Shown here piece by piece: positions 1-64,000 of a DNA stretch of 64,000 bases (positions are counted from its first letter, which is position 1; every line of letters begins with the position of its first letter). This stretch comes from a bacterium (GTDB lineage: Bacteria > Desulfobacterota > Deferrisomatia > Deferrisomatales > BM512). A program made the position numbers and the translations under genes. The notes under the pieces are model-generated. The model did no database searches. It was not told the DNA's origin and was given only the letters and a program-made list of their open reading frames with translations. The stretch covers positions 62,001-126,000 of the forward strand of contig SCTA01000022.1 of assembly GCA_004322275.1 (NCBI GenBank). The letters run 5' to 3'.

Positions 1-1663
1 TTTCGCCGGGATAAGTGTTTCCGCCGAAAGCTATGCCATCGGTTGTGGTACTCATACCGCCGCCGAGATTGCCCTGGAAAACGCCGCCCCTGTCGTTATT
101 GCCCGCGTAGAACTCCACGTCTATGCTGCCGTCGGCGTTGACCAGGTCTATTGCATCCGGTGCGCCGGCCTTGATCTCCTTGGTCGATACGGGAGAAGCG
201 AATACGACGGTGTTGCTATCCGTTACGGAGCTTACGATGAAACCGCCCCGAAGCGCCGTGATCATGTCGGTTATTACGACGGTGTCGCCTTCCTTGAGCA
301 CATCGCCGATGCCGGCGTAGGTGAAGGTGGTGCCGTCGGCGGAGACGGTGCCTTTTTTCTTGTACAGGAGGATGTTGACGATCTGGCCGAAGTAGACGCC
401 CGTGCCGTCGGTGATGTCGTTGCCCCACTTGTCGGAGACGAGCCCCAGATAGTTGTGGGTCAGCGTGCCGTTATTGTTGTCGATTATCCCGTTTTCCCTT
501 TGCAGCACAAGGCTGAAGGGAGGGCCCGAGCGGATGTAGACCAGGGGAATGGTCTGCTTGACCGTGGGGCTCAGCGTTTTGCCTTCGGCGTCCAGCAGGA
601 CTTCGGCTTCAATCGTCACGGCACCGGGGTATCTTCCCGCTGAAAGGGCAAATTCCAGCACGCCGCCGTGCGAAGTCAGGTAAACGGGCTGATTTATGAT
701 GTTGCCCTGAATGTTCTCGCCGCCGTTCGGCCCCTGCAGTATGGTGACCTTGACGTTGTTGAGAACCTGCGAGTCGTCGATGAGGTTGTTGAGGTAATCG
801 TAGATGCTTATGGTGATTTTTGAAACGCTGATGCCGCCGGTCTCCTTGACCGAGATTTCAGGCGGTTCGACGACGGCGTCGATATGGTCGGGAACTCCCA
901 GATAGGAGGTGTAGACGGCTATGCTGACGGGGGGGTTTGAAGTTATGTTCGGCGTTACGCTCGTCACCGTGGCGGTAATGTGCGCAACGTCCGAAACCGT
1001 AGACTTGAAATCCACGGTGGCTACGCCGTTGGAGGTGGCGATAGCTCCCGGAGGGGTTATGGTGCTTCCAACGAGGTCGGAGGCGACCGTGACGGTCCCG
1101 TCGGTGTTGTTGCCGAAGCTGTCCTTCAGGGTAATCGTCAGCTCGCTTTTGTCGATGCCGTCAGGAGCGACCGTCGACTTGCTCGCAAGTATGGAAATAG
1201 AATTGACAGGCCCCGCTGTGAAGGCAACTGGAGCCGAATCGGAGCTGTAATTCCCGACTACCGCGGTAACCGTCGATGTTCCTATAACTTCCGAGGTCAG
1301 CTTGGCGGTATAGTGGCCGTTGTTGAGGTTCGTCACGCCGACGATGCTGCCTATGCCGAGGGAGAAGGTGAACTGGGCGTCTTCGCCTGCGGTTGTGAGA
1401 TTCGTCTTGGGGGCGCCGCCTGCCGTTACATAGGCGTCCAGAAGTATCCCCGCGCCGCTGGAGCCGCTTACGACGGCAGTTGAACTGGAGGTCGTCAGAA
1501 CGATATTGAGGGGGCCAGTTACAACCGGGTTGGGGTTTTCGCCTCCGCTTAAACTCTTTGAATTGGAAGACCTCTGGCCGCAGGCGGCCAGGAATAAAAC
1601 CGCAGCGGCTATAAGCGCTAAGGCGGTCAGCGTGGATATTCTGCCGAAAATCTTTCTCTTCAT
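1..1663 (-). CDS. Ig-like-domain lipoprotein (partial, C-terminus beyond window)
   Basis: The frame is open from an ATG at 1663 to the window edge, about 554 codons, so the C-terminus is missing. A strong Shine-Dalgarno (GGAGGT) lies just before the ATG. The N-terminus is a lipoprotein signal (MKRKIFGR..., lipobox LAAC with Cys28), followed by a Ser/Asn/Gly-rich spacer. The body is repetitive beta-rich sequence with bacterial Ig-like (Big_1/invasin-type) features: runs such as VSSITLKDSFGNN-like strands, 'APDGIDKSELTITL' and many T/V alternations. Such proteins are usually surface-anchored adhesins or structural stalks; the exact role is unknown. It lies 26 bp after the lipoprotein gene at 1690-2208 and is probably co-transcribed with it. 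The sense of the frame is secure; the family assignment is from composition and motif rhythm only. Confidence 0.75.
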   Translation of the reverse strand, partial: MKRKIFGRISTLTALALIAAAVLFLAACGQRSSNSKSLSGGENPNPVVTGPLNIVLTTSSSTAVVSGSSGAGILLDAYVTAGGAPKTNLTTAGEDAQFTFSLGIGSIVGVTNLNNGHYTAKLTSEVIGTSTVTAVVGNYSSDSAPVAFTAGPVNSISILASKSTVAPDGIDKSELTITLKDSFGNNTDGTVTVASDLVGSTITPPGAIATSNGVATVDFKSTVSDVAHITATVTSVTPNITSNPPVSIAVYTSYLGVPDHIDAVVEPPEISVKETGGISVSKITISIYDYLNNLIDDSQVLNNVKVTILQGPNGGENIQGNIINQPVYLTSHGGVLEFALSAGRYPGAVTIEAEVLLDAEGKTLSPTVKQTIPLVYIRSGPPFSLVLQRENGIIDNNNGTLTHNYLGLVSDKWGNDITDGTGVYFGQIVNILLYKKKGTVSADGTTFTYAGIGDVLKEGDTVVITDMITALRGGFIVSSVTDSNTVVFASPVSTKEIKAGAPDAIDLVNADGSIDVEFYAGNNDRGGVFQGNLGGGMSTTTDGIAFGGNTYPGE

Positions 1664-1689
1664 GTTGCACCTCCGGGTGCTTTTACTGT

Positions 1690-2208
1690 TCATTCAAACA
1701 GCACGACAACGGCCGCGCTGTCGGAGACGGAAAGCGAGTCTCCAAAATTGCCGTTAATGTCTACTTCCTTGGCGGTAATGACCATGTCAGCCCTGAAATT
1801 GCCGAAAACATCCAGAGTTCCGGGGTCAGCCTGGATCGCTTCGATTATCGCAAAGGGCACTACGCCGAAAAGAGTGATATCCGCCTCACCGTTTGGCGAA
1901 ATTCGCATATTGCCGGGGTATGTCACCACAGGGTAGGCAGTGCCTTCCAGATCCACCAGTTGCACTTTGACGCTGGTTACTATGACGTCGAGCGACTGTT
2001 CCCCTACTCCCTTGCGGGGGTAGTTGCGAAGGGTCAGATTCAACTCGTTGCCGCTCACGGAATCGACCGTGACCGTGACCGTGGTCCCCGGATTGCTGAC
2101 GACCTGTAGCACGGCGCCGGCCTCATAGCCTTCAAACATGCCGCAACCGCAGAGGAAGAGCCCGAGTGAAAGTACTGTCATCATAATTATCGCGCGACGA
2201 ACGTGCAT
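1690..2208 (-). CDS. small lipoprotein of unknown function
   Basis: 172-residue product. I chose the ATG at 2208 over an upstream one at 2277 because it is preceded by GAGGGAACC and begins directly with a signal peptide (MHVRRAIIMMTVLSLGLF, lipobox ending at Cys22, GCGMFEG after it). The mature part is rich in Val, Thr and short beta-strand-like segments and contains no catalytic motif I recognise. The gene lies 58 bp after aroB and 26 bp before the Ig-like lipoprotein, so the two lipoproteins may be a surface-protein pair transcribed from readthrough of the pil-aro operon or from their own promoter. The product is probably anchored to the outer membrane or its periplasmic face. Function not assigned. 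Confidence 0.7.
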   Translation of the reverse strand: MHVRRAIIMMTVLSLGLFLCGCGMFEGYEAGAVLQVVSNPGTTVTVTVDSVSGNELNLTLRNYPRKGVGEQSLDVIVTSVKVQLVDLEGTAYPVVTYPGNMRISPNGEADITLFGVVPFAIIEAIQADPGTLDVFGNFRADMVITAKEVDINGNFGDSLSVSDSAAVVVLFE

Positions 2209-2266
2209 GGTTCCCTCGCTCCTGAAGCCCGATCGACAGGCTTTTAATGGTTTTGCCGTTACCACT

Positions 2267-3361
2267 TCAGCTATCAAGACCCTCTTTGAGGAGGGCGTCG
2301 ATGATTTCCTCGCTTACCTTGCACCCCCAGCGGGCTCTCCCGATCTCTACCGGAAGCACCCACCTTGGAACTCCTCCGGCGTTTTTCTTGTCGTGGACCA
2401 GCGCCGTTTTTATCTCTTCGGGGGTTATTCCCCCGGGCTTTTTGGGGTATCCCCAGGAGGATATGAGCTTTTGTATCCTCTTGATGCTCTTTGGGTCGGC
2501 CGCGCCCACTGCTTCGGCGAGCCTGGCGGAGAAATCTATTCCCATCGCCACCGCTTCGCCGTGAATGTACCTGCCGTAACCGGCGCTGACCTCAACGGCG
2601 TGGCCGAAGGTGTGGCCGAGGTTCAAAAGCGCCCTTGGCCCGCCTTCCTTCTCATCGACGGCGACTATCCCCGCCTTTATGGAGACCGCTTTCGCGACGA
2701 CCTCTTCCAGCAGCTCGGGGTCGTCGATAATTCCCGGCCCTCTGGCTTCCAGAAGGGAAAAGAGCCACTCATCGGCCAGTATGGCCGCCTTTATCACCTC
2801 GGCCAGCCCGCCCAGCACTTCCCGTCTCGGGAGGGTGGAGAGGAGGTCTAGATCCGCCAGAACCGCCCGGGGCTGGTGAAACGCTCCAAGCAGGTTTTTG
2901 CCGAGAGGATGGTCCACCCCGGTTTTTCCGCCTACGCTCGAATCTACCATCGCAAGGAGGGTAGTCGGAATCTGGATGAAATCGACTCCGCGCAGGTAGG
3001 TCGCGGCGGCGAATCCGGCAACGTCACCGACGACTCCGCCGCCGAGGGCTACGATGACGCCCTTGCGGTCCATGCCGGAGCTGACGAGATCGTCCCAGAC
3101 GGAAACGAGGGTGGCGACCGTTTTATGCTCTTCGCCAGGTTCAAAGATCGACCAGCCCAGAAAATCGGCCATCGCGGGCCGCATGCATTTTTCGAGGGTC
3201 TTGCCGTAGAGGTCATAAACCGTTTTGTCGCTTACCGCGAGTACCTGTCTGCCGCAGACGCACTCGGCAAACTCCCCGATGCTGTCGAGACGGCCCAGAA
3301 GCCCTCTGCCTACGACTACCCGGTAAGACCGGTCTTCGAGATTGACTTCAACGGTTTTCAA
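2267..3361 (-). CDS. aroB: 3-dehydroquinate synthase
   Basis: 364 residues, the usual length. The enzyme converts DAHP to 3-dehydroquinate (second step of the shikimate pathway, cytosolic, NAD- and Zn-dependent). Seen: the NAD-binding glycine run VALGGGVVGDVAGFAAATY, the 'IPTTLLAMVDSSVGGKTGVDHP' region (split here by family knowledge into the phosphate/NAD loop and Lys), and the zinc ligands in LNLGHTFGHAVE and 'YIHGEAVAMG'. The start overlaps the aroK stop by 4 bp, so the two are translationally coupled. It is the last aro gene of pilM-N-O-P-Q-aroC-aroK-aroB, an order known from Geobacter-like genomes. Confidence 0.97.
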   Translation of the reverse strand: MKTVEVNLEDRSYRVVVGRGLLGRLDSIGEFAECVCGRQVLAVSDKTVYDLYGKTLEKCMRPAMADFLGWSIFEPGEEHKTVATLVSVWDDLVSSGMDRKGVIVALGGGVVGDVAGFAAATYLRGVDFIQIPTTLLAMVDSSVGGKTGVDHPLGKNLLGAFHQPRAVLADLDLLSTLPRREVLGGLAEVIKAAILADEWLFSLLEARGPGIIDDPELLEEVVAKAVSIKAGIVAVDEKEGGPRALLNLGHTFGHAVEVSAGYGRYIHGEAVAMGIDFSARLAEAVGAADPKSIKRIQKLISSWGYPKKPGGITPEEIKTALVHDKKNAGGVPRWVLPVEIGRARWGCKVSEEIIDALLKEGLDS

Positions 3362-3879
3362 CCGGGTTTCTCCATATCTTCACCCAGGAAACGCGAAATT
3401 ATCTCTTCGGCTATCTCAGCCGGCGATTTGCCTTCGGTGTCAACCTGTCTCTCAACGGCGTCGTAGAGCGGCTTTCGCTCGTCGAATCTTTTTCTGAACT
3501 CCCCGGACGGCCCTTTTGCGAGCGGCCTTTCGGTTCTGGAGTTTTTTACCCTTCTTTCGAGCTCTTCAAAAGAGGCGCTAAGGTTTACCACGACCTCGTT
3601 TCTGAGAAGCTCCCGGTTGACTTCCCGGAGTAAGATTCCTCCCCCGGCGGCTATCACGACCTTTTCCCGCCTCAGTGCTTCTTTGAGCGCCTCGGTCTCC
3701 ATCCGGCGAAAAGCCTCTTCGCCTTCTGTTTCAAATATACCTGCTATCGAACGGCCCTGACGGGTAACTACAAATTCGTCAAGGTCCAGCGGACTCCAGG
3801 AGAGCTTTTGGGCGACCCTCTTTGCTACGGAGGATTTTCCGACCCCCATGAAGCCGGTAAGGATCAATCTTTTTTCCAA
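3358..3879 (-). CDS. aroK: shikimate kinase
   Basis: 173 residues. Phosphorylates shikimate with ATP (fifth step of the shikimate pathway). Visible motifs: Walker A GFMGVGKSSV near residues 9-18, the shikimate-binding LDEFVVTRQGRSI and FR (residues about 33-60), the GGG loop (AAGGGILLR), and the lid region RTERPLA with its conserved Arg. The start overlaps the aroC end by 16 bp and its stop overlaps the aroB start by 4 bp, so aroC-aroK-aroB are tightly coupled. All catalytic positions I can check are intact. Confidence 0.96.
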   Translation of the reverse strand: MEKRLILTGFMGVGKSSVAKRVAQKLSWSPLDLDEFVVTRQGRSIAGIFETEGEEAFRRMETEALKEALRREKVVIAAGGGILLREVNRELLRNEVVVNLSASFEELERRVKNSRTERPLAKGPSGEFRKRFDERKPLYDAVERQVDTEGKSPAEIAEEIISRFLGEDMEKPG

Positions 3880-5051
3880 CGTCTCCCCAGTTCGTCGAGA
3901 TACGAGGAGAAGTTTCTTCCCATTTCATCGACACAGTCGCCGCCGAACTTCAGCGAAAAAGCTTTTGCGAGCTCCATCGCCAGCATCGCCTCGCCAACTA
4001 CGGAAGCGGCGGGCACGGCGCAGACGTCGCTTCTTTCCCTGGAGGCGAGAACCGGCTGCCCGGTGAGAAGATCGACGGTGCGAAGCGGCTTCATCAGCGT
4101 CGGAATCGGCTTCATCGCCGCCCGGAGCCAGAGGGTCTCGCCGTTCGTCATCCCGCCTTCGATGCCTCCGGCGCGATTGGTCTTTCTGCGAACCATGCCG
4201 CGTCTTGTGTCGCCGGCGCCGCCCGGAACTATTTCGTCGTGCACGCTTGAGCCCGGAAGACGCCCGTTTTCAAAACCGATGCCGAATTCCACTGCCTTTA
4301 TCGCCGGTATCGAGAGCATCGCCATTCCTATGCGCCCCTCGATTCTCTGATCCCAGCTTACGTGGCTGCCGAGACCTACCGGAAGCCCGGTGGAAAAACA
4401 GATGAAGGTTCCGCCGACGGTGTCTCCCCGGCTTTTCGCTCCGTCTATTTCGGCTATGGCCTCTTTTTCGGCGGAGGGGTCGGCCATCCGGAGAACCGAG
4501 CTTTCCGCGGCCAGGTGATGGGCGGCCATCTCCGGCTCGCTCCACCCGGCCTCGATCCGCCCGATGGAGGTTACGAATGAGCCTGTTTTGATTTCAAAGA
4601 ACTCGAGGAGGGCTTTAGCCAGCGCCCCGGCGGCTACCCTTGCGGCGGTTTCCCTGGCGCTCGATCTTTCAAGTACGTTTCTGGCGTCGGTGTGGCCGTA
4701 CTTCAGGGCTCCGGAGAGATCCGCGTGGCCCGGTCTCACCTCGGTCAGGGCGGCTATGGAGTTTTCGTGGCGCCCATCGTAACTCATCGCCTCGCGCCAG
4801 TTGTCGAAATCGCGGTTTTTTATGATCATCGCCACCGGCGCGCCGGTTGTCTTGCCCCACCTGATGCCCGCGATTATCTCGGCCTTGTCGGTTTCAATCG
4901 CCATCCGTCCGCCGCGCCCGTAACCTCTTTGTCTTCTGGCGAGCTCGGCGTCGATCTTTTCCTTGTCGACGGGGAGCCCTGCCGGAAGATTCTCTACGAG
5001 TATTACAAGGCCCGGCCCGTGGGACTCTCCTGCGGTTCTGAAATTCAGCAC
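3864..5051 (-). CDS. aroC: chorismate synthase
   Basis: 395 residues. Forms chorismate from EPSP with reduced FMN, the last common step to aromatic amino acids. The N-terminus LNFRTAGESHGPGLVILVE matches the family signature GESHG; further signatures are GRGGRMAIE (about residue 45-55), 'ARETAARVAAGALAK' and the C-terminal R-S-D-V-C-A-V-P-A segment. The initiating codon lies 6 bp after the pilQ stop, and the gene overlaps aroK, so aromatic biosynthesis is co-transcribed with the pilus genes. The ATG at 5051 is directly followed by the conserved start of the family, so the start is well supported. Confidence 0.96.
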   Translation of the reverse strand: MLNFRTAGESHGPGLVILVENLPAGLPVDKEKIDAELARRQRGYGRGGRMAIETDKAEIIAGIRWGKTTGAPVAMIIKNRDFDNWREAMSYDGRHENSIAALTEVRPGHADLSGALKYGHTDARNVLERSSARETAARVAAGALAKALLEFFEIKTGSFVTSIGRIEAGWSEPEMAAHHLAAESSVLRMADPSAEKEAIAEIDGAKSRGDTVGGTFICFSTGLPVGLGSHVSWDQRIEGRIGMAMLSIPAIKAVEFGIGFENGRLPGSSVHDEIVPGGAGDTRRGMVRRKTNRAGGIEGGMTNGETLWLRAAMKPIPTLMKPLRTVDLLTGQPVLASRERSDVCAVPAASVVGEAMLAMELAKAFSLKFGGDCVDEMGRNFSSYLDELGRRWKKD

Positions 5052-5057
5052 TTATAC

Positions 5058-7787
5058 TTAAAGGCTCGCGGCCTGCTCCATTTGTACAATCTTGGGCGTT
5101 ATGAAGATAATAAGTTCAGTCTTCGAGGTCTTGTTCTGCTTTGACTTGAAGAGCCAGCCGACAAAGGGGATTTTCTGGAACCACGGAATTCCCGAAACGG
5201 TCTCGCGGGTGGAGTCGGTGATTATTCCGCCTATTACCGCGGTCTCGCCGTCCTTGACCAGCACCTCGGTGTTCGCGGTGCGCGTCTGCTTGCCGGGGGT
5301 GCCGTCGGAGGCGGTTATCGAAGAGACGTCGTCCTTTTTAATCTCCATCTTCAGCATTATGGAGGCGTCGGAGGTGACGTGCGGAGTCACCTTCAACAGG
5401 AGGAGGTAATCCATCGTCTTGATGCTGGTTTCCTCGCCGGACACGACGTTGAAGGGGATTGACAGACCCTGGCTGATCTCGGCGACCTTGTTGTCCAGAG
5501 TCGTAACCCTCGGCGAGCTGACTATCCTGCCCTTGCCGGAGGTTTCGAGGGCCGCGATGCGAAGGTCGAGGCTGAGAACGTCGTTAATGTGGCCCATGCT
5601 GAGGGCGAACGCGCCGCCGGCCGAACCCGCCGTTCCTACGCCCACCGGGAGGTTGACTATAAAGTTTTCCGCGCCGGTGGCGCCTTTGACGCCGATCGAA
5701 TTGGGGAAGCCGAATCCGGTTGAGTTTCCGTGAGCGGCGTCGGCCTTGTATTCGCCGCCCCACTGTATGCCGAGATCTTCGCTGTAGTTGGATTCGACCT
5801 CTACTATGCGCGCTTCGATGAGCACCTGGGGAGTGGGTGTGTCAAGCCTTGCCACCAGCTCGCGGGCGATCTCGATATTTTCGGGAAGGTCGCGGACCAG
5901 AATGGTATTGGTGCGTTCGTCGACGACGGCGCTGCCACGGTCGGAAAGAACGGTTTTGAGCTTGTCGAGAACCTCTTTGGCCAAAGCGTAATTGACGGGG
6001 AAAATCTCGCTGGCAAGGGGAGTCGAGCTCTTTTCCAGTTTTTTCGCCGCTTCAATCGCCAAAATTTGCTGGTTGCGCTCGTTGGCTATCTTCTCGGCGC
6101 TGACGATGCGCATTATGTTGCCGTCAAGGTCCTTGTCGAGGTTCTTGGCCTTGAGGATGACGTCAAGGGCCTGGTCCCAGGGGACGTCGATGAGGCGTAT
6201 GGTTATGCTGCCGCTGACTTCGCTGCCGGTAACCATGTTTATCCCGGCGACTTCGCCGATGAGCCGAAGGACGTTGCGGATGTCGGCATCGACGAAATCC
6301 ATCGATATCCTGCTGCCGGTGTAGCCTTTCTTTTGCCCGTTGGGCCCGACGGGCCCCGAAACGGGTCGCACGACCGGCCCCTTGGGATCTACCATTACAG
6401 TGCCGCTCTGGGTGGGGGCTGCCATATCCGCGGGTACGGCCGTTTCGCCGTTCCTTTCGAGGATGATCCGCTCCGTCCCGGGAGTCTCGGCGACCGCCTC
6501 TGGCTGGCTTGAACCGCCTTCAAAGGCTATGCTGAGGGCGCTGTCTTTCTTTTCTACGTTGAAGGGAGCGGCGTTTTTCAGATCGACGATGACTCTGGTG
6601 TCGGCCCCGCGCTGGTATGCCGCAATTATCTTCACCGGGCCGTTGAAGGCCGAGGTGTCGAGGGCGCGCTGGAATTTGCTGGTGAGGCTGGTCCTGAGAA
6701 GGTCCATGACCACCCGCGTCCCGGTGGCTTCCCTTACTTCGTGGGCCACGGGTTTCGAGGTGGAGAGGTCTACGTAGCTGCGCTGGGCGTCCTGATGGAA
6801 GCCGAAATCCACCACCTCGGCCAGACCGCTCATATTCTCGGCGGGCTTCGCGGCCGGAGCGGCGGGTGTTTTCGCCGGAGCGGCGGAGGCGGGAGTTTCG
6901 CTGACCTGCGCGGCGGCGACGGATATGGAGGCCGTCTCTTCGCTGTGATCGAGCTTGATTGCAAAGCCGCAGGGCACCTGCGAGATTTTGTAGTCGGAGA
7001 AGACAATCCTGCTGCGGGCTTCGACAACCGCCCGGACGCCGGACTCGCCGGAGCGCATGACGACGCGGGCTATCGGCCCCTCTTCGTACTCCCTGACGAC
7101 TTCGCCGCCGCCGAGGGCGACGCCTTCAAGGTCTATGACGAGGCGCATCCCGTCGCTAAGGAGAAAGGAGCTGATGCCCCTGGCGTCGGAGCCGAGGTTG
7201 CATACGAACGAGTTTGTCGAGATTTCGAGGACGGGCTTGTCCTTGCCTTCCACCGCAGGGGCTTTGGCGAGGGGTTTTTCCGTAGCCTTTTCTCCTCTCG
7301 GAACAATGACCAGATCGACTCCGTTTTCGGTTTTCTGGACCGAGTAATCGGAGGCGGCCGCAAGCTTTACGGAGACTTTGCCCTCTTCGCCGAAGGTTAC
7401 CGACCGAATTACGCCGTCGTCTATCTCGTTTACGCCGGAAAGACCCTCGAAGCGGGCGCCCTTTAGGTCAAGGACGATCTCGTCCGGGGAGCCGGTCCGG
7501 GAAAGGCTGTAATCCACCGCGCCGTCTCCGCCGAAGCGGACGCGGACGGAATTTTCCTCGCCGATGAGCTCCATCCTGCTGACGACTGTTTTTTTCTGCA
7601 GGAGCTCCGCCGGCGGCGCGGCGGCTATCACGGCGGGGGCTGACGCCTTTACCGAAGTCGAGCCCGCGCCAGAGGCGCCGGCCGTGGCGCAACCATTGGC
7701 GAAAACGGACAAAGCGAGCCAGCCGCATAGAAGGCCGACGCTTCCCGCTCTCGCGACCAAGCTCTTTTCCCATTGCCTTCCGGTCAT
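5058..7787 (-). CDS. pilQ: type IV pilus secretin PilQ
   Basis: 909 residues, long for the family because of several N-terminal AMIN domains. It forms the outer-membrane pore for the type IV pilus. In order: a lipoprotein-like signal (MTGRQWEK..., lipobox near FANGC), three AMIN-type beta domains (roughly residues 65-430, peptidoglycan/pilotin binding), a linker, an STN domain beginning SRISMDFVDADIRNVLRL (about 490-560), a NolW/N1 domain with 'ANTILVRDLPENIEIAR' type sequence, and the secretin barrel (about 690-900) with VSSPRVTTLDNK and the terminal WLFKSKQNKTSKTELIIFIT. RBS GAGGTGAACCC; start overlaps the pilP stop (ATGA). Confidence 0.96.
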   Translation of the reverse strand: MTGRQWEKSLVARAGSVGLLCGWLALSVFANGCATAGASGAGSTSVKASAPAVIAAAPPAELLQKKTVVSRMELIGEENSVRVRFGGDGAVDYSLSRTGSPDEIVLDLKGARFEGLSGVNEIDDGVIRSVTFGEEGKVSVKLAAASDYSVQKTENGVDLVIVPRGEKATEKPLAKAPAVEGKDKPVLEISTNSFVCNLGSDARGISSFLLSDGMRLVIDLEGVALGGGEVVREYEEGPIARVVMRSGESGVRAVVEARSRIVFSDYKISQVPCGFAIKLDHSEETASISVAAAQVSETPASAAPAKTPAAPAAKPAENMSGLAEVVDFGFHQDAQRSYVDLSTSKPVAHEVREATGTRVVMDLLRTSLTSKFQRALDTSAFNGPVKIIAAYQRGADTRVIVDLKNAAPFNVEKKDSALSIAFEGGSSQPEAVAETPGTERIILERNGETAVPADMAAPTQSGTVMVDPKGPVVRPVSGPVGPNGQKKGYTGSRISMDFVDADIRNVLRLIGEVAGINMVTGSEVSGSITIRLIDVPWDQALDVILKAKNLDKDLDGNIMRIVSAEKIANERNQQILAIEAAKKLEKSSTPLASEIFPVNYALAKEVLDKLKTVLSDRGSAVVDERTNTILVRDLPENIEIARELVARLDTPTPQVLIEARIVEVESNYSEDLGIQWGGEYKADAAHGNSTGFGFPNSIGVKGATGAENFIVNLPVGVGTAGSAGGAFALSMGHINDVLSLDLRIAALETSGKGRIVSSPRVTTLDNKVAEISQGLSIPFNVVSGEETSIKTMDYLLLLKVTPHVTSDASIMLKMEIKKDDVSSITASDGTPGKQTRTANTEVLVKDGETAVIGGIITDSTRETVSGIPWFQKIPFVGWLFKSKQNKTSKTELIIFITPKIVQMEQAASL

Positions 7788-8335
7788 GGGTTCACCTCAT
7801 TATCGGATTTGTGCAACGTTAAAGTTATTACTTTGGTTTCTTCCTCGCCGAGGGGATCGACCCATATTTCCTCGATCACGATGCTGTCGGGCTTTATGGC
7901 GGTAATCTTCCCGCCACGGTCACCTGCGTAGTTTCCGACGCCGATGTAGTAGCCCTTGCCCTTCGGATCCTGAATGAGCGCTTTGGCCTTGTTGTCCAGC
8001 GCCCAGACGATGCCGACAAGCTTGAGTTCGTCAAGCCGGAACTTCTGCAGCGGGGTCTTGGCGACAAAGGCTTTAGGCACGCTGTTGGCGCCCTTCTTTT
8101 TCGACTGGACCTTTATATAGGGCTTGAAGGGGTCCCGAAGGACTGTCGGGTTGTAGACGAATTTTTCGCCCGTGGCGCTCGCGTCCTTGGGTATTACACC
8201 CTCCAGCATCGAGCTCAGCGAGAGACCGGGTTTGACCTCGGCCCCTGGGGCCGCTGGCGCTGGACCCTTTTTGCCGCAAGCGGCAAGCGAGAGGATAATG
8301 CCCGAGCAAATGGCGATTTTCCAGATGGAACGCAT
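7784..8335 (-). CDS. pilP: type IV pilus assembly lipoprotein PilP
   Basis: 183 residues from the ATG at 8335. A longer frame begins at 8371, but it would almost touch the pilO stop, and the 8335 start gives a clean lipoprotein signal (MRSIWKIAICSGIILSLAAC, Cys20). The C-terminal half has the PilP homology core: 'YNPTVLRDPFKPYI', 'LDELKLVGIVW' and 'GVGNYAGDRGGKI'. PilP bridges the inner-membrane PilN/PilO complex to the AMIN/N0 part of PilQ in the periplasm. It is followed without gap by pilQ (4 bp overlap). Assignment rests on position in the operon plus the conserved DPF and GxxVG-type motifs. Confidence 0.92.
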   Translation of the reverse strand: MRSIWKIAICSGIILSLAACGKKGPAPAAPGAEVKPGLSLSSMLEGVIPKDASATGEKFVYNPTVLRDPFKPYIKVQSKKKGANSVPKAFVAKTPLQKFRLDELKLVGIVWALDNKAKALIQDPKGKGYYIGVGNYAGDRGGKITAIKPDSIVIEEIWVDPLGEEETKVITLTLHKSDNEVNP

Positions 8336-8373
8336 ATATTTACCGCCTTCCCGTCCGGTGGCCGGTACCATGT

Positions 8374-9015
8374 CTACTTCTTCCCTGCTTTCGCCGCTGC
8401 CTTGGTTTTCTTGGGATCATCCTTCGGGCGCTCTTCGGGAGGAAGGAATCTGAATGTCCTGGCTTCAATTTTCATTTTCAGCACGGGTTCTCCCTGCGTG
8501 CCGTAATGATCGGTATCCATGTAGAAGCTGTCTATGGCCACGATGCGGGGGAGATTCGCTATCTTGTCGAAAAAGACCCCCAAATCGTGGTATTGCCCGG
8601 AGTATTCCATCGTAAAGGGCACTTCGGCGTAAAAGTATTTCGGCCCGACGGGCTTTGAGCCGCCGGGCTTGAAGAGAACCGACTCAAGGCCGGACTCGAC
8701 GCCGAGATCGCTGACGGTTTTGAGAAGGGAGGGAATCTCCTCGCTGCCGGGAAGTTTTTCGAGGGCCTTTTCAAGGTGGAGGTCGAGCTGCTTTACGGCC
8801 TCCTTGACTACCGGCAGGTTGGCGGCCACGGCCTGCTTTTCTCTCAGGCTGGCGTCTTCCTTTGCGTAGGCTTCCTGAATGGCGCCAAGGTTCCCCATGC
8901 TCTTTCTGAAAGCCGTGCCCCAGTAAACGCCGACAATCACCACCCCCACCGAAAACCAGATGAGCGCCTTGCGGCCCGACGACCAGCGCAGATACGTCTC
9001 AACCGTAAATGCCAT
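8374..9015 (-). CDS. pilO: type IV pilus assembly protein PilO
   Basis: 213 residues. One N-terminal membrane helix (about residues 17-33, ALIWFSVGVVIVGVYWG), a coiled-coil segment (about 45-90), then a ferredoxin-like periplasmic domain with 'LPGSEEIPSLLKTVSDLG' and 'YSGQYHDLGVFFDKIANLPR', typical of PilO. It dimerises with PilN beneath the secretin. The tail is Lys/Ala-rich (PKKTKAAAKAGKK). Three bp separate it from pilN. No oddities seen. Confidence 0.94.
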   Translation of the reverse strand: MAFTVETYLRWSSGRKALIWFSVGVVIVGVYWGTAFRKSMGNLGAIQEAYAKEDASLREKQAVAANLPVVKEAVKQLDLHLEKALEKLPGSEEIPSLLKTVSDLGVESGLESVLFKPGGSKPVGPKYFYAEVPFTMEYSGQYHDLGVFFDKIANLPRIVAIDSFYMDTDHYGTQGEPVLKMKIEARTFRFLPPEERPKDDPKKTKAAAKAGKK

Positions 9016-9018
9016 CTG

Positions 9019-9603
9019 TCACCCCGCCTTCTTCTTGCCCTGATTCGGATCCTGAGCGGGCTTTGGGGTTTCGAGGTAAGTTTCAAGGCTGAAGGACTTG
9101 AGCGATATGCCGCTCTTTTCGTCCCTCTTGGTAACGTCCAGCCTGACCCTGGAGAACTTCCTGGATTTTTCCAGTTCGGTCATGAAAAGGGCGATCGTCT
9201 GGTTTTCGTCGGCGAGCCCCTTCATTGTGAATTTATCCCTTACCTGCGAGAATTTTTCTATCCAGAGCTTGTCGGGCACGGTTACCGCGATCTCGTTCAG
9301 GATCAGCGCGGGCCCGGTCTGTTTCTGTTCAAGGTCGGATATTATTTCGATCTTCTCGGCAAGGTCGGCGAACTTGGTCTTGTAGCCCTCGACCTCTTTG
9401 ATCTTAAGCTCGTACTCGATAATCTGGGCCTTTACGTTGGCGAGTCTGGCGGCGGCGTCTTTCTCCTTCGCCATGAGGGAGAGGTGCACGCTCATTATTA
9501 CGGCTGCCAGGCACACCAGATAGGCCGCTATGAATACGACGTGCTTGCGGAGGTTTTCCTTGCGCTTTTCCGCTCTGACGGGAAGGAGGTTAATGCGGAT
9601 CAT
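9019..9603 (-). CDS. pilN: type IV pilus assembly protein PilN
   Basis: 194 residues. Starts with the PilM-binding peptide MIRINLLP, the hallmark of PilN, followed by a membrane helix (about 24-44), a coiled coil with many Lys/Glu heptads (about 50-90) and a small periplasmic domain. PilN docks the cytoplasmic actin-like PilM to the membrane and pairs with PilO. The start overlaps the pilM stop by 4 bp. The C-terminus is basic (PNQGKKKAG). Confidence 0.95.
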   Translation of the reverse strand: MIRINLLPVRAEKRKENLRKHVVFIAAYLVCLAAVIMSVHLSLMAKEKDAAARLANVKAQIIEYELKIKEVEGYKTKFADLAEKIEIISDLEQKQTGPALILNEIAVTVPDKLWIEKFSQVRDKFTMKGLADENQTIALFMTELEKSRKFSRVRLDVTKRDEKSGISLKSFSLETYLETPKPAQDPNQGKKKAG

Positions 9604-10658
9604 CGTTCATCCGTCCTTCGAAGCGCCAAACCGGCGGCCACCACGGCAACCGGCCCCATCGCCTCCAGATAGTCTGGATCGAAGCGCCTGTGGGAATAGG
9701 TGATTTCCTTGAAGGCCCTGATTATCTTCACCGGGGCCCCCTGGCGCTCCTCAAGGGCTTCGGCGAGACCGGGCAGGTTACAGGCTCCGCCCGCGAGGAA
9801 TATTCCGAACACTTCCTCTTCCGAGGAGGCGGCGCCGAAGAAATCCAGCGAACGCTGTATCTCCAGCACCATGTTGTCGATCATTCCCGAGAGGATCCTG
9901 GTTACGTCCTCGGTCGAGGCCTGATCGGAAGTGCCTCCGAGCTTGAGAGCCTCCGCCTCGTCGTAGCTGACGCCGAGTTCCTTCTGTATTTCTTCGGTGA
10001 AGTTGCTTCCGCCGAGGGTGATGTCGCGGGTGAAGGCCGACACTCCGCTGCGGAGTATGTTTATGTTCATGATGCCGGCGCCGATGTCGATGAGGACCAC
10101 CGTTCTGTCCATCAGCTCGGGGTAGGAGACGGAAAAGAGGTTCTCCATCGCGAAGGCGTCCACGTCTATTACCTGTACGGAGAGCCCGGCTTCGGAGAGA
10201 ACCGCCGTGTAGTCGTTAATTATGTCCTTCTTGACGGCGACGAGGAGAACTTCCATGTTGTTCGGGTCGGCGGCCGAGGGCCCCAGAATCTGGAAATCGA
10301 GGTTAACGTCCTCGATCTCGAACGGTATGTACTGTCCGGCCTCCCACTGAATCTGCTCTTCGAGCTCGGTTTCAGTCATCATCGGCAACTGTATCTTTTT
10401 GACGATAAGGGAGTGGCCGGCAACGGAAGTGGCTACGTTGCGGTTCTTTATTTTGAGGTTGGCGTATAAATTCCGGATGGCTTCGGCGACGATGCTGGAG
10501 TCCATGATGACACCGTCTACAATTGCCTCCGGCGGCAGCTGGACTATGCCGAAATTTTTGAGCTCGTAACTTTTTTTATGATGCTTTAGCTCAACAATTT
10601 TGACTGAGTGGCTGCCGATGTCGAGACCGACTAACGTTTTGGGCTTGAACAGCGCCAT
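9600..10658 (-). CDS. pilM: type IV pilus assembly protein PilM (actin-like ATPase fold)
   Basis: 352 residues. Cytoplasmic member of the pilus alignment complex with a FtsA/actin fold. Seen: phosphate-1 loop VGLDIGSHSVKIVEL (residues about 9-23), 'DVNLDFQILGP', phosphate-2 loop VVLIDIGAGIMNINIL (about 188-203), and the adenosine-side FLAGGACNLPGL near residue 290. First gene of the pil-aro operon; a promoter with consensus -35 lies 70-100 bp upstream. Binds the PilN N-terminal peptide present in the next gene. Confidence 0.95.
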   Translation of the reverse strand: MALFKPKTLVGLDIGSHSVKIVELKHHKKSYELKNFGIVQLPPEAIVDGVIMDSSIVAEAIRNLYANLKIKNRNVATSVAGHSLIVKKIQLPMMTETELEEQIQWEAGQYIPFEIEDVNLDFQILGPSAADPNNMEVLLVAVKKDIINDYTAVLSEAGLSVQVIDVDAFAMENLFSVSYPELMDRTVVLIDIGAGIMNINILRSGVSAFTRDITLGGSNFTEEIQKELGVSYDEAEALKLGGTSDQASTEDVTRILSGMIDNMVLEIQRSLDFFGAASSEEEVFGIFLAGGACNLPGLAEALEERQGAPVKIIRAFKEITYSHRRFDPDYLEAMGPVAVVAAGLALRRTDER

Positions 10659-10729
10659 GCGGCTCTCCCATGCGAATTAGCGAGTGTTCCACGCGAAATT
10701 CGCCCTTGTATACACATCACTAGGCGCGA

Positions 10730-10758
10730 ATATTAGTTTATTATAATTCAAATGTCAA
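10730..10758 (-). promoter_or_regulatory. sigma-70-type promoter for the pilM-aroB operon
   Basis: On the minus strand: TTGACA (10758-10753), 17-bp spacer, TAATAT (10735-10730). The intergenic stretch is AT-rich against GC-rich coding DNA. Same hexamers and spacing as the mraZ promoter at 28631-28659. No sigma-54 (GG/GC) element was seen here. Confidence 0.65.
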
Positions 10759-10820
10759 GCCGCACTTATAGTGCTTAAAGTTCAAGAGCCACTACATTTA
10801 GTATTAAAGTTATTTTGTTT

Positions 10821-13256
10821 TCAGCCGAGCTCTTCTTCCATTACCTTTGCAAGTGAAGCAACGGTTTCTCCACTCTCCAATTCAATGAGCTTTACTCCCT
10901 GAGTATTACGCCCAATGACTGATATTCCAGAGGCGTTCATTCGTATGAGTTTTCCGCTCTGGGCAATCAGGATGACCTGTTCGTCTTCTTCCACCGAAAG
11001 CACTCCGGCCACGGGACCGTTGCGCTCGTTGGTCTTTATCGTGATTATTCCCTTGCCGCCGCGCCCCTGCACCCTGTACTCGTCGATGTCGGTCCTCTTC
11101 CCGTAGCCGTACTCGGTCAGGGTAAGAAGGGTGGTGCCCTTTCTGGCTATATCCATAGCGACGACCTTGTCGCCCTCCATCAGCTCGATTCCCTTGACTC
11201 CCCGGCTGGTCCTTCCGGTCTCCCTTACCTCGTCCTCGTTGAACCGTATCGAGAGCCCTCCGCGGGTGCTGATGATGATGTCGCTCTGGCCGTCGGTAAG
11301 CCTCGTAGCTATGAGCTCGTCGCCCTCGTCGAGACCGATGGCGTAGATTCCCATGTTCTTGCGGGGCCGCGAGAAGTTCATGAGGTCGGTCTTCTTTACT
11401 ATGCCGTTTCTGGTACACATGAAGACGAACTTGCCCTCCTCGAAATCGCGCACGGGAAGGAAGGCGGAAACCGACTCGCCCTTTTCGAGGGGAAGGAGGT
11501 TGATTATCGCCTTGCCCCTCGTGGCGGTTCCGGCCAGGGGCAGCTGGTGGACCTTTATCCAGTAAACCTTGCCGTTGGTGGTAAAGAAGAGGATGTGGGA
11601 ATGGGTGGAGGCGACGAAGAGGTGTTCGACGAAATCCTCTTCCTTCGTCACCATGCCGAGCCTTCCCTTGCCGCCGCGAAGCTGGCTACGGTAGACGGAG
11701 GTCGGGTTTCTCTTTATGTACCCCGAGTGGGAGATGGTGACGACCATGTCCTCTTCGGCGATAAGATCTTCGATGGTGATGTCCTCGACTTCGTGGACTA
11801 TCTCCGAGCGGCGTTCGTCGCCGTACTTCTGGCGAATCTCGGCGAAGTCCGCTACCAGTATCTCCATTATCTTCTTGTCGTCGGCAAGTATCGCCTCAAG
11901 CTCCTTGATAAGGGCAAGCACCTCGCGGTATTCGGCGACAATCTTGTCCCTTTCGAGGCCGGTCAGCCTCTGGAGGCGCATCTCCAGGATCGCCTTTGCC
12001 TGCTCCTCGCTCAGGCCGAAGCGGGAGATAAGCCCGTCGCGTGCCTCGTTGGGGCCCTCGCTCCTTCTGATCAGCGCGATCACCTCATCGAGATTGTCCA
12101 GCGCTATCGTGTAGCCTTCCAGAATGTGGGCCCGCTCCTTGGCCTTGCGGAGCTGATACTGGGTCTTTCTTATGGTTATGTCCCGGCGGTGCTCGATGAA
12201 GAGAACCAGGGCCTCTTTTATGTTCAGGACTTTGGGCTGCCCCTCGACGATGGCGAGCATGTTGACCCCGAAGGTGGTCTCCATGCGGGTGTGCTTGTAG
12301 AGCTGGTTCAGGATGATCCGGCTCTCCTCGCCCTTTTTCAGCTCGATGACTACCCGCATACCCTCGCGGTCGGATTCGTCGCGAAGGTCGGAGATGCCTT
12401 CCAGCTTCTTTTCCTTGACCAGTTCGGCGATCTCCTCGACCACCTTGGCCTTGTTGACGGTGTAGGGAAGCTCGTTGACGATTATCGCCTCCCTGCCGGT
12501 GCGCGGGTTCTTTTCGACCACCGCTTTGGCCCGTATCTTCACCGAGCCCTTGCCGGTGGTGAAGGCGTCGTAGATTCCCCGCGAGCCGTAAATATAGCCC
12601 GCCGTCGGGAAATCGGGGCCGGGCAGGACCTGCATTATCTCGGCTATGCCAGCGTCGGGATTTTGTATGAGAAGGGCGAGCGCGTCGCAAAGCTCGCGGA
12701 GGTTGTGGGGCGGGATATTGGTCGACATGCCGACCGCGATGCCGGAACTGCCGTTCGCCAGAAGATTGGGGAACCTGCAGGGCATGACCTCCGGCTCCAT
12801 CAGGGAGCCGTCGTAGTTGGGCAAAAACCCCACCGTCTCCATTTCCAGGTCGGCCAGAAGCTCCCCGGCCAGCTTGTCCATGCGGACTTCGGTGTAACGC
12901 ATCGCCGCAGGGGCGTCGCCGTCTATCGAGCCGAAGTTTCCCTGACCCTCGACCAGCGGGTAGCGCAGCGAAAAATCCTGCGCCATGCGCACGAGGGTGT
13001 CGTAGACCGCCGTGTCGCCGTGGGGGTGGTATTTACCTATAACGTCGCCGACGACGCGGGCGGATTTCTTGTAGGGCTTGTCCCACCTGTTCCCCAGATC
13101 GTGCATCGCGAAAAGCACCCTGCGGTGGACGGGCTTCAGGCCGTCGCGCACGTCCGGCAGCGCCCTTCCGATGATTACGCTCATCGCGTAATCGAGGTAG
13201 GAACGCTTCATTTCGTCTTCGATGGGAACTGGAATTCTGCTCTGTGGGGTCAGCAT
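10821..13256 (-). CDS. gyrA: DNA gyrase subunit A
   Basis: 811 residues. Type IIA topoisomerase breakage-reunion subunit. Seen: [20 protein letters not shown] near the N-terminus, catalytic Tyr in [10 protein letters not shown] (about residue 122), the quinolone-determining loop [18 protein letters not shown] with Thr at the E. coli Ser83 position, a long coiled-coil segment, and the C-terminal beta-pinwheel carrying a GyrA-box-like QGRGGKG. Note that Thr83 is a natural variant in many bacteria, so it is not evidence of acquired resistance. Flanked by AT-rich intergenic DNA on both sides and apparently monocistronic. Confidence 0.97.
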
Positions 13257-13383
13257 CTTGGCTTTTCTTTCCCGAATTTAAAAATTCAAGTTGACGGACT
13301 AAACCCGGTATTAATAACACAAAACGGGAGTAAAAGTCATCCAAAGGCTGCAGACAAAGTTTTTGCAGGCAGACGCAAGAATT

Positions 13384-13432
13384 TACCGGCGCGGCTTTTA
13401 TGTTCCCGGCGAGGAATCCCGTAGCGGACGGG
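13384..13432 (+). repeat. truncated left half of dispersed hairpin repeat
   Basis: Matches the left arm of the copy at 13501-13623 (shared TTACCGGCGCGGCTTT and GGCGAGGAATCCCG) but then diverges and lacks the GTAGC core and the right arm. It lies about 115 bp from the full copy in the same orientation, so it looks like a decayed or partial duplicate. Confidence 0.65.
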
Positions 13433-13500
13433 GTGAATACATTCCGGCAAACTATTTCGGCGCCCCGCCTTCGCTAATGCTACGGCGCGGCAAGGCGCAT

Positions 13501-13623
13501 TTACCGGCGCGGCTTTCCGTTCACGGCGAGGAATCCCGCAGCGAGAGGGCGAGGCAGTAGCAGCGCTACGGCGAGCCCTTGAGCGAGGACATGACGACGT
13601 CGGGGGCGGAAAGGATGCGCCGG
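13501..13623 (+). repeat. dispersed intergenic hairpin repeat, copy A
   Basis: Outer arms are imperfectly complementary (CCGGCGCGGCTTTCCG at the left against CGGAAAGGATGCGCCGG at the right) and enclose the family core CAGTAGCAGCGCTACGGCGAG. The copy at 57571-57690 matches it almost base for base. Its right end is about 8 bp from the stop of yraN (minus strand), i.e. in the 3' end of the rpsP-yraN operon. Confidence 0.85.
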
Positions 13624-13630
13624 GAGTTGC

Positions 13631-14008
13631 TCAACCCCAGGCGGAAGCAGGGCGAAAAGCATCCCGTATGAGTTCCAGCCGGGGAGGAACCGAGTCAAGC
13701 GCCACTCCCACAACGTCGAACCTTATGCAGACGTCTTCGAGTTTTTTTGAGGCGAGGAAGAGACGCGCCGCGTGCTCGATCCGCGCCACCTTGCGGAAGT
13801 TCACGGCCTCGAAGGGGGTGCCGAGTGAGGAGTCGCCCCGCGCCTTTACCTCTACGAAAACAAGGGTCTTCCCGTCGATGGCGATTATGTCTATCTCCCC
13901 TCCTTTGCAGCGCCAGTTGCGCTCCACGATTTTAAATCCGTTTTTTTCGAGGAACCCGGCGGCGAGGTTCTCGCCCCTGTCTCCCGAAGTTTTGCCGCCC
14001 GCCTTCAC
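13631..14008 (-). CDS. YraN/UPF0102 family nuclease-like protein
   Basis: 125 residues from a GTG at 14008 that overlaps the rnhB stop (GTGA); the frame stays open further upstream but without conservation. The protein shows the family pattern GENLAAGFLEKNGFKIVERN, then GEIDIIAIDGKTLVFVEVKAR, i.e. the E...D...ExK constellation of the restriction-endonuclease-like (PD-(D/E)xK) fold, and 'KVARIEHAARLFL'. The family is linked to DNA recombination or repair and to cell division, but its substrate is not firmly known. Gene order rplS-rnhB-yraN is common in proteobacteria. A hairpin repeat follows immediately. Confidence 0.9.
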   Translation of the reverse strand: MKAGGKTSGDRGENLAAGFLEKNGFKIVERNWRCKGGEIDIIAIDGKTLVFVEVKARGDSSLGTPFEAVNFRKVARIEHAARLFLASKKLEDVCIRFDVVGVALDSVPPRLELIRDAFRPASAWG

Positions 14009-14652
14009 AGCAGCTCCAGCTGAACGGGCCAGGGGGTGTCCCTGAGGTATTCCCTGACGCCTTTGAAGGTTCTGCGATGTATGGGCGAGGGGCCGAGGGT
14101 TTTCAGGGCCTCCCTGTGCTCGGCGGTGGCGTAGCCCATGTGCTGCTCGAAGCCGTAGCCGGGGTACTCCCGGGCGTAGACCTCCGCCATGAGCCTGTCG
14201 CGGTGCACCTTGGCCAGTATCGAGGCCGCCGCGACGGAGGCGGAAAGGGAGTCGCCCTTTATGAGGGTCTTTTGCGGCAGGTCCGAGCCTACCCGGTGAA
14301 TGCCGTCCACCAAAATGAAATCGGGCGGTCTCCCGAGTTGGGAGATCGCCCTTTCCATTGCAAGCAACGATGCGCGAAGAATGTTCAGCGCGTCTATCTC
14401 TTCGGGCCCGGCCAAGCCGATACCCCAAGCTATGGCGCTGTCCATGATGAGGGGTTCGAGCCTCTCCCGCTCCTCTTTGACGAGGCGCTTGGAATCGTCT
14501 ATCCCCTTGGGCACTCTTCCGGGGTCGAGCACGACCGCCGAGGCCACCACCGGCCCCGCGAGCGGCCCCCTGCCGGCCTCATCGACTCCACAGAGGAGGG
14601 GGTACCCCTTGCGGCGTATCGCCTCGTCCCGTGCTTTGAGGCCCCGGGCCAT
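14005..14652 (-). CDS. rnhB: ribonuclease HII
   Basis: 215 residues from the ATG at 14652, 4 bp after the rplS stop; a longer frame from 14751 would lie inside rplS. Removes ribonucleotides from DNA and RNA of RNA:DNA hybrids. Seen: GVDEAGRGPLAGPVVASAV with the catalytic Asp-Glu, 'DSKRLVKEER', an internal catalytic Asp in ILVDGIHR, and 'ASILAKVHRDRLM' with 'GYGFEQHMGY'. All four metal-binding positions appear intact. Coupled to yraN by the GTGA overlap. Confidence 0.95.
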   Translation of the reverse strand: MARGLKARDEAIRRKGYPLLCGVDEAGRGPLAGPVVASAVVLDPGRVPKGIDDSKRLVKEERERLEPLIMDSAIAWGIGLAGPEEIDALNILRASLLAMERAISQLGRPPDFILVDGIHRVGSDLPQKTLIKGDSLSASVAAASILAKVHRDRLMAEVYAREYPGYGFEQHMGYATAEHREALKTLGPSPIHRRTFKGVREYLRDTPWPVQLELL

Positions 14653-14656
14653 GACT

Positions 14657-15004
14657 TTACGGCCTGCGAAGCTCCTTGAGGCGCGCGGCCTTGCCGCGAA
14701 GAATGCGCAGGTAGAAGAGCTTGGCCCTGCGGACGCGGTTGTGGTTGACAAGCTCGACCTTCTCGATGAGTGGGCTATGCAGCGGGAAAATACGCTCCAC
14801 GCCGACGCCGAAGCTTATCTTGCGAACGGTGATAGCGGCGCGCACGCCTCCGCGCTTCTGGCCGATCATAACGCCCTCGAAGATCTGGGTGCGCACCTTT
14901 TCGCCTTCACGGATGCGGTAGTGAACGCGCACCTTGTCGCCTGAGCGAAGGCTCGGCGCATCCATGCGCATCTGGCCAAGTTCTATACGTTCAATCGGGT
15001 TCAT
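14657..15004 (-). CDS. rplS: 50S ribosomal protein L19
   Basis: 115 residues from the ATG at 15004, preceded by GAGGAGTTGCAGC; this gives the conserved start [13 protein letters not shown]. Typical L19 sequence follows: [17 protein letters not shown], '[13 protein letters not shown]', '[15 protein letters not shown]' and the terminal [19 protein letters not shown]. Sits at the 30S-50S interface. Part of the rpsP-rimM-trmD-rplS translation operon, with a methyltransferase gene inserted between trmD and rplS and a 106-bp gap before it. Confidence 0.97.
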
Positions 15005-15060
15005 GCTGCAACTCCTCTGGGCGGCTGTAGTCCGCAAAAGCGGCCATTTCTCACCCGAAG

Positions 15061-15074
15061 CGGTTATATAACCG
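15061..15074. other. 14-bp perfect palindrome upstream of rplS
   Basis: CGGTTATATAACCG, followed on the plus strand by TTTTTAT. It lies in the 106-bp gap between the methyltransferase stop and rplS. With respect to rplS the T-run is on the wrong side for a terminator, so a regulatory site or leader hairpin for L19 is possible. Confidence 0.4.
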
Positions 15075-15110
15075 TTTTTATATTAAAAGTCCATGCGCCG
15101 TTCGGCGCTT

Positions 15111-15671
15111 TCATCCAAAAAGCCTGTCCACCGTTATCGAAGCGGCGCTGCGCACCGAAAGGTGGTTGTACCCCGATGGTGTTCCTATCGGCTCCAGCAC
15201 GAGGTCGCAACCCTCGAAAACCTCGGGAGCCAGACCCGACGCGGTGCCGAAGAGCACGATAAGCGGCCGTCCGCTCTTGGCCTGCCTCTCTTTCGCTTCC
15301 GCGAAGGAGACAACCGGCTTTCCCACGTCTCTGGCGCTGGTGGCGATTACCAGCGGCGGCTCGCCGCACCGCTTTTTTACCTCCGCGACGGCCTCCTCGA
15401 AGGTGGGCGCGAAGGTTATGCATTCGAGGGCGTGCTTGCGGTCGGCGTTGAACTCTCCGCCCTTTCCCTCTACCCAGTGGCCGAGCAGCCTCTTTATAAG
15501 CTCTACCTGCTGGGGAAGGTTCGTCTGGACAAGCACCCCGCCGAGGCCGTAGGTGCGGGCCAGTCTGGCGAAATCGTGCATGTCGAGCGTGGTTATCGCG
15601 CTCGTGATGATCCGCCCCTCCCTGTCAACGGTGGGGTGGTGCATTAAAAGGAGAAAAACGTTCTCCCTCAC
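15111..15671 (-). CDS. SpoU-like tRNA/rRNA methyltransferase-fold protein (COG4752 type)
   Basis: 186 residues. Resembles the RNA methyltransferase domain (Methyltrn_RNA_4) that in some deltaproteobacteria and other phyla is fused to or adjacent to TrmD. Seen: N-terminal 'LLLMHHPTVDREG', 'TLDMHDFARLARTYGLGGVLVQTN', 'PLVIATSARDVGK', and near the C-terminus 'LEPIGTPSGYNHLSVRSAASI', which fits the knotted SAM-binding loop with NHLSVRSA in the place of the SPOUT 'NLSVAAA' motif. Its start overlaps the trmD stop by 4 bp. RNA target unknown; the neighbourhood suggests tRNA. The SPOUT fold is inferred from motif, not shown. Confidence 0.8.
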   Translation of the reverse strand: MRENVFLLLMHHPTVDREGRIITSAITTLDMHDFARLARTYGLGGVLVQTNLPQQVELIKRLLGHWVEGKGGEFNADRKHALECITFAPTFEEAVAEVKKRCGEPPLVIATSARDVGKPVVSFAEAKERQAKSGRPLIVLFGTASGLAPEVFEGCDLVLEPIGTPSGYNHLSVRSAASITVDRLFG

Positions 15672-16402
15672 TCGGGCTTCGCCTCTCCGGCGCTTTTCAC
15701 CGCTTCAAGCTCCACCTCGGTCAGCTTCGCCTCCGCCAGGAGATCGGGCCGCTTTTTCGCGGTCCGAAGAACCGACTGAAGCCTTCTCCAGCGGGAAATC
15801 CTTTCATGGTTGCCGGAAAGCAGAACCTCCGGAACCTCCATCCCCCGAAACTCTCGCGGTCTCGTGTAGTGGGGGTATTCGAGGAGCCCCTGCGAAAGGC
15901 TCTCCTCCTCGGTGGAGGCCATATCCCCCAACACTCCGGGCACGTAGCGCGAAACCGCCTCCAGTACCGCCAGCGCCGCGCTCTCGCCGCCCATGAGGAC
16001 GAAATCCCCGAGGGAAAGCTCCTCGTCGGCGAAGGAACGTATCCTCTCGTCGAACCCCTCGTAGCGGCCGCACAGGAAGGTCACCGAGCCCTGGGAGGCG
16101 AACTCGCGCGCCTTTTTCTGGCTCATGAGCGACCCCTGCGGCGTCAGGAGAACAACCTTCGCGCCGGGATCGGTTTTTCTCGCATCCTCTATGGCGCGCA
16201 CCGCCGGTCCCGCCATCATCACCATCCCCGCGCCTCCCCCGAAGGGGTAGTCGTCGGTGGAGCGGTGTTTGCCTTCGCCGTAGGGGCGAAGGTCAACGAG
16301 GCTGACCTTTACGAGCCCCCCCTCCACGGCCTTTCCGAGGAGACCGGAGGAAAGAGGACTTTCAAAGAACTCGGGGAAAAGGGTGATGACCGTGAACTTC
16401 AC
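15668..16402 (-). CDS. trmD: tRNA (guanine-N1-)-methyltransferase TrmD
   Basis: 244 residues, standard length. Makes m1G37 in tRNAs to prevent +1 frameshifting. Seen: start [20 protein letters not shown], the HRSTDDYPFGGGAGM(V) segment, 'LLTPQGSLMSQKKAREFA', the SAM-knot 'LCGRYEGFDERIRSFADEELSLGD' region (read in two parts), and YTRPREFRGMEVPEVLLSG. Catalytic Asp and Arg positions appear intact. Overlaps rimM by 4 bp and the downstream methyltransferase by 4 bp. Confidence 0.97.
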   Translation of the reverse strand: MKFTVITLFPEFFESPLSSGLLGKAVEGGLVKVSLVDLRPYGEGKHRSTDDYPFGGGAGMVMMAGPAVRAIEDARKTDPGAKVVLLTPQGSLMSQKKAREFASQGSVTFLCGRYEGFDERIRSFADEELSLGDFVLMGGESAALAVLEAVSRYVPGVLGDMASTEEESLSQGLLEYPHYTRPREFRGMEVPEVLLSGNHERISRWRRLQSVLRTAKKRPDLLAEAKLTEVELEAVKSAGEAKPE

Positions 16403-16965
16403 GGCCCAAGCCCCTCGGGCACCTTTACCCGGATAATCCCGGCGCCCAAATCCATGTCGATTACGAATTCGCCCAACACCGGCAACAGCCAGGTCCGGCC
16501 GCCGCTGCGGATGAAGAGCATGTCGTAATCCCCCCAGGGTTTCACGTCGGCGACCTCTCCCAGTTCCCGGCCGCTCTCGTCGTCGACGACGGCCATTCCC
16601 TCGAGGTCAGCGTAATAGTACTCACCCTCGCCCAGAGGAGGCATCTCGCTTCTGGGTACGTAGAGGGTCTTGCCGGTAAGGCGCGCCGCGCTGTCCCTGT
16701 CGCCCGTCCCCGCGACCCTAAGGAGCAGGAACTTGTCGGCCTCACGCCAGCCTTCTATCTCCACCGGGACGACCTTGTCGCCCTTGTCGATGAAAAAGCG
16801 GCTGTACCCGTGAAGACCCTTCGGGAGATTCCCCATCGTGTCGAGGCGAACCTCGCCCAAAACGCCGTGCGGACGGCCGAATCTTCCCGCGGCGACCAGC
16901 TTCTCGCCGGAAGGGCCGCCAAGGCTGGCGCGCGGATTATTCGGCCGCGGCTTCTTTGTAGACAC
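16399..16965 (-). CDS. rimM: ribosome maturation factor RimM
   Basis: 188 residues from a GTG at 16965 that overlaps the end of rpsP by 29 bp; no other start codon lies before the conserved [15 protein letters not shown], so a longer N-terminus than usual (about 23 residues, basic) is implied. Two domains: the RimM N-domain (to about residue 105) and the PRC-barrel ([18 protein letters not shown] onward, with '[19 protein letters not shown]'). Assists 16S processing and binds S19. The KH-domain gene often found between rpsP and rimM is absent. Confidence 0.94.
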
Positions 16966-17197
16966 CCGCCTTCTTCAGAAGACTGTGAACCGTAGCGGAA
17001 GGAACGGCGCCGTTCGCTATCCAGTGCTTGATCCTCTCGCCTTCGACCAGGATGGTGGCCGGTTCGGTGAGGGGATTGTAGGTTCCCACGATTTCAAGGA
17101 ATCTTCCGTCGCGCGGGGCCTCGGACTGGGCTACCACTATACGGTAGAAGGGGCGTTTCTTCGCGCCGTGACGGGCGAGCCTGATCTTTACTGCCAT
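16937..17197 (-). CDS. rpsP: 30S ribosomal protein S16
   Basis: 86 residues. Start [20 protein letters not shown] is the conserved S16 N-terminus; '[17 protein letters not shown]' and '[20 protein letters not shown]' follow. RBS GGGAG upstream of the ATG. First gene of the rpsP-rimM-trmD-methyltransferase-rplS-rnhB-yraN operon. The 5' leader contains a small GC hairpin (CCCGG/CCGGG around 17226-17241). Confidence 0.97.
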
Positions 17198-17268
17198 TTC
17201 TATTCTCCCTTGGACATCAACCTGGCCCGGGCTTTGCCGGGCAGAGTTTTATTTTATGCGACTTATGA

Positions 17269-17406
17269 GGCTATTTAAAAACGTCGTGAGAGCCCCGTTT
17301 TCAAGGAGCCGCGCAGCGAAAGGGCGAGACAGTAGCAGCGCTACGGCGAGTCCCTCCGCGAGCACGCGACATAGAAAACGAGGGTCGCAACAGTTTTTGA
17401 ATAGCC
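17269..17406 (+). repeat. dispersed intergenic hairpin repeat, copy B
   Basis: About 138 bp, foldable end to end: GGCTATTTAAAAAC at the left against GTTTTTGAATAGCC at the right, then GTTTTC against GAAAAC, enclosing the core CAGTAGCAGCGCTACGGCGAG. Ends 3 bp before the ffh stop codon, so on the minus strand it is the immediate 3' tail of the ffh transcript. Confidence 0.88.
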
Positions 17407-17409
17407 TTA

Positions 17410-18795
17410 CTATTTCATCGGGAAGGGGAGTTTACCCAGCCCCTTACCCAGCCCCTTACCCAGCCCCTTACCCAGCAATTTCGCCATCTTTCCGCCGCCC
17501 TTCAGGAGTCCGCCCATCTTCTTCATCATGTTCTGGGCTTCCCGGAAGCGGTTCAAAAGGCGGTTCACGTCCTCGACGCGGGTTCCGCTCCCATTGGCGA
17601 TTCTCCTCTTGCGGCTCGGGTTTATCGTGTCGGGCCGCTTTCTCTCGCCGGGGGTCATGCTGTTTATTATCGCGATGGTCTTCGTCAGGTCTTTTTCGTC
17701 GGCCTTGACGTTTCCCAGCGCCTTCCCCATGCCGGGGAGTTTTCCGAGAACCTCCTCCATTCCCCCCATCTTCTTGACCATGAGGAGCTGGTCGCGAAAA
17801 TCCACGAGGGTGAAGGTGTTCTTTAAGAGCTTCTCTTCCATCGCGGCGACGTCGCCGGCTTCGATGACGCTGCCGGCCTTCTCTATGATGGAGAGCATGT
17901 CGCCCATCCCGAGGATGCGCGAGGCCATGCCGTCGGGGTGGAAGGGTTCGAGCGCCTGCGCCTTCTCTCCCACGCCGACGAATTTCACCGATTTCCCGGT
18001 TACGGCCCGTATCGAGAGGGCCGCGCCGCCCCTGGCGTCGCCGTCGAGCTTGGTCAGGACAACGCCGGTAACGCCCAGGGCCGCGTCGAACTCCCTGGCG
18101 ACGTTTACGGCGTCCTGACCGGTCATCGCGTCGGCGACGAAGAGTATCTCCCGGGGGGAGAGCGCCGAGGAGAGGTTCTTTAGCTCCCCCATCAGCTCTT
18201 CGTCTATGTGCAGGCGTCCGGCGGTGTCCAGTATGACGGTGTCGTAGCCGCCCTGCTTCGCCGCCTCGAAAGCCTTTTTGGCTATCGCGACCGGGTTCTC
18301 GGCGGGGTTTGAATCGTAGACCGGTATGCTGAGGTCCGCGCCGACCTTCTTCAACTGCTGTATGGCCGCCGGACGGTATACGTCCACCGGGACCAGATAC
18401 GGGTCGCGCTTTAGCTGCTTCTTTATGTAGAGCGCGAGCTTTCCGGCGGTGGTCGTCTTGCCGGAGCCCTGCAGCCCCACCAGCATTATCACTACGGGAG
18501 GAGCGGCCCTAAGGTCGAGGGGCTCGTGGCCCTCGCCCATGATCCGCACCATCTCTTCCCGGACGATCTTCACAACCGTCTGGCCGGGGGTCAGGCTTCT
18601 CGCGACCTCCTGGCCGAGGGAACGCCCTTTCACGCTCCCGACGAAATCCTTGACTACCTTATAGTTGACGTCCGCTTCCAGCAGCGCCATGCGGACTTCG
18701 CGCATGGCGGCTTCGACGTCCGCCTCATTTAACTTCCCGCGGCCCCTTAGGGTTTTGAAAACCGAGGAAAGCTTGTCTGAAAGGCTTTCAAACAT
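17410..18795 (-). CDS. ffh: signal recognition particle protein Ffh
   Basis: 461 residues. SRP54 GTPase that delivers nascent membrane proteins to FtsY. N domain (1-85), G domain with G1 GLQGSGKTTTAGKLA, 'DVYRPAA', DTAGRLHIDEELM, TKLDGDARGGAALS, then the Met-rich M domain (about 300-430) with 'NSMTPGERK' and 'RIANGSGTRVEDVNRLLNRF'. The end is odd: three exact 12-bp tandem repeats encode a Gly-Lys-Gly-Leu repeat before the terminal LPFPMK. Intact GTPase motifs; ATG at 18795 gives the standard start MFESLSDKLSSVF. Confidence 0.97.
   Translation of the reverse strand: MFESLSDKLSSVFKTLRGRGKLNEADVEAAMREVRMALLEADVNYKVVKDFVGSVKGRSLGQEVARSLTPGQTVVKIVREEMVRIMGEGHEPLDLRAAPPVVIMLVGLQGSGKTTTAGKLALYIKKQLKRDPYLVPVDVYRPAAIQQLKKVGADLSIPVYDSNPAENPVAIAKKAFEAAKQGGYDTVILDTAGRLHIDEELMGELKNLSSALSPREILFVADAMTGQDAVNVAREFDAALGVTGVVLTKLDGDARGGAALSIRAVTGKSVKFVGVGEKAQALEPFHPDGMASRILGMGDMLSIIEKAGSVIEAGDVAAMEEKLLKNTFTLVDFRDQLLMVKKMGGMEEVLGKLPGMGKALGNVKADEKDLTKTIAIINSMTPGERKRPDTINPSRKRRIANGSGTRVEDVNRLLNRFREAQNMMKKMGGLLKGGGKMAKLLGKGLGKGLGKGLGKLPFPMK
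17437..17472 (+). repeat. 12-bp tandem repeat inside the ffh 3' end
   Basis: Three exact units of CAGCCCCTTACC with partial units on both sides. On the coding (minus) strand it specifies GKGL repeated, so copy number changes would keep the frame. Confidence 0.9.
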
Positions 18796-19000
18796 GCTTA
18801 GTGTCCCGTGCGGCTGGCCGCTTCCGATATGGACGCCGTTTCATCCCGAAACGCTTTTGCGCGGGCCGGACAGGGCGAATCAACGTCCATGCCGCCTAAG
18901 CCCTAACCGCACGCGACACTGATCCCTGAGCGCACCCTTACATTCGGCGGCCCCGTGTTCCGCGGAAAACGCGAAATATAGGAGAAGGGTTTCTATTCTG

Positions 19001-20101
19001 TCAAGGGGAATCGGAAACCGCCGCGAAGCGCTGACCGGCCACTATCGTGTAGCGGCTCTTGATCACGTAGACGGTAGAGGAGTTCTCCTCGGCGGAAACC
19101 ACCACCCCCACGGCGATGGGCTTGTCGGTTTCAACCACCATACCCTCCGCTCCGGCTCCCGTGGACTGGAAGGGTATCGCTATGAGGTTTCCCCTTTGAA
19201 TGCCCTGCGCCGTCCCCTTGTCGAGGAAGATGATGTCGTCCGAGCCGAACATTGTTATGTCCTCCTCGCCGGCGAGAACGACGCCTTCTATCGCGGAACT
19301 GGCTTTAGCGGGTGTAATCTCGGCCGGGAAATCGCGGAGGGCCATTACGCCGCACCCCGGAGTCACCGCGTCGTTTGAGAAGATAATACGCACCTTGGCG
19401 ACGCCGTCTTCCACATTCAGCACCTCGGCGGCGCCAAGCATCTTTACCTGATAGCCGCGGGAGAGATTGTCGGCGGGGTGGAATACTTCTCTGGTATCGT
19501 CGATTATAGCGAGCATATCGCCCGCGGCGATCTTGTCCTGGGCCACAGGGTCGACGAACACCTCCTCTTTTTCCACGAAGGCGTCCTTTTCAAGTATCGG
19601 CCTTATCGTTCCCAGCCTCTCGGCCTTTTTGGGGCTGATGTAATCGAGTATCCGGCCGCTCTTCAAGGAAAACTGGTCAGGGGAGGAGGCAAAATCCCTC
19701 GTTCCCTTTATGGCGGGTTTCTTTGCGCCGTTCTTCGCGGCCTCGCCCGCATCCTTTCCGGCTTCCTGATCCTTCGGCGTCTCAACGGGGGTCTGGGCTA
19801 CCGGCTCGGGAGGCGGAGGCGGCGTGAGCACTTCCACCGGAAGGCGGATATCCTCGACCGTGGCCGTTTCCTCGGGCTTTTTTCCTTCGAGGTAGATCGG
19901 ATCGCCCGGCTCAATCCAGTGAGGGTTGTGGATCTGGGGATTTTTCGACCACAGTACGGGCCATTTGGGAGGGGAACTGAAAAACTTCCCCGAAATGCCC
20001 CACAGGGTATCTCCCCTGTTGACCTTATACGGTTCGTCCGCCAGCGCGGGCGAAGTTACGCCAAGGGCAAAAACAGCGGCCAGAATCCATCCGTTTTTCA
20101 C
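19001..20101 (-). CDS. LysM-domain periplasmic protein
   Basis: 366 residues. Signal peptide MKNGWILAAVFALGVTSPALA, then a LysM domain (about 24-75: YKVNRGDTLWGISGKFFSSP, 'WSKNPQIHNPHWIEPGDPIYL'), a Pro-rich linker (PPPPPEPVAQTP) and a larger C-terminal region of beta-rich repeats (about 130-366) without a catalytic motif I recognise. It probably binds peptidoglycan through LysM. It lies 15 bp after the CpoB-like gene and should be co-transcribed with it, which suggests an envelope role. A similar LysM protein near cell-envelope genes is frequent in deltaproteobacteria. Confidence 0.85.
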   Translation of the reverse strand: MKNGWILAAVFALGVTSPALADEPYKVNRGDTLWGISGKFFSSPPKWPVLWSKNPQIHNPHWIEPGDPIYLEGKKPEETATVEDIRLPVEVLTPPPPPEPVAQTPVETPKDQEAGKDAGEAAKNGAKKPAIKGTRDFASSPDQFSLKSGRILDYISPKKAERLGTIRPILEKDAFVEKEEVFVDPVAQDKIAAGDMLAIIDDTREVFHPADNLSRGYQVKMLGAAEVLNVEDGVAKVRIIFSNDAVTPGCGVMALRDFPAEITPAKASSAIEGVVLAGEEDITMFGSDDIIFLDKGTAQGIQRGNLIAIPFQSTGAGAEGMVVETDKPIAVGVVVSAEENSSTVYVIKSRYTIVAGQRFAAVSDSP

Positions 20102-20116
20102 GGCAACCTCCTTGGT

Positions 20117-20935
20117 TTACGGAGTCTTGAGCTTCAGTTTGGCTCGGCGGGCGCCCTCGCTCTGGGGGTACTCGCTTACGGTCCTGCGGTAAAAAGCGGC
20201 CGCCTTGTCAGGCTGCCCCAGCTTCTCATAGCTCTCGCCCATCATGTAACAGGCGTCGGCAGCCCTGGCCTTGTTGGCGAAACGCTCAAGAAGACGGGCG
20301 AATTCGACTACCGCCTGCTCGTACTCGCCCTGTGAAAAATAACTTTCGCCGATCCAGTACTGGGCGTCGTCGGCGTAATCGTGATCGGGGTACTTCTGCA
20401 GGAATTCTTCAAAATCCAGTATGGCCTTCGCGTACTTTCCGTTGCGGTAACCGGCGAAGGCGGTCGAGTAAAGGGCGGAAGGCTCGTCAGGCGGCGCAGG
20501 CGCTACCGGCGGCGCGGGAGGGGGAGAAACCTTCGCCGCCCCGTCCTTCGCGTCCTTCACCTCCGGTTTAGGAGCTTCCACTGCCGCCCTTGGGGCGGGA
20601 GCGGGCAATTCCATCTCGACCGGGCTCTTTTCCTCCGCCTTATCTGCCTTAACGGAAAAGGGCGCGGGAGGGGGTTCAACGGCTTTCGGCGCGGGAGCTT
20701 CCGGGGCCGGAGCGGATTTTGTCTCGGCCCTGGAGGTTTTCTCGGCCTTCGAGAGCCTCTCCTTCAGATCGACCATCTCGCGTGAAAGCTCGTCCATTCT
20801 CATGGAAAGCTTTTGCGACGCGGCGCCGAGCTCTTCTATCTTTCTGTCGGCCAGATCCTGCCTGGCGACAGTTTCAGTGTTCGCGCACCCCGCGAGGAGC
20901 GTGAGCGCGAAAAACAGAAGACAGAGTCGGGTCAT
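20117..20935 (-). CDS. CpoB/YbgF-like TPR lipoprotein
   Basis: 272 residues from the ATG at 20935, chosen because of GGAGAA seven bases upstream and because it opens directly with a lipoprotein signal (MTRLCLLFFALTLLAGC, Cys17). Then a coiled coil (about 22-65, 'KIEELGAASQKLSMRMDEL'), a long Pro/Ala/Lys linker, and three TPR-like repeats at the C-terminus ('LDFEEFLQKYPDHDYADDAQ', 'YWIGESYFSQGEYEQAVVEF', 'YRRTVSEYPQSEGARRAKLK'). The layout is that of CpoB/YbgF, which links peptidoglycan synthesis to the Tol-Pal system. Tol-Pal genes are not nearby, so the name is by architecture. Confidence 0.82.
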   Translation of the reverse strand: MTRLCLLFFALTLLAGCANTETVARQDLADRKIEELGAASQKLSMRMDELSREMVDLKERLSKAEKTSRAETKSAPAPEAPAPKAVEPPPAPFSVKADKAEEKSPVEMELPAPAPRAAVEAPKPEVKDAKDGAAKVSPPPAPPVAPAPPDEPSALYSTAFAGYRNGKYAKAILDFEEFLQKYPDHDYADDAQYWIGESYFSQGEYEQAVVEFARLLERFANKARAADACYMMGESYEKLGQPDKAAAFYRRTVSEYPQSEGARRAKLKLKTP

Positions 20936-21152
20936 CGAATTCTCCGTGGTCATTTTCGGGCGGACTCTTCCAACATGCTCTTTTTCATCCAATTCAAGAT
21001 AACATACCATTTCACCTTTTTGAATCAAGAAAACCAAAGACGAAAAAGGACCTTTCCGAAAATGTACGTCTTGTAGTGATTTGTAAGCTGTGCTAATCAA
21101 ATCCAACAGTACTTAACGGTCTGAATTCTCATAAACTGCAATTTGGGAAGAA

Positions 21153-21413
21153 ATGAACCTTACCGATAAAGACATAACCGCCAAAGCCCCTTCCGAGATA
21201 TGGGTTTTGTGCAGGGTTCCCCGCGAGGAGATATTCTTCCTGCGCTACATACTCGACGCCTACGACGGCCTCGCCGTCTCGACGACCCTTCCCGGCGGCG
21301 AGGGGCTGGTTCGGATTTACACCGAGATGAGCAGGAAAGAAGAGCTGGACAAACTCCTGGAAGCCCTCGGGGAGGAGTTTTCCGTAGAGATAGCCGACCG
21401 GGGGATATGGTGA
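21153..21413 (+). CDS. DUF4911 family protein
   Basis: 86 residues, acidic, no signal peptide. Pattern 'RVPREEIFFLRYILDAYDGLA' and 'VRIYTEMSRKEELDKLLEAL' resembles the small DUF4911 family, mostly seen in deltaproteobacteria, often next to other small housekeeping genes. A ferredoxin-like alpha/beta fold seems likely. Its end overlaps the likely tldD start by 7 bp, so it is translationally coupled to tldD. Role unknown. Confidence 0.75.
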   Translation: MNLTDKDITAKAPSEIWVLCRVPREEIFFLRYILDAYDGLAVSTTLPGGEGLVRIYTEMSRKEELDKLLEALGEEFSVEIADRGIW

Positions 21414-22789
21414 ACGGCGAACCGATGGAAACGGCCGCGCTGGCTGTCAAAAATCTCGCCGGAGGGGCGCTTCTGGCGGACCTCTTCCGGGAAAGCTCTA
21501 CGGGCGGCTACGTAACGGTCGAGGACAGAAAGGTCGAGGAGGCGGGAACCTTCGTCTCCTGCGGAGCCGGTCTGCGCGCCGTGTTCAGGGACCGCGTTCT
21601 CTTCTCCCACGCTTCAAACCCCTCAAGCGCCGCCATTCTCAAGCTTTCGCGGGAACTTTCCGGCGGGAAAAAGGCGGGGGGGATAAAGTGGCGGGAGCCG
21701 GTAATCGCAAATCCCTCCTCCGGCGAAAATATTTTTCAGCCGTCCCTCCGGGAGAAGGCGAAACTGTGCCTCAGAGCGGAAAAAACGGCCAGAGGTTTCG
21801 ACAGGAGGGTCAGACAGGTCAGGGTCTCCTGCCGCGACTTCGTCAGAGAGGTACTGCTCGCGCGGGAAGACGGCCTCATCGTCATCGAATCCCAGAAGGG
21901 TATATATTTTTCAGTCTTCGTCGTCGCGACCGGGGGGAAAGTCACCCAGACCGGCTACGAAGCGGTGGGCCAAAGCTCCGGCTGGGAGATCTTCGACACC
22001 GTTAACCCCGAGGAGATCGCTCTTACGGCGGCGAAGAGGGCCGTGAGGATGCTGGGGGCGAGGAAAGCCCCGGCGGGAGCCATGCCTGTGGTCCTCTCCT
22101 CCTCGGCGGGGGGCACGATGATCCACGAGGCGGTGGGCCACGGCCTCGAAGGCGATCTCGTAGGCGAGGGCTACTCCGCCTACGAAGGAAAGATCGGAAA
22201 GCTGGTGGCCTCGCCGCTGATAACCGTCATGGACGACCCCACCCTTTCGGGCAAGCGCGGTTCCTATATATATGACGACGAGGGAACCATCGCCTCGCCC
22301 ACCCTGCTGGTGGAGCGCGGAGTGCTCAGGGGCTTCCTCCACTCCCGCCGGAGCGCCGCGAAAGAGGGCCATGCGCCTACCGGAAACGGCAGACGGGAAT
22401 CCTTCGCCCATCCCCCGATTCCCCGCATGTCCAACACTTTCATCGCCCCCGGCCTCTCAGACCCCGGCGACATCCTCCGGTCCACGAAGAGCGGGCTTTA
22501 CGTGACGAGGATGGGAGGCGGAGAGGTGAACACCCTCAGCGGCGACTTCGTCTTCGAGGTCTCGGAGGGGTTCATGATCGAGGACGGCGAAATCGGCGAG
22601 CCGGTGCGCGGCGCGACCCTCGCGGGCAACGGCCCGAGGGTTCTTCTGGAGATCGACATGGCCGGAAGCGATCTCGGCTTCGCGCCGGGCACCTGCGGCA
22701 AGGACGGGCAGGGAGTGCCCGTCGCCGACGCCCAGCCGACCCTGCGCATACCCGAGCTGGTCGTCGGCTCGGTATCGGAGGGGACGTGA
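21407..22789 (+). CDS. tldD: TldD/PmbA family metallopeptidase
   Basis: 460 residues from the ATG at 21407, which overlaps the DUF4911 stop; a GTG at 21410 or ATG at 21425 are also possible. TldD with TldE cleaves unfolded peptides such as CcdA and matures some modified peptides. Seen: zinc motif HEAVGHGLEGD (about residues 238-248), 'EGYSAYEGKIGKLVASPL', 'DDEGTIASPTLLVERGVL', 'TGNGRRESFAHPPIPRMSNT' and 'GGGEVNTLSGDFVFEVSEG'. The zinc ligands are present. The partner TldE/PmbA is not in this window. Confidence 0.93.
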   Translation: MVNGEPMETAALAVKNLAGGALLADLFRESSTGGYVTVEDRKVEEAGTFVSCGAGLRAVFRDRVLFSHASNPSSAAILKLSRELSGGKKAGGIKWREPVIANPSSGENIFQPSLREKAKLCLRAEKTARGFDRRVRQVRVSCRDFVREVLLAREDGLIVIESQKGIYFSVFVVATGGKVTQTGYEAVGQSSGWEIFDTVNPEEIALTAAKRAVRMLGARKAPAGAMPVVLSSSAGGTMIHEAVGHGLEGDLVGEGYSAYEGKIGKLVASPLITVMDDPTLSGKRGSYIYDDEGTIASPTLLVERGVLRGFLHSRRSAAKEGHAPTGNGRRESFAHPPIPRMSNTFIAPGLSDPGDILRSTKSGLYVTRMGGGEVNTLSGDFVFEVSEGFMIEDGEIGEPVRGATLAGNGPRVLLEIDMAGSDLGFAPGTCGKDGQGVPVADAQPTLRIPELVVGSVSEGT

Positions 22790-23067
22790 AAAAATCGGTG
22801 CGCGTTCTCATCAGCGGCAGGGTGCAGGGGGTCTGGTTCCGCCAGTCCGCCGCCGACAGGGCCAACGAGCTGGGGCTCGCCGGGTGGGTGCGAAACCGCT
22901 ACGCAGGCGAGGTCGAAGGGCTCTTCGAGGGTGAAGAAAATGCGCTCCAAAAGATGCTGGAGTGGTGCGAACGCGGCCCGCCGCGCGCCCGCGTTGACTT
23001 CGTCGAAAAATCCTTCGGCGAAGCACAGGGGCTTCGTCCGCCCGTCACGGTGAAAGAATCCGCATGA
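22786..23067 (+). CDS. acyP: acylphosphatase
   Basis: 93 residues from a GTG at 22786 that overlaps the tldD stop (GTGA). Hydrolyses acyl phosphates. Both family signatures are visible: GRVQGVWFRQSAADRANELG with the catalytic Arg, and LAGWVRNRYAGEVEGLFEG with the catalytic Asn. Stop overlaps the start of the next gene (ATGA). All active residues intact. Confidence 0.95.
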   Translation: MKKSVRVLISGRVQGVWFRQSAADRANELGLAGWVRNRYAGEVEGLFEGEENALQKMLEWCERGPPRARVDFVEKSFGEAQGLRPPVTVKESA

Positions 23068-24404
23068 AAAGCGCCTTCGTCATAGCCGCCCCGCGCTCCG
23101 GCGCGGGAAAGACCACCGTCACCCTCTCGATAATGGCGGCCCTGAAGGCGAGGGGCCTTTTCGTGCAGCCCTTCAAGGCGGGGCCCGACTACATCGACAC
23201 CGCCCACCACCGCTACGCCACGGGCGCGGTGAGCTACAACCTCGACACCTGGATGCTGCCGCCGGAGGCCAACCTGAGAATCTTCCGCAGGGAATCCGCC
23301 GGGGCCGAGGTTTCCGTCGTCGAAGGGGTGATGGGTCTCTTCGACGGCGTGGACGGGAGAAGGCCCGACGGCTCCACCGCCGACCTCGCCCGGCTCCTCG
23401 ATCTTCCCATAGTGCTGGTGGTCGACGCCCGCTCGATGGCAAGAAGCGCGGCGGCGCTGGTGAAGGGGTTCGTCGAATTCGACAAGAACCTTCGCTTCGC
23501 GGGGATAATCTGGAACCGGGTGGGGACGAAGGGCCACCGGCGGATACTCGACGAGGCGCTGGAAGAGGCCGGGCTGCCCCAGGCGCTGGGGGCTTTCGGC
23601 AGGCACAACGAGATCGCCATCCCCCACCGCCACCTCGGGCTCGTCACCCCCGAGGACATGGAGCTTCTGCCCGGATTTTTCGACAACCTCGCCGCGATGG
23701 CCGAAGAGAGCGTCGAACTCGACAGGCTGCTCATAGCGACCAGAACCCAAATCCCTCCGGAGGCTGTTCCGGCCGGAAGCGCGAAGACAAAGACCGTCGC
23801 CGTCGCCCGCGACAGGGCCTTCTGCTTTTACTACGAGGAAAACCTCAAGATACTTGAGGGACTCGGTGCCAGGCTCGTCTTCTTCGCCCCCACCGACGGC
23901 GACGCCGTCCCCCCCGAGGCCGAGGCCCTCTACCTCGGCGGCGGCTACCCCGAGCTCCACGCCGACAAGATCAGCCGCAACGAAGGCTTTCTTAACCGCG
24001 TCCGCGACATGCACGCCAGAGGTCTTCCCATCTACGCCGAATGCGGCGGCTTCATGACCCTCTGCCGCGCGGTCGAAGACTGCTCGGGAACAAGGAGCGA
24101 AATGGCCGGAATCTTCCCCTCGACGGCGAAAATGGGGAAAGGCACCTTCAGCCTCGGCTACAGGGAGGTCGAGGGAACCCTCCTTTCGCCCGTGCCCGGC
24201 AAAAAGGCGAGGGGCCACGAATTTCACTACAGCACCATCGAGGAAATGGGCGGGACAATCGAACGGGCCTACAGGGTAAGAAATTCGAGGGGGGAAGAGC
24301 TGGCGGGGGAAGGTTATCTCACCGGAAAGACTCTCGGCGGCTACATACACCTCCATTTCGCGTCAAACCCGGCGTTCGCAGCGGCGATTTTTGGGTTGGA
24401 GTAA
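23064..24404 (+). CDS. cbiA: cobyrinic acid a,c-diamide synthase
   Basis: 446 residues. ATP- and glutamine-dependent amidation of the a and c side chains of cobyrinate (anaerobic B12 route). Two parts: an ATPase domain with Walker-like APRSGAGKTTVTL at residues 9-21 and GPDYIDTAHH, and a class I glutamine amidotransferase domain with the nucleophile Cys in AECGGFMTLCRAVED (about residue 330) and His in 'GHEFHYSTIEEMG'. No other cob/cbi gene is near. The gene is coupled to acyP by ATGA. Confidence 0.93.
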   Translation: MKSAFVIAAPRSGAGKTTVTLSIMAALKARGLFVQPFKAGPDYIDTAHHRYATGAVSYNLDTWMLPPEANLRIFRRESAGAEVSVVEGVMGLFDGVDGRRPDGSTADLARLLDLPIVLVVDARSMARSAAALVKGFVEFDKNLRFAGIIWNRVGTKGHRRILDEALEEAGLPQALGAFGRHNEIAIPHRHLGLVTPEDMELLPGFFDNLAAMAEESVELDRLLIATRTQIPPEAVPAGSAKTKTVAVARDRAFCFYYEENLKILEGLGARLVFFAPTDGDAVPPEAEALYLGGGYPELHADKISRNEGFLNRVRDMHARGLPIYAECGGFMTLCRAVEDCSGTRSEMAGIFPSTAKMGKGTFSLGYREVEGTLLSPVPGKKARGHEFHYSTIEEMGGTIERAYRVRNSRGEELAGEGYLTGKTLGGYIHLHFASNPAFAAAIFGLE

Positions 24405-24412
24405 CAAAGAAC

Positions 24413-24445
24413 GTAGGGTGCGTTAGGCGGAGCCGTAACGCACCA
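24413..24445 (+). repeat. REP-like palindrome, left of the PH-domain gene
   Basis: 33 bp element GTAGGGTGCGTTAGGC + AGCCGTAACGCACCA, self-complementary over about 13 bp per arm. The same unit recurs at 25086-25118 in direct orientation (one base different) and inverted at 25140-25176. Similar units are known from cyanobacteria and several proteobacteria. Confidence 0.85.
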
Positions 24446-24479
24446 AAAATTACCAAATAATAACTGCCAAAACAACAAA

Positions 24480-24508
24480 TTGAGCGCGACAAAAAAATCC
24501 TGTACAAT
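24480..24508 (+). promoter_or_regulatory. candidate promoter for the PH-domain gene
   Basis: TTGAGC, 17-bp spacer, TACAAT, in AT-rich DNA about 90 bp before the chosen start codon. No operator recognised. Confidence 0.5.
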
Positions 24509-24596
24509 CGCACACAAATTAAATCAGTGCCAGCGCATCGGCTCGCAATCGCTGGGAATCGCTATGCTCCCAACGTACTAAATGGAGGGTATTTCT

Positions 24597-25079
24597 ATGT
24601 GGGACATTGACACCAAGCATCTGCAATCAGATGAAATTATCGAATTCCAAGATAAACCTAGCGTTATGAGCTGTATTTTTTCATATGTATGGATTGGTTT
24701 AATGTTGTTGAGTTTTATAGCATTGTTATCGATGCAGAGTAAAGATGAAATGCGAGGTATGCCATTGGTATATTTAGTTTTGGCTTCACCTGCAATTTAT
24801 ATTGTTTTTTCAAGATTATCGACTAGGTACGCATTGACAAATAGGGGTTTATTGACTAGAACCGGCATAATCACGACCAGTGTAAAATCAGTTCCATTCA
24901 AGTTTGTCACTTCTACCGAAATAAAGGAAACAATTATTGGCAAGATTTTCAATTACGCTAGTGTAATTATTGATACTGCCGGAAGCGGCAAGAGCATTGA
25001 GGTAGATTGGAAGTATTTGCGGTCTGCACACAGAGTGAAGAAGTTAATCGACGGCAAAATATCTGCACAAATAGCATAA
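24597..25079 (+). CDS. bacterial PH-domain (bPH2) membrane protein
   Basis: 160 residues from the ATG at 24597, preceded by GGAGGG seven bases upstream (the ATG at 24582 lies before that site). Two membrane helices near the N-terminus (about 24-46 CIFSYVWIGLMLLSFIALLS and 60-77), then a PH-like domain (about 82-160): 'TRYALTNRGLLTRTGIITTS', 'VPFKFVTSTEIKETIIGKIF', 'ASVIIDTAGSGKSIEVDWKY'. Role unknown for the family. The gene is clearly AT-rich compared with all neighbours, has its own promoter and is bracketed by REP-like elements, which suggests recent acquisition. Confidence 0.8.
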   Translation: MWDIDTKHLQSDEIIEFQDKPSVMSCIFSYVWIGLMLLSFIALLSMQSKDEMRGMPLVYLVLASPAIYIVFSRLSTRYALTNRGLLTRTGIITTSVKSVPFKFVTSTEIKETIIGKIFNYASVIIDTAGSGKSIEVDWKYLRSAHRVKKLIDGKISAQIA

Positions 25080-25085
25080 AGTTGT

Positions 25086-25176
25086 GTAGGGTGCGTTAGG
25101 CGAAGCCGTAACGCACCAATGAATAATCTTAAATAAGAATGGTGCGTTACGCCGCTTCGCGGCTAACACACCCTAC
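25086..25176. repeat. paired REP-like elements in inverted orientation
   Basis: Left unit 25086-25118 and inverted right unit 25140-25176 are near-perfect reverse complements, separated by a 21-bp AT-rich loop, so the whole can form a long hairpin. Immediately right, TACGTTGGGA (25174-25183) is the exact inverse of TCCCAACGTA at 24568-24577. Likely also the terminator region of the PH-domain gene. Confidence 0.85.
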
Positions 25177-25200
25177 GTTGGGACTAACGGCCTTTTAATA

Positions 25201-25323
25201 CGGCTTTGGATTTTGTTCGCCGGGCGAGGAGCCCGCAGGGAGCGCGACGAAGACAGTAGCGTGCCTACGGCGAGGAGCGCGACCGAGTAGCGACGAAGTC
25301 CCGCGGCAAAAGCCGAAGCCGTC
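25201..25323 (+). repeat. dispersed intergenic hairpin repeat, copy C
   Basis: Arms CGGCTTTGGATTTTG... and ...CAAAAGCCGAAGCCG are complementary with bulges. The core is a variant (GACAGTAGCGTGCCTACGGCGAG). Ends 1 bp from the stop codon of the GGDEF gene on the minus strand, where it is the 3' tail of the message. Confidence 0.8.
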
Positions 25324-25324
25324 C

Positions 25325-26377
25325 TCAAGCTTCGCAGACCATATCGCGACCACATTCTTTTGCCCGATACATCGCGTCGTCCGCCTTCTGCAGTATCCGT
25401 ATCTTTGAATCCCCGTCTCTGGGGAAGGCCGAGACCCCGAAGGAGGCGGTCAATTTCATGGAGTGGCCGTGCTCGGTCAGAAATTCCTGATTCTTTATGA
25501 TTTCCCGCAGATTCCCGGCTACCTTCATCGCCCCTTCTATGGAGGTGTTCGGCAAAACCACCACGAACTCGTCGCCGCCGTACCTCGCAGCCATATCCGC
25601 TTTTCGTATGTTTCGCTTTATGAGCTGCCCTATCTCGGTGAGCAGCCTGCTGCCGACGAGGTGGCCGAAGGTGTCGTTCACCCTCTTGAAAAAATCCATG
25701 TCCAGAAAGACCACCGCCAGATTCATCCTGTAGCGTCTGGCCCTTTCCAGTTCGTAATCAAGAAAATCGTGCAGGTAGCCCGCGTTGAAGAGCCCGGTCA
25801 GCTCGTCGACGATGACGAGGTGCTGTATCCTCGAATAGCTTTTGGCGCCGTCGATGGCTACGGCGGTGAGGTTGGCGACGGCCTTGAGGGCCATCAATGT
25901 GGTCTCGTCTTCAAGAAGCCTGCAGTTTTTGTCCCCAAGCTCCATTACGCCTATCACCCTGTTTTTGAACTTGAGGGGCAGGCAAAGGAAGGAGTAGCCG
26001 TAAAGCTCCGAGGATTCGGGGATGAGGCTGCCGAAGCGCAGGTCTTTTTTCAGGCTTTTTACGAACATGGGCTCGGCGTGCATCGCCGTCCACCCGGCCA
26101 CGCCCTCGCCGAGGTTGATTTTCTTCTGGGAGAGCAGGGGCGCGCCGGGACCGGCGACGTAGTGGTAGACGAGGCCGTCCGAACCGGTATCCGGAAGAAG
26201 AAGGGCGCGGTGGGAGGCGGGACACAGAACCCCGATTCTGTGAACCACCAGCTGGAGGACTTCGCCCAGGTCCAGAGTAGAGGTCAAAGCCCTTCCGATG
26301 TCCGTGAGAACATCAAGTATCTGGCTCGAACTATCCTCGACTTTGTGAAGAAGGGTGTCGCTCTTGGCCTGGATCAT
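25325..26377 (-). CDS. GAF-GGDEF diguanylate cyclase
   Basis: 350 residues, soluble. N-terminal GAF domain (about 30-170, 'VLCPASHRALLLPDTGSDG', 'GEGVAGWTAMHAEPMFVKSL', 'LCLPLKFKNRVIGVMELGDK') and C-terminal GGDEF domain (about 185-345). The active motif is intact (RYGGDEFVVVLPN) and an inhibitory I-site RxxD (RKAD) lies five residues before it, so the enzyme should make c-di-GMP and be feedback-controlled. A PilZ-domain c-di-GMP receptor lies at 59848-60228. RBS CGGAG before the ATG. Ligand of the GAF domain unknown. Confidence 0.92.
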   Translation of the reverse strand: MIQAKSDTLLHKVEDSSSQILDVLTDIGRALTSTLDLGEVLQLVVHRIGVLCPASHRALLLPDTGSDGLVYHYVAGPGAPLLSQKKINLGEGVAGWTAMHAEPMFVKSLKKDLRFGSLIPESSELYGYSFLCLPLKFKNRVIGVMELGDKNCRLLEDETTLMALKAVANLTAVAIDGAKSYSRIQHLVIVDELTGLFNAGYLHDFLDYELERARRYRMNLAVVFLDMDFFKRVNDTFGHLVGSRLLTEIGQLIKRNIRKADMAARYGGDEFVVVLPNTSIEGAMKVAGNLREIIKNQEFLTEHGHSMKLTASFGVSAFPRDGDSKIRILQKADDAMYRAKECGRDMVCEA

Positions 26378-26420
26378 ATCGCTCCGGGTATCCCTATTTT
26401 TACGAAAGCGAGACTCGCAC

Positions 26421-26450
26421 TTGATATTTCCGCTCCCGTAAGCATATTAT
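26421..26450 (+). promoter_or_regulatory. candidate promoter for the zinc-ribbon gene
   Basis: TTGATA, 18-bp spacer, TATTAT, ending about 43 bp before the start codon at 26493 in the AT-rich gap between divergent genes. Confidence 0.45.
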
Positions 26451-26492
26451 TACATAAAAGTTCACAAGATTCTAAATTTTATAAGGATCGCC

Positions 26493-27167
26493 ATGCGCGT
26501 CGCTTGCCTGGATTGTGAAACTCGCTTCGACATCCCCGAAGATAAAATCGACCCCGGCGGGCAAAAAGTTGAGTGCTGCCGTTGCGGCCTCGTCTTCGGC
26601 ATACGCCCTCTGAAGGAGATGGTAATTCCCCCGGAGGCCGGGGCCGTGTCGGGGAGAAGGTTCGGGGCTGTTTTCTACGTCCTTTTGCTGCTGCTTTTGG
26701 GGCTCGCCGCTCTTGTGATTGTAAAACCTTCTTACTTGAAGGTTATAACGCCTTCGGGTTTTGCCAAGTTCACCTCCTCCTTTGCCGGAAAAGCCGGCCT
26801 CGCGACGCTGGGCGTGCCCAACGGCGCCTACTTCACAAGGCCCGACGGCAAGACGCTCTTCATAATATCGGGTTTCGTCACCAATAATTCCTCCAAGCCG
26901 CTGAGCTGCCCCAAAATCAGCGCCGTCGCGCTCGGCGAAGGCAACACCACCCTCGCTACAGCGACGACCTGGTGCGGCAACCTTCTGGATTCCGGAAAAC
27001 TCGAAGAGATGGACCCGAAATCCATCGTCGCCGAACTGGAAAAACCGCAGGGCGACCTTTACATTGAGCCCGGGGGCAAAGCGCCCTTCCTGGCCGTAAT
27101 CCCGAACCCGCCCAAGGGAATCGAACAGTTCGAGGTAAAGGTCCTTACGCCGGGCGAAGCAAACTGA
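26493..27167 (+). CDS. zinc-ribbon (MJ0042-type) single-pass membrane protein
   Basis: 224 residues. N-terminal zinc ribbon of MJ0042 type: MRVACLDCETRFDIPEDKI and ECCRCGLVFGI give two Cys pairs (Cys5/Cys8 and a later CxxC). A membrane helix follows (about 60-82, VFYVLLLLLLGLAALVIV), then a periplasmic domain with beta strands (about 100-220) similar in layout to DUF3426 proteins. Such proteins may pass a signal from a cytoplasmic zinc site to the periplasm, but the function is unknown. RBS AAGGATCGCC. The next gene begins 15 bp downstream. Confidence 0.8.
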   Translation: MRVACLDCETRFDIPEDKIDPGGQKVECCRCGLVFGIRPLKEMVIPPEAGAVSGRRFGAVFYVLLLLLLGLAALVIVKPSYLKVITPSGFAKFTSSFAGKAGLATLGVPNGAYFTRPDGKTLFIISGFVTNNSSKPLSCPKISAVALGEGNTTLATATTWCGNLLDSGKLEEMDPKSIVAELEKPQGDLYIEPGGKAPFLAVIPNPPKGIEQFEVKVLTPGEAN

Positions 27168-27182
27168 CGGTACATTCAACAT

Positions 27183-28472
27183 ATGGATAGTCCCCCATCC
27201 GGCCTCGATCCGGTAACGCTGGGCATTATCCTGGTCTTACTGATCCTGGTCTCCGCCTTCTTCGCGAGCGCCGAGACGGCCCTTCTCAGCTTCGACTGGC
27301 TGCGCCTGCGCTTTCTGGCTAAAAAAGGCGACCCCCGGGCCAAAACCCTCAAGCGCCTCCTCTCGAAAAAAGAACAGCTCATCGGGACCATCCTCGTCGG
27401 CAACAACATAGTCAACATCGCCGCCTCCTCCATAGCCACGGCGCTCGCCATAGAATTTTTCGGCGACAGCGGCATCGCCATCGCCACCGGCGGAATGACG
27501 CTGTTTCTGCTCATCTTCGGAGAGATCTCACCGAAGACCTTCGCCAGCCGCCACGTCGAAAAGGTGGGGCTCTCCGTGGCGGGAACCCTCTCCATCATCA
27601 CCAGGCTCCTCTGGCCGGTGGTCATACTCATCACCGCGCTTTCCGACGGTTTTCTGCGGCTCTTCGGCGGCCACGTCGATATGACGGTCCGGCGAAAGCT
27701 TTCCGAGGAGGAGGTCCGCACCCTCATAGCCGAGGAATCCGACGCCTCGATACCGGTCGCCAAGCGCATGATGCTCCACGGAATCTTCCAGATATCGCGC
27801 CACAGCGTAAAAGAGGTGATGGTTCCCAGAACAAGGGTCGTCGCCCTCGACATCGCGACCCCTCTTTTGGAGGCGGCGGAAAAGTTCGTCTCCAGCGGCC
27901 TTACGCGCATGCCGGTCTTCGGCGACAGCCTCGACAGGATAATAGGCGTGGTTCACGCCAGGGACGTGCTGGCTCTCATGACGAAGGAGGCTCCCCAGCC
28001 CCTCAATTCAGTCCTGCGGGAAACCTTTTTCGTCCCCGAGTCGATGACCCTCGAAACCCTTCTCTTCCAGTTCCAGTCAAAGCACACCCATATCGCGATG
28101 GTAGTGGACGAATACGGAAGCTTCGAGGGGATAGTGACCCTGGAGGATGTGCTGGAGGAGATCGTCGGCGAGATACGCGACGAGCACGACATCGAGGGCG
28201 ACGCGATCCGCTTTTTGCCCGGAGGCGACGCCTTCGTGAGGGGAACCGTAACTATCCGCGACGTCAACAAAACCCTCGGAATGCGCCTCCCGACGAACGT
28301 AGACACCACCCTCGCGGGTTTCATGATGACCAGGCTGGGCCACATACCCAACAAGGGCGAATCCTTCACCTTCGACAAGGCCCGCTTCAGCGTCGAGCGT
28401 ATAAGCGGCCGCCGCATCGTGCTCATAAGGGTTTCCCCTTTAGTTCCCCCCGACACCGCCAAAGAAGAGTGA
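27183..28472 (+). CDS. CNNM/CorC-family transporter-like protein (DUF21, CBS pair, CorC_HlyC)
   Basis: 429 residues. DUF21/CNNM membrane domain with four helices (about 10-190, including 'ASAETALLSFDWLRLRFLAK' and 'GEISPKTFASRHVEKVGLSV'), a CBS pair (about 205-330: 'VMVPRTRVVALDIATPLLEA', 'HIAMVVDEYGSFEGIVTLED') and a CorC_HlyC domain (about 345-425, with 'GTVTIRDVNKTLGMRLP'). Homologues act in Mg2+/Co2+ export or homeostasis; some are called hemolysin C-like only by tradition. Ends before the 250-bp region carrying the dcw promoter. Confidence 0.92.
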   Translation: MDSPPSGLDPVTLGIILVLLILVSAFFASAETALLSFDWLRLRFLAKKGDPRAKTLKRLLSKKEQLIGTILVGNNIVNIAASSIATALAIEFFGDSGIAIATGGMTLFLLIFGEISPKTFASRHVEKVGLSVAGTLSIITRLLWPVVILITALSDGFLRLFGGHVDMTVRRKLSEEEVRTLIAEESDASIPVAKRMMLHGIFQISRHSVKEVMVPRTRVVALDIATPLLEAAEKFVSSGLTRMPVFGDSLDRIIGVVHARDVLALMTKEAPQPLNSVLRETFFVPESMTLETLLFQFQSKHTHIAMVVDEYGSFEGIVTLEDVLEEIVGEIRDEHDIEGDAIRFLPGGDAFVRGTVTIRDVNKTLGMRLPTNVDTTLAGFMMTRLGHIPNKGESFTFDKARFSVERISGRRIVLIRVSPLVPPDTAKEE

Positions 28473-28630
28473 CGAACCGGGGCGATCCGGCTTTACCTCC
28501 CCTTTCCTCCATAAAAACAGTTTCTCCGCTTTTAACGCACCGCTCCGGCTGCCCTCGCCGCTCCTTTAACGCCCCCGTTTTTCCGCCTCATATTCTTTTG
28601 CGCCGGTGGGATTTTTTCGCCTTCTGTGGC

Positions 28631-28659
28631 TTGACACCCCCGGAAACCGGCTGTAATAT
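28631..28659 (+). promoter_or_regulatory. dcw-cluster promoter (Pmra)
   Basis: Perfect -35 TTGACA (28631-28636), 17-bp spacer, TAATAT (28654-28659). Expected transcription start near 28666, right at the MraZ boxes. This is the only strong promoter I see before the 16-gene dcw cluster. Confidence 0.8.
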
Positions 28660-28668
28660 CCCCAACTG

Positions 28669-28703
28669 TGGGGCAAAGTGTCATATTGTGGGATTGAGTG
28701 GGG
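28669..28703 (+). promoter_or_regulatory. MraZ operator: 10-bp-spaced TGGGN repeats
   Basis: TGGGG at 28669, TGGGA at 28689 and TGGGG at 28699, with a degenerate TGTCA at 28679, i.e. one repeat per 10 bp and all on the same DNA face. MraZ is known to bind direct TGGGN repeats in front of its own gene; position just downstream of the promoter fits repression. Confidence 0.85.
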
Positions 28704-28721
28704 GCGAGTAGAGGGAAAAAG

Positions 28722-29162
28722 ATGTTCCGGGGCACCTTCAAACACACAGTGGACGGCAAGGGAAGGCTCAGCATACCGGCCAAATACCGGGAACTGCTGG
28801 AGTCAAGGCACGAGCTCCCCCTTTACGTCACGCTTCAGGAGGGACATCTTGTCGCTTTCCCCGCCGACGAGTGGCGCGTGCTGGAAGCCAAGTTCAACTC
28901 GGTATCTCTCTTCGACAACCGCCTGCGCGAACTCCAGCGCCACATCTTCGCCAAGGCGGAGGAGTGCGTTCCGGACAAGGCCGGACGCATCCTCGTACCG
29001 CCGACGCTACGAGAAAAGGCCGGGCTCGAAGGCAACGTCCTCATCTGCGGGATGATGACCAGTTTCGAGATATGGAATCCCGAACGCTACGAGAGCGCCT
29101 ACGATAGCTTCCTCGCAAATCCGCAGGAGTCCTTCGAGGCGGCTCAAAAACATGGAATCTAG
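28722..29162 (+). CDS. mraZ: transcriptional regulator MraZ
   Basis: 146 residues from the ATG at 28722 (AGAGGG upstream); a GTG at 28698 overlaps the operator and is less likely. Two AbrB-like SpoVT halves, each with the DxxxR signature: VDGKGRLSIPAKYR and DKAGRILVPPTLREK. Autorepressor of the dcw cluster that binds TGGGN repeats, which are present right upstream. Its end overlaps rsmH by 11 bp. Confidence 0.96.
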   Translation: MFRGTFKHTVDGKGRLSIPAKYRELLESRHELPLYVTLQEGHLVAFPADEWRVLEAKFNSVSLFDNRLRELQRHIFAKAEECVPDKAGRILVPPTLREKAGLEGNVLICGMMTSFEIWNPERYESAYDSFLANPQESFEAAQKHGI

Positions 29163-30138
29163 GCCGTTTCCGGGCGCAGGCGAAAGGCGTCCGGAAGGCG
29201 GCGAAGAATTTTACCACCTGCCGGTTCTGAAGAAAGAAGCGGTCGAAAGCCTCATTACCGACAGGGAGGGCGTCTACGTGGACGGGACTCTCGGCGGCGG
29301 GGGGCACGCGAGAGCTATTCTCGAAGCGCTTGGGCCCGGGGGCAGGCTCATCGGCATCGACCGCGACCCGGAGGCGCTCGAAGAGTGCAGAAAACGCCTT
29401 TCGGGCTTCGGGTCAAGATTCACCACGGTGCAGGGGAACCATTCGCGCGCGAAAGAATTGCTTTCGGGACTCGGCATCGAAGGGGTCAACGGGATACTGC
29501 TGGATCTGGGCGTCTCCTCTCGGCAGCTTGACGAAGGCGAAAGAGGCTTCAGTTTCATGAGGCCCGGCCCCCTCGACATGAGGATGGGCCCCGACGCCGC
29601 CTTAAGCGCCCGGGAGCTTGTAAACGAATCCTCCGAGGAGGAGCTCGCAAAAATCTTCCGCGACTACGGCGAGGAGAGACACGCGAAGCGGGCGGCGAGA
29701 GCCATAGCGGCGGCCAGGGCGGAAAGCCCCATAACGACCACCGCCGAGTTGGCCTCGATAATCGAAAAAGCCCTCGGCCGCCGGAGCGAAAAGCATCCGG
29801 CGACGAAGATATTTCAGGGACTTCGCATAGCGGTGAACCGCGAGCTGGAGGGGCTGGCTTCCTTTCTCGAAAGCGTTCCCTCCCTGCTTCTGCCGGGTGG
29901 ACGGGTGGCGATAATTTCCTACCACTCGCTCGAAGACAGGATGGTCAAGCAGGCCCTGCGCGAGTTCGAGCCGCACTGCATATGCCCCGAGAGATCGCCG
30001 GTCTGCGGGTGCAAGGAGCCCGGCGTGATGAAAGTTCTGACCCGCAAGGCGATCAAACCCTCCGAGGAGGAGATACGAATAAACTCCAGGGCGCGGAGCG
30101 CCCGTCTCCGAGTGGCCGAAAAGATACGGCCCTCTTGA
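29152..30138 (+). CDS. rsmH: 16S rRNA (cytosine1402-N4)-methyltransferase RsmH
   Basis: 328 residues. Methylates C1402 of 16S rRNA using SAM. Seen: YHLPVLKKEAVESLI, SAM loop DGTLGGGGHARAILE (about 46-60), 'LIGIDRDPEALEECRKRL', 'GILLDLGVSSRQLDEGERGF', 'QGLRIAVNRELEGLASFLES' and 'VAIISYHSLEDRMVKQAL'. The C-terminus carries the Cys/His cluster HCICPERSPVCGCKEPG, typical of the family. Start lies inside the mraZ end (translational coupling). Confidence 0.97.
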   Translation: MESRPFPGAGERRPEGGEEFYHLPVLKKEAVESLITDREGVYVDGTLGGGGHARAILEALGPGGRLIGIDRDPEALEECRKRLSGFGSRFTTVQGNHSRAKELLSGLGIEGVNGILLDLGVSSRQLDEGERGFSFMRPGPLDMRMGPDAALSARELVNESSEEELAKIFRDYGEERHAKRAARAIAAARAESPITTTAELASIIEKALGRRSEKHPATKIFQGLRIAVNRELEGLASFLESVPSLLLPGGRVAIISYHSLEDRMVKQALREFEPHCICPERSPVCGCKEPGVMKVLTRKAIKPSEEEIRINSRARSARLRVAEKIRPS

Positions 30139-30148
30139 GGAACAGGTC

Positions 30149-30490
30149 ATGGAAAGCAAAATGAGCACTGCGCAGACAAGGCGGGCGGCAAGCGCGCCTA
30201 TTGAAGTTTCCATTTCCCTTGACTCGGTAAAAAAAGCGCTGCCGATGATTGCGCCGGCCCTGGCCCTTATCCTCTCCTTTCTCGCCCTCGTGGGGTTTCG
30301 GATGGAGGCGATGCGCCTTTCCACCATGCTCTCGGGCCTGAACACGGCGCACCAGAATCTCGGCGAAGAGGTCAACAAATTAAAGACTGAACTCGGCTAC
30401 CGCATACGCCCCGACCAGCTCGAGGCGAGGGCGGCGATGATGGGGCTCGTGCGCCCCGAGATGGAAGAGAAAATAATTCTGGATGAATAA
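30149..30490 (+). CDS. ftsL: cell division protein FtsL-like
   Basis: 113 residues. Short cytoplasmic N-terminus, one membrane helix (about 34-53, PMIAPALALILSFLALVGF), then a leucine-zipper-like coiled coil (about 60-100, 'LSTMLSGLNTAHQNLGEEVN'). Size, topology and position between rsmH and ftsI define it as FtsL, which with FtsB and FtsQ recruits FtsW/FtsI. Sequence alone would not be enough. The end overlaps the ftsI ATG by 8 bp. Confidence 0.88.
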   Translation: MESKMSTAQTRRAASAPIEVSISLDSVKKALPMIAPALALILSFLALVGFRMEAMRLSTMLSGLNTAHQNLGEEVNKLKTELGYRIRPDQLEARAAMMGLVRPEMEEKIILDE

Positions 30491-32477
30491 GCGAAGGGAA
30501 GGGGCTCCGGTTTTCAGGGCGAGAATCGTCGTCCTCGGGCTCTTTTTGTTTACGCTCTTCGGAACAGCCGCCTTTTTCGCGATAAAACTCCATCTCTTCC
30601 CCCGCAAGGACCTCGTGACGCTGGCTGCAAGACAGCACAACCGCACCGTCAAAATCCCTGCGGAGCGCGGGGAAATTCTGGACCGCAACTACCAGCCCCT
30701 CGCGAAAACGGTGCAGGGCTACAACGTTTGCGCGACCTCGGCGAGGGCCGCCGACGATCCCCTGAAATTCGCCACCGTATGCAACATACTGGGGCTCGAC
30801 AGGCCCAAGACCCTGGAACTCGTCACGAAGAGAAACAAGGCGGCTACGCAGCTCAAGACGAAGATCACCCCGGCCGAGGCTGACCAGATCCGCGCCGTGG
30901 ATTCCGATTTCATCACCGTGGACGTACAGCCTACCCGCTATTACCCCAAGGGGGACCTTGCCGGACAGATTATCGGCGCAGTGCGGGACGGCGACAAACC
31001 CATAGGGGGCATCGAGTACAAATACGACGACGTGCTAAAGGGCAGGGATTTCGCCGTGCGGACAAAGCGCATCGGCGACACCAGAAACCTGCTCGAAAGC
31101 GTGCCGGATCTTGAGAAAGCCAAGGGCTCTTCGGTCGTCCTCACCATCGACGAGGAGATACAGCACGTAGCGCAGAGCGAGCTGGACAAGACGGTCGAAA
31201 AATATCAGGCCAAGGGCGGGAACGCGATCGTAATGGACGTGGCCACGGGCGAGATTCTCGCAATGGCGCAGGCGCCCGCCCTCAACCCGAATCAGTACTC
31301 GAAGGCGCCTCTGGAGCAGAGGGTCATTCAGGCGGTGACCAACGTCTACGAGCCCGGCTCGACGATGAAGGGCATCTTCCTCTCCGTCTATCTGGACGAA
31401 AAGGGCCACTCGATCACCGACTCGGTCTACTGCGAGGGCGGAAAGTGGAGGGTGTACGACTACACGATCCACGATCACGGCGGACATGGAACCCTTACGG
31501 TGCCGGAGGTGCTGGAGGTCTCCAGCAATATCGGCGTGGGCAAGCTCTCGCAGAGGATTTCCCGCGCCCAGTTCTACGAGGGGCTAAAGCGCTTCGGCCT
31601 GGGAACGCCGACGGGAGTCGACCTTTCCGCCGAATCGAGGGGGATACTGCACGCCCCCGAGAAGTGGTCGGGCATGACGAGCATCAACATGGCCTTCGGC
31701 CAAGGCGTTTCCGTCACCCCGCTCCAGCTTTTGACCGCCTATGCGGCGATAGCGAACGGCGGGGTCAGAATGAAGCCCCGGATCGTCAGGGAGATACTGG
31801 ACGTCGAGGGAAAAGCGGTGCGGACCTTCGAGCCGGAACCGGCCGGGACCGCGATTTCAGCCAAAACCGCCCAGACCATCTCTTCCATGCTCGAAAGGGT
31901 CGTCTACGGGGACCGTGGCACAGGCAAGCTCGCAAAGGTTCCCGGGTACAGGGTAGCGGGCAAGACCGGCACCGCGTGGCAGACCGATCCGGCCACCGGA
32001 AGGTATGACAAACGGAGGGTCGTAGCCAGTTTTATCGGCTTCGCTCCGAGCCGGAACCCGAAGATAGCCGTTCTGGTCACCATCGACCGCCCCGACACGC
32101 GGCTTGGCGAATACGGCGGCACCCTCGCGGCTCCGGTCTTCAGTTCCATCTGCCGCCAGGCGCTGCCCACGCTTGGGGCGAAGCCCGATCTGGAGGAAAA
32201 GGAAGAGGAGAAACCCGCTCCGAAAGTGGCGAAGAAAACGATGGAAGACGCCCCGGAGGAGCCGCCGGAGTACCCCGCCGAAAACCTCACCTCGGGAGCG
32301 ATGCCCGATCTCGCGGGGCTCCCCATGCGCGAGGCGCTTCGCCGTCTGGAACAGTCCGGCGTGCCGGTCGCGCTGGAGATAAAGGGATTCGGATTTTTAC
32401 AGCGCCAGACGCCCCCTCCGGGAGAATCTCTTCTCCCGGAGACGGTGTGCGTTCTGGAATTTATCGACGCCATCTGA
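30483..32477 (+). CDS. ftsI: septal transpeptidase FtsI (PBP3) with PASTA domain
   Basis: 664 residues. Septum-specific DD-transpeptidase. One N-terminal membrane helix (about 15-37), dimerisation/pedestal region ('IPAERGEILDRNYQPLAKTV'), transpeptidase domain with the three active motifs: SxxK in PGSTMKGIF (about residue 295), SxN in EVSSNIGVG, and KTG in VAGKTGTAW. After a charged linker (EEKEEEKPAPK) comes one PASTA domain (about 605-664, MPDLAGLPMREALRRLEQSG), common in deltaproteobacterial FtsI. The stop overlaps a tiny ORF that leads into murE. Confidence 0.96.
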   Translation: MNKRREGAPVFRARIVVLGLFLFTLFGTAAFFAIKLHLFPRKDLVTLAARQHNRTVKIPAERGEILDRNYQPLAKTVQGYNVCATSARAADDPLKFATVCNILGLDRPKTLELVTKRNKAATQLKTKITPAEADQIRAVDSDFITVDVQPTRYYPKGDLAGQIIGAVRDGDKPIGGIEYKYDDVLKGRDFAVRTKRIGDTRNLLESVPDLEKAKGSSVVLTIDEEIQHVAQSELDKTVEKYQAKGGNAIVMDVATGEILAMAQAPALNPNQYSKAPLEQRVIQAVTNVYEPGSTMKGIFLSVYLDEKGHSITDSVYCEGGKWRVYDYTIHDHGGHGTLTVPEVLEVSSNIGVGKLSQRISRAQFYEGLKRFGLGTPTGVDLSAESRGILHAPEKWSGMTSINMAFGQGVSVTPLQLLTAYAAIANGGVRMKPRIVREILDVEGKAVRTFEPEPAGTAISAKTAQTISSMLERVVYGDRGTGKLAKVPGYRVAGKTGTAWQTDPATGRYDKRRVVASFIGFAPSRNPKIAVLVTIDRPDTRLGEYGGTLAAPVFSSICRQALPTLGAKPDLEEKEEEKPAPKVAKKTMEDAPEEPPEYPAENLTSGAMPDLAGLPMREALRRLEQSGVPVALEIKGFGFLQRQTPPPGESLLPETVCVLEFIDAI

Positions 32478-32524
32478 TGAAGCCCATAGCCGCCGGAAAA
32501 ACCGGCAGAAGCAAAAAACGTTGA
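32477..32524 (+). CDS. 15-residue mini-ORF coupling ftsI to murE (putative)
   Basis: ATG at 32477 overlaps the ftsI stop (TGATGA) and its TGA overlaps the murE TTG start (TTGA). Product would be MKPIAAGKTGRSKKR, strongly basic. It fills exactly the gap between the two genes. There is no recognisable RBS, so its translation would rely on ribosomes ending ftsI. Whether the peptide matters or only the coupling is unknown; it may also be chance. Confidence 0.35.
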   Translation: MKPIAAGKTGRSKKR

Positions 32525-34017
32525 GACTCTCGGTCATAGCAGCCCAGTTGCCGGGCGTAATTAAAGGTCCCGCCTCCGACCCGGAGGTAACGGGAGTGGT
32601 CTGCGACTCGCGGCAGGTCCGGGGAGGCTCTTTGTTCGCGGCCATAAGCGGCGAGAAGACCGACGGCCACAACTTCCTCGAAAACGCGGCGAAGCTCGGC
32701 GCGGTAGCCTGCATCGTGGAGCGGGAGGACGCAGACACCTTCGGGATGGCGCGGATACTTGTGGAAGACGCCGAGGAAGCTCTCGGCTGGGCCGCTTCGG
32801 CCTTTTTCGGCCACCCTTCGCGCTCCCTGACCCTCGTCGGCATCACCGGGACCAACGGCAAGACCACCACGGCCCACCTGATCCAGCAGATTTTGAGGGA
32901 AGCGGGCATCAGTGCGGGCAGAATGGGCACGGTGGGCAACTCCTACCCCTCCGGCGCGGAGGAGGACTCCCCCCTGACCACCCCGGACGCCCCGGCCCTT
33001 CAGGCGATTCTGGCCCGGATGGTCCGGGAGGGGGCTCAGGCGGTGGTGGCCGAGATAAGCTCCCACGCCCTGATGCGAAAGCGTACGGCGGGGTGCTCCT
33101 TCGCCTGCACCGTCTTCACTAATCTCACGCAGGACCATCTGGATTTTCACGGCTCGATGGAGGAATACTTCCAGGCCAAGAAGATGCTTTTCACCGATTA
33201 CCCGCGCCTCGTGGAGGCGGTGGTCAACGTGGACGACCCCTGGGGCAGGATGCTCGCCTCGGAGCTCGGCGGCCACGTCGTGACCTTCGGGCTGGAGAGC
33301 GGCGACATACGATTCGAGGCCTCCCGCTACGACGCCGGAGGGATAACCGGGACGATCCTCTATCCGGGCGGCGAGGAGCCGATATCCCTGCCCCTCACCG
33401 GCTCCTTCAACGCCCAGAATTCGGCGGCGGCGCTGGGGGTGGCGTGGGCGCTCGGGCTGGACTTCAAAAAGGTGGTAAAGGCCCTTGAAAACGCGCCCCA
33501 GACTCCGGGGAGGCTTGAAAAGGTCGAAAACACCCTCGGCATAGGGGTCTACGTGGACTACGCCCACACCCCCGACGCCCTCTCAAGAGTGCTGGAATCC
33601 GTCCGGCCTCTTACCCGCGGGCGGCTTTTCTGCGTCTTCGGCTGCGGAGGAGACCGCGACAGGACCAAGCGGCCCCTGATGGCGAAAGCCGCCGCCGAGT
33701 GGGCCGACGTACTGGTCCTGACCGCCGACAACTCCCGCTCGGAGGAGACAAACCTGATCCTCGATTCCATCGAGGCCGGGATTCCGCCCGAGTGGCGAAA
33801 GGTTTCCGGCGGCCTCCTCTCGGGGTGCAGGGAGTACGCGCGCATCGAGGACAGGGAAGAGGCGATAGGGTGGGCGGTGAAGGCCGCAGCCCCCGGCGAC
33901 ATAGTCATAGTGGCCGGGAAGGGCCACGAGACCTATCAGATCTTCAGGGATCGGACCGACAGGTTCGACGACCGGGAAAAGGCTCTTAATTTTCTCGGCC
34001 AGAGGGGCGGGCTGTGA
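32521..34017 (+). CDS. murE: UDP-MurNAc-L-Ala-D-Glu--2,6-diaminopimelate ligase MurE
   Basis: 498 residues from a TTG at 32521, the only start that gives the family opening RLSVIAAQ; no strong RBS. Adds the third residue of the stem peptide. Seen: ATP loop GITGTNGKTTTAHLIQQ (about residue 110), 'SSHALMRKR', 'LTQDHLDFHGSMEEYF' with the carbamylated Lys region following, 'YVDYAHTPDALSRVL' and GCGGDRDRTKRPLM. The specificity motif is DNSRSEE instead of DNPR; the Arg that reads the meso-DAP carboxylate is kept, so diaminopimelate is the likely substrate. Confidence 0.95.
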   Translation: MRLSVIAAQLPGVIKGPASDPEVTGVVCDSRQVRGGSLFAAISGEKTDGHNFLENAAKLGAVACIVEREDADTFGMARILVEDAEEALGWAASAFFGHPSRSLTLVGITGTNGKTTTAHLIQQILREAGISAGRMGTVGNSYPSGAEEDSPLTTPDAPALQAILARMVREGAQAVVAEISSHALMRKRTAGCSFACTVFTNLTQDHLDFHGSMEEYFQAKKMLFTDYPRLVEAVVNVDDPWGRMLASELGGHVVTFGLESGDIRFEASRYDAGGITGTILYPGGEEPISLPLTGSFNAQNSAAALGVAWALGLDFKKVVKALENAPQTPGRLEKVENTLGIGVYVDYAHTPDALSRVLESVRPLTRGRLFCVFGCGGDRDRTKRPLMAKAAAEWADVLVLTADNSRSEETNLILDSIEAGIPPEWRKVSGGLLSGCREYARIEDREEAIGWAVKAAAPGDIVIVAGKGHETYQIFRDRTDRFDDREKALNFLGQRGGL

Positions 34018-35396
34018 AATTCCTCCTCTCCGAGGCGCTCGCGGCCACCGGCGGCGCGCTGCTTCGAGGGGAAGGCGCGGACACTGTTTTTACCGGGGTC
34101 AGTACCGACACGCGAAAGGAGCTTGAGGGAACGCTTTTCGTGGCCCTTCCGGGAGAGCGCTTCGACGCGCACGACTTTCTGGACAAGGCGGTTTCGGGCG
34201 GAGCTTCCGGTCTTCTGGTCTCGAAAGACACCGGCTCAAAAGCCGCCGCCGTAATAAAGGTCCCCGACACCCTCGCCGCCCTCGGCTCTCTCGGGCGGAT
34301 GGCGCGAAGGAAGGCGGGGTTCAGGCTGGCGGCGGTGACCGGAAGCTTCGGGAAGACGACGACAAAGGAGTTGGCCCTCAGGCTGCTTAGGGGAGCGGGC
34401 GTGAAGACGCTCGGCACGCCCGGCAACCTCAACAACCTCATCGGCCTTCCCCTGACTCTTCTGGGAGCCGTGGGGGACGAGAAGTTCGCGGTTGTCGAGC
34501 TCGGCATTTCGGTCCCGGAAGAGATGGAAAAGCTCGCCAATATCTGCGAGCCCGACGTAGCCCTCGTCACCGGCGTGGGCCCGGCCCATACCGAGGGGCT
34601 TGGCGACGTGGAGGGAGTTGCGCGGGAGAAGCTGGCCATCGCCGGAGGACTTAAAAGCGGCGGAACCCTGATTCTGCCCCACGGGGACCCGGCAATCGAA
34701 AAGGCCGCCGAAAAGCTACGGAAAGACATAAGGGTCGTGACCTTCGGCTGGGAAAAGGGGGCTGATTTCCGGGGCGAAGGGTATGAGTCGCTCGGGGAGA
34801 AAGGAAGTTCCTTCTACGTCGGCGGAAGAAAGATTTTTTTGCCCCTGCCGGGCAGGCACAACGCCACGAACGGACTCGCGGCGCTCGCTCTGGTCGCGGA
34901 ACTTGGCGTTTCTCTTCCTCCGGGGGAGGAACCTTTCGGCAGGGAGGGAGCGGCTTCTCTGCGCGGCGAGATTGTCGCCGGACCGAGGGGCTCGAACCTT
35001 CTGGTGGACTGCTACAACGCCAACCCCGGAGCGGTAAGGGCGGCGCTCGACACTCTCGCCGACCTCGCCGGAGGCAGGAGAAAGATTCTGGTCCTCGGGG
35101 ACATGCGGGAACTGGGAGCGCTGAGCGCAAAGGAACACGCCTCGATAGGCGGCTACGCCGTCGAAAAGGGCGTAAGCGAGATGTTCCTCCTCGGCCCGGA
35201 GACTGTTCACACCGCCGAGGCGGCGAGGAAGGCAGGGCTTCCCGCCGGAAAAATACACATGGCCGGGAGCGTTGAATCCCTGTCCGAAGAGCTTCCGGCC
35301 GTCCTCGGCAAGGGCGACTGGGTACTGATAAAGGGGAGCAGGGCGCACAAACTCGACCTCCTCCTCCTCGGCCTTTTGCGCAGCAAGCGGGATTAA
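34014..35396 (+). CDS. murF: UDP-MurNAc-tripeptide--D-Ala-D-Ala ligase MurF
   Basis: 460 residues, GTG start overlapping the murE stop (GTGA). Adds D-Ala-D-Ala to the nucleotide precursor. Seen: ATP loop AVTGSFGKTTTKELALR (about residue 108, with SFGKTTT in place of the usual TNGKTTT, as is normal in MurF), 'GTPGNLNNLIGLPLTLL', 'VELGISVPEEMEKLANI', 'VDCYNANPGAVRAALDTLAD' and 'ILVLGDMRELGALSAKEH'. Complete, no anomalies. Confidence 0.96.
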   Translation: MKFLLSEALAATGGALLRGEGADTVFTGVSTDTRKELEGTLFVALPGERFDAHDFLDKAVSGGASGLLVSKDTGSKAAAVIKVPDTLAALGSLGRMARRKAGFRLAAVTGSFGKTTTKELALRLLRGAGVKTLGTPGNLNNLIGLPLTLLGAVGDEKFAVVELGISVPEEMEKLANICEPDVALVTGVGPAHTEGLGDVEGVAREKLAIAGGLKSGGTLILPHGDPAIEKAAEKLRKDIRVVTFGWEKGADFRGEGYESLGEKGSSFYVGGRKIFLPLPGRHNATNGLAALALVAELGVSLPPGEEPFGREGAASLRGEIVAGPRGSNLLVDCYNANPGAVRAALDTLADLAGGRRKILVLGDMRELGALSAKEHASIGGYAVEKGVSEMFLLGPETVHTAEAARKAGLPAGKIHMAGSVESLSEELPAVLGKGDWVLIKGSRAHKLDLLLLGLLRSKRD

Positions 35397-35405
35397 GAAG
35401 GAAGC

Positions 35406-36485
35406 ATGCTCTATAAACTCATTTTCCTTTTTCAGGATACCTTCGGGGCGATTAACGTCTTTCGTTACATCACCTTCCGTACGGTTCTGGGCATGCTCAC
35501 CTCGCTCCTTATCTCCCTCCTTCTCGGGCCGAGGGTGATAGAGCTTCTGCGAAAACTGCACGTCGGCGACGTAAACCGCAAATACACGCCGCAAGAGCAC
35601 AGCGCCACGAAGAAGGCCACCCCGACGATGGGCGGCGTGCTCATACTCTTCTCCCTCGCCGTAGCGGTAATAGCGTGGGGCGATCCCGGCCACCGGCAGA
35701 TATGGACGGCGCTCTTCGTGACCCTGGGCTTCGGCGTCGTCGGTTTTCTTGACGATTACCTGAAAGTGAGCAAGAAAAATTCCGCCGGAGTCTCCGCGCG
35801 GGTGAAGATGCTCTCGATGATAGTCATAGCCGCGCTGGGCTGCGGCTTTCTTATGACCGAACCCGGCTTCAACACCCGGCTGGTCTTCCCCTTCCTCAAG
35901 AACGTGCAGCCCGATCTCGGCCTCTGGTATCTGCCCTTCGCCGTCTTCGTGGTCGTCGGCGCGGGCAACGCGGTGAACCTTACGGACGGGCTCGACGGCC
36001 TCGCGACCGGCCCGGTCATCATCTCCTCGATCACCTTCACCGTCTTTTGCTACGCGGCGGGCAACGCGAGGATAGCCGAATACCTCCAGATTCCCTTCGT
36101 CGCCGGGGCGGGCGACGTCGCAATCTTCACCGCGGCGATGGCGGGGGCGGCGCTGGGCTTTTTGTGGTTCAACGCCTACCCCGCGCAGGTCTTCATGGGC
36201 GACGTGGGAAGCCTCGCCCTTGGCGGCGCGCTGGGAATGGCGGCGGTGATAAGCAAATTCGAGATAGTTCTGGCGATAGTCGGTGGCGTCTTCGTGATGG
36301 AGGCGATGAGCGTAATAATCCAGGTCGGCTACTTCAAGAGGACCAAAAAACGCATCTTCCTCATGGCTCCCATCCACCACCATTTCGAGAAGAAGGGGTG
36401 GCACGAGCCCAAGATAACCGTGCGCTTCTGGATAATCTCCATAATCCTGGCCCTTATCGGCCTTGCGACACTGAAGATACGATGA
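35406..36485 (+). CDS. mraY: phospho-MurNAc-pentapeptide translocase MraY
   Basis: 359 residues, ten predicted membrane helices. Makes lipid I. Motifs intact: 'HSATKKATPTMGGVLIL', catalytic LDDYLKVSKKNSAG (Asp-Asp and Asp nearby), NLTDGLDGLATGP, 'FMGDVGSLALGGAL' and MAPIHHHFEKKGWHE. RBS AAGGAAGC. The stop overlaps the murD start (ATGA). Confidence 0.97.
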   Translation: MLYKLIFLFQDTFGAINVFRYITFRTVLGMLTSLLISLLLGPRVIELLRKLHVGDVNRKYTPQEHSATKKATPTMGGVLILFSLAVAVIAWGDPGHRQIWTALFVTLGFGVVGFLDDYLKVSKKNSAGVSARVKMLSMIVIAALGCGFLMTEPGFNTRLVFPFLKNVQPDLGLWYLPFAVFVVVGAGNAVNLTDGLDGLATGPVIISSITFTVFCYAAGNARIAEYLQIPFVAGAGDVAIFTAAMAGAALGFLWFNAYPAQVFMGDVGSLALGGALGMAAVISKFEIVLAIVGGVFVMEAMSVIIQVGYFKRTKKRIFLMAPIHHHFEKKGWHEPKITVRFWIISIILALIGLATLKIR

Positions 36486-37861
36486 AAAAAAGCGAACTTG
36501 AAAAACTGCGGGTGCTGGTCGCCGGAGGAGGTTCGAGCGGCAGGGGCGCCGCGCGCTTCCTGCTCGGGCGCGCCGGGGAGGTGATTCTCGCGGACGACAA
36601 GCCGAAGGAGTCGCTCGGCCCGGAGACTCTGGCGCTCGAAAGCGAAGGCGTCGTCATCACCGGCGGCGGGCTGGAGCGGGCGGGCAAGTGCTTCGGCCTT
36701 TGCGTGCTCAGCCCCGGCATAAGCCTCTACGACGCGAGGATTCAGGCGCTCGCACAGTCCGGAGTAGAGGTAATAAGCGAGGTAGAGCTGGCGTCCAGAT
36801 ACCTTTCCGCCCCGATAATCGGCATAACCGGGACCAACGGCAAGACCACTGTGACGAAGCTTCTCGGCCATATCCTCAAAAGCGCCGAAAAGCGCGTCTT
36901 CATCGGCGGAAACGTCGGCACCCCCCTCATCGAGGCGGTGGGCGGCGATTACGAGGTGATAGTGGCGGAGCTTTCGAGCTTCCAGCTCGAAGCCTGCCGT
37001 GAGTTTCACCCGGCGGTGTCGGTTTTCCTGAACCTGAAGGGCGACCACCTCGAACGCCACAAAGACCTTCGGGAGTATGGCGACGCCAAGGCGCGAATTT
37101 TCACGAACCAGACCGGAGCCGACGCCGCCGTGGTCAACCGGGACGACCCTCTGGTCTGGGAATACGCGAAAAGCTCCGGAGCGACGATTATCCCCTACTC
37201 GGTAAAGGGGCCGCTCGGCGTCGGAGGCTGGAAGGAGGGCGAGGAGGCCGTGATTCTGATGCCGGGAAACGACGGCGTCCGCCTGCCCCTCTCCTGCCTG
37301 AAACTCCGGGGCCTCCACAACGTCGAAAACGTCCTCGCCGCCGTCCTCGCCGCAGCGATAGCGGGGGTGGACCCCGTCGAAGCGTGGGAGAGCGCCTGTG
37401 AATTCAAGGGACTGCCCCACCGCATCGAGGAGTTCCTGAAATGGAGGGGAATCACCTTCATCGACGACTCCAAGGCCACGAACGTGGACGCCGTGGTGAG
37501 GGCGCTGGAGACGGTCAAGACCCCCCTGATCCTCCTTGTGGGGGGAATCGACAAGGGCTCGGACTACGCGCCGCTACGGGCGGGGCTCGCCGAAAAGGGA
37601 AAGAAGGTGATCATCGTCGGGCCCCACGGCCAGAGGATGGCGAAGGAACTGGAAGGGGCCGCGCCCATTGCTGCCGCCAAAGACTGGCCGGAAGCTGTTC
37701 GTATCGCGGTCGAGTCCGCAAGCGAGGGGGATACCGTTCTCCTCAGCCCCGCCGCCGCCAGCTTCGATTTTTTCACCGGTTACGCCCAGCGGGGCGAGGT
37801 CTTCCAGAAACTCTGCCTCGAAGAGACAAGGAGGCTGGGCGATGGCCAGGATGGAAATTAG
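36482..37861 (+). CDS. murD: UDP-MurNAc-L-Ala--D-Glu ligase MurD
   Basis: 459 residues from the ATG at 36482 that overlaps the mraY stop. Upstream the same frame is open but antisense-like. Adds D-Glu. Seen: Rossmann start LRVLVAGGGSSGRGAARFLL, 'VLSPGISLYDARIQALAQSG', ATP loop GITGTNGKTTVTKLLGHIL, 'GNVGTPLIEAV', 'VAELSSFQLEACREFHP', 'LKGDHLERH' and 'FIDDSKATNVDAVVRALET'. Complete; ends 20 bp inside the ftsW start. Confidence 0.96.
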   Translation: MKKSELEKLRVLVAGGGSSGRGAARFLLGRAGEVILADDKPKESLGPETLALESEGVVITGGGLERAGKCFGLCVLSPGISLYDARIQALAQSGVEVISEVELASRYLSAPIIGITGTNGKTTVTKLLGHILKSAEKRVFIGGNVGTPLIEAVGGDYEVIVAELSSFQLEACREFHPAVSVFLNLKGDHLERHKDLREYGDAKARIFTNQTGADAAVVNRDDPLVWEYAKSSGATIIPYSVKGPLGVGGWKEGEEAVILMPGNDGVRLPLSCLKLRGLHNVENVLAAVLAAAIAGVDPVEAWESACEFKGLPHRIEEFLKWRGITFIDDSKATNVDAVVRALETVKTPLILLVGGIDKGSDYAPLRAGLAEKGKKVIIVGPHGQRMAKELEGAAPIAAAKDWPEAVRIAVESASEGDTVLLSPAAASFDFFTGYAQRGEVFQKLCLEETRRLGDGQDGN

Positions 37862-38969
37862 TTCCGCCAGATTGCCCGACGTGACGGTAACCGCCGTGGT
37901 GGCGCTCCTGACGGTCATCGGCCTCGTCATGGCGTTTTCCACCTCGAAGCTGGTTTCAAGCGGCGACGAGGTGAAGATGGTGACCTCGCACTTCCAGAAG
38001 CAGCTGCTCTTCGCCGCGATTGGAATAGCCGCCTACTGGTTCGCCGCGGGGGTCGCCCCGGAGTCGCTGCGCAGGTATTCAATCCTCGGCCTTGTCCTGA
38101 CCTCGGTGCTACTGGCGCTGGTCCTCTGGTCTCCCCTCGGAGTTATGGCCAACGGCGCTACGAGATGGCTCAAGATCGGCCCCCTGCCGCAGTTCCAGCC
38201 CTCGGAGCTGGCGAAGCTGGTGCTGGTCGTCTTCCTCGCCGACAGCCTCGCCCGGCGCGGGCCGGAGAAGATGAAGGATTTTCGCTTCGGCTTTCTGCCG
38301 AATCTGCTCATACCGGGGCTTCCCATCGCGCTTGTGGCCCTTGAAAAGGACCTCGGCACGGCGATAGTCATGGTCTCGATAATCTGCGGGATGGTCTTCA
38401 TAGCGGGAGCGCGGCTAAAGCACCTCGCGGGGCTCATCCTTCTCGCCCTTCTGGGCATCGCAATCGAGATTATCCGCGAGCCCTACCGGGTGAGGCGTAT
38501 TCTGGCCTTCATGAACCCCGAGGAGCACATGCTGGACAGCGCCTTCCAGCTTACCCAGTCCCAGCTCGCCTTCGCCTCCGGCGGACTTTGGGGCGCCGGG
38601 ATAGGCTCCGGCCAGCAAAAGCTCTTCTACCTCCCCGAGGCCCACACCGACTTCGTCCTTTCGGTCTGGGGGGAGGAGACCGGGCTCATCGGCACGCTGG
38701 TGGTCATCGGGCTCTTCATGGCCCTCACCTGGCGCGGGATAACGATAGGAATCAGGCAGAAAGACCCTTACAGGCGCTTTCTGGCCGTGGGGATAACCGC
38801 GTGGCTGGCGATACAGGCCGCGATAAACGCGATGGTGGTGCTGGGAGCGGCCCCGACGAAGGGGCTTCCCCTGCCCTTCCTCTCCTACGGTGGAACCGGC
38901 CTCATCGTGACGCTGGCCGCCGCCGGGCTTCTCGCCGGGCTCGCTCGCCCGCTGGAGGAGCCGCTGTGA
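37842..38969 (+). CDS. ftsW: septal peptidoglycan glycosyltransferase FtsW (SEDS)
   Basis: 375 residues from the ATG at 37842 (AAGGAGG seven bases upstream; overlaps murD by 20 bp). SEDS polymerase, ten membrane helices, partner of FtsI. Seen: 'NGATRWLKIGPLPQFQPSEL', 'VALEKDLGTAIVMVSIICGM', 'LTQSQLAFASGGLWGAGIGS', the catalytic-loop 'LPEAHTDFVLSVWGEETGLI' with its Asp, and 'GLPLPFLSYGGTGLIVTLAA'. Complete. Confidence 0.96.
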   Translation: MARMEISSARLPDVTVTAVVALLTVIGLVMAFSTSKLVSSGDEVKMVTSHFQKQLLFAAIGIAAYWFAAGVAPESLRRYSILGLVLTSVLLALVLWSPLGVMANGATRWLKIGPLPQFQPSELAKLVLVVFLADSLARRGPEKMKDFRFGFLPNLLIPGLPIALVALEKDLGTAIVMVSIICGMVFIAGARLKHLAGLILLALLGIAIEIIREPYRVRRILAFMNPEEHMLDSAFQLTQSQLAFASGGLWGAGIGSGQQKLFYLPEAHTDFVLSVWGEETGLIGTLVVIGLFMALTWRGITIGIRQKDPYRRFLAVGITAWLAIQAAINAMVVLGAAPTKGLPLPFLSYGGTGLIVTLAAAGLLAGLARPLEEPL

Positions 38970-40045
38970 GACTCCTCATCGCCGGAGGCGGCACCGGAGG
39001 GCACCTCTACCCCGGAGTGGCGGTGGCCCAGGAGCTTTTGTCGCGTGAAGGCGGCCACGAAGTGCGTTTCGCGGGAAATTCCAGGGGGCTGGAGGCGAAG
39101 GTGCTTCCCTCGCTCGGCCTTTCCATGACACCAATACGCAGCGGCGGCCTCGTGGGGGTCGGAGCGCTCTCGAAGCTCAGGGGAGGCATAAGCACCGTAG
39201 CCGGATTCAAGGATTCGGCCGAACTGGTCGCCTCTTTTCGGCCTGACGCCTGCCTCGGGGTCGGCGGGTACGTCTCCTTCCCGGTCGTGGCCTACTGCGC
39301 GCTCAGGGGAATTCCCTCGGCGGTGCAGGAGCAGAACGCGGTGGCGGGAGTGACCAACAGGCTTCTGGGGAAGGTGGTCAAGCGCGTCTATCTGGGCGAC
39401 CCCTCGGCGGCCAAGGATTTTCCCCCGAAGAAGATACTCTGGACCGGGAACCCGCTTCGGCAAAACTTTTCGGCCCCCTTCCCCTACTTCCCGCCAAGGG
39501 CGGGCGAGGAGTTCCGGGTGCTGGTGCTGGGCGGCAGTCAGGGCGCGGCGAGCCTCAACCGGATAGTTCCCGAGGCGCTCAGGAGCCTTTCCATACCCGT
39601 CTCGGTGGTTCACCAGTGCGGCAAGGGAAAGGAAGAGGGGGTCGCCGGAGCTTACGAGGGCGTAGCCGGGATTCACGTAATACCGTTCATCGACGAGATG
39701 GCCAAGGCTTACGCCTGGGCGCACCTCGTCATCGCGCGGGCGGGGGCGCTGACGCTGGCCGAGCTTGCCGCCGTCGGCCGACCGGCGATACTGATTCCCT
39801 TCCCCTTCGCCGCCGGAAACCATCAGGAGGCGAACGCCCTCTCGGCGCAGGAAAAGGGAGCGGCGATCTGCGTGACCGAAAAAGAGCTCGACGCGCCCAA
39901 GATAGCCGCGCTGGTGGAAGGGTTCTCCGTCGACTCCTCGATCCTCGAAAAGATGGCGGAGAGCGCCGCCCAAAGCGCCAAAAGACGCGCGGCGGCGGAC
40001 ATAGTGGACGACCTCTTGCGGCTCTCGGGCCGGGGAGACAGGTAA
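38966..40045 (+). CDS. murG: lipid II synthase MurG
   Basis: 359 residues, GTG at 38966 overlapping the ftsW stop (GTGA). Transfers GlcNAc to lipid I. Seen: RLLIAGGGTGGHLYPGVAVA at the N-terminus, 'VGVGALSKLRGGISTVAGF', 'GVGGYVSFPVVAYCALRGIP', 'EQNAVAGVTNRLLGKVVKRV', 'VLGGSQGAASLNRIVPEAL', and 'ARAGALTLAELAAVGRPAIL' with 'NHQEANALS'. All lipid- and UDP-GlcNAc-binding motifs are present; GT28 family. Confidence 0.97.
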   Translation: MRLLIAGGGTGGHLYPGVAVAQELLSREGGHEVRFAGNSRGLEAKVLPSLGLSMTPIRSGGLVGVGALSKLRGGISTVAGFKDSAELVASFRPDACLGVGGYVSFPVVAYCALRGIPSAVQEQNAVAGVTNRLLGKVVKRVYLGDPSAAKDFPPKKILWTGNPLRQNFSAPFPYFPPRAGEEFRVLVLGGSQGAASLNRIVPEALRSLSIPVSVVHQCGKGKEEGVAGAYEGVAGIHVIPFIDEMAKAYAWAHLVIARAGALTLAELAAVGRPAILIPFPFAAGNHQEANALSAQEKGAAICVTEKELDAPKIAALVEGFSVDSSILEKMAESAAQSAKRRAAADIVDDLLRLSGRGDR

Positions 40046-40050
40046 GGCCG

Positions 40051-41436
40051 ATGTTCAAAACTGACCGGAAGATTCACTTCGTGGGAATAGGCGGGATCGG
40101 CATGAGCGGCATCGCCGAGGTCCTTCTCACTCTGGGCTACAGGGTGAGCGGCTCGGACCTCCGGCGCTCCCCCATAACCGACCGGCTGGAAACCCTCGGG
40201 GCGCAGATTCAGATCGGCCACCGGGCCGAAAACGTAGGCGATTCCTTCGTCGTGGTCATAAGCTCGGCGGTGAGCGCCGACAATCCCGAGGTCGAAAGCG
40301 CCCACGAGAAACTCATTCCCGTCATTCCCCGCGCGGAGATGCTGGCGGAGCTGATGCGGATGAAATACGGGGTCGCGGTCGCCGGGGCGCACGGAAAGAC
40401 CACCACCACCTCGATGGTCGCGGCGATTTTGTCGGAGGCGGGGCTCGACCCCACCGTCGTCGTCGGCGGCAAGATAGGCAAGCTGGGCTCGAACGCAAGG
40501 CTGGGGCAGGGCAAATTCCTCGTGGCCGAGGCCGACGAAAGCGACGGGAGCTTTCTGCTCCTCGCGCCGACGGTGGCGGTGATAACCAACATCGACCGCG
40601 AGCACATGAACTATTACCTCACCGAGGAGGCCATCGAGCGGGCTTTCATCGATTTCGCAAACAAGGTTCCCTTTTACGGGGCGGTCATCCTCTGCCTCGA
40701 AGACGCGAGAATTCAGGGGATACTTCCCTGCCTCAAGCGCCGCACCATCACCTACGGGCTCGGGAGGCAGGCCGACCTTTACGCCCGCCACGTCACCATG
40801 AGCGGGGGAAAGACCACCTTCGAGGTGGTGAAGGACCAAAAGACCCTCGCGAAGCTTACCATCTCTCTGCCCGGCCAGCACAACGTGCTTAACGCTCTGG
40901 CGGCCTTCTGCGTCGGCCTCGAACTCGGCGCTGCGCCGGAGACCATCGCTTCGGCGCTCGAAGAGTTCGGAGGGGTGGACCGCCGGTCGCAGATAAAGGG
41001 CGAGGCCGGGGGCGTTATCGTCATGGACGACTACGCGCACCACCCGACGGAGATAGAAGCGGCCCTGAAGGGGCTTCGCGAGGCATGGGACAGGCGCATA
41101 ATCGCCCTTTTCCAGCCCCACCGCTACTCCCGCACCCAGGATCTGGCCGAGCGCTTCCACACGGCCTTTTACAGCGCGGACTGCGTCTTCGTGACGGACA
41201 TATATCCCGCGGGGGAGACTCCCATAGAGGGCGTGGACGGGCAGAGCCTCGCGGAGGGGATACGCCTTCACGGCCACCGCTTCGCCAGACACGCCGGCAA
41301 CTGGGAGGAAGCCGCCGCCGCCGTGGCGGCCGAGGCGAGGGAGGGCGACCTGATAGTAACTCTGGGGGCGGGCAACATCTGGCAGGCTTCGGAGAAAATC
41401 CTCTCCATACTGAGCGGGAGCGGCAGTGATGAATAG
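40051..41436 (+). CDS. murC: UDP-MurNAc--L-alanine ligase MurC
   Basis: 461 residues from the ATG at 40051. Adds L-Ala to UDP-MurNAc. Seen: start IHFVGIGGIGMSGIAEVLL, 'VSGSDLRRSPITDRLETLG', ATP loop AGAHGKTTTTSMVAAIL, 'EADESDGSFLLLAPTVAVIT', 'NIDREHMNYY', 'MDDYAHHPTEIEAALKGLRE' and 'FQPHRYSRTQDLAERFHTAF'. Complete. MurB follows with a small overlap, but here MurB is odd (see next). Confidence 0.97.
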   Translation: MFKTDRKIHFVGIGGIGMSGIAEVLLTLGYRVSGSDLRRSPITDRLETLGAQIQIGHRAENVGDSFVVVISSAVSADNPEVESAHEKLIPVIPRAEMLAELMRMKYGVAVAGAHGKTTTTSMVAAILSEAGLDPTVVVGGKIGKLGSNARLGQGKFLVAEADESDGSFLLLAPTVAVITNIDREHMNYYLTEEAIERAFIDFANKVPFYGAVILCLEDARIQGILPCLKRRTITYGLGRQADLYARHVTMSGGKTTFEVVKDQKTLAKLTISLPGQHNVLNALAAFCVGLELGAAPETIASALEEFGGVDRRSQIKGEAGGVIVMDDYAHHPTEIEAALKGLREAWDRRIIALFQPHRYSRTQDLAERFHTAFYSADCVFVTDIYPAGETPIEGVDGQSLAEGIRLHGHRFARHAGNWEEAAAAVAAEAREGDLIVTLGAGNIWQASEKILSILSGSGSDE

Positions 41437-42379
41437 TTTCAGCGCGATAGAGCTGATTCAAAGGATGGTGAGGGGCCAGGTCGCCCTGAACGTCCCGATG
41501 TCCACGCTGACCTCGGTCAGGACGGGCGGCCATGCTGACATCCTCATCACCCCCGCGGACGTTGAGGACCTTTCGACTGTCCTCAAATTCCTCGCCCAGC
41601 GCGGGATAAAGTATTTCGTACTGGGAGGAGGCTCCGGGATTATCGTGCGGGACGGAGGCATACGCGGCGCGGTCATCCGCCTCGGCCCGAATTTTCAGCG
41701 TCTCGAGGTAGTCTCCGGGGGGAAGGAGCCTGTTCTTCGGGCGCAGGCGGGCCTCTCCCTTACCGAGTTCGTGAGGAAAGCCTCCGAGGATTCCATAGGG
41801 GGTTTCGAGTTTCTCTACGGCATTCCGGGAACCGTAGGCGGAGCGGTCGCCAGAAACGCCTCCTCCTGGGGAGAGGAGATCGCCGGCAGGGTCGTCTCGG
41901 TGGACACCATCAACATGGAAGGCGAGATATCCACTATCCCGGCGGAAAAGCTGAAATTTCACAGGCATTCCTGCGGGCTGCCGCAAAACCACATAATCCT
42001 TTCCGTTACCTTGCGGGGCGCGCACAGGACCGACGAGGAGATACGCCAGAAGGTGCGGGAGAGCCTCGACAGGCGGATGGCGGTTCAGCCGGTCCGCGAG
42101 AGGAGCACGGGGATGATCTTCGTGGACCCCGAAGGCGGAGGTTCCGCCGGGGCGCTCATCGACCAGTGCAACCTGAAGGGGATACGGGTGGGCGACGCGG
42201 AGATATCCAACATCAGCGCCAACTACATAGTAAACCTCGGAGAGGCGACGACCAGCAACGTAATCGCCCTGGTCGGGCTGATTCAGGAGCGCATCTACGT
42301 AAAGCACAAGCTTCACCTCAAAACCTTCATCGAGATAATCGGCAGCCGTCAGCAGGAGATGCTGCGGATAAAGAAATAG
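41429..42379 (+). CDS. murB: MurB-family FAD protein with altered catalytic residues
   Basis: 316 residues from the ATG at 41429 (GTG at 41426 also possible). By position and FAD motifs this is UDP-N-acetylenolpyruvoylglucosamine reductase: 'VRTGGHADILITPADVEDLS', LGGGSGIIVRDGGIRGAVIR, 'FLYGIPGTVGGAVARNASSW', and 'AEISNISANYIVNLGEATTS'. Two key positions differ from the family as I know it: the proton donor of S-x-G-S/C-x-F-K-N-P is Met229 (STGMIFVDP), and the acid in L-E-x-E-v-r is Phe300 (LHLKTFIEIIG). The Lys of FKNP is also Val. Either a divergent but working enzyme or a non-catalytic relative. Confidence 0.85.
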   Translation: MNSFSAIELIQRMVRGQVALNVPMSTLTSVRTGGHADILITPADVEDLSTVLKFLAQRGIKYFVLGGGSGIIVRDGGIRGAVIRLGPNFQRLEVVSGGKEPVLRAQAGLSLTEFVRKASEDSIGGFEFLYGIPGTVGGAVARNASSWGEEIAGRVVSVDTINMEGEISTIPAEKLKFHRHSCGLPQNHIILSVTLRGAHRTDEEIRQKVRESLDRRMAVQPVRERSTGMIFVDPEGGGSAGALIDQCNLKGIRVGDAEISNISANYIVNLGEATTSNVIALVGLIQERIYVKHKLHLKTFIEIIGSRQQEMLRIKK

Positions 42380-42394
42380 GCAAAGGAGAAGAAG

Positions 42395-43294
42395 GTGGCA
42401 AAAATTGCCGTTTTGAAGGGCGGAATGAGCGCCGAGCGGGACATAAGCCTCGTTACGGGGGCTTCCGTCGCCAAGGCCCTTCGCGCCTCGGGCCACGACG
42501 TCATCGAGATCGACGTCGGAGCCGATCTCCCGGCGCAGCTTGAAAAAGCCTCTCCGCGCTCGGTCTTCATCGCCCTCCACGGCAGGTGGGGCGAGGACGG
42601 CACGGTGCAGGGGCTTCTGGAGATAATGGGGATTCCCTACACCGGCTCGGGGGTGACCGCAAGCGCCCTTGCAATGGACAAGGTTCTCAGCAAGGTCGTC
42701 TTCACCGCCTACGGCGTGCCCACGCCGGAGTTTCAGGTGCTCGGCCCAAGCGAGGGCGCGAAGGATGTCAGACTCCCGGCTCCTCTGGTCGCCAAGCCCC
42801 CTAGGGAGGGCTCCACCATCGGCATCGCCATAGCGAAATGCGAAGAGGAGATAGCCGGAGCGGTGCACACCGCGAGAGCCCACTCCAAGACGGTGCTCAT
42901 CGAGAAATTCATAAGGGGCCGCGAGCTGACCGTCGCGGTGCTGGACGGGAAACCTCTGCCCATAGTGGAGATAACTCCCGAGAGCGGCTTTTACGACTAC
43001 GAATCGAAGTACACCCCCGGCAGAACCCGCTACACCTGCCCCGCGAAGCTCGACGCCGAGACCGCCGGAAAGGTTTCCGAGGCGGGAAGAAGGGCTTACG
43101 AGGTCCTCGGCTGCTCCGGCGCGGCGAGGGTGGATGTCCTTCTGGACAACAACGACAATCCCTGGGTGCTGGAGGTCAACACCATACCGGGCATGACTCC
43201 GACGAGCCTTCTGCCCAAGGCCGCCGCGGCGGCGGGAATAGATTTCGAGACTCTCGTGAACAAGATTGTAAAAGAGGCTTCTTTAAAGGCATGA
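42395..43294 (+). CDS. ddl: D-alanine--D-alanine ligase
   Basis: 299 residues, GTG start with AAAGGAGAAGAAG upstream. Makes the D-Ala-D-Ala dipeptide used by MurF. ATP-grasp enzyme: 'LKGGMSAERDISLVTGASVA', 'ALHGRWGEDGTVQGLLEIMG', 'PYTGSGVTASALAMDKVLSK', 'VEITPESGFYDYESKYTPGR', 'VLEVNTIPGMTPTSLLPKAA'. The Mg-binding Asp, Glu, Asn set (DVLLDNN, EVNTIPG) is intact. Sensitivity to cycloserine would be expected from the family. Overlaps ftsQ by 4 bp. Confidence 0.96.
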   Translation: MAKIAVLKGGMSAERDISLVTGASVAKALRASGHDVIEIDVGADLPAQLEKASPRSVFIALHGRWGEDGTVQGLLEIMGIPYTGSGVTASALAMDKVLSKVVFTAYGVPTPEFQVLGPSEGAKDVRLPAPLVAKPPREGSTIGIAIAKCEEEIAGAVHTARAHSKTVLIEKFIRGRELTVAVLDGKPLPIVEITPESGFYDYESKYTPGRTRYTCPAKLDAETAGKVSEAGRRAYEVLGCSGAARVDVLLDNNDNPWVLEVNTIPGMTPTSLLPKAAAAAGIDFETLVNKIVKEASLKA

Positions 43295-44049
43295 AGATTC
43301 CGAAGGAGAGCCGGCAATTCGGCGGGGCGATGTGGGCGGCCACCACGATGGCGGTGGCGCTTGCGCTCTTCTTCGGGGTTCGCATAGCCATTGAGCTTAG
43401 CCCCTTCGTGGTCGAGAAGATCGAGGTCAGGGGGAACACCCAGACGCCCGCCGAGGAGGTGGTCTCGGCTTCCGGCCTCATGAGGGGTGAGAGCCTTTTT
43501 CAGAAAAAGCTCGCCCGGATAAAGGAAGACGTAGAGAAATTGCCCTGGGTTCATTCGTCGAAGATATCCCGGAGGCTTCCGGGCTCGGTGGTCATAGAGG
43601 TCGAGGAGTCGAAGCCCTCTTTCCTGATACGGCTGAGCGAGCGCCTCTACTACTTTTCCCTCGACGGGAAGGTTATCGACGCCCCGCTGAAGGCCGGAAT
43701 CGATTTTCCGGTTATCACCGGACTCGACTGGGAGGAGCTGGAAGGCGACTCCGAGAGGCGGGAGCAGGTTCTGGAGCTTCTGAAATACGCCGACCCCGCT
43801 TCCCTCGGGGGAAGGATAGAGGAGATACACTGCCACAGCCCGGAAAAATTCGTCATTTACGGGAATTTCCCGCTGTGCACGAAGATCGTGGTCGGAGCGG
43901 GGGATTTCGCCGAGAAATTCAAGGATTTCGCACGGTTGAAAAGAAAGCTGGACAAGCGCGGACAGTACGCCAAAAGCGCGGATTTGACGCTCGACGACAG
44001 GATTATCGCAAGGCTTGACACAATGGATGATGAGCGAGGAACCAGATGA
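43291..44049 (+). CDS. ftsQ: cell division protein FtsQ
   Basis: 252 residues from the ATG at 43291 (ATGA with the ddl stop). Short cytoplasmic tail, one membrane helix (about 15-36, WAATTMAVALALFFGVRIAI), POTRA domain (about 42-112: 'VVEKIEVRGNTQTPAEEVVS', 'LFQKKLARIKEDVEKLPWVH', 'ISRRLPGSVVIEVEESKPSF'), then the FtsQ/DivIB beta domain. Scaffold for FtsB/FtsL in the divisome. Order ddl-ftsQ-ftsA-ftsZ is canonical. Confidence 0.94.
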   Translation: MKIPKESRQFGGAMWAATTMAVALALFFGVRIAIELSPFVVEKIEVRGNTQTPAEEVVSASGLMRGESLFQKKLARIKEDVEKLPWVHSSKISRRLPGSVVIEVEESKPSFLIRLSERLYYFSLDGKVIDAPLKAGIDFPVITGLDWEELEGDSERREQVLELLKYADPASLGGRIEEIHCHSPEKFVIYGNFPLCTKIVVGAGDFAEKFKDFARLKRKLDKRGQYAKSADLTLDDRIIARLDTMDDERGTR

Positions 44050-45290
44050 AATCCCGCGTGAGGACACTTGTCGGGCTTGACATAGGCACCACGAAGATCT
44101 GCGCCGTCGTGGCTGAGGACACGCCCGACGGCCTCCAGATAATCGGCTACGGCACCCACCCCGCCAGCGGCCTGCGCAAGGGCGTGGTGGTAAACATAGA
44201 GTCTACCGTCCAGTCCATCAAAAAAGCGGTGGAAGAGGCGGAATTGATGTCGGGCCGCAAGATAAAGCAGGTCAGCGCGGGGATCGCCGGGGGCCACATA
44301 CAGGCTTTCAACAGCCACGGCGTAATAGCGCTGAAAGATCAGGAGGTCACTCCGGCGGAGGTGAAGAGGGTAATCGACGCAGCCAAGGCGGTGGCAATTC
44401 CGATGGACAGGGAGGTCCTTCACATCATTCCGCAGGAGTTCATCATCGACGATCAGGACGGCATCGTCGACCCCGTCGGGATGTGCGGGGTGCGCCTCGA
44501 AGTCCACGTTCATATAGTCACCGGGGCGGTGGCTGCGGCCCAGAACATAGTGAAGTGCTGCAACCGGGCGGACCTTGAGGTGGCGGACATTGTCCTGGAG
44601 CCTCTCGCCAGCGCGGAGGCGGTGCTCACTCCCGACGAGAAGGAGCTGGGCGTCGTCGTCGTGGACATGGGCGGCGGGACTACCGACGTGGTGGTCATCG
44701 GGCAGGGCTCGGTGAAGCACACCTCGGTGCTCACCCTCGGCGGCAACCACGTTACCAGCGACATCGCGATGGGGCTTCGCACCCCCTCCGCCGAGGCGGA
44801 GAAGATAAAGAGGAAGCACGCCTGCGCCCTAGTCAGCAAGGTGGGCAAGGACGAGACGATAGAGGTTCCGGGGGTCGGCGGAAGAAGGCCCCGGATACTG
44901 AACCGAAGGATTCTGGCGGAGATAGTCGAGCCCCGGGTCGAGGAGATTTTCTCCCTTATACGGCAGGATCTCCAGAACCGCGGCATCGAGGACATGGTCG
45001 TCTCCGGAGTAGTCCTCTGCGGCGGCGGAAGCCTTCTGGACGGAACGGTGGAGCTCGCCGAGCAGGTCTTCGGCCTCCCCGTCAGGCGCGGCGAGCCGAG
45101 GGACATCCTCGGTCTGGTGGATCAGCTCAAAGACCCCGCCTACGCCACCGGCGTCGGGCTGGTACGCCACGCCTGGCTGAAGCGCGACGAGCAGGGCGCG
45201 GCTCTCGACGAATCGGACGAGAAGCTTTTTTCGAGGATAACGCAAAAAATGAAGGGCTGGTTTCAGCAGTTCTTTTTCGGAGAAGAGTAA
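44046..45290 (+). CDS. ftsA: cell division protein FtsA
   Basis: 414 residues. Actin-like membrane tether of FtsZ. Seen: 'LVGLDIGTTKICAVVAEDTP', SHS2/1C domain with 'QVSAGIAGGHIQAFNSHGVI', phosphate-2 loop VVVVDMGGGTTDVVVIGQGS, 'LGGNHVTSDIAMGLRTPSAE', adenosine loop 'VVLCGGGSLLDGTVELAEQV', and a C-terminal amphipathic helix (MKGWFQQFFFGEE) for membrane binding. RBS GAGGAACCAG; overlaps ftsQ by 4 bp. Confidence 0.97.
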   Translation: MKSRVRTLVGLDIGTTKICAVVAEDTPDGLQIIGYGTHPASGLRKGVVVNIESTVQSIKKAVEEAELMSGRKIKQVSAGIAGGHIQAFNSHGVIALKDQEVTPAEVKRVIDAAKAVAIPMDREVLHIIPQEFIIDDQDGIVDPVGMCGVRLEVHVHIVTGAVAAAQNIVKCCNRADLEVADIVLEPLASAEAVLTPDEKELGVVVVDMGGGTTDVVVIGQGSVKHTSVLTLGGNHVTSDIAMGLRTPSAEAEKIKRKHACALVSKVGKDETIEVPGVGGRRPRILNRRILAEIVEPRVEEIFSLIRQDLQNRGIEDMVVSGVVLCGGGSLLDGTVELAEQVFGLPVRRGEPRDILGLVDQLKDPAYATGVGLVRHAWLKRDEQGAALDESDEKLFSRITQKMKGWFQQFFFGEE

Positions 45291-45370
45291 CGGGCCGGGC
45301 GCGAAGGGAAACGCGCAAGGTCCTTAATTGACGGTCGTCTCTTGAGGGCGAGAAAAAAGGAGTGGGAAAG

Positions 45371-46612
45371 ATGGCCAAGTTTACGCTTGAAGCACCAACG
45401 GTGGCCGTGCAGCAGCCTTCGCAGCCTGCATCGGTCCAAAGCACAAAAATGCCCGTGGCGAACAGGCACCGGGCGACGATCAAGGTAATCGGCGTCGGCG
45501 GCGCGGGCGGAAACGTTCTCGACACCATGATAGCGGGCGGGGTCAGCGGCGTCGAGTTCATCGTCGCCAACACCGACGCGCAGGCGCTTGAGGACAAGAA
45601 CGCCAAGACGCGCCTCCAGCTCGGGGCGGGGCTGACGAGGGGCCTCGGAGCGGGAGGCGACCCGAACATGGGGCGTCAGGCCGCCATCGAGTCCACCGCC
45701 CACATCAACGAGCTTATCGGCACGGCGGACATGGTCTTCATCACCGCGGGGATGGGCGGCGGCACCGGCACCGGAGCCAGTCCCGTCATCGCGAAACAGG
45801 CCAAGGAAGCCGGGGCGCTGACCGTCGGCGTGGTCACCAAGCCCTTCACCTTCGAGGGCAAGCGCAGGATGAAAAGAGCCGAGGAGGGAATCACGGCGCT
45901 CAAGGAGTGCGTTGACACCCTTCTGATCATCCCCAACGAGCGGCTCCTCGAAATAGCGGGCGAAAACGCCACCACGGAGGAGGCTTACGCCCTCGTGGAC
46001 AACGTCCTTTGCCAGGCGGTGCGCGGGATATCCGATCTCATCACCACCTCCGGCAGGATAAACGTCGATTTCGCCGACGTGCGCGCCGTCATGAGCACTC
46101 GCGGCATGGCGCTCATGGGCACCGGCATACGCTCGGGCGACGGCAGGGCTTCCGCCGCGGCCCACGACGCGGTATCGAGCCCCCTTCTCGCCAACGCCTC
46201 GATACAGGGCGCGAAGATGGTGCTTATCAACTTTCGCGGCAGCTCCAACCTCACGATGGGCGAGATCAATGAGGCGGCCAACTACATTCAGGAAGCGGCC
46301 CACGACGACGCGGAGATCTTCTTCGGCCACGTCATCGACGAGAACATGAAGGATTCGGTGGAAGTTACCGTCATCGCCACCGGCTTCGACGAAGCCAAAT
46401 CCGACCAGATTCTCGACATGCCGGTGCAGAAGGTGGTCAACGGGAGCCACATGGAAAGCAAGGAGCCGGTGAACCACGACGTTCCGGCGTTCATCAGAAA
46501 AGAGCGGGAAAAGTACGGCTCCGCGATGAGGGTCACCCGCATCGCCACGGGCGATTCCGATTACTGCAGCGACCTGGACGCCCCGACTTTCCTGCGCAAG
46601 CAGGCAGATTAG
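45371..46612 (+). CDS. ftsZ: cell division protein FtsZ
   Basis: 413 residues from the ATG at 45371 (GGAG upstream; a GTG at 45362 is possible). Tubulin-like GTPase of the Z ring. Core begins with IKVIGVGGAGGNVLDTMI at about residue 37, so there is an unusually long N-terminal extension rich in Gln, Pro, Ser and Val (VQQPSQPASVQST). GTP motifs: GMGGGTGTGASPVIAK, 'DFADVRAVMSTRGMALMG'. The C-terminal peptide DLDAPTFLRKQAD matches the FtsA-binding tail. 80-bp gap after ftsA. Confidence 0.97.
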   Translation: MAKFTLEAPTVAVQQPSQPASVQSTKMPVANRHRATIKVIGVGGAGGNVLDTMIAGGVSGVEFIVANTDAQALEDKNAKTRLQLGAGLTRGLGAGGDPNMGRQAAIESTAHINELIGTADMVFITAGMGGGTGTGASPVIAKQAKEAGALTVGVVTKPFTFEGKRRMKRAEEGITALKECVDTLLIIPNERLLEIAGENATTEEAYALVDNVLCQAVRGISDLITTSGRINVDFADVRAVMSTRGMALMGTGIRSGDGRASAAAHDAVSSPLLANASIQGAKMVLINFRGSSNLTMGEINEAANYIQEAAHDDAEIFFGHVIDENMKDSVEVTVIATGFDEAKSDQILDMPVQKVVNGSHMESKEPVNHDVPAFIRKEREKYGSAMRVTRIATGDSDYCSDLDAPTFLRKQAD

Positions 46613-46616
46613 TTTT

Positions 46617-48221
46617 TTGACCAAGGTTCGCCGTCCCGCCGGCCGCGCCGGATACGCCCTCATTTTCCCTAACCGTTGCGGGGTGGGAATGGCGAACCTG
46701 GGGCTGCAGTCCCTCTACCGCATCATCAGCGCCCTGCCCGGGGCCGTCTGCGACCTCCACTTCGCGGACAGGCCCCGGGGCCTTTTAACGGGCCAGTCCA
46801 TAGCAAGCTCCAGCATCATCGCCTTTTCCCTCTCCTTTGAAGGCGATTACCCCGCGATTCCCGAAATTCTCCGGCAGGCGGGGATTGCGCCGCTCGCCGC
46901 CGACAGGGGCGAGGACTCCCCGCTCCTACTGGCAGGAGGGATGGCGGCAACCCTCAACCCCGAGCCCCTCGCGGAGATCTTCGACATCTTCTACCTCGGC
47001 GAGGCGGAAGGCCCCTTCGCCCTTCTCCACGAGTTTCTGTCCGAAAATATTGGCCTTGAACGGTCTCTACTCCTTGGCAGACTCGCCGCCGCCTCCCTTC
47101 CCGGCGTCTACGTCCCCTCCGCCTACAGGGTCGCCGCCGATTATTCAAGGGAACCGCTTCACGGCGCTCCGGAGAAGGTGGCGATGCAAAGGGCGCCGGA
47201 GGGGTGGGAACCGGCGCACACCGTTATCGCCGGGGGCGAGGACGACCCCTTCGGGGGGGCGCGGCTGCTCGAAATAAGCAGGGGCTGCCCCCACGGGTGC
47301 AGATTCTGCGCCACGGGCTATCTCGCCAGGCCCGCCCGCTTCATCCCCTTTGAAAAACTCCTTCCCTACATCGAAAAATACGCCGGAAAGGGCGAGCGCA
47401 TCGGCCTCGTCGGGGCCGCGGTCTCCAACCACCCCGAGTTCGCAAGGATCGCCCGCGAAATTCTCGCCGCGGGGGGCGGCTTCACGGTTTCCTCTTTTCG
47501 CGCCGAGACCCTTGACGACGAAATGCTCGGGCTCCTCCGGGAAGGCGGGCTAAAGACCCTTACCCTCGCTATCGAGGCAGGCACGGAGCAGCTACGGCGG
47601 AGGGCGGGAAAGACCCTCGACGAGGAGGCTCTTTTAAGAGCGGCGCAGCTTGCCTCCCGCCACAGGGTCTCCCGGTTGAAAGTCTACGCGATGGTCGGCC
47701 TTCCGGGCGAGGAGGATTCAGACGTAGAAGAGCTCGCCAGACTCGCGGGCAGGGTAAAGACCGCCCTCGGAAGGGGCAACGTAACCCTGAGCGCCGCCCC
47801 CTTCGTCCCGAAGCCCCACACTCCCTTCCAGTGGGAAAAGATGGAGGACGAAGAGGTGCTGAGGAGGAGAATCCGCCTTCTCAAGAGGATTTCCGGCCCC
47901 ATCTCCGGCCTCACGGTCGACGCCGAGTCGCCGAAATGGTCCCTCGTTCAGGGGCTCTTGTCCAGAGCCGGGCGCGAAGCGGGGAAGTGGCTCGCGGGAG
48001 GCGGTGAAGGCGTCCAGTGGCCGCGAATCCTCCGGACGCCGGAGGCTGCGGGAATTCTCGGCGCAAGAGACCCGGACGCCCTCCTGCCGTGGGATTTCAT
48101 CTCGGAAACCCCCCGCAGGGAGCTTCTTCTCGAAGAGCGAAGAAGAAGCGGGCTCATCCTTCCGCCCATGCCCTGCCCCTCGGAAAGCTGCCGGTTTTGC
48201 GGAATATGCCGGGGAGACTGA
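46617..48221 (+). CDS. B12-binding-type radical SAM protein
   Basis: 534 residues from a TTG at 46617, only 4 bp after the ftsZ stop and without a clear RBS. N-terminal part (about 10-200) looks like the cobalamin-binding Rossmann region of the B12 radical SAM class ('FPNRCGVGMANLGLQSLYRI', 'LAGGMAATLNPEPLAEIFD', 'FYLGEAEGP'). Radical SAM cluster CPHGCRFC (Cys224, 228, 231), then 'TLTLAIEAGTEQLRRRAG' and 'VYAMVGLPGEEDSDVEELAR'. A second Cys set at the very end (Cys520, 525, 528, 531) could hold another Fe-S cluster. Substrate unknown. A similar gene after ftsZ occurs in Geobacter-like genomes. Confidence 0.88.
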   Translation: MTKVRRPAGRAGYALIFPNRCGVGMANLGLQSLYRIISALPGAVCDLHFADRPRGLLTGQSIASSSIIAFSLSFEGDYPAIPEILRQAGIAPLAADRGEDSPLLLAGGMAATLNPEPLAEIFDIFYLGEAEGPFALLHEFLSENIGLERSLLLGRLAAASLPGVYVPSAYRVAADYSREPLHGAPEKVAMQRAPEGWEPAHTVIAGGEDDPFGGARLLEISRGCPHGCRFCATGYLARPARFIPFEKLLPYIEKYAGKGERIGLVGAAVSNHPEFARIAREILAAGGGFTVSSFRAETLDDEMLGLLREGGLKTLTLAIEAGTEQLRRRAGKTLDEEALLRAAQLASRHRVSRLKVYAMVGLPGEEDSDVEELARLAGRVKTALGRGNVTLSAAPFVPKPHTPFQWEKMEDEEVLRRRIRLLKRISGPISGLTVDAESPKWSLVQGLLSRAGREAGKWLAGGGEGVQWPRILRTPEAAGILGARDPDALLPWDFISETPRRELLLEERRRSGLILPPMPCPSESCRFCGICRGD

Positions 48222-48294
48222 AAAATCTCCATAGTTGAAAGAGGGTTTATTTGATAAGGTTAGCGTATGGGGGACAAAGGCAGGACAGTTTTTA

Positions 48295-50391
48295 ATGCAA
48301 AATGACAAAACCCCGGGGTTCAGACGGTTCTTCGCATTCCGCTTCGCGATTCTCATCATCGCGGCGGCGCTTTTTTCCGTCGCGCTAACCTCCGGCGGCC
48401 TTTACCATTTTTATACCTCCTCGCTGGACGAAGACGCCAATCTGGCCTCAAGCCAGTTCCGCCGCGAGATAGACCACGTCCAGCGCGAGATGGAGGTGAA
48501 CGTTCAGGAGATGGCGCGCCTCGCCGCTCCGGTCGATTCCGGCACCGCTTTCGCCGCCCTTTCGGGAAAGAGCGATTTGAAGGTTCTCGGAATAGGCAAC
48601 AGAGACTGGTGGAGCAACCATTTCAGCTTTCCGGCGGAGGTGGTGGACACGGCCTTCAGCTGTTTCGGGTGCGGCCAGCTTGTCAAGCTTCGGGACGGTC
48701 CCCTTCTTTTCCTCGTCTCCGCGGCGGTAAATTCCTCCTCCGGCGAACCTTTGCGCCTGCTCGCGACAAGAGACCTCGGGCAGCGGTGGCTGGAAGAGAC
48801 GAGCCAGCGCATAGGGGCCGAGCTCGCCCTTTGCGACGAGGAAGGCTACATAAGCGCGTCGAGCTTCGACCGCTCCTCCGATTTTTCCAGCTCCTTTCTT
48901 TCGATCCCCTACGACGATCTCGTGAACATAGCGGACAAACCCTACGGCTTTCGGCTTTACCCGCTGGAATCGGGGGGAATCAAGCTCGGTTACTTCGCGG
49001 TTTTCTCTCCCGCCGCCCCTCTCCAGTCCCTCGCCTTCAAGCTCGGAGCTTTCCAGATCGGCGGCTCCCTTCTCGCCCTTTTGGCCTTCTATTTTCTCTA
49101 CGTCACCACCTTTCGGACGACGACCAGAGAACTGGGGGATCTGGCCAGATGGGCCGAGGATTTCTCCGGGTTTTCCGAAGCCCCGCCTCCCCCTTCCGGG
49201 CGCTTTCAGGAGGTAAGGGTCCTCTCAAACGCCTTCAAAAGACTCGTCGGAAGGCTGAACACCGCCTCCGAAGAGGTGCTCCGGCAAAACGAGAAACTCG
49301 AAGAGCAGGTCAGGAACAAGACCCTTGAGATCTTCGCCAACCACTCGCTGCTCAAGGACATCCTCTCCGAGATGCCGCAGGCTGTCCTGCTGCTGGAAGA
49401 GGACCACACCATCGCCTACGCCAACGAAAACGCCGTCTCGATCTTCGGGGCGGTGCCGGGGATGCGCCTGCCCGGCCCCCTTGCGATAGCGCTTGCGGGC
49501 CATTTCACCGACGATTCCCAGAACGAGGAGGTTAAATTCACCCTTTCCGGCATGGACTATTCCTCGGTGGTCAGGGCTGTCGGAAGTCCTCCGCGAAGCC
49601 TGGTGCTGGTGCGCGACGAAACGCGAAAGCTCGCCATCGAAAGGCAGCTTCTGCAGGCGCAGAAGCTCGAAGCGGTCAGCAGGCTCGCGGGAGGGGTCGC
49701 CCACGAATTCAACAACGCGCTCGCGTCGATACTGCCGGGGGTCGAGATGCTGCGGCTTCGCACCGACGATCCGAAAGCGCTGGGGTATCTGGACGTAATT
49801 GAAAACGCCGCTCACAGGGGCGCGGACGTGGTGAAGCAGATCTTGTCTTTCAGCAGGTCTTCCGAGGAATCCAGAAACCGCCTCAGGGTGAACAGCGTGG
49901 TCGAGGTAGCGGTAAAGCTCCTTCGACCTGCGTCCAAAAGCGTGGAAATCCTCTGGAACCCCGGACAGGAGGTACCGGATATCCTCGGCGACGAGCGTCA
50001 GCTTCAGCAGATGATACTGAATCTCGCTATAAATTCACTGGACGCGCTGGAGGGAAAGGGAAGGATAACGATAGAGACCTGGGCGGGGGAAAAATCGGGA
50101 GAGGCCTGCCTGGCCATCACCGACAACGGCCCCGGCATACCGCCCCACATAGTCCAGAGCATCTTCGACCCCTTCTTCACGACGAAGGAGCCGGGCATGG
50201 GGACGGGGCTCGGCCTCGCCATAGCCTTCGCGGTCGTCGAGGGCCACGGCGGCACCATAAGGCACATCAGGCCGACCGAGGGCGGCGCCCGCTTCGAGAT
50301 ACGGTTTCCCGGCATACAGGAGCCTCCCCTGACCACGGGTGCGAGAAACGGCAGCACCGGGATGAGGGACGAGGATATCGTAATCCGCTGA
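48295..50391 (+). CDS. membrane sensor histidine kinase with PAS domain
   Basis: 698 residues from the ATG at 48295; a TTG at 48235 would add 20 residues. Membrane helix (about 13-36), periplasmic sensor region (about 40-245) with a Cys pair in SCFGCGQ (Cys123/126), second helix (about 255-275), HAMP-like linker, coiled coil, PAS domain (about 360-455, 'MPQAVLLLEEDHTIAYANEN'), HisKA with phosphate-accepting His470 in VAHEFNNALASILPG, and HATPase (N box NLAINSLDALEG, G1 DNGPGIPPHI, 'GMGTGLGLAIAFAVVEGHGG'). No receiver domain and no response regulator adjacent, so its partner is elsewhere. Confidence 0.9.
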   Translation: MQNDKTPGFRRFFAFRFAILIIAAALFSVALTSGGLYHFYTSSLDEDANLASSQFRREIDHVQREMEVNVQEMARLAAPVDSGTAFAALSGKSDLKVLGIGNRDWWSNHFSFPAEVVDTAFSCFGCGQLVKLRDGPLLFLVSAAVNSSSGEPLRLLATRDLGQRWLEETSQRIGAELALCDEEGYISASSFDRSSDFSSSFLSIPYDDLVNIADKPYGFRLYPLESGGIKLGYFAVFSPAAPLQSLAFKLGAFQIGGSLLALLAFYFLYVTTFRTTTRELGDLARWAEDFSGFSEAPPPPSGRFQEVRVLSNAFKRLVGRLNTASEEVLRQNEKLEEQVRNKTLEIFANHSLLKDILSEMPQAVLLLEEDHTIAYANENAVSIFGAVPGMRLPGPLAIALAGHFTDDSQNEEVKFTLSGMDYSSVVRAVGSPPRSLVLVRDETRKLAIERQLLQAQKLEAVSRLAGGVAHEFNNALASILPGVEMLRLRTDDPKALGYLDVIENAAHRGADVVKQILSFSRSSEESRNRLRVNSVVEVAVKLLRPASKSVEILWNPGQEVPDILGDERQLQQMILNLAINSLDALEGKGRITIETWAGEKSGEACLAITDNGPGIPPHIVQSIFDPFFTTKEPGMGTGLGLAIAFAVVEGHGGTIRHIRPTEGGARFEIRFPGIQEPPLTTGARNGSTGMRDEDIVIR

Positions 50392-50395
50392 AACA

Positions 50396-50414
50396 GGGGC
50401 TTTTGAAAAGCCCC
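50396..50414. terminator. hairpin between convergent genes
   Basis: GGGGCTTTTGAAAAGCCCC fills exactly the gap between the stop of the histidine kinase (plus) and the stop of the sigma-54 activator (minus). Symmetric, so it could end transcription from both sides; U-runs are short. Confidence 0.6.
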
Positions 50415-51962
50415 CTAAGTGTACTTTTTGGGTTCTATCCTGTACTTGGTAATTTTGTAGCCCAAAATCCTCTGGGTGGTTTTAAGCCTCTGGGCCGCTT
50501 TTCTGATGTTTCCCCTGGTGGCCTTCAGGGCGTCGATTATTATATCCGTCTCGAAATTCGCCACCGCCTCGTCGAAGGAGAGGTCTTCTCCGCCTCCCGA
50601 GGTGGCTTCCGCCGTCTGGAGGGTCGGCGGCAGGTGGTAGGAGTGGATCGCGGGGCCATTGCACAAAAGGACGGCCCTTTCGATGCAGTTCTCAAGCTCT
50701 CGCACGTTTCCCGGCCAGTGGTAGCTCATCAGCATGTCTATAGCGGGGGTGGTTATCCTGCGTATCTCCTTGCCGTTTTCGCGTGAGTACTTTTCGAGGA
50801 AGTGCTCCGCCAGAAGGAGGATGTCGGTCTTTCTCTCGCGCAGGGCGGGCATGTAGATGGGGAAAACGTTTAGCCGGTAGTAGAGGTCTTCCCTGAATTT
50901 TCCCTCTTTTATCTCTTCTTCGAGATTCCTGTTCGTGGCGGCGATTATGCGCAGGTTGATCTTTATCGTCTTCACCCCGCCGACCCGCTCGAACTCCTTT
51001 TCCTGCAGAACCCGAAGGAGCTTTACCTGAATCGCCGGGTTCAGGTCCCCTATCTCGTCCAGAAAGATGGTGCCCCCCGAGGCAAGCTCGAAGCGCCCCT
51101 GCTTGGCTTCCGCAGCCCCGGTGAAGGCCCCCTTCTCATGGCCGAAAAGCTCGCTTTCGATGAGGGTCTCGGGAATGGCGGAACAGTTGACCTTTATGAG
51201 CGGCCTGCCGGAGCGAAGGCTCCCGTAGTGGATGGCGTTCGCCACCAGTTCCTTTCCCGTGCCGCTCTCGCCCCTTATGAGCACGGTGGCGTTGGACTTG
51301 GCGACCTGGGCTATCATGGCGTAGACGTGGTGCATCGCCTTGGAGTTGCCGATGATGTTGGAGATGTTGTACTTGGTGACGAGGTCGGTCTGGAGGCGCT
51401 CTTTTTCGGCGACCAGTTTTGAGCGCTCGTCGTCGCGCATTTTGTGAACCTTGACCGCCTGGCCGATCATCGAGGCGATGATTTCGAGGAGGCGCACGTC
51501 CTCGGTGAAGCTCACATCGGGGCTGAAGAGGCGATCCACGCTCAGGGCTCCGACCGTCTCGTCCCCGGCCTTGATGGGCACGCACAAAAAGGAGATGTCT
51601 TCTTTCGAGATGTCTCCCCTGCTCTTGGTCCTGTTGAGGAAGAGGGGCTCCTTGCCGATGGACTGGACGACCATCGGCTCTCCGGTCGCCACGACGGTGC
51701 CTGTGACGCCCTCGCCCAGCCGGTAGCGCCCGCGCTTCTTCTCGGCTTCGGTCAGCCCGAGCGAGGTTTCTATCTCTATATCGCCCGTCAGCCTGTTGAG
51801 CAGGGCGACCGTCCCCCTGTTCATGCCGAGTTTTTTGGACAGAACCCCGAGTATTTTTTCGAGCACCTGCCGCAGGTCGAGACTTGCGGCAAGGGCCTGA
51901 CTCACCTCGTAAAGCGCCGTCAGTTCGTGGATTTTATTCTGTAGCGAATCTCTGCTCAACAT
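50415..51962 (-). CDS. NifA-like sigma-54-dependent transcriptional activator (GAF-AAA+-HTH)
   Basis: 515 residues from the ATG at 51962 (GGAGGAG before it); the longer frame from 52058 has no RBS. GAF domain (about 25-170, '[20 protein letters not shown]', '[20 protein letters not shown]'), AAA+ domain (about 200-435) with [18 protein letters not shown], the sigma-54 contact loop GAFTGA, '[20 protein letters not shown]', '[20 protein letters not shown]' and '[20 protein letters not shown]', then a Fis-type HTH ([20 protein letters not shown]). The layout is that of NifA/FhlA-type activators. Divergent from a GlnA-like gene, hence nitrogen control is an attractive guess. Confidence 0.93.
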
Positions 51963-52000
51963 GGTTCTCCTCCGTGTGCGCCACAAAAGTACACGACTTT

Positions 52001-52014
52001 TTGTATAATTACAA
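52001..52014. promoter_or_regulatory. inverted repeat in the activator/GlnA-like divergent region
   Basis: TTGTATAATTACAA: 5-bp arms TTGTA/TACAA around TAAT; also contains TATAAT in the plus direction (52004-52009) but without a decent -35. About 40 bp before the activator start. Could be an operator or simply a promoter. Confidence 0.35.
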
Positions 52015-52148
52015 TAATGTAGTGGTAAAATCATCGTCGAGCATTTTTGTATCGTCATTCTTGGCTCGTGCGCTTTGCGCCAACTCTGTTAAAGTATCAG
52101 GCCATGATTTGCGGGGGGTTTCCCCCGCTCGGGCCGAAGGAGTTTTTG

Positions 52149-53537
52149 ATGGATCAAAAGAGCGTTATGAACTTCGCCCGCGAAAACGAATGTGTTTTCG
52201 CGGACGTTAAATTTTCCGACTTTCTCGGGCAGTGGCGGCGCATCGGCGTCCCCATCCAGCAGTTTTCCTCCTCTGTTTTCGAGGAAGGGCTGAGTCTGGA
52301 TTCGTCCGCCCTGCCGGGCTGGAGCTCGAAGGGTTCGGGGCTGGTCCTCGTGCCCGACCCCTCGACCATGAGGGTCGATCCCTTTCCGAAGGCAAAGACG
52401 ATGAGCCTTATCGGCAGCGTCCGCGAAGGCTCTACCCGCGCCCCCTACCCTCTCGACCCGCGCAATATTGCGAAAAAGGCGGTGGAATTCATGGTTGCCG
52501 AGGGAATCGGGGAGACGGCGAGCTTCGGAGTCGAGCCCGGCTTTTTCATCTTCGACGACGTGCGCTTCGACCAGACCCGCAACAGCGCCTTCCACTTCGT
52601 CGATTCGGTGGAGGCCCAGTGGAACTCGGGGAGGGAGGAGGGACCGAACCTCGGCTACAAGGGCAAGGCGGGGGAAAGCCGCTATCCGGTGCAGCCCTAC
52701 GATTCTCTGGCGGACCTTCGCCAGGAGATGGCGCAGGAGCTTATCCGCCTGTGCATCGGGGTCGAGCGCGAGCAGCACGAAGCCGCCTCGGCGGGGCAGT
52801 GCGAGCTGGTGCTCAGGCACGCGAACCTCGTCGAGGAGGCCGACAACCTCCAGTGGCTGAAGTACGTCCTTCGGAACACCGCCCTTCGGAGCGCCAAGAC
52901 CCTCACCTTCATGCCGAAGCCGGTCTTCGAGGAGCCCGGAAGCTCGATGCACGTGAGCCAGTCGCTCTGGCGCTCCGGCAAAAACCTCTTTTCCGGCGAG
53001 GAATACGGAGGGCTTTCCCAGACCGCCCTCCACTACGCCGGCGGCATTCTCCGTCACGCGCCCGCTCTTATGGCCCTCTGCAACCCCACGGCCAACTCCT
53101 ACCGGAGGCTCCTCACGAAGGGCGAGGTTCCGGTCGCCCTCTCCTATTCCGCCGTGGACAAAAACGCCGTGGTGCGAACCCCCCTCCACCCCGCCGGGGC
53201 AAAGGCGAGGCGGATAGAGTTTTGTCTGCCCGACCCTTCGGCGAACGGGTATCTGGCCTTCGCGGCTCTCCTGATGGCGGGAATCGACGGGATAATACAC
53301 CGCATCGAGCCCGGCGCTCCTCTCGAAGAGAAGCCGAAGACGAAAGCCGGCTGGATGCCCCAGTCTCTGGAAGAAGCCCTCCGGGCGCTTGAAAAGGACC
53401 ATTCTTTCCTCCTCGCCGGGGGGGTCTTTTCAAAGAACGCCGTAGAGCGCTGGATAGAGCTCAAGCTCGAACGCGAGGTCAGGCCGCTTGCCCTTCGCAC
53501 CACGCCCTACGAGTTTTCGCTCTATTACGACTGCTGA
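52149..53537 (+). CDS. glutamine-synthetase-like protein with altered active site
   Basis: 462 residues from the ATG at 52149 (GAAGGAG upstream). GlnA type I fold along its length: 'VPDPSTMRVDPF', 'DPRNIAKKAVEFM', 'EQHEAASAGQCELVLRHANL', 'GSSMHVSQSLWRSGKNLFSG', 'ANGYLAFAALLMAGIDGI'. By eye against E. coli GlnA: Glu129 kept, Glu131 to Gly, Glu212 and Glu220 kept (211/219), His269 kept, His271 to Ser, Arg321 kept, Arg339 to Lys, Arg359 to Cys. The NLYDLPPEE adenylylation loop is deleted. Residue 131 is a metal ligand and 359 binds glutamate, so the enzyme may use another substrate or be a sensor. Divergent from a NifA-like activator. Confidence 0.88.
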   Translation: MDQKSVMNFARENECVFADVKFSDFLGQWRRIGVPIQQFSSSVFEEGLSLDSSALPGWSSKGSGLVLVPDPSTMRVDPFPKAKTMSLIGSVREGSTRAPYPLDPRNIAKKAVEFMVAEGIGETASFGVEPGFFIFDDVRFDQTRNSAFHFVDSVEAQWNSGREEGPNLGYKGKAGESRYPVQPYDSLADLRQEMAQELIRLCIGVEREQHEAASAGQCELVLRHANLVEEADNLQWLKYVLRNTALRSAKTLTFMPKPVFEEPGSSMHVSQSLWRSGKNLFSGEEYGGLSQTALHYAGGILRHAPALMALCNPTANSYRRLLTKGEVPVALSYSAVDKNAVVRTPLHPAGAKARRIEFCLPDPSANGYLAFAALLMAGIDGIIHRIEPGAPLEEKPKTKAGWMPQSLEEALRALEKDHSFLLAGGVFSKNAVERWIELKLEREVRPLALRTTPYEFSLYYDC

Positions 53538-53544
53538 CGCGGTT

Positions 53545-54582
53545 TTGGCGAAGGAAAACCCCGCGCCTCGCGGCGCGGTCAGCGTGATAATCCCTGTGCT
53601 CGACGAGGAAGAGTCTCTGGGCAGCCTCCTTGGCGACCTATCCCGCCAGAGGGGAATCCGTCTTCAGGTAATCGTCGCCGACGGAGGCTCCAAAGACCGC
53701 ACCAGGGCCGTTTTCGACTCCTTCGAGGGTGAAAACTTCCTCTGGGTGGACGCGCCGAGGGGCAGGGGCGCGCAGCTCAACGCGGGGACAAAGGCGGCGC
53801 TCCATGAAGACCTTCTCTTTCTCCACGCGGACACGCGGATTAGGGATGAAGACCTCATCTCCGGCGGATTCGCCGCGATGGGAAGGGAGTGCGCCGGGTC
53901 CAGCCGCGTTCTGGGCCATTTCGCGACGGGTTTTCACGACCGCCCCCTCGATTTCACCCATTTTTTCCTGATGGCGAAGACAACGCAGAATCTTCCCGAG
54001 TGCGTCAACGGCGATCAGGGGTTCTGGCTCCGGAAAGGGTTTTTCCGGGAGCTCGGCGGTTTTGACGACGCCCTGCCCTACCTTGAGGATATGCGGCTCG
54101 CGTATCAGGCCTTTGCCGGGGGAAAAATCGCCCTCCTCCCCGGAAAGCTGGAGACCTCTTCGAGGCGCTTCGGAGCCCAGGGGCCAAAAAAGAGGCTCCT
54201 TCTCAACGCGCTGATACGGCTTGCCCACGAAGCGGACGCGAGGGAGTTTTACGGAAGGGCCGGGACTCTCTACGGGGAGCAGGCCAAAGCCGGCGCGCTT
54301 AGGATCACCCCCTTTTTTGACGCCCTGTGGAAGGAAGGGAAAAGGGAGGGGAGATGGCGTTTCATGCGAAAGCTCTGGAAGTTCGGCGCGCGAAACTCCT
54401 GGCAGGTTCCCTTCTGGCTGGACTCGCGGCGGGCTTTCCGAAGGGGATACGAAGATCCCGAGGGGCTGGCCGCAAAACCCGAAAGGCTGATTTTACGGGT
54501 AATATCCGGGGAATTCGTGGTATTTTTCTTCTTCGCGGCCCTGTTCGCCGGAAGAATAATCGAATTTAAAAGCAGGAAGTAA
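53545..54582 (+). CDS. family 2 glycosyltransferase (TIGR04283-like)
   Basis: 345 residues from a TTG at 53545, 7 bp after the GlnA-like stop; an ATG at 53488 inside that gene is the alternative. GT-A fold: VSVIIPVLDEEESLGSLLGD, 'VIVADGGSKDRTRAVF', 'APRGRGAQLNAGTKAA', DxD-like LHADTRI, 'GDQGFWLRKGFFRELGGFDD', 'YLEDMRLAYQAFAGGKIALL' with the Glu-Asp catalytic pair. C-terminal membrane helix (about 320-340, FVVFFFFAALFAG). Resembles the GT2 subgroup often linked to arsenosugar-like or surface-sugar modification, but the acceptor is unknown. Confidence 0.85.
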   Translation: MAKENPAPRGAVSVIIPVLDEEESLGSLLGDLSRQRGIRLQVIVADGGSKDRTRAVFDSFEGENFLWVDAPRGRGAQLNAGTKAALHEDLLFLHADTRIRDEDLISGGFAAMGRECAGSSRVLGHFATGFHDRPLDFTHFFLMAKTTQNLPECVNGDQGFWLRKGFFRELGGFDDALPYLEDMRLAYQAFAGGKIALLPGKLETSSRRFGAQGPKKRLLLNALIRLAHEADAREFYGRAGTLYGEQAKAGALRITPFFDALWKEGKREGRWRFMRKLWKFGARNSWQVPFWLDSRRAFRRGYEDPEGLAAKPERLILRVISGEFVVFFFFAALFAGRIIEFKSRK

Positions 54583-54587
54583 CCGCC

Positions 54588-55391
54588 TTGTCAAAAGAGC
54601 TTGTCACCCCCTTCACGGGCAAATCCATTTACGAAACCAGCCGGGAAAGGAAACCCTCCCTCCTCGCGCGCCTTTTTCCCTCGCTCTATTTTTATTCCGG
54701 CGTCTTCTGTACGGTAATCCGCGCGTCCCGTAGGGCGAAACGCGGCAGGTACGGCTGCCCGGAGTGGGTGGGAAGCTCTCTCGAAATACTGGAGCGCACC
54801 GAGGCGACGGGGGGGAAGGTAACCGTTGAGGGGCTCGACCGTTTGAATTCGTTTTCCGGCCCCCGCGTCTACGTCGGAAACCACATGTCCACCCTGGAAA
54901 CCTTCCTTTTGCCTTCGATTCTCCGGCCTGTAGGCCCCGTGACTTTTATCGTCAAGAAGGAGCTTCTTGACTACCCCGTCTTCGGCCACGTGATGCGCTC
55001 GCGAAAGCCGATAGCCCTCGGCAGGAGCAATCCCAGGGAAGACCTCGAAACGGTTTTTCGTGAGGGAAAAGAGCTTCTGGCCTCCGGAGTCAGCGTTATC
55101 GTCTTTCCGCAGACCACCCGCGCGGAGCGCTTCGACCCCTCGCGCTTCAACACGATAGGGGCGAAACTGGCAGCCCGCGCCAAGGTCCCTCTCGTGCCGG
55201 TGGCGCTGAAGACGGATTTTTGGGGTACCGGGAAGATGATAAAGGACTTCGGGGTTATTTCCCCCGAAAAGCGGGTGTACTTCTCTTTCGGGGAGCCGAT
55301 AGCCCCCCAGGGGAAGGGAGACGAGGCTCACCGGGCGACGGTGGAGTTCATCTCCGGGGCCCTTGGCCGCTGGGAAAAACTACCGGGGTAG
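54588..55391 (+). CDS. PlsC-family lysophospholipid acyltransferase
   Basis: 267 residues, TTG start with AGGAAG upstream, 5 bp after the glycosyltransferase. Acyltransferase fold: block I GNHMSTLETFLLPSILR, block II 'LDYPVFGHVMRSRKPIALGR', block III FPQTTRAERFDPSRFNTIGA, block IV 'KVPLVPVALKT'. Two family-invariant positions differ: the Asp of HxxxxD is Glu (HMSTLE) and the Glu-Gly of FPEGTR are Gln-Thr (FPQTTR). It may act on lysophosphatidate, but the specificity is uncertain. Overlaps the convergent membrane-protein gene by 12 bp. Confidence 0.87.
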   Translation: MSKELVTPFTGKSIYETSRERKPSLLARLFPSLYFYSGVFCTVIRASRRAKRGRYGCPEWVGSSLEILERTEATGGKVTVEGLDRLNSFSGPRVYVGNHMSTLETFLLPSILRPVGPVTFIVKKELLDYPVFGHVMRSRKPIALGRSNPREDLETVFREGKELLASGVSVIVFPQTTRAERFDPSRFNTIGAKLAARAKVPLVPVALKTDFWGTGKMIKDFGVISPEKRVYFSFGEPIAPQGKGDEAHRATVEFISGALGRWEKLPG

Positions 55392-55847
55392 TTTCTTCAC
55401 GAAAGCGCCGAAAAATATCTGCGCGCCGGAGAGAAGGGCCAGCCCAACTCCGGTGAGAAGCGGCCCCAGAATCAGCGGCGAAACTCCCGCGCCCCGCAGC
55501 CACTTGCCGAAAAACCCCATCCCCGCCACGAAGAGCCAGCTTTTCCAGGACAGAAACCCTCCGACGCACTTGCCGTCGCCTCGTTTGATTATCCTCGCCG
55601 CGCTCTTTTTGGCCGCCGGGCGAAGCACCTTCGCCCCCTTGAACCAGCCGAGCAGGACTCCAGCGCCGAGCGCCGCCGCCCCCTCCGGCATGGAAAGCTC
55701 CAAAAGGGCCGCGCCCCCACGGTAAAGCAGGAAGACCCCCACCGCCGACCACAGAAGGGACGCAAGAAAAAGGTGAAGCCAGACGGGCGCGCCCGGTTTA
55801 ATTTTCGAGATTAAATCATTCGCCACTGTGAGAAATCTTTCCGGCAT
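55380..55847 (-). CDS. small multi-pass membrane protein, unknown function
   Basis: 155 residues with four hydrophobic stretches (about 24-43 LHLFLASLLWSAVGVFLLYR, 58-68, 98-115 and 122-150). Basic loop KGAKVLRPAAKKSAARIIKR between the second and third. Glycine-rich helices (GPLLTGVGLALLSGAQIFFG). No family recognised with certainty. Convergent with the acyltransferase (12-bp overlap), so not in its operon. A hairpin repeat lies about 20 bp upstream of the start. Confidence 0.65.
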   Translation of the reverse strand: MPERFLTVANDLISKIKPGAPVWLHLFLASLLWSAVGVFLLYRGGAALLELSMPEGAAALGAGVLLGWFKGAKVLRPAAKKSAARIIKRGDGKCVGGFLSWKSWLFVAGMGFFGKWLRGAGVSPLILGPLLTGVGLALLSGAQIFFGAFVKKLPR

Positions 55848-55867
55848 TCCGCGATATTGCGGTATTG

Positions 55868-56008
55868 TTAAGACACTATTGGGTTTCGGGAGCCCCGGTT
55901 ACAAGGAGACGCGCAGCGAGAAGCGAGACAGTATAAGACAATACGGCGAGCTTCGAGCGAGCACGCGACGCAGTAAACGGGGGTCGCAGCAGTTTTTCAA
56001 CGGACTGT
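55868..56008 (+). repeat. dispersed intergenic hairpin repeat, copy D
   Basis: Same family: AAGGAGACGCGCAGCGAG, core variant GACAGTATAAGACAATACGGCGAG, then GAGCGAGCACGCGAC and GGGTCGCAGCAGTTTTTCAA. Only the loop GTATAAGACAATAC differs, still self-complementary (GTAT/ATAC). Unlike copies A-C and E it sits between two divergent gene starts. Confidence 0.83.
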
Positions 56009-56094
56009 TCGGCTCCACAGCGTTCTTGCCCCCCGGCGACTTGCGTGATAAATATTGAACCTGGCTTTCCGGTCAATCTTCAAGGGAGTAAAAC

Positions 56095-57441
56095 GTGGAC
56101 ATCTACGAGCAGTACTCGGATCTCACGCCCGGTTCCAGCATCCTCCACAACCACGCCATCCACCTCTTCCCCGGCGGAATATGCCACAACCTCCGCCTCT
56201 TCGATCCCTATCCAATATACCCGAGAAGGGCCGTCGGAGGGATTATAACCGACGTGGACGGCAGGGACATCGTCGATCTGTGGATGGGCCACTTTACGAT
56301 GATCTTCGGCCACAACTTCGCGACGGTGAAAAACGCCGTGGTCAACGCCCTCGACGGGGGGTGGCACTGGGGAATGCCCCACGAAAAAGAGGTGAGGCTG
56401 GCCGACGAAATAATGCTGGCCGCTCCCGCCATCCGCAAGCTCCGCTTTTGCTGCACCGGCACCGAGGCGACGATGTACGCCGTGCGCCTCGCCAGGGCTT
56501 TCACCGGCAAGGGCTGGGTGTTGAAGGTCGCCGGGGGGTGGCACGGGGCTTCGACCGACCTCAGCTTCGCCGTAAAACACCCCTTCGGGGAGCCGGAGGG
56601 CGCGGGACTTCCCGAACCCGACAGGCAGGGCGTCGCCCATCTGCAGTTCAACGACATCGAGGCCAGCAAAAAGGTCATCGAGGTCCATCAGGGCCACACC
56701 GCCGCCATTATAGTAGAGCCGATGCTGGGCGCGGGAGGGTTCATCCCCGCCGACCCGGAATATTTGAAGTTTCTGCGCCAGGCCTGCGACGACATCGGCG
56801 CTGTCCTCATCTTCGACGAGATAATCACCGGTTTTAGGTTCCGCTACGGAATCCTGGCCGACGAATACGGAGTGCGCCCCGACCTCGTGACCCTCGGCAA
56901 GATCGTCGGCGGCGGCTTCCCCATCGGCCTCTACGGGGGAAGGGCCGACATCATGGAGCTGGCGAACCCCAAGAGCGCGGCGCGACCCGGCAGGCCCGTC
57001 CTCGTAGGGGGAGGCACCTTTTCCGCCAACCCGGTTACGATGGCTGCGGGCCTCGCCACCCTCGACGTCCTCAGGACGCAGGCGGGCGGCATTTACTCAT
57101 CCCTCGCCGCAAAGGGTGAAAAGCTGAGGAAGGGAATAACCGAGCGCTTCGATTCCGCGGGAGTTCCGGCGGAATGCACCGGCAAGGGAAGCCTCTTCAT
57201 GACCCACATCCTGAAAGACAAATCCTGCGCCGGGACGCTCCGCTCGCCCGCCGATATAGCCGAGAAGACCCTGGCGAAAATGCCCGACAGGGAGATGAAG
57301 ATATCACTGCTGAACCACGGGGTCTTTTCCGTCCACGGCGGCGGCTCGGTGTGCACCGCCCATTCCGAGACGGACGTGGAAAAGGTTCTGGACGGCTACG
57401 AGGGAGCAGCAAAGGACCTCAAGAAAATTCTGTCCAGATAA
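56095..57441 (+). CDS. class III (PLP-dependent) aminotransferase, HemL-like
   Basis: 448 residues, GTG start with GGGAG upstream. PLP fold type I: substrate-binding 'YPIYPRRAVGGIITDVDGRD', 'WHWGMPHEKEVRLADEIM', phosphate-binding CTGTEATMYAVRLARAF, 'KVAGGWHGASTDL', 'ILIFDEIITGFRFR' (PLP Asp), and the Schiff-base Lys in TLGKIVGGGFPIGLYGG. Nearest named relatives are glutamate-1-semialdehyde aminomutases, but the NSGTEA motif typical of HemL reads CTGTEA and no haem genes are nearby, so I do not call it HemL. Substrate unknown. A strong terminator follows. Confidence 0.88.
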   Translation: MDIYEQYSDLTPGSSILHNHAIHLFPGGICHNLRLFDPYPIYPRRAVGGIITDVDGRDIVDLWMGHFTMIFGHNFATVKNAVVNALDGGWHWGMPHEKEVRLADEIMLAAPAIRKLRFCCTGTEATMYAVRLARAFTGKGWVLKVAGGWHGASTDLSFAVKHPFGEPEGAGLPEPDRQGVAHLQFNDIEASKKVIEVHQGHTAAIIVEPMLGAGGFIPADPEYLKFLRQACDDIGAVLIFDEIITGFRFRYGILADEYGVRPDLVTLGKIVGGGFPIGLYGGRADIMELANPKSAARPGRPVLVGGGTFSANPVTMAAGLATLDVLRTQAGGIYSSLAAKGEKLRKGITERFDSAGVPAECTGKGSLFMTHILKDKSCAGTLRSPADIAEKTLAKMPDREMKISLLNHGVFSVHGGGSVCTAHSETDVEKVLDGYEGAAKDLKKILSR

Positions 57442-57457
57442 CTCATTATTCAAAATG

Positions 57458-57500
57458 CAAAAGCGGGCGGAGGAGTAACCCTTCGCCCGCTTTTGTTTTT
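57458..57500 (+). terminator. rho-independent terminator
   Basis: Perfect 12-bp stem CAAAAGCGGGCG / CGCCCGCTTTTG (57458-57469 and 57484-57495), 14-nt loop, then a T-rich tail. Ends the aminotransferase transcript. The AAAA run on the other side makes it usable on the minus strand too. Confidence 0.92.
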
Positions 57501-57570
57501 ATGGGATGCCGTTTCGCTTTCAGGCTTTGGGATGCGGGTTTAAAGCGCCGCGCTATCCGCCAGAAGCTTT

Positions 57571-57690
57571 CCCCGGCGCGGCTTTCCGTTCCCGGCGAGG
57601 AATCCCGCAGAGAGAGGGTGAGACAGTAGCAGCGCTACGGCGAACCCTTGAGCGAGGACATGACGACGCCGGGGGCGGAAAGGATGCGAC
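57571..57690 (+). repeat. dispersed intergenic hairpin repeat, copy E
   Basis: Near-identical to copy A over about 115 bp, including the arms CCGGCGCGGCTTTCCG and CGGAAAGGATGCG, and the core CAGTAGCAGCGCTACGGCGA. Right end is about 15 bp from the stop of the minus-strand EF-P-like gene. Confidence 0.88.
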
Positions 57691-57705
57691 GGCACAAGGG
57701 CTCAC

Positions 57706-58269
57706 CTAAGCGCGGGAGACAAAATGCCCGTCGCGTGTATCTATCTTGACCTTCTCCCCCTCCTCCAGATAGGGAGGCACCTGTAACACGAGGCCGGTTT
57801 CGAGTTCGGCCTCTTTGGTCTGGGAGGTCGCCGTGGCGTTGCGAAGGGCGGGGGCGGTTCTGACTACCTTAAGCTCGACGGTCTGCGGCGGGTCGATGGA
57901 CACCACCTTGCCGACGTAAAGCCCGAGTTGAACCTCCTGCCCGTCGAGGAGATACCCCTTTATCGAATCGAAGAGCTCCCCGCCGACCTCGAACTGCTCG
58001 TAATTCTCCATGTCCATGAAGACGCCCCCCTCCTGGGAGGAGTAGAGGAACTGACCCTTCCGGCGCTCGAAATCCGCCATTTCCACCCGGTCGTCACCCT
58101 TGAGATTCTTGTCGAGAACCTGTCCGGTGAGGAGGTTGCGGTAGCGTATCTTTACCCGGAGGCTGGCGCCCCTCGCGGAGGGGGAGTGGAAGGCGATCTC
58201 CAGCAGCCTGCAGGGGGCCTCTCCGAAATTTACTATCATTCCTCTCTTGAGATCCGACGCTTCAGCCAT
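57706..58269 (-). CDS. efpL: elongation factor P-like protein (EfpL/YeiP type)
   Basis: 187 residues from the ATG at 58269 (GGAG eight bases upstream; the ATG at 58278 is too close to it). Three-domain EF-P fold. The tip of domain I is HSPSARGAS with Arg33, matching SPTARGAA of E. coli EfpL/YeiP rather than the Lys34 loop (PGKGQA) of EF-P. 'LKGDDRVEMADFERRKGQFL', 'FMDMENYEQFEVGGELF', 'LQVPPYLEEGEKVKIDTRDG'. Relieves ribosome stalling at proline-containing motifs in E. coli, where Arg33 is unmodified. Whether this is the only EF-P here cannot be seen. Confidence 0.9.
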   Translation of the reverse strand: MAEASDLKRGMIVNFGEAPCRLLEIAFHSPSARGASLRVKIRYRNLLTGQVLDKNLKGDDRVEMADFERRKGQFLYSSQEGGVFMDMENYEQFEVGGELFDSIKGYLLDGQEVQLGLYVGKVVSIDPPQTVELKVVRTAPALRNATATSQTKEAELETGLVLQVPPYLEEGEKVKIDTRDGHFVSRA

Positions 58270-58350
58270 TTTTTTCATCTCCTTGAACGCTTTTCCCGGT
58301 CCTTTACGCGCCGGTATTTATCCCGCCTTCGGGTTCTTTGTAAAGTTTTT

Positions 58351-58379
58351 TTGTCTTCCGGCGTTTGCCGCATTAGAAT
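58351..58379 (+). promoter_or_regulatory. candidate promoter for the PA2779/PA2778 genes
   Basis: TTGTCT, 17-bp spacer, TAGAAT, ending 40 bp before the start codon, which has GGAG upstream. Confidence 0.55.
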
Positions 58380-58419
58380 GCATAGTGTCGGAAAACATAA
58401 AAAATACAAAGGAGCAGCC

Positions 58420-58821
58420 ATGTCGAAATCAAGGACAAGCCTGAAATCCATAAGCTTGGCCGTACTTCTGGCCTACCTCTTCATCTTCCTGCCCTCCTCC
58501 CCCGCAATGGCGGCCTGGGTAGGCACCGGGGAAGCCCTCGGATCCCCGAAGGCGCGCCTCGTCTCTTTCGTGGAGAGAGACGACGTGCAAAAACAGATAA
58601 CCTCCCTGGGAGTGGACCCGGAAGAAGCGCTTCGCCGGGTGAACGGGATGACCGACGCCGAGGCGAAGACGGCCCTTGAAAAGATAGGCTCCCTTCCCGC
58701 CGGAGGCGACGGAGTTGGCACGCTCATCGGCGCGTGTCTCTTCATCTTCATAGTCCTTCTGATCACCGACATAATCGGACTGACGCACGTATTTTCCTTC
58801 GTCAATCATGGGCGCAGGTAA
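58420..58821 (+). CDS. PA2779-family small membrane protein
   Basis: 133 residues. Signal peptide/N-terminal helix (about 10-33, LAVLLAYLFIFLPSSPAMAA), a central soluble segment with 'LVSFVERDDVQKQITSLGVD' and 'EALRRVNGMTDAEAKTALEK', and a C-terminal membrane helix (about 103-128, GTLIGACLFIFIVLLITDII). This is the layout of Pseudomonas PA2779-type proteins, which travel with a cysteine peptidase (next gene). RBS GGAGCAGCC. Overlaps the next gene by 14 bp. Function unknown. Confidence 0.83.
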   Translation: MSKSRTSLKSISLAVLLAYLFIFLPSSPAMAAWVGTGEALGSPKARLVSFVERDDVQKQITSLGVDPEEALRRVNGMTDAEAKTALEKIGSLPAGGDGVGTLIGACLFIFIVLLITDIIGLTHVFSFVNHGRR

Positions 58822-59776
58822 AAATACCGTCAGGCGCGCAAAACGCCTCTCAAAGCTTGTCTGCCTCTTTGCGGCGCTCCTCCTCGCGGGGTGCGCCGCA
58901 AATCTTTCTTACCTCAAAAATTCGTCCCTCCCCGAAAGGGCCGGTATACCCGATCTCGTTCCCTTCGAGCAAAAGGAACACCTCTGCGGCCCCTCGGCCC
59001 TCGCGACCCTGCTTCGCTGGGCAGGTGAGCCGGAGATTACCCCGGATTTCCTCTGCCCCCTCCTCTACACCCCCGGCAAGGAGGGAACCTTCCTTTTCGA
59101 CATCGCAAGGGAGATTCGCCTTCGCGGCTATCTCGCCTACTCCCTTACAGGCGGGCTGAGAGAAGTCCTCGAAGAGATAGCTTCCGGCAAGCCGGTGCTG
59201 GTGCTGGAGAACCGCGGCCTCTCCTTCTACACGGTTTACCATTACAGCGTCGCGGGAGGGTACGACCTGGGGCGGGGGGAGATTCTCCTCTACGAGGGAA
59301 AGCGGGAAGCGCGGTTAAATTCTCTCTCGACTTTTTCGAGAACCTTCGAGCGTTCCGGGGAGGTTGCGGTTCTCGCGCTTCCCCCGGGCGAACTGCCGGT
59401 TTCGGCTCCGCCGACCGCGCTGCTGGAGGCTCTCGGCGCCCTCGAAAGCGCGGGCAAAAAGCCGGAAGCCCGGCGGGGGTATGAAAATTTCACGAAAAGG
59501 TTCCCGGGGAGCTGGCTCGGCCATTTCGCCCTCGGCAACTCTCTCGCCGGGTCCGGGGATTTTGCCGGAGCCAAAGGGGAATTTGAAATTGCGCTCGGCC
59601 TCTCGCCGGACCGCCCGGAAATCCTCAACAATCTCGCCCTCATCGCTTCCGGGGAGGGGCGCTGCGCCGAAGCGGAGAGGCTGGCGGGAGAAGCCGTGGA
59701 GAAAGCCCGGGGGCAGGGGATGGACGGCGCTCCCTACGAGGAAACCGCAAGGGAAGTCCTGCGCTGCGGGAAGTGA
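58808..59776 (+). CDS. PA2778-family C39-like cysteine peptidase with TPR
   Basis: 322 residues, lipoprotein (LLLAGC, Cys29). Papain-like C39 domain (about 45-185): oxyanion Gln55, nucleophile Cys60 in EQKEHLCGPSALATLLRW, His145 in VYHYSVAGG, so the catalytic set looks complete. C-terminal TPR-like repeats (about 205-320; 'ARRGYENFTKRFPGSWLGHF', 'ALGNSLAGSGDFAGAKGEFE'). Predicted to act in the periplasm, anchored to the outer membrane. No GG-leader peptide or ABC exporter nearby, so bacteriocin export is not suggested. Pairs with the PA2779-type protein. Confidence 0.87.
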   Translation: MGAGKNTVRRAKRLSKLVCLFAALLLAGCAANLSYLKNSSLPERAGIPDLVPFEQKEHLCGPSALATLLRWAGEPEITPDFLCPLLYTPGKEGTFLFDIAREIRLRGYLAYSLTGGLREVLEEIASGKPVLVLENRGLSFYTVYHYSVAGGYDLGRGEILLYEGKREARLNSLSTFSRTFERSGEVAVLALPPGELPVSAPPTALLEALGALESAGKKPEARRGYENFTKRFPGSWLGHFALGNSLAGSGDFAGAKGEFEIALGLSPDRPEILNNLALIASGEGRCAEAERLAGEAVEKARGQGMDGAPYEETAREVLRCGK

Positions 59777-59847
59777 GAAATGTTTTTGCTTATCACTTCT
59801 TTTCAATTGGGATAATCTGATTCTCCCTGACCGAGGAGAGCAACCAG

Positions 59848-60228
59848 ATGGAAAAGCTACCGCCCGACACCTGCATAAGCGAAGCGGACCGCAGGGCTTA
59901 CCCGCGCAGCCCCGTCGTCGTTAAGAAAGCGAAGCTGCATTACGGCAACGAGATCTTTTTCGGCTACGCGACCAACGTCTCCCGCAGCGGCCTCTTCATC
60001 TCCTCCACAAAACTCCGGAGCCCCGGAGAAACCTACGCGGTGGAGTTCACCCTTCCGGGGGACGCCTCCCGCCGCTTCGTCTGCCGGGCCGAGGTCATGT
60101 GGGCGCGCCCCTACCGGCAGGGGTCCTTCTGCTCGGCTGGCTTCGGCCTTCGGTTCCTCGATCTTCCCGAGGAGGACGCCGTCTTCATAGATGAATGGGT
60201 GAAGCGGGTTAACGCGCAGATGAAGTGA
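59848..60228 (+). CDS. PilZ-domain protein (c-di-GMP receptor candidate)
   Basis: 126 residues, single PilZ domain. The binding motifs are there: RRAYPRSPV (RxxxR-like) and NVSRSGLFI (D/NxSxxG). Should bind c-di-GMP in the cytosol; a GGDEF cyclase with intact active site lies at 25325-26377 and type IV pilus genes at 5058-10658. No other domain. Convergent with rluD-like gene, overlap 20 bp. Confidence 0.9.
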   Translation: MEKLPPDTCISEADRRAYPRSPVVVKKAKLHYGNEIFFGYATNVSRSGLFISSTKLRSPGETYAVEFTLPGDASRRFVCRAEVMWARPYRQGSFCSAGFGLRFLDLPEEDAVFIDEWVKRVNAQMK

Positions 60229-61246
60229 TTCTTGCGGGAAGGGCTCCTGCGAGCCCGAAAACCGTGAGGCACTCCCGAAGCTCCCTCGGAAGGTCGGAAA
60301 AAATCTCCAGCCTCTCCCCCGTCGCCGGGTGCTCCATCCCCACGTAAAAAGCGTGCAGAAACATCCTCGAAAGCCCCGAAACTTCCGCGACCTCTCTGTT
60401 GAATCCCCTGTCGCCGTACCTCGAATCAAGCGCCACCGGGTGTCCGAGATGGGCGAAGTGCCGCCGTATCTGATGGTTTCTTCCGGTCAAAAGCTCGATC
60501 TCGACGAGGGTGGCCGAAAGAGGGTGGGCAGCCCTCCCCAGCACCCGGTACAGGGTAAGCGCGCTTTGAATCTTCGGTTCGAGTTCGAGGCAGGCCGGGC
60601 CCAGTTTCGCGTAGTCCCTGGAGTCGGGCCGCTTTTCCAGCTCCGCCTCGATCCTGCCTTCGTCGCACTCCAGCCTTCCCGCGGCCAGCGCCAGATATTT
60701 TTTGGAGAAGCGCTTCTGCTGAAGGTGAAAGCCGAGCTTTCTCTGCGCCCTCGGGTTCTTGCCGATGAGCACGAGGCCGCTGGTCTCTATGTCGAGGCGG
60801 TTCGCCAGCGCGGGCTGGAATTCGTCCTCCACCTTCGTCCCCAGATAGTGGCGGACGCGCTCTATGAGGGTGTCGCCGCTGCGGCGAAGGGCAGGGTGGC
60901 TGGCGCAGCCGGGGGGCTTGGAGACGACGAGGAGGTCTTCGTCCTCGCGCACCACGGTAAAGGGGCCCGCCGGGGTCGAAACAGCTTCGTTTTCTTTGAG
61001 AACCGGCTTCGTCGAGGGTTTTTGGGGCCGAAGAACCGCCACGGAGACGATATCGCCTCCGACGACCTTCCCGAGCGGGTCGGCGGGCCGCCCGCCTTTC
61101 TTTATCTCCCCCGTCCTCGCCTTCTTGAAGATTTCGCGGGGCGAAAGCTCAGGAAAGACCCTCCGCACAGCCTCCAGCACGGTCAGCCCCGTCCACTCGC
61201 CGCTTATCTCTATGTTCTTTACAACAGTAACCATTTCTCCGGTCAT
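60209..61246 (-). CDS. RluA/RluC/RluD-family pseudouridine synthase
   Basis: 345 residues. S4 RNA-binding domain (about 15-70: 'LTVLEAVRRVFPELSPREIF', 'GEIKKGGRPADPLGKVVGGD') then the catalytic domain with the active Asp in ANRLDIETSGLVLIGKN (His of HRLD is Asn), 'LIERVRHYLGTK', 'KYLALAAGRLECDEGRIEAE', 'SATLVEIELLTGRNHQIRRH' and 'DSRYGDRGFNREV'. Likely modifies 23S rRNA or tRNA uridines; the exact site is not predictable. ATGA overlap with the DUF89 gene. Confidence 0.92.
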   Translation of the reverse strand: MTGEMVTVVKNIEISGEWTGLTVLEAVRRVFPELSPREIFKKARTGEIKKGGRPADPLGKVVGGDIVSVAVLRPQKPSTKPVLKENEAVSTPAGPFTVVREDEDLLVVSKPPGCASHPALRRSGDTLIERVRHYLGTKVEDEFQPALANRLDIETSGLVLIGKNPRAQRKLGFHLQQKRFSKKYLALAAGRLECDEGRIEAELEKRPDSRDYAKLGPACLELEPKIQSALTLYRVLGRAAHPLSATLVEIELLTGRNHQIRRHFAHLGHPVALDSRYGDRGFNREVAEVSGLSRMFLHAFYVGMEHPATGERLEIFSDLPRELRECLTVFGLAGALPARITSSAR

Positions 61247-62112
61247 TCAACCATTCCCGTTCCGCTGACGAAGACCACGCTTCCCCTTTCGACTCCGAGC
61301 CAGGAGGCTACGGGGTCGCACTTGGCGCAGAGGAGGAAAAATACCGGCTTTTTCGAGATAAATTCGGGGTATTCGGTGAGGGTTTCGAGGTTCGCCATCC
61401 CCTTGGCGACGATTACGTCGGCGTTTTTCCACGCCGCGTGAAACTCCTCGCCGGAAAAGGGGGGCTCGACGCCGACGCAGTCGCTGCCGGTGTCCACGAG
61501 GTTTTCGATATGGAGGCCGAAGCGCTCCGCGCCCTCCCGCGTGAGGTCGTTCTGGGAGGGCTCTCCCTTCACGCAGTAGGAGACCTCGAAACCGGCGCGC
61601 TCGAAAAACTCGATGAGGGGAAGGTCGAAGAGCGCCTCGCCGCTGTTGTCGGCTAAGATTAAAATCTTCCGGGCGGTTTCAAGCGCGTTTTCAAACTCGC
61701 GAAGGTCGAGGCTGGCGAAGGAGAAATCGAACTCGCGCCATTCGCGCTCCACCTCCTCGAAGGGGCGGAAATAATCCAGCCGGTTCCCCATCGCGGCCAG
61801 CTTGAGCCTGCCCTCAAGGTCGCCGCCGCACTTTCCGGCGACGAGGGGGAGAGCTTTCGCGCTCATGGCGAACTCGCGCTCCTTGAAGCGGCGGAAGGGG
61901 TCGGGATTTCCTGTCAGCTCCTTCGACAGCCGCAAAAACCCGGTGGCGACCCGCGTGGGTACGCTCTCGCCCTCGCTGAACTGAATCCGCACATACTCGG
62001 CGGTCTGCGCCCTCACCGTCTCCAGGAGTGCGGGAAGGTCCGCGCACGCCTCGGCGGAGGCCTTTTCGGCCAGGCACAGGAGGCACTTCAGACAGTCCCT
62101 TCTCGCTCTCAT
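61243..62112 (-). CDS. DUF89/ARMT1-like metal-dependent phosphatase-fold protein
   Basis: 289 residues from the ATG at 62112 (ATGA with the upstream gene). N-terminal Cys set (DCLKCLLC: Cys7, 10, 13). The DUF89 signature is visible: ILADNSGEALFDLPLIEF (metal-binding Asp/Asn), then VIVAKGMANLETLTEYPEF and FFLLCAKCDPVASWLGV. DUF89 proteins are metal-dependent 'damage-control' phosphatases that remove aberrant sugar- or cofactor-phosphates. Coupled to a nucleoside phosphorylase, which would release sugar phosphates. The pairing suggests nucleoside-derived substrates. Confidence 0.85.
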   Translation of the reverse strand: MRARRDCLKCLLCLAEKASAEACADLPALLETVRAQTAEYVRIQFSEGESVPTRVATGFLRLSKELTGNPDPFRRFKEREFAMSAKALPLVAGKCGGDLEGRLKLAAMGNRLDYFRPFEEVEREWREFDFSFASLDLREFENALETARKILILADNSGEALFDLPLIEFFERAGFEVSYCVKGEPSQNDLTREGAERFGLHIENLVDTGSDCVGVEPPFSGEEFHAAWKNADVIVAKGMANLETLTEYPEFISKKPVFFLLCAKCDPVASWLGVERGSVVFVSGTGMVE

Positions 62113-62894
62113 TTTAGCTCCGCGAAAAACCCGAGGGCGAGCTCGGGCAAAAGCCCGTAGGCTTCCCTGAGCGCCCTCTCCTCTTCCGGGGATTTCTTCT
62201 CCCAGAGGGAGGATTCGAGGGGGAGGTCGCTGATGTAAGTCAGCGCCGCCCCCGGAAGGGAGTGGTGGCGGGCGGCGGAAAAAAAGGCGGAAAGCTCCAT
62301 CTCCAGCGCGTCGAAGCCCCGCTCGCGGAGCAGCCGGAGGTTTTCCGGCGCTTCGGCTGCAATCGAGCCGATGGTGAAGACCCTTCCCTCCCTCGGCGCT
62401 ATTCCCCGCTCCCGTAGCGTCTCTCTGAGCGCGCCCTCCAGCCCGCCGGAACAGGGAATCTCCGCGGCCTCGTCCACCAGCTCTCCGAAATCCCTGCCGA
62501 GGTAGCGCGTGTACCCCTCGCCGTCGGCGGCGGTCAGCGGCAGGAAGAAATCCCCCAGCGCCCAGCCGGAGCGCAGCGACCCCACCGCGCCCGCGAAGAG
62601 AAGGTTTCTGGCTCCGGAAAGGGAAAGAAAGGAGATGCAGTCGCCCACCCGCGAAGGCCCCACCCCGGTGCGAATCACCGTGACGCGCATACCCTTGAAG
62701 ACCGCCGTGAACCCCTGAAAGAAAAACGGCGGCGAAAGCGGAACGATAGACGCCTCCTCCACATGGCGCGAAAAGGACTTGAGGTGCATGAAGGGAGTGA
62801 GAATCACGTTCTCGGCGATCTCCCCCGGCGGACACCCGAGAGTAATTTCAAGCACCCTTGCGGGATCGCCCAAGCGGGGAGGGTTACAGGACAT
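62109..62894 (-). CDS. purine/uridine-type nucleoside phosphorylase
   Basis: 261 residues from the ATG at 62894, 2 bp after the small upstream gene. PNP_UDP fold: 'VIRTGVGPSRVGDCISFLSL', 'NLLFAGAVGSLRSGWALGDF', the substrate Glu in FDALEMELSAFFSAARH and the SD pair in YISDLPLESS, which binds the base in this family. Cleaves nucleosides with phosphate. Whether it prefers purines, uridine or methylthioadenosine is open. 4-bp overlap with the DUF89 gene. Confidence 0.85.
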   Translation of the reverse strand: MSCNPPRLGDPARVLEITLGCPPGEIAENVILTPFMHLKSFSRHVEEASIVPLSPPFFFQGFTAVFKGMRVTVIRTGVGPSRVGDCISFLSLSGARNLLFAGAVGSLRSGWALGDFFLPLTAADGEGYTRYLGRDFGELVDEAAEIPCSGGLEGALRETLRERGIAPREGRVFTIGSIAAEAPENLRLLRERGFDALEMELSAFFSAARHHSLPGAALTYISDLPLESSLWEKKSPEEERALREAYGLLPELALGFFAELK

Positions 62895-62896
62895 AA

Positions 62897-63100
62897 TCAA
62901 CCTAATTCTTCAAAATAATCTTCTTCGATTATGCCAGTCCCAATCAGTCTTTCGCACATCATGGGTGATTTTGTAAGCAGGTCGGCCAGTATCCTTCTTA
63001 AAACATGCGCGTCCTCCGGGAAATCCTCTTTTCCAAACCATTCATCTGATAACCTCAGAGCAATGGCATTTGCCCAATCGGAGTTTGTTATAATCTGCAT
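62897..63100 (-). CDS. small protein of unknown function (67 aa)
   Basis: ATG at 63100 preceded by GAAGGAAG; an ATG at 63118 would overlap the DpnI-like stop. Contains 'NSDWANAIALRLSDEWFG', 'HVLRRILADLLTKSPMMC', ending in an acidic tail (EEDYFEELG). No family recognised. AT-richer than the phosphorylase gene after it and close to the DpnI-like gene, so likely part of the same restriction operon (15-bp gap). Confidence 0.6.
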   Translation of the reverse strand: MQIITNSDWANAIALRLSDEWFGKEDFPEDAHVLRRILADLLTKSPMMCERLIGTGIIEEDYFEELG

Positions 63101-63114
63101 TTGACTTCCTTCGT

Positions 63115-63876
63115 TCATATGAGCCTGTAACTGCCCTTTGAAACGAACTCAAGATACCCTTTGTCTCTCAGAAATTGCAGTTGCTGCCTTATTTTGTCTT
63201 TTACGTGCCGGTTGTCCGGGTGTTTTTGCTGCAAAAACAATTCGTAGGAATACACATCCTGCAAATTGAATTCGGTTTTGTCGATTTTGTCTAAGCAGTT
63301 CATCACATCGACAATCCAGCCCTTGGTCTCTTTTTCATCGCGCAAAAACAGGGTTTTCTTCCAGTTTTCAAGAACTTTTTCCGTTGGCTGGATTTGCCTG
63401 TCCTTGACGTAGAAAATCTTTCCGGCATGGGGAATATTGTTTATCAGTATGTTGCACCCGACCCACGCTCCTCTTTTGGCAGCCGGCGAAAGAGGCTTTC
63501 TCTTTTCTATTATCTCCGGCGTGAAGAAGTGCTTCGGAACCACAGCGAAATTCAATACTTCGTAGTTAACAGGGCTGTAATTCAGCAAGAAAAAGTTCGG
63601 GTTATCATCGCCCTGCAATCTTTTGATCATCGTGTCGTAAGCGCCGTCAACTATCCTGGACCCCGATGAGTTTTTCTTGCTCTTAAGCTCAAAATCCTCG
63701 GAACATTTCGCACAGTAAAAATCCGCCACGGGGCGATTGTTCCTGTGGCTGTCTACGCCCGTTCCGCAATTAGGGCAGTAGATTTCACTTGAAACCCAAG
63801 CCTCGGAAAGAACCCGGATTTTCTGCGAATTGCTGGTGTATGCGTCGGCTAATTTCCGGTCAAAACATGTTAACAC
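63115..63876 (-). CDS. DpnI-type methyl-directed restriction endonuclease
   Basis: 253 residues, nearly the size of DpnI (254). Very similar motifs: 'SNSQKIRVLSEAWV', zinc Cys pairs YCPNCG and YCAKCSE (Cys34/37, 55/58), catalytic PD-(D/E)xK residues Asp52, Glu63 and Lys65 in NRPVADFYC and DFELKSKK, 'DDNPNFFLLNYSP', and a C-terminal winged helix (KDKIRQQLQFLRDKGYLEF). DpnI cleaves GATC only when adenine is methylated, so the host should lack Dam methylation. No methylase is required. Upstream partial gene ends 9 bp before the start. AT-rich relative to the chromosome, likely acquired. Confidence 0.93.
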   Translation of the reverse strand: MLTCFDRKLADAYTSNSQKIRVLSEAWVSSEIYCPNCGTGVDSHRNNRPVADFYCAKCSEDFELKSKKNSSGSRIVDGAYDTMIKRLQGDDNPNFFLLNYSPVNYEVLNFAVVPKHFFTPEIIEKRKPLSPAAKRGAWVGCNILINNIPHAGKIFYVKDRQIQPTEKVLENWKKTLFLRDEKETKGWIVDVMNCLDKIDKTEFNLQDVYSYELFLQQKHPDNRHVKDKIRQQLQFLRDKGYLEFVSKGSYRLI

Positions 63877-63885
63877 CGGTTTGCC

Positions 63886-64000
63886 TCATTTTGGCTCGGC
63901 GTAAACAGGCATATCTTCTGCACCGTTCAGCGGGTCAAGCTTCATCTCAGTCAAATACCCCGGATTTACATAAATGTGCATACCCATTTCCGCCATTATT
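63886..64000 (-). CDS. unidentified gene, C-terminal fragment
   Basis: Last 37 codons, running in from the right edge: ...MHIYVNPGYLTEMKLDP, NGAEDMPVYAEPK, TGA at 63888-63886. Next ATG (DpnI-like) follows after 9 bp with GAGG near, so it is in one operon with the endonuclease. Too short to identify; a start codon inside the window cannot be excluded (ATG at 63996). Confidence 0.55.
   Translation of the reverse strand, partial: IMAEMGMHIYVNPGYLTEMKLDPLNGAEDMPVYAEPK

Follow-up and report, generated by a model that had tools for sequence, protein, structure and literature searches.

A type I glutamine synthetase homologue with a degraded active site is maintained as a protein at the glnA locus in two species of a bacterial genus

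The window analysed here, a stretch of 64,000 nucleotides of bacterial DNA, contains an open reading frame for a glutamine synthetase (GS) homologue that, judged by sequence and synteny, represents in its genus the former housekeeping glnA of the whole order, the gene of type I GS (GSI) (Table 1). Loss of catalysis in this GSI, which has been kept at the glnA locus, is well supported by the alignment, and a continued non-catalytic use of the protein is moderately supported. We consider it moderately probable that it represents a GSI pseudoenzyme left in place after takeover by a GSIII and kept for a non-catalytic role, probably one of protein contact.

Table 1. Features of the glnA locus in the window
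Feature	Position	Strand	Remarks
NifA-family GAF-AAA(GAFTGA)-Fis activator	50415..51962	-	Orthologues in 12/12 genomes of the order; that of the congener is 84% identical
Intergenic region common to pseudo-GS and divergent activator	51963..52148	.	Lacks a convincing sigma-54 -24/-12 promoter, which most relatives have
ACAATAATGT, one-mismatch copy of the palindrome ACAATNTTGT	52011..52020	.	Sole copy in the pseudo-GS/activator intergenic region
Probable ribosome-binding site AAGGAG	52137..52142	+	Read from sequence
GSI (GlnA) pseudoenzyme (pseudo-GS)	52149..53537	+	ATG to stop, 462 aa; retains the GSI fold and the GSI-beta insert; has a broken active site and no adenylylation loop
GT2 glycosyltransferase	53538..54582	+	Directly 3' of pseudo-GS; near TIGR04283, under its cut-off; start approximate; neighbour also in the congener
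Acyltransferase	54588..55391	+	Second gene 3' of pseudo-GS; neighbour also in the congener

The encoded protein contains the GS catalytic domain (Pfam Gln-synt_C, E=1.1e-97) and a GS beta-grasp domain, and among solved structures GSI enzymes were closest. Its score of 462.7 bits with TIGR00653, the NCBIfam model for active GlnA, lies above the curated cut-off of 429.15, and automatic annotation would therefore name it a working GlnA, a trap that would put the wrong enzyme into metabolic models of the group. Orthologues with an intact GSI from the same order are 53-57% identical to it. In a maximum-likelihood tree the window protein and its orthologue from G001, the one further genome available for the genus, split from all others with a support of 100, with branch lengths of 0.61 for the stem of the pair and 0.30 and 1.34 for its tips, compared to approximately 0.28 between two intact orthologues of the order. 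This bipartition and the activator synteny point to vertical descent of the pseudo-GS from the order's glnA. A GC-rich hairpin (GCGGGGGGTTTCCCCCGC) was noted at positions 52111-52128, just 5' of the ribosome-binding site.

The losses in the active site were evaluated against 94 other GSI homologues, whose alignment has 114 columns with an invariance of 98% or more. Of these columns, 30 are changed in the window protein, while in a leave-one-out analysis the 94 homologues departed at a mean of 0.43 and a maximum of 6 columns, excluding chance or misalignment as the source of the replacements. The earlier note had listed the replacements E131G, H271S, R359C and R339K and the deletion of the NLYxLP-type adenylylation loop, and all of them proved to be in register with the homologues; the residues it had described as kept (E129, E212, E220, H269, R321 and E357) are indeed retained, as are E327, R344 and R355, and the loss of normal GS function that it implied is supported by the column analysis. 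Further changes (S53A, D64G, Y179R, H210Q and N264P) affect columns that are identical in 94/94 homologues. Residue roles were assigned from established GSI structural work on the n1/n2 metal ligands and the glutamate, phosphate and ammonium sites, with R359 and N264 belonging to the glutamate site, E131 to the n1 metal ligands, and Y179 and S53 to the ammonium site. On this assignment the metal-ligand set (E131, E212 and E220; E129, H269 and E357) is incomplete owing to E131G, and in the set lining the glutamate, phosphate and ammonium sites N264P, R339K, R359C, Y179R and S53A are found and R321 is kept. The residues that remain (E129, E212, E220, H269, R321, E327, R344 and E357) make some ligand binding or residual activity possible for the protein of the window species.

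In G001 the degradation has gone considerably further. The orthologue is found at the equivalent locus, with the activator on one side and the glycosyltransferase and acyltransferase on the other, and departs at 58 of the 114 near-invariant columns. Its replacements include E129R, E131Q, H210R, E212G, H269P, E357C and R359K, and a deletion takes out much of the R321-R344 segment together with the flap residue E327. Because most metal, glutamate and phosphate ligands are gone and four in-frame deletions are present, the G001 copy, as read from its sequence, cannot be a GS, and the alignment leaves it without a recognisable ligand pocket. Of the 30 departures in the window protein, 25 also occur in G001 (approximately 15 expected; hypergeometric p=2.6e-5), four of them with the identical new residue, and much of the active-site loss thus probably predates the split of the two species. 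Retention in the G001 copy was 0.50 at universally invariant columns versus 0.41 at other order-conserved columns, and the active site is therefore no longer the focus of constraint.

Both copies are nevertheless open frames in which all indels are in frame. Over 425 codons the two share 0.55, 0.67 and 0.43 of their first, second and third codon positions, and a pairwise omega of 0.36 (95% CI 0.24-0.47) was obtained, where the activator gave 0.07 and pairs of intact glnA gave 0.13-0.16; this estimate comes from one nearly saturated species pair, and the purifying signal could in part be older than the loss of activity in each lineage. Simulated neutral frames were lost by 0.1 substitutions per site (P=0.01), far below the observed dS of approximately 1.5, indicating that the pseudo-GS has been kept as a protein. 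Protein-level selection persists without catalytic constraint. The best-kept stretch, residues 132-175 with 70% identity, would by comparison with known GSI structures take in the central-loop region. The predicted monomer has the GSI fold (pLDDT 83, pTM 0.89, TM 0.92 to 3ng0), with low confidence at residues 159-182 and 323-325. Loss of catalytic residues is accordingly combined with a predicted fold and protein-level selection that are both kept, in a pseudo-GS known from two species only.

These data bear on the main rival explanation, a possible although less likely one, in which the gene is a decaying relic that became redundant after takeover by GSIII and whose frame is still open since the loss is recent or since translation is needed against polarity on the downstream glycosyltransferase and acyltransferase genes. 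The faster evolution of the pseudo-GS, with an omega above that of normal glnA, and the loss of its apparent sigma-54 promoter are consistent with such a decay: no sigma-54 promoter above the shuffled background was found 5' of the pseudo-GS in either species, while one stands out for the intact glnA in five of six relatives. The clean absence of glnA between the activator and the glycosyltransferase in the two genomes of the sister genus (G002 and G004) points in the same direction. However, two intact frames at so high a synonymous divergence, an upper bound of omega below neutrality at 0.47 and deletions that are exclusively in frame are difficult to reconcile with decay, and polarity would not shield second codon positions, which are clearly better conserved than third positions.

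The gene of the glnA locus is also missing in G003, which represents a third genus, and a permissive tblastn search for a GS relic found none in the interval from activator to glycosyltransferase of G002 and G004, and none next to the activator of G003 or G006. Any role of the pseudo-GS is thus dispensable at the family level, given its clean absence in the sister-genus genomes. An intact GSI is divergently adjoined by the NifA-like activator in G005 and G007-G011, six further genomes of the order, the activators being 67-73% identical. From this distribution the pairing of activator and glnA is evidently ancestral and older than the loss of the active site, and it therefore adds no evidence for a new role; the proposal of the earlier note that the divergent activator strengthens a link to nitrogen loses its force, as the same pairing is seen beside ordinary glnA.

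A search for a normal glnA, which had been recommended earlier, revealed no second GSI in the genome of the window (G000), where the sole other GS found is a 713-aa GSIII on contig C32. This GSIII is 79-82% identical to those of G005, G006 and G008 and its catalytic motifs, inspected by eye, look intact. We infer that it took over glutamine synthesis. G002 and G004 carry a GS of roughly 450 aa elsewhere in the genome. The fragmented G001 assembly, for which a completeness of 100% is given, yielded no intact GS, whatever the class; GSIII gave no match, and searching by way of the flanking peptidase gene did not reveal a contig in synteny. Such a result would follow from an assembly gap or from an organism that depends on glutamine, and on the available contigs the takeover by GSIII does not account for this species. 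The adenylyltransferase GlnE was found in all four sampled genomes with intact GSI (G005, G007, G008 and G009), and a match over the cut-off was obtained in none of the other sampled genomes, namely G000 and G001 with the pseudo-GS and G002, G004 and G006 without GSI. With the adenylylation loop deleted and GlnE absent from G000, the pseudo-GS does not show the features of GSI-beta/GlnE regulation.

Sites that match or nearly match the palindrome ACAATNTTGT lie between the activator and the GS gene in most of the order; elsewhere, such a site is present at the activator (G003), a short distance 5' of the GS genes (G002 and G004) or 5' of GSIII (G005). In G000 we counted 11 sites in 2.88 Mb, two of which are situated upstream of GSIII, 107 bp apart. 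The palindrome may be regarded as a putative operator of the NifA-like activator, although another regulator could bind it instead. Among the papers listed in a literature search, the sequence turned up only in unrelated ones, and no TGT-N(8-12)-ACA sites were present in the intergenic region between activator and pseudo-GS. At the GSIII gene itself (G000:C32:86985-89123) the two palindromes, ACAATTTTGT, lie 84 and 191 bp ahead of the likely ATG, and further out, at about 346 bp, there is a sigma-54-like site. Elsewhere in this genome, at about 26-35 kb of contig C1, nifK-, nifE-, nifN- and nifB-like frames were read by eye, and tandem P-II genes lie within this nif-like cluster (C1:29991-30689), suggesting from sequence a diazotroph with NifI-type regulation.

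Under the preferred reading of a retained pseudoenzyme, the former housekeeping glnA would have become a catalytically dead protein with a GS fold in this genus, while GSIII on the other contig would have assumed glutamine synthesis and the activator would now act on GSIII with the ACAATNTTGT palindrome as its operator. The pseudoenzyme would persist by virtue of its folded, probably ring-forming body rather than of substrate binding, and its most plausible role would be regulation by protein contact in nitrogen control. A more specific version, in which GSI, at its original locus, became a protein devoted to regulating or scaffolding nitrogen assimilation without catalysis and acts on the old activator or on the replacement GSIII, with the operator of the activator in the GSIII promoter, can be offered only tentatively and is rather doubtful. 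The group offers a natural experiment in losing a central enzyme, since active-site loss has reached different stages in two species, sister genera do not have the gene, a replacement enzyme is present and GlnE has been co-lost; the pseudo-GS allows one to ask what the GS body does without catalysis.

An unlikely alternative is that the pseudo-GS senses the nitrogen state, binding ATP, glutamate or glutamine without turnover and controlling the divergent NifA-like activator, by analogy with Bacillus GlnR/TnrA. The many ligand residues that remain in the window species, the conserved pairing with the activator, and the precedents of GS acting on transcription factors (PMC9249791) and of separable sensing in fungal GS (PMC3829961) would fit such a function, which the earlier note had raised. 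The suggestion gains from the window protein, but not from G001, where hardly any of the ligand residues survive and the E327-flap segment is missing; moreover, the activator pairing is older than the change in the active site. A new amine ligase, the other function raised there, in which glutamate or another acid is joined to another amine as is known for GlnA3/GlnA4-type relatives, could draw on the predicted fold and the several catalytic residues retained in the window species, but is highly improbable and was rejected on the evidence of family scores (161.1 with the PuuA-like gamma-glutamylputrescine synthetase model NF045547, far under its cut-off of 650) and by the G001 orthologue without most metal ligands, with metal, phosphate, glutamate and ammonium sites (R359, N264, E131, Y179 and S53 among them) damaged together.

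Additional GS genes were observed in further genomes. In Ignavibacteria (L095, L102, L108, L109 and L110) a second GS-like gene, about 32% identical, is located just upstream of GSI, and in L095 and L109, the two that were aligned, its catalytic residues looked intact. The metagenome-assembled genome L044 has two tandem GSI copies, one of which departs at 6 near-invariant columns.

Among the papers listed in literature searches for a GS without activity, there was no bacterial precedent. Compared to type I GS (GlnA, GSI-beta), the pseudo-GS is similar in fold, length, GSI-beta insert, C-terminal helix, glnA synteny and overall identity, but differs in the changed columns, which include E131, R359, R339, Y179, H210, H271, N264 and S53, in the deleted loop and in a genome without GlnE. 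With the gamma-glutamyl-amine ligases (PuuA, GlnA2-GlnA4) it has in common the GS fold and altered surroundings of the ammonium site, but it scores far under the family cut-off and has lost glutamate and metal residues as well. Lengsin, a GS-like protein of the vertebrate lens, has the GS fold without GS activity and a presumed structural role; it belongs to another GS branch and another kingdom, and is likened to the pseudo-GS by description. In Desulfovibrio vulgaris, DVU1949 is a sigma-54 activator of the one-component type, for which a regulon in nitrogen metabolism has been predicted, with DVU3392 listed among the targets (PMC4641369). The activator of the window is likewise of the one-component sigma-54 kind, and the two are likened by type and regulon. 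DVU3392 is, we assume, glnA. In Bacillus the feedback-inhibited GS, a working enzyme, controls GlnR and TnrA, and GlnR binds its active site to become a repressor (PMC9249791). The adjacency of a GS and a nitrogen regulator is similar in the window, but the GS found there has a broken pocket and its neighbour activates transcription with sigma-54.
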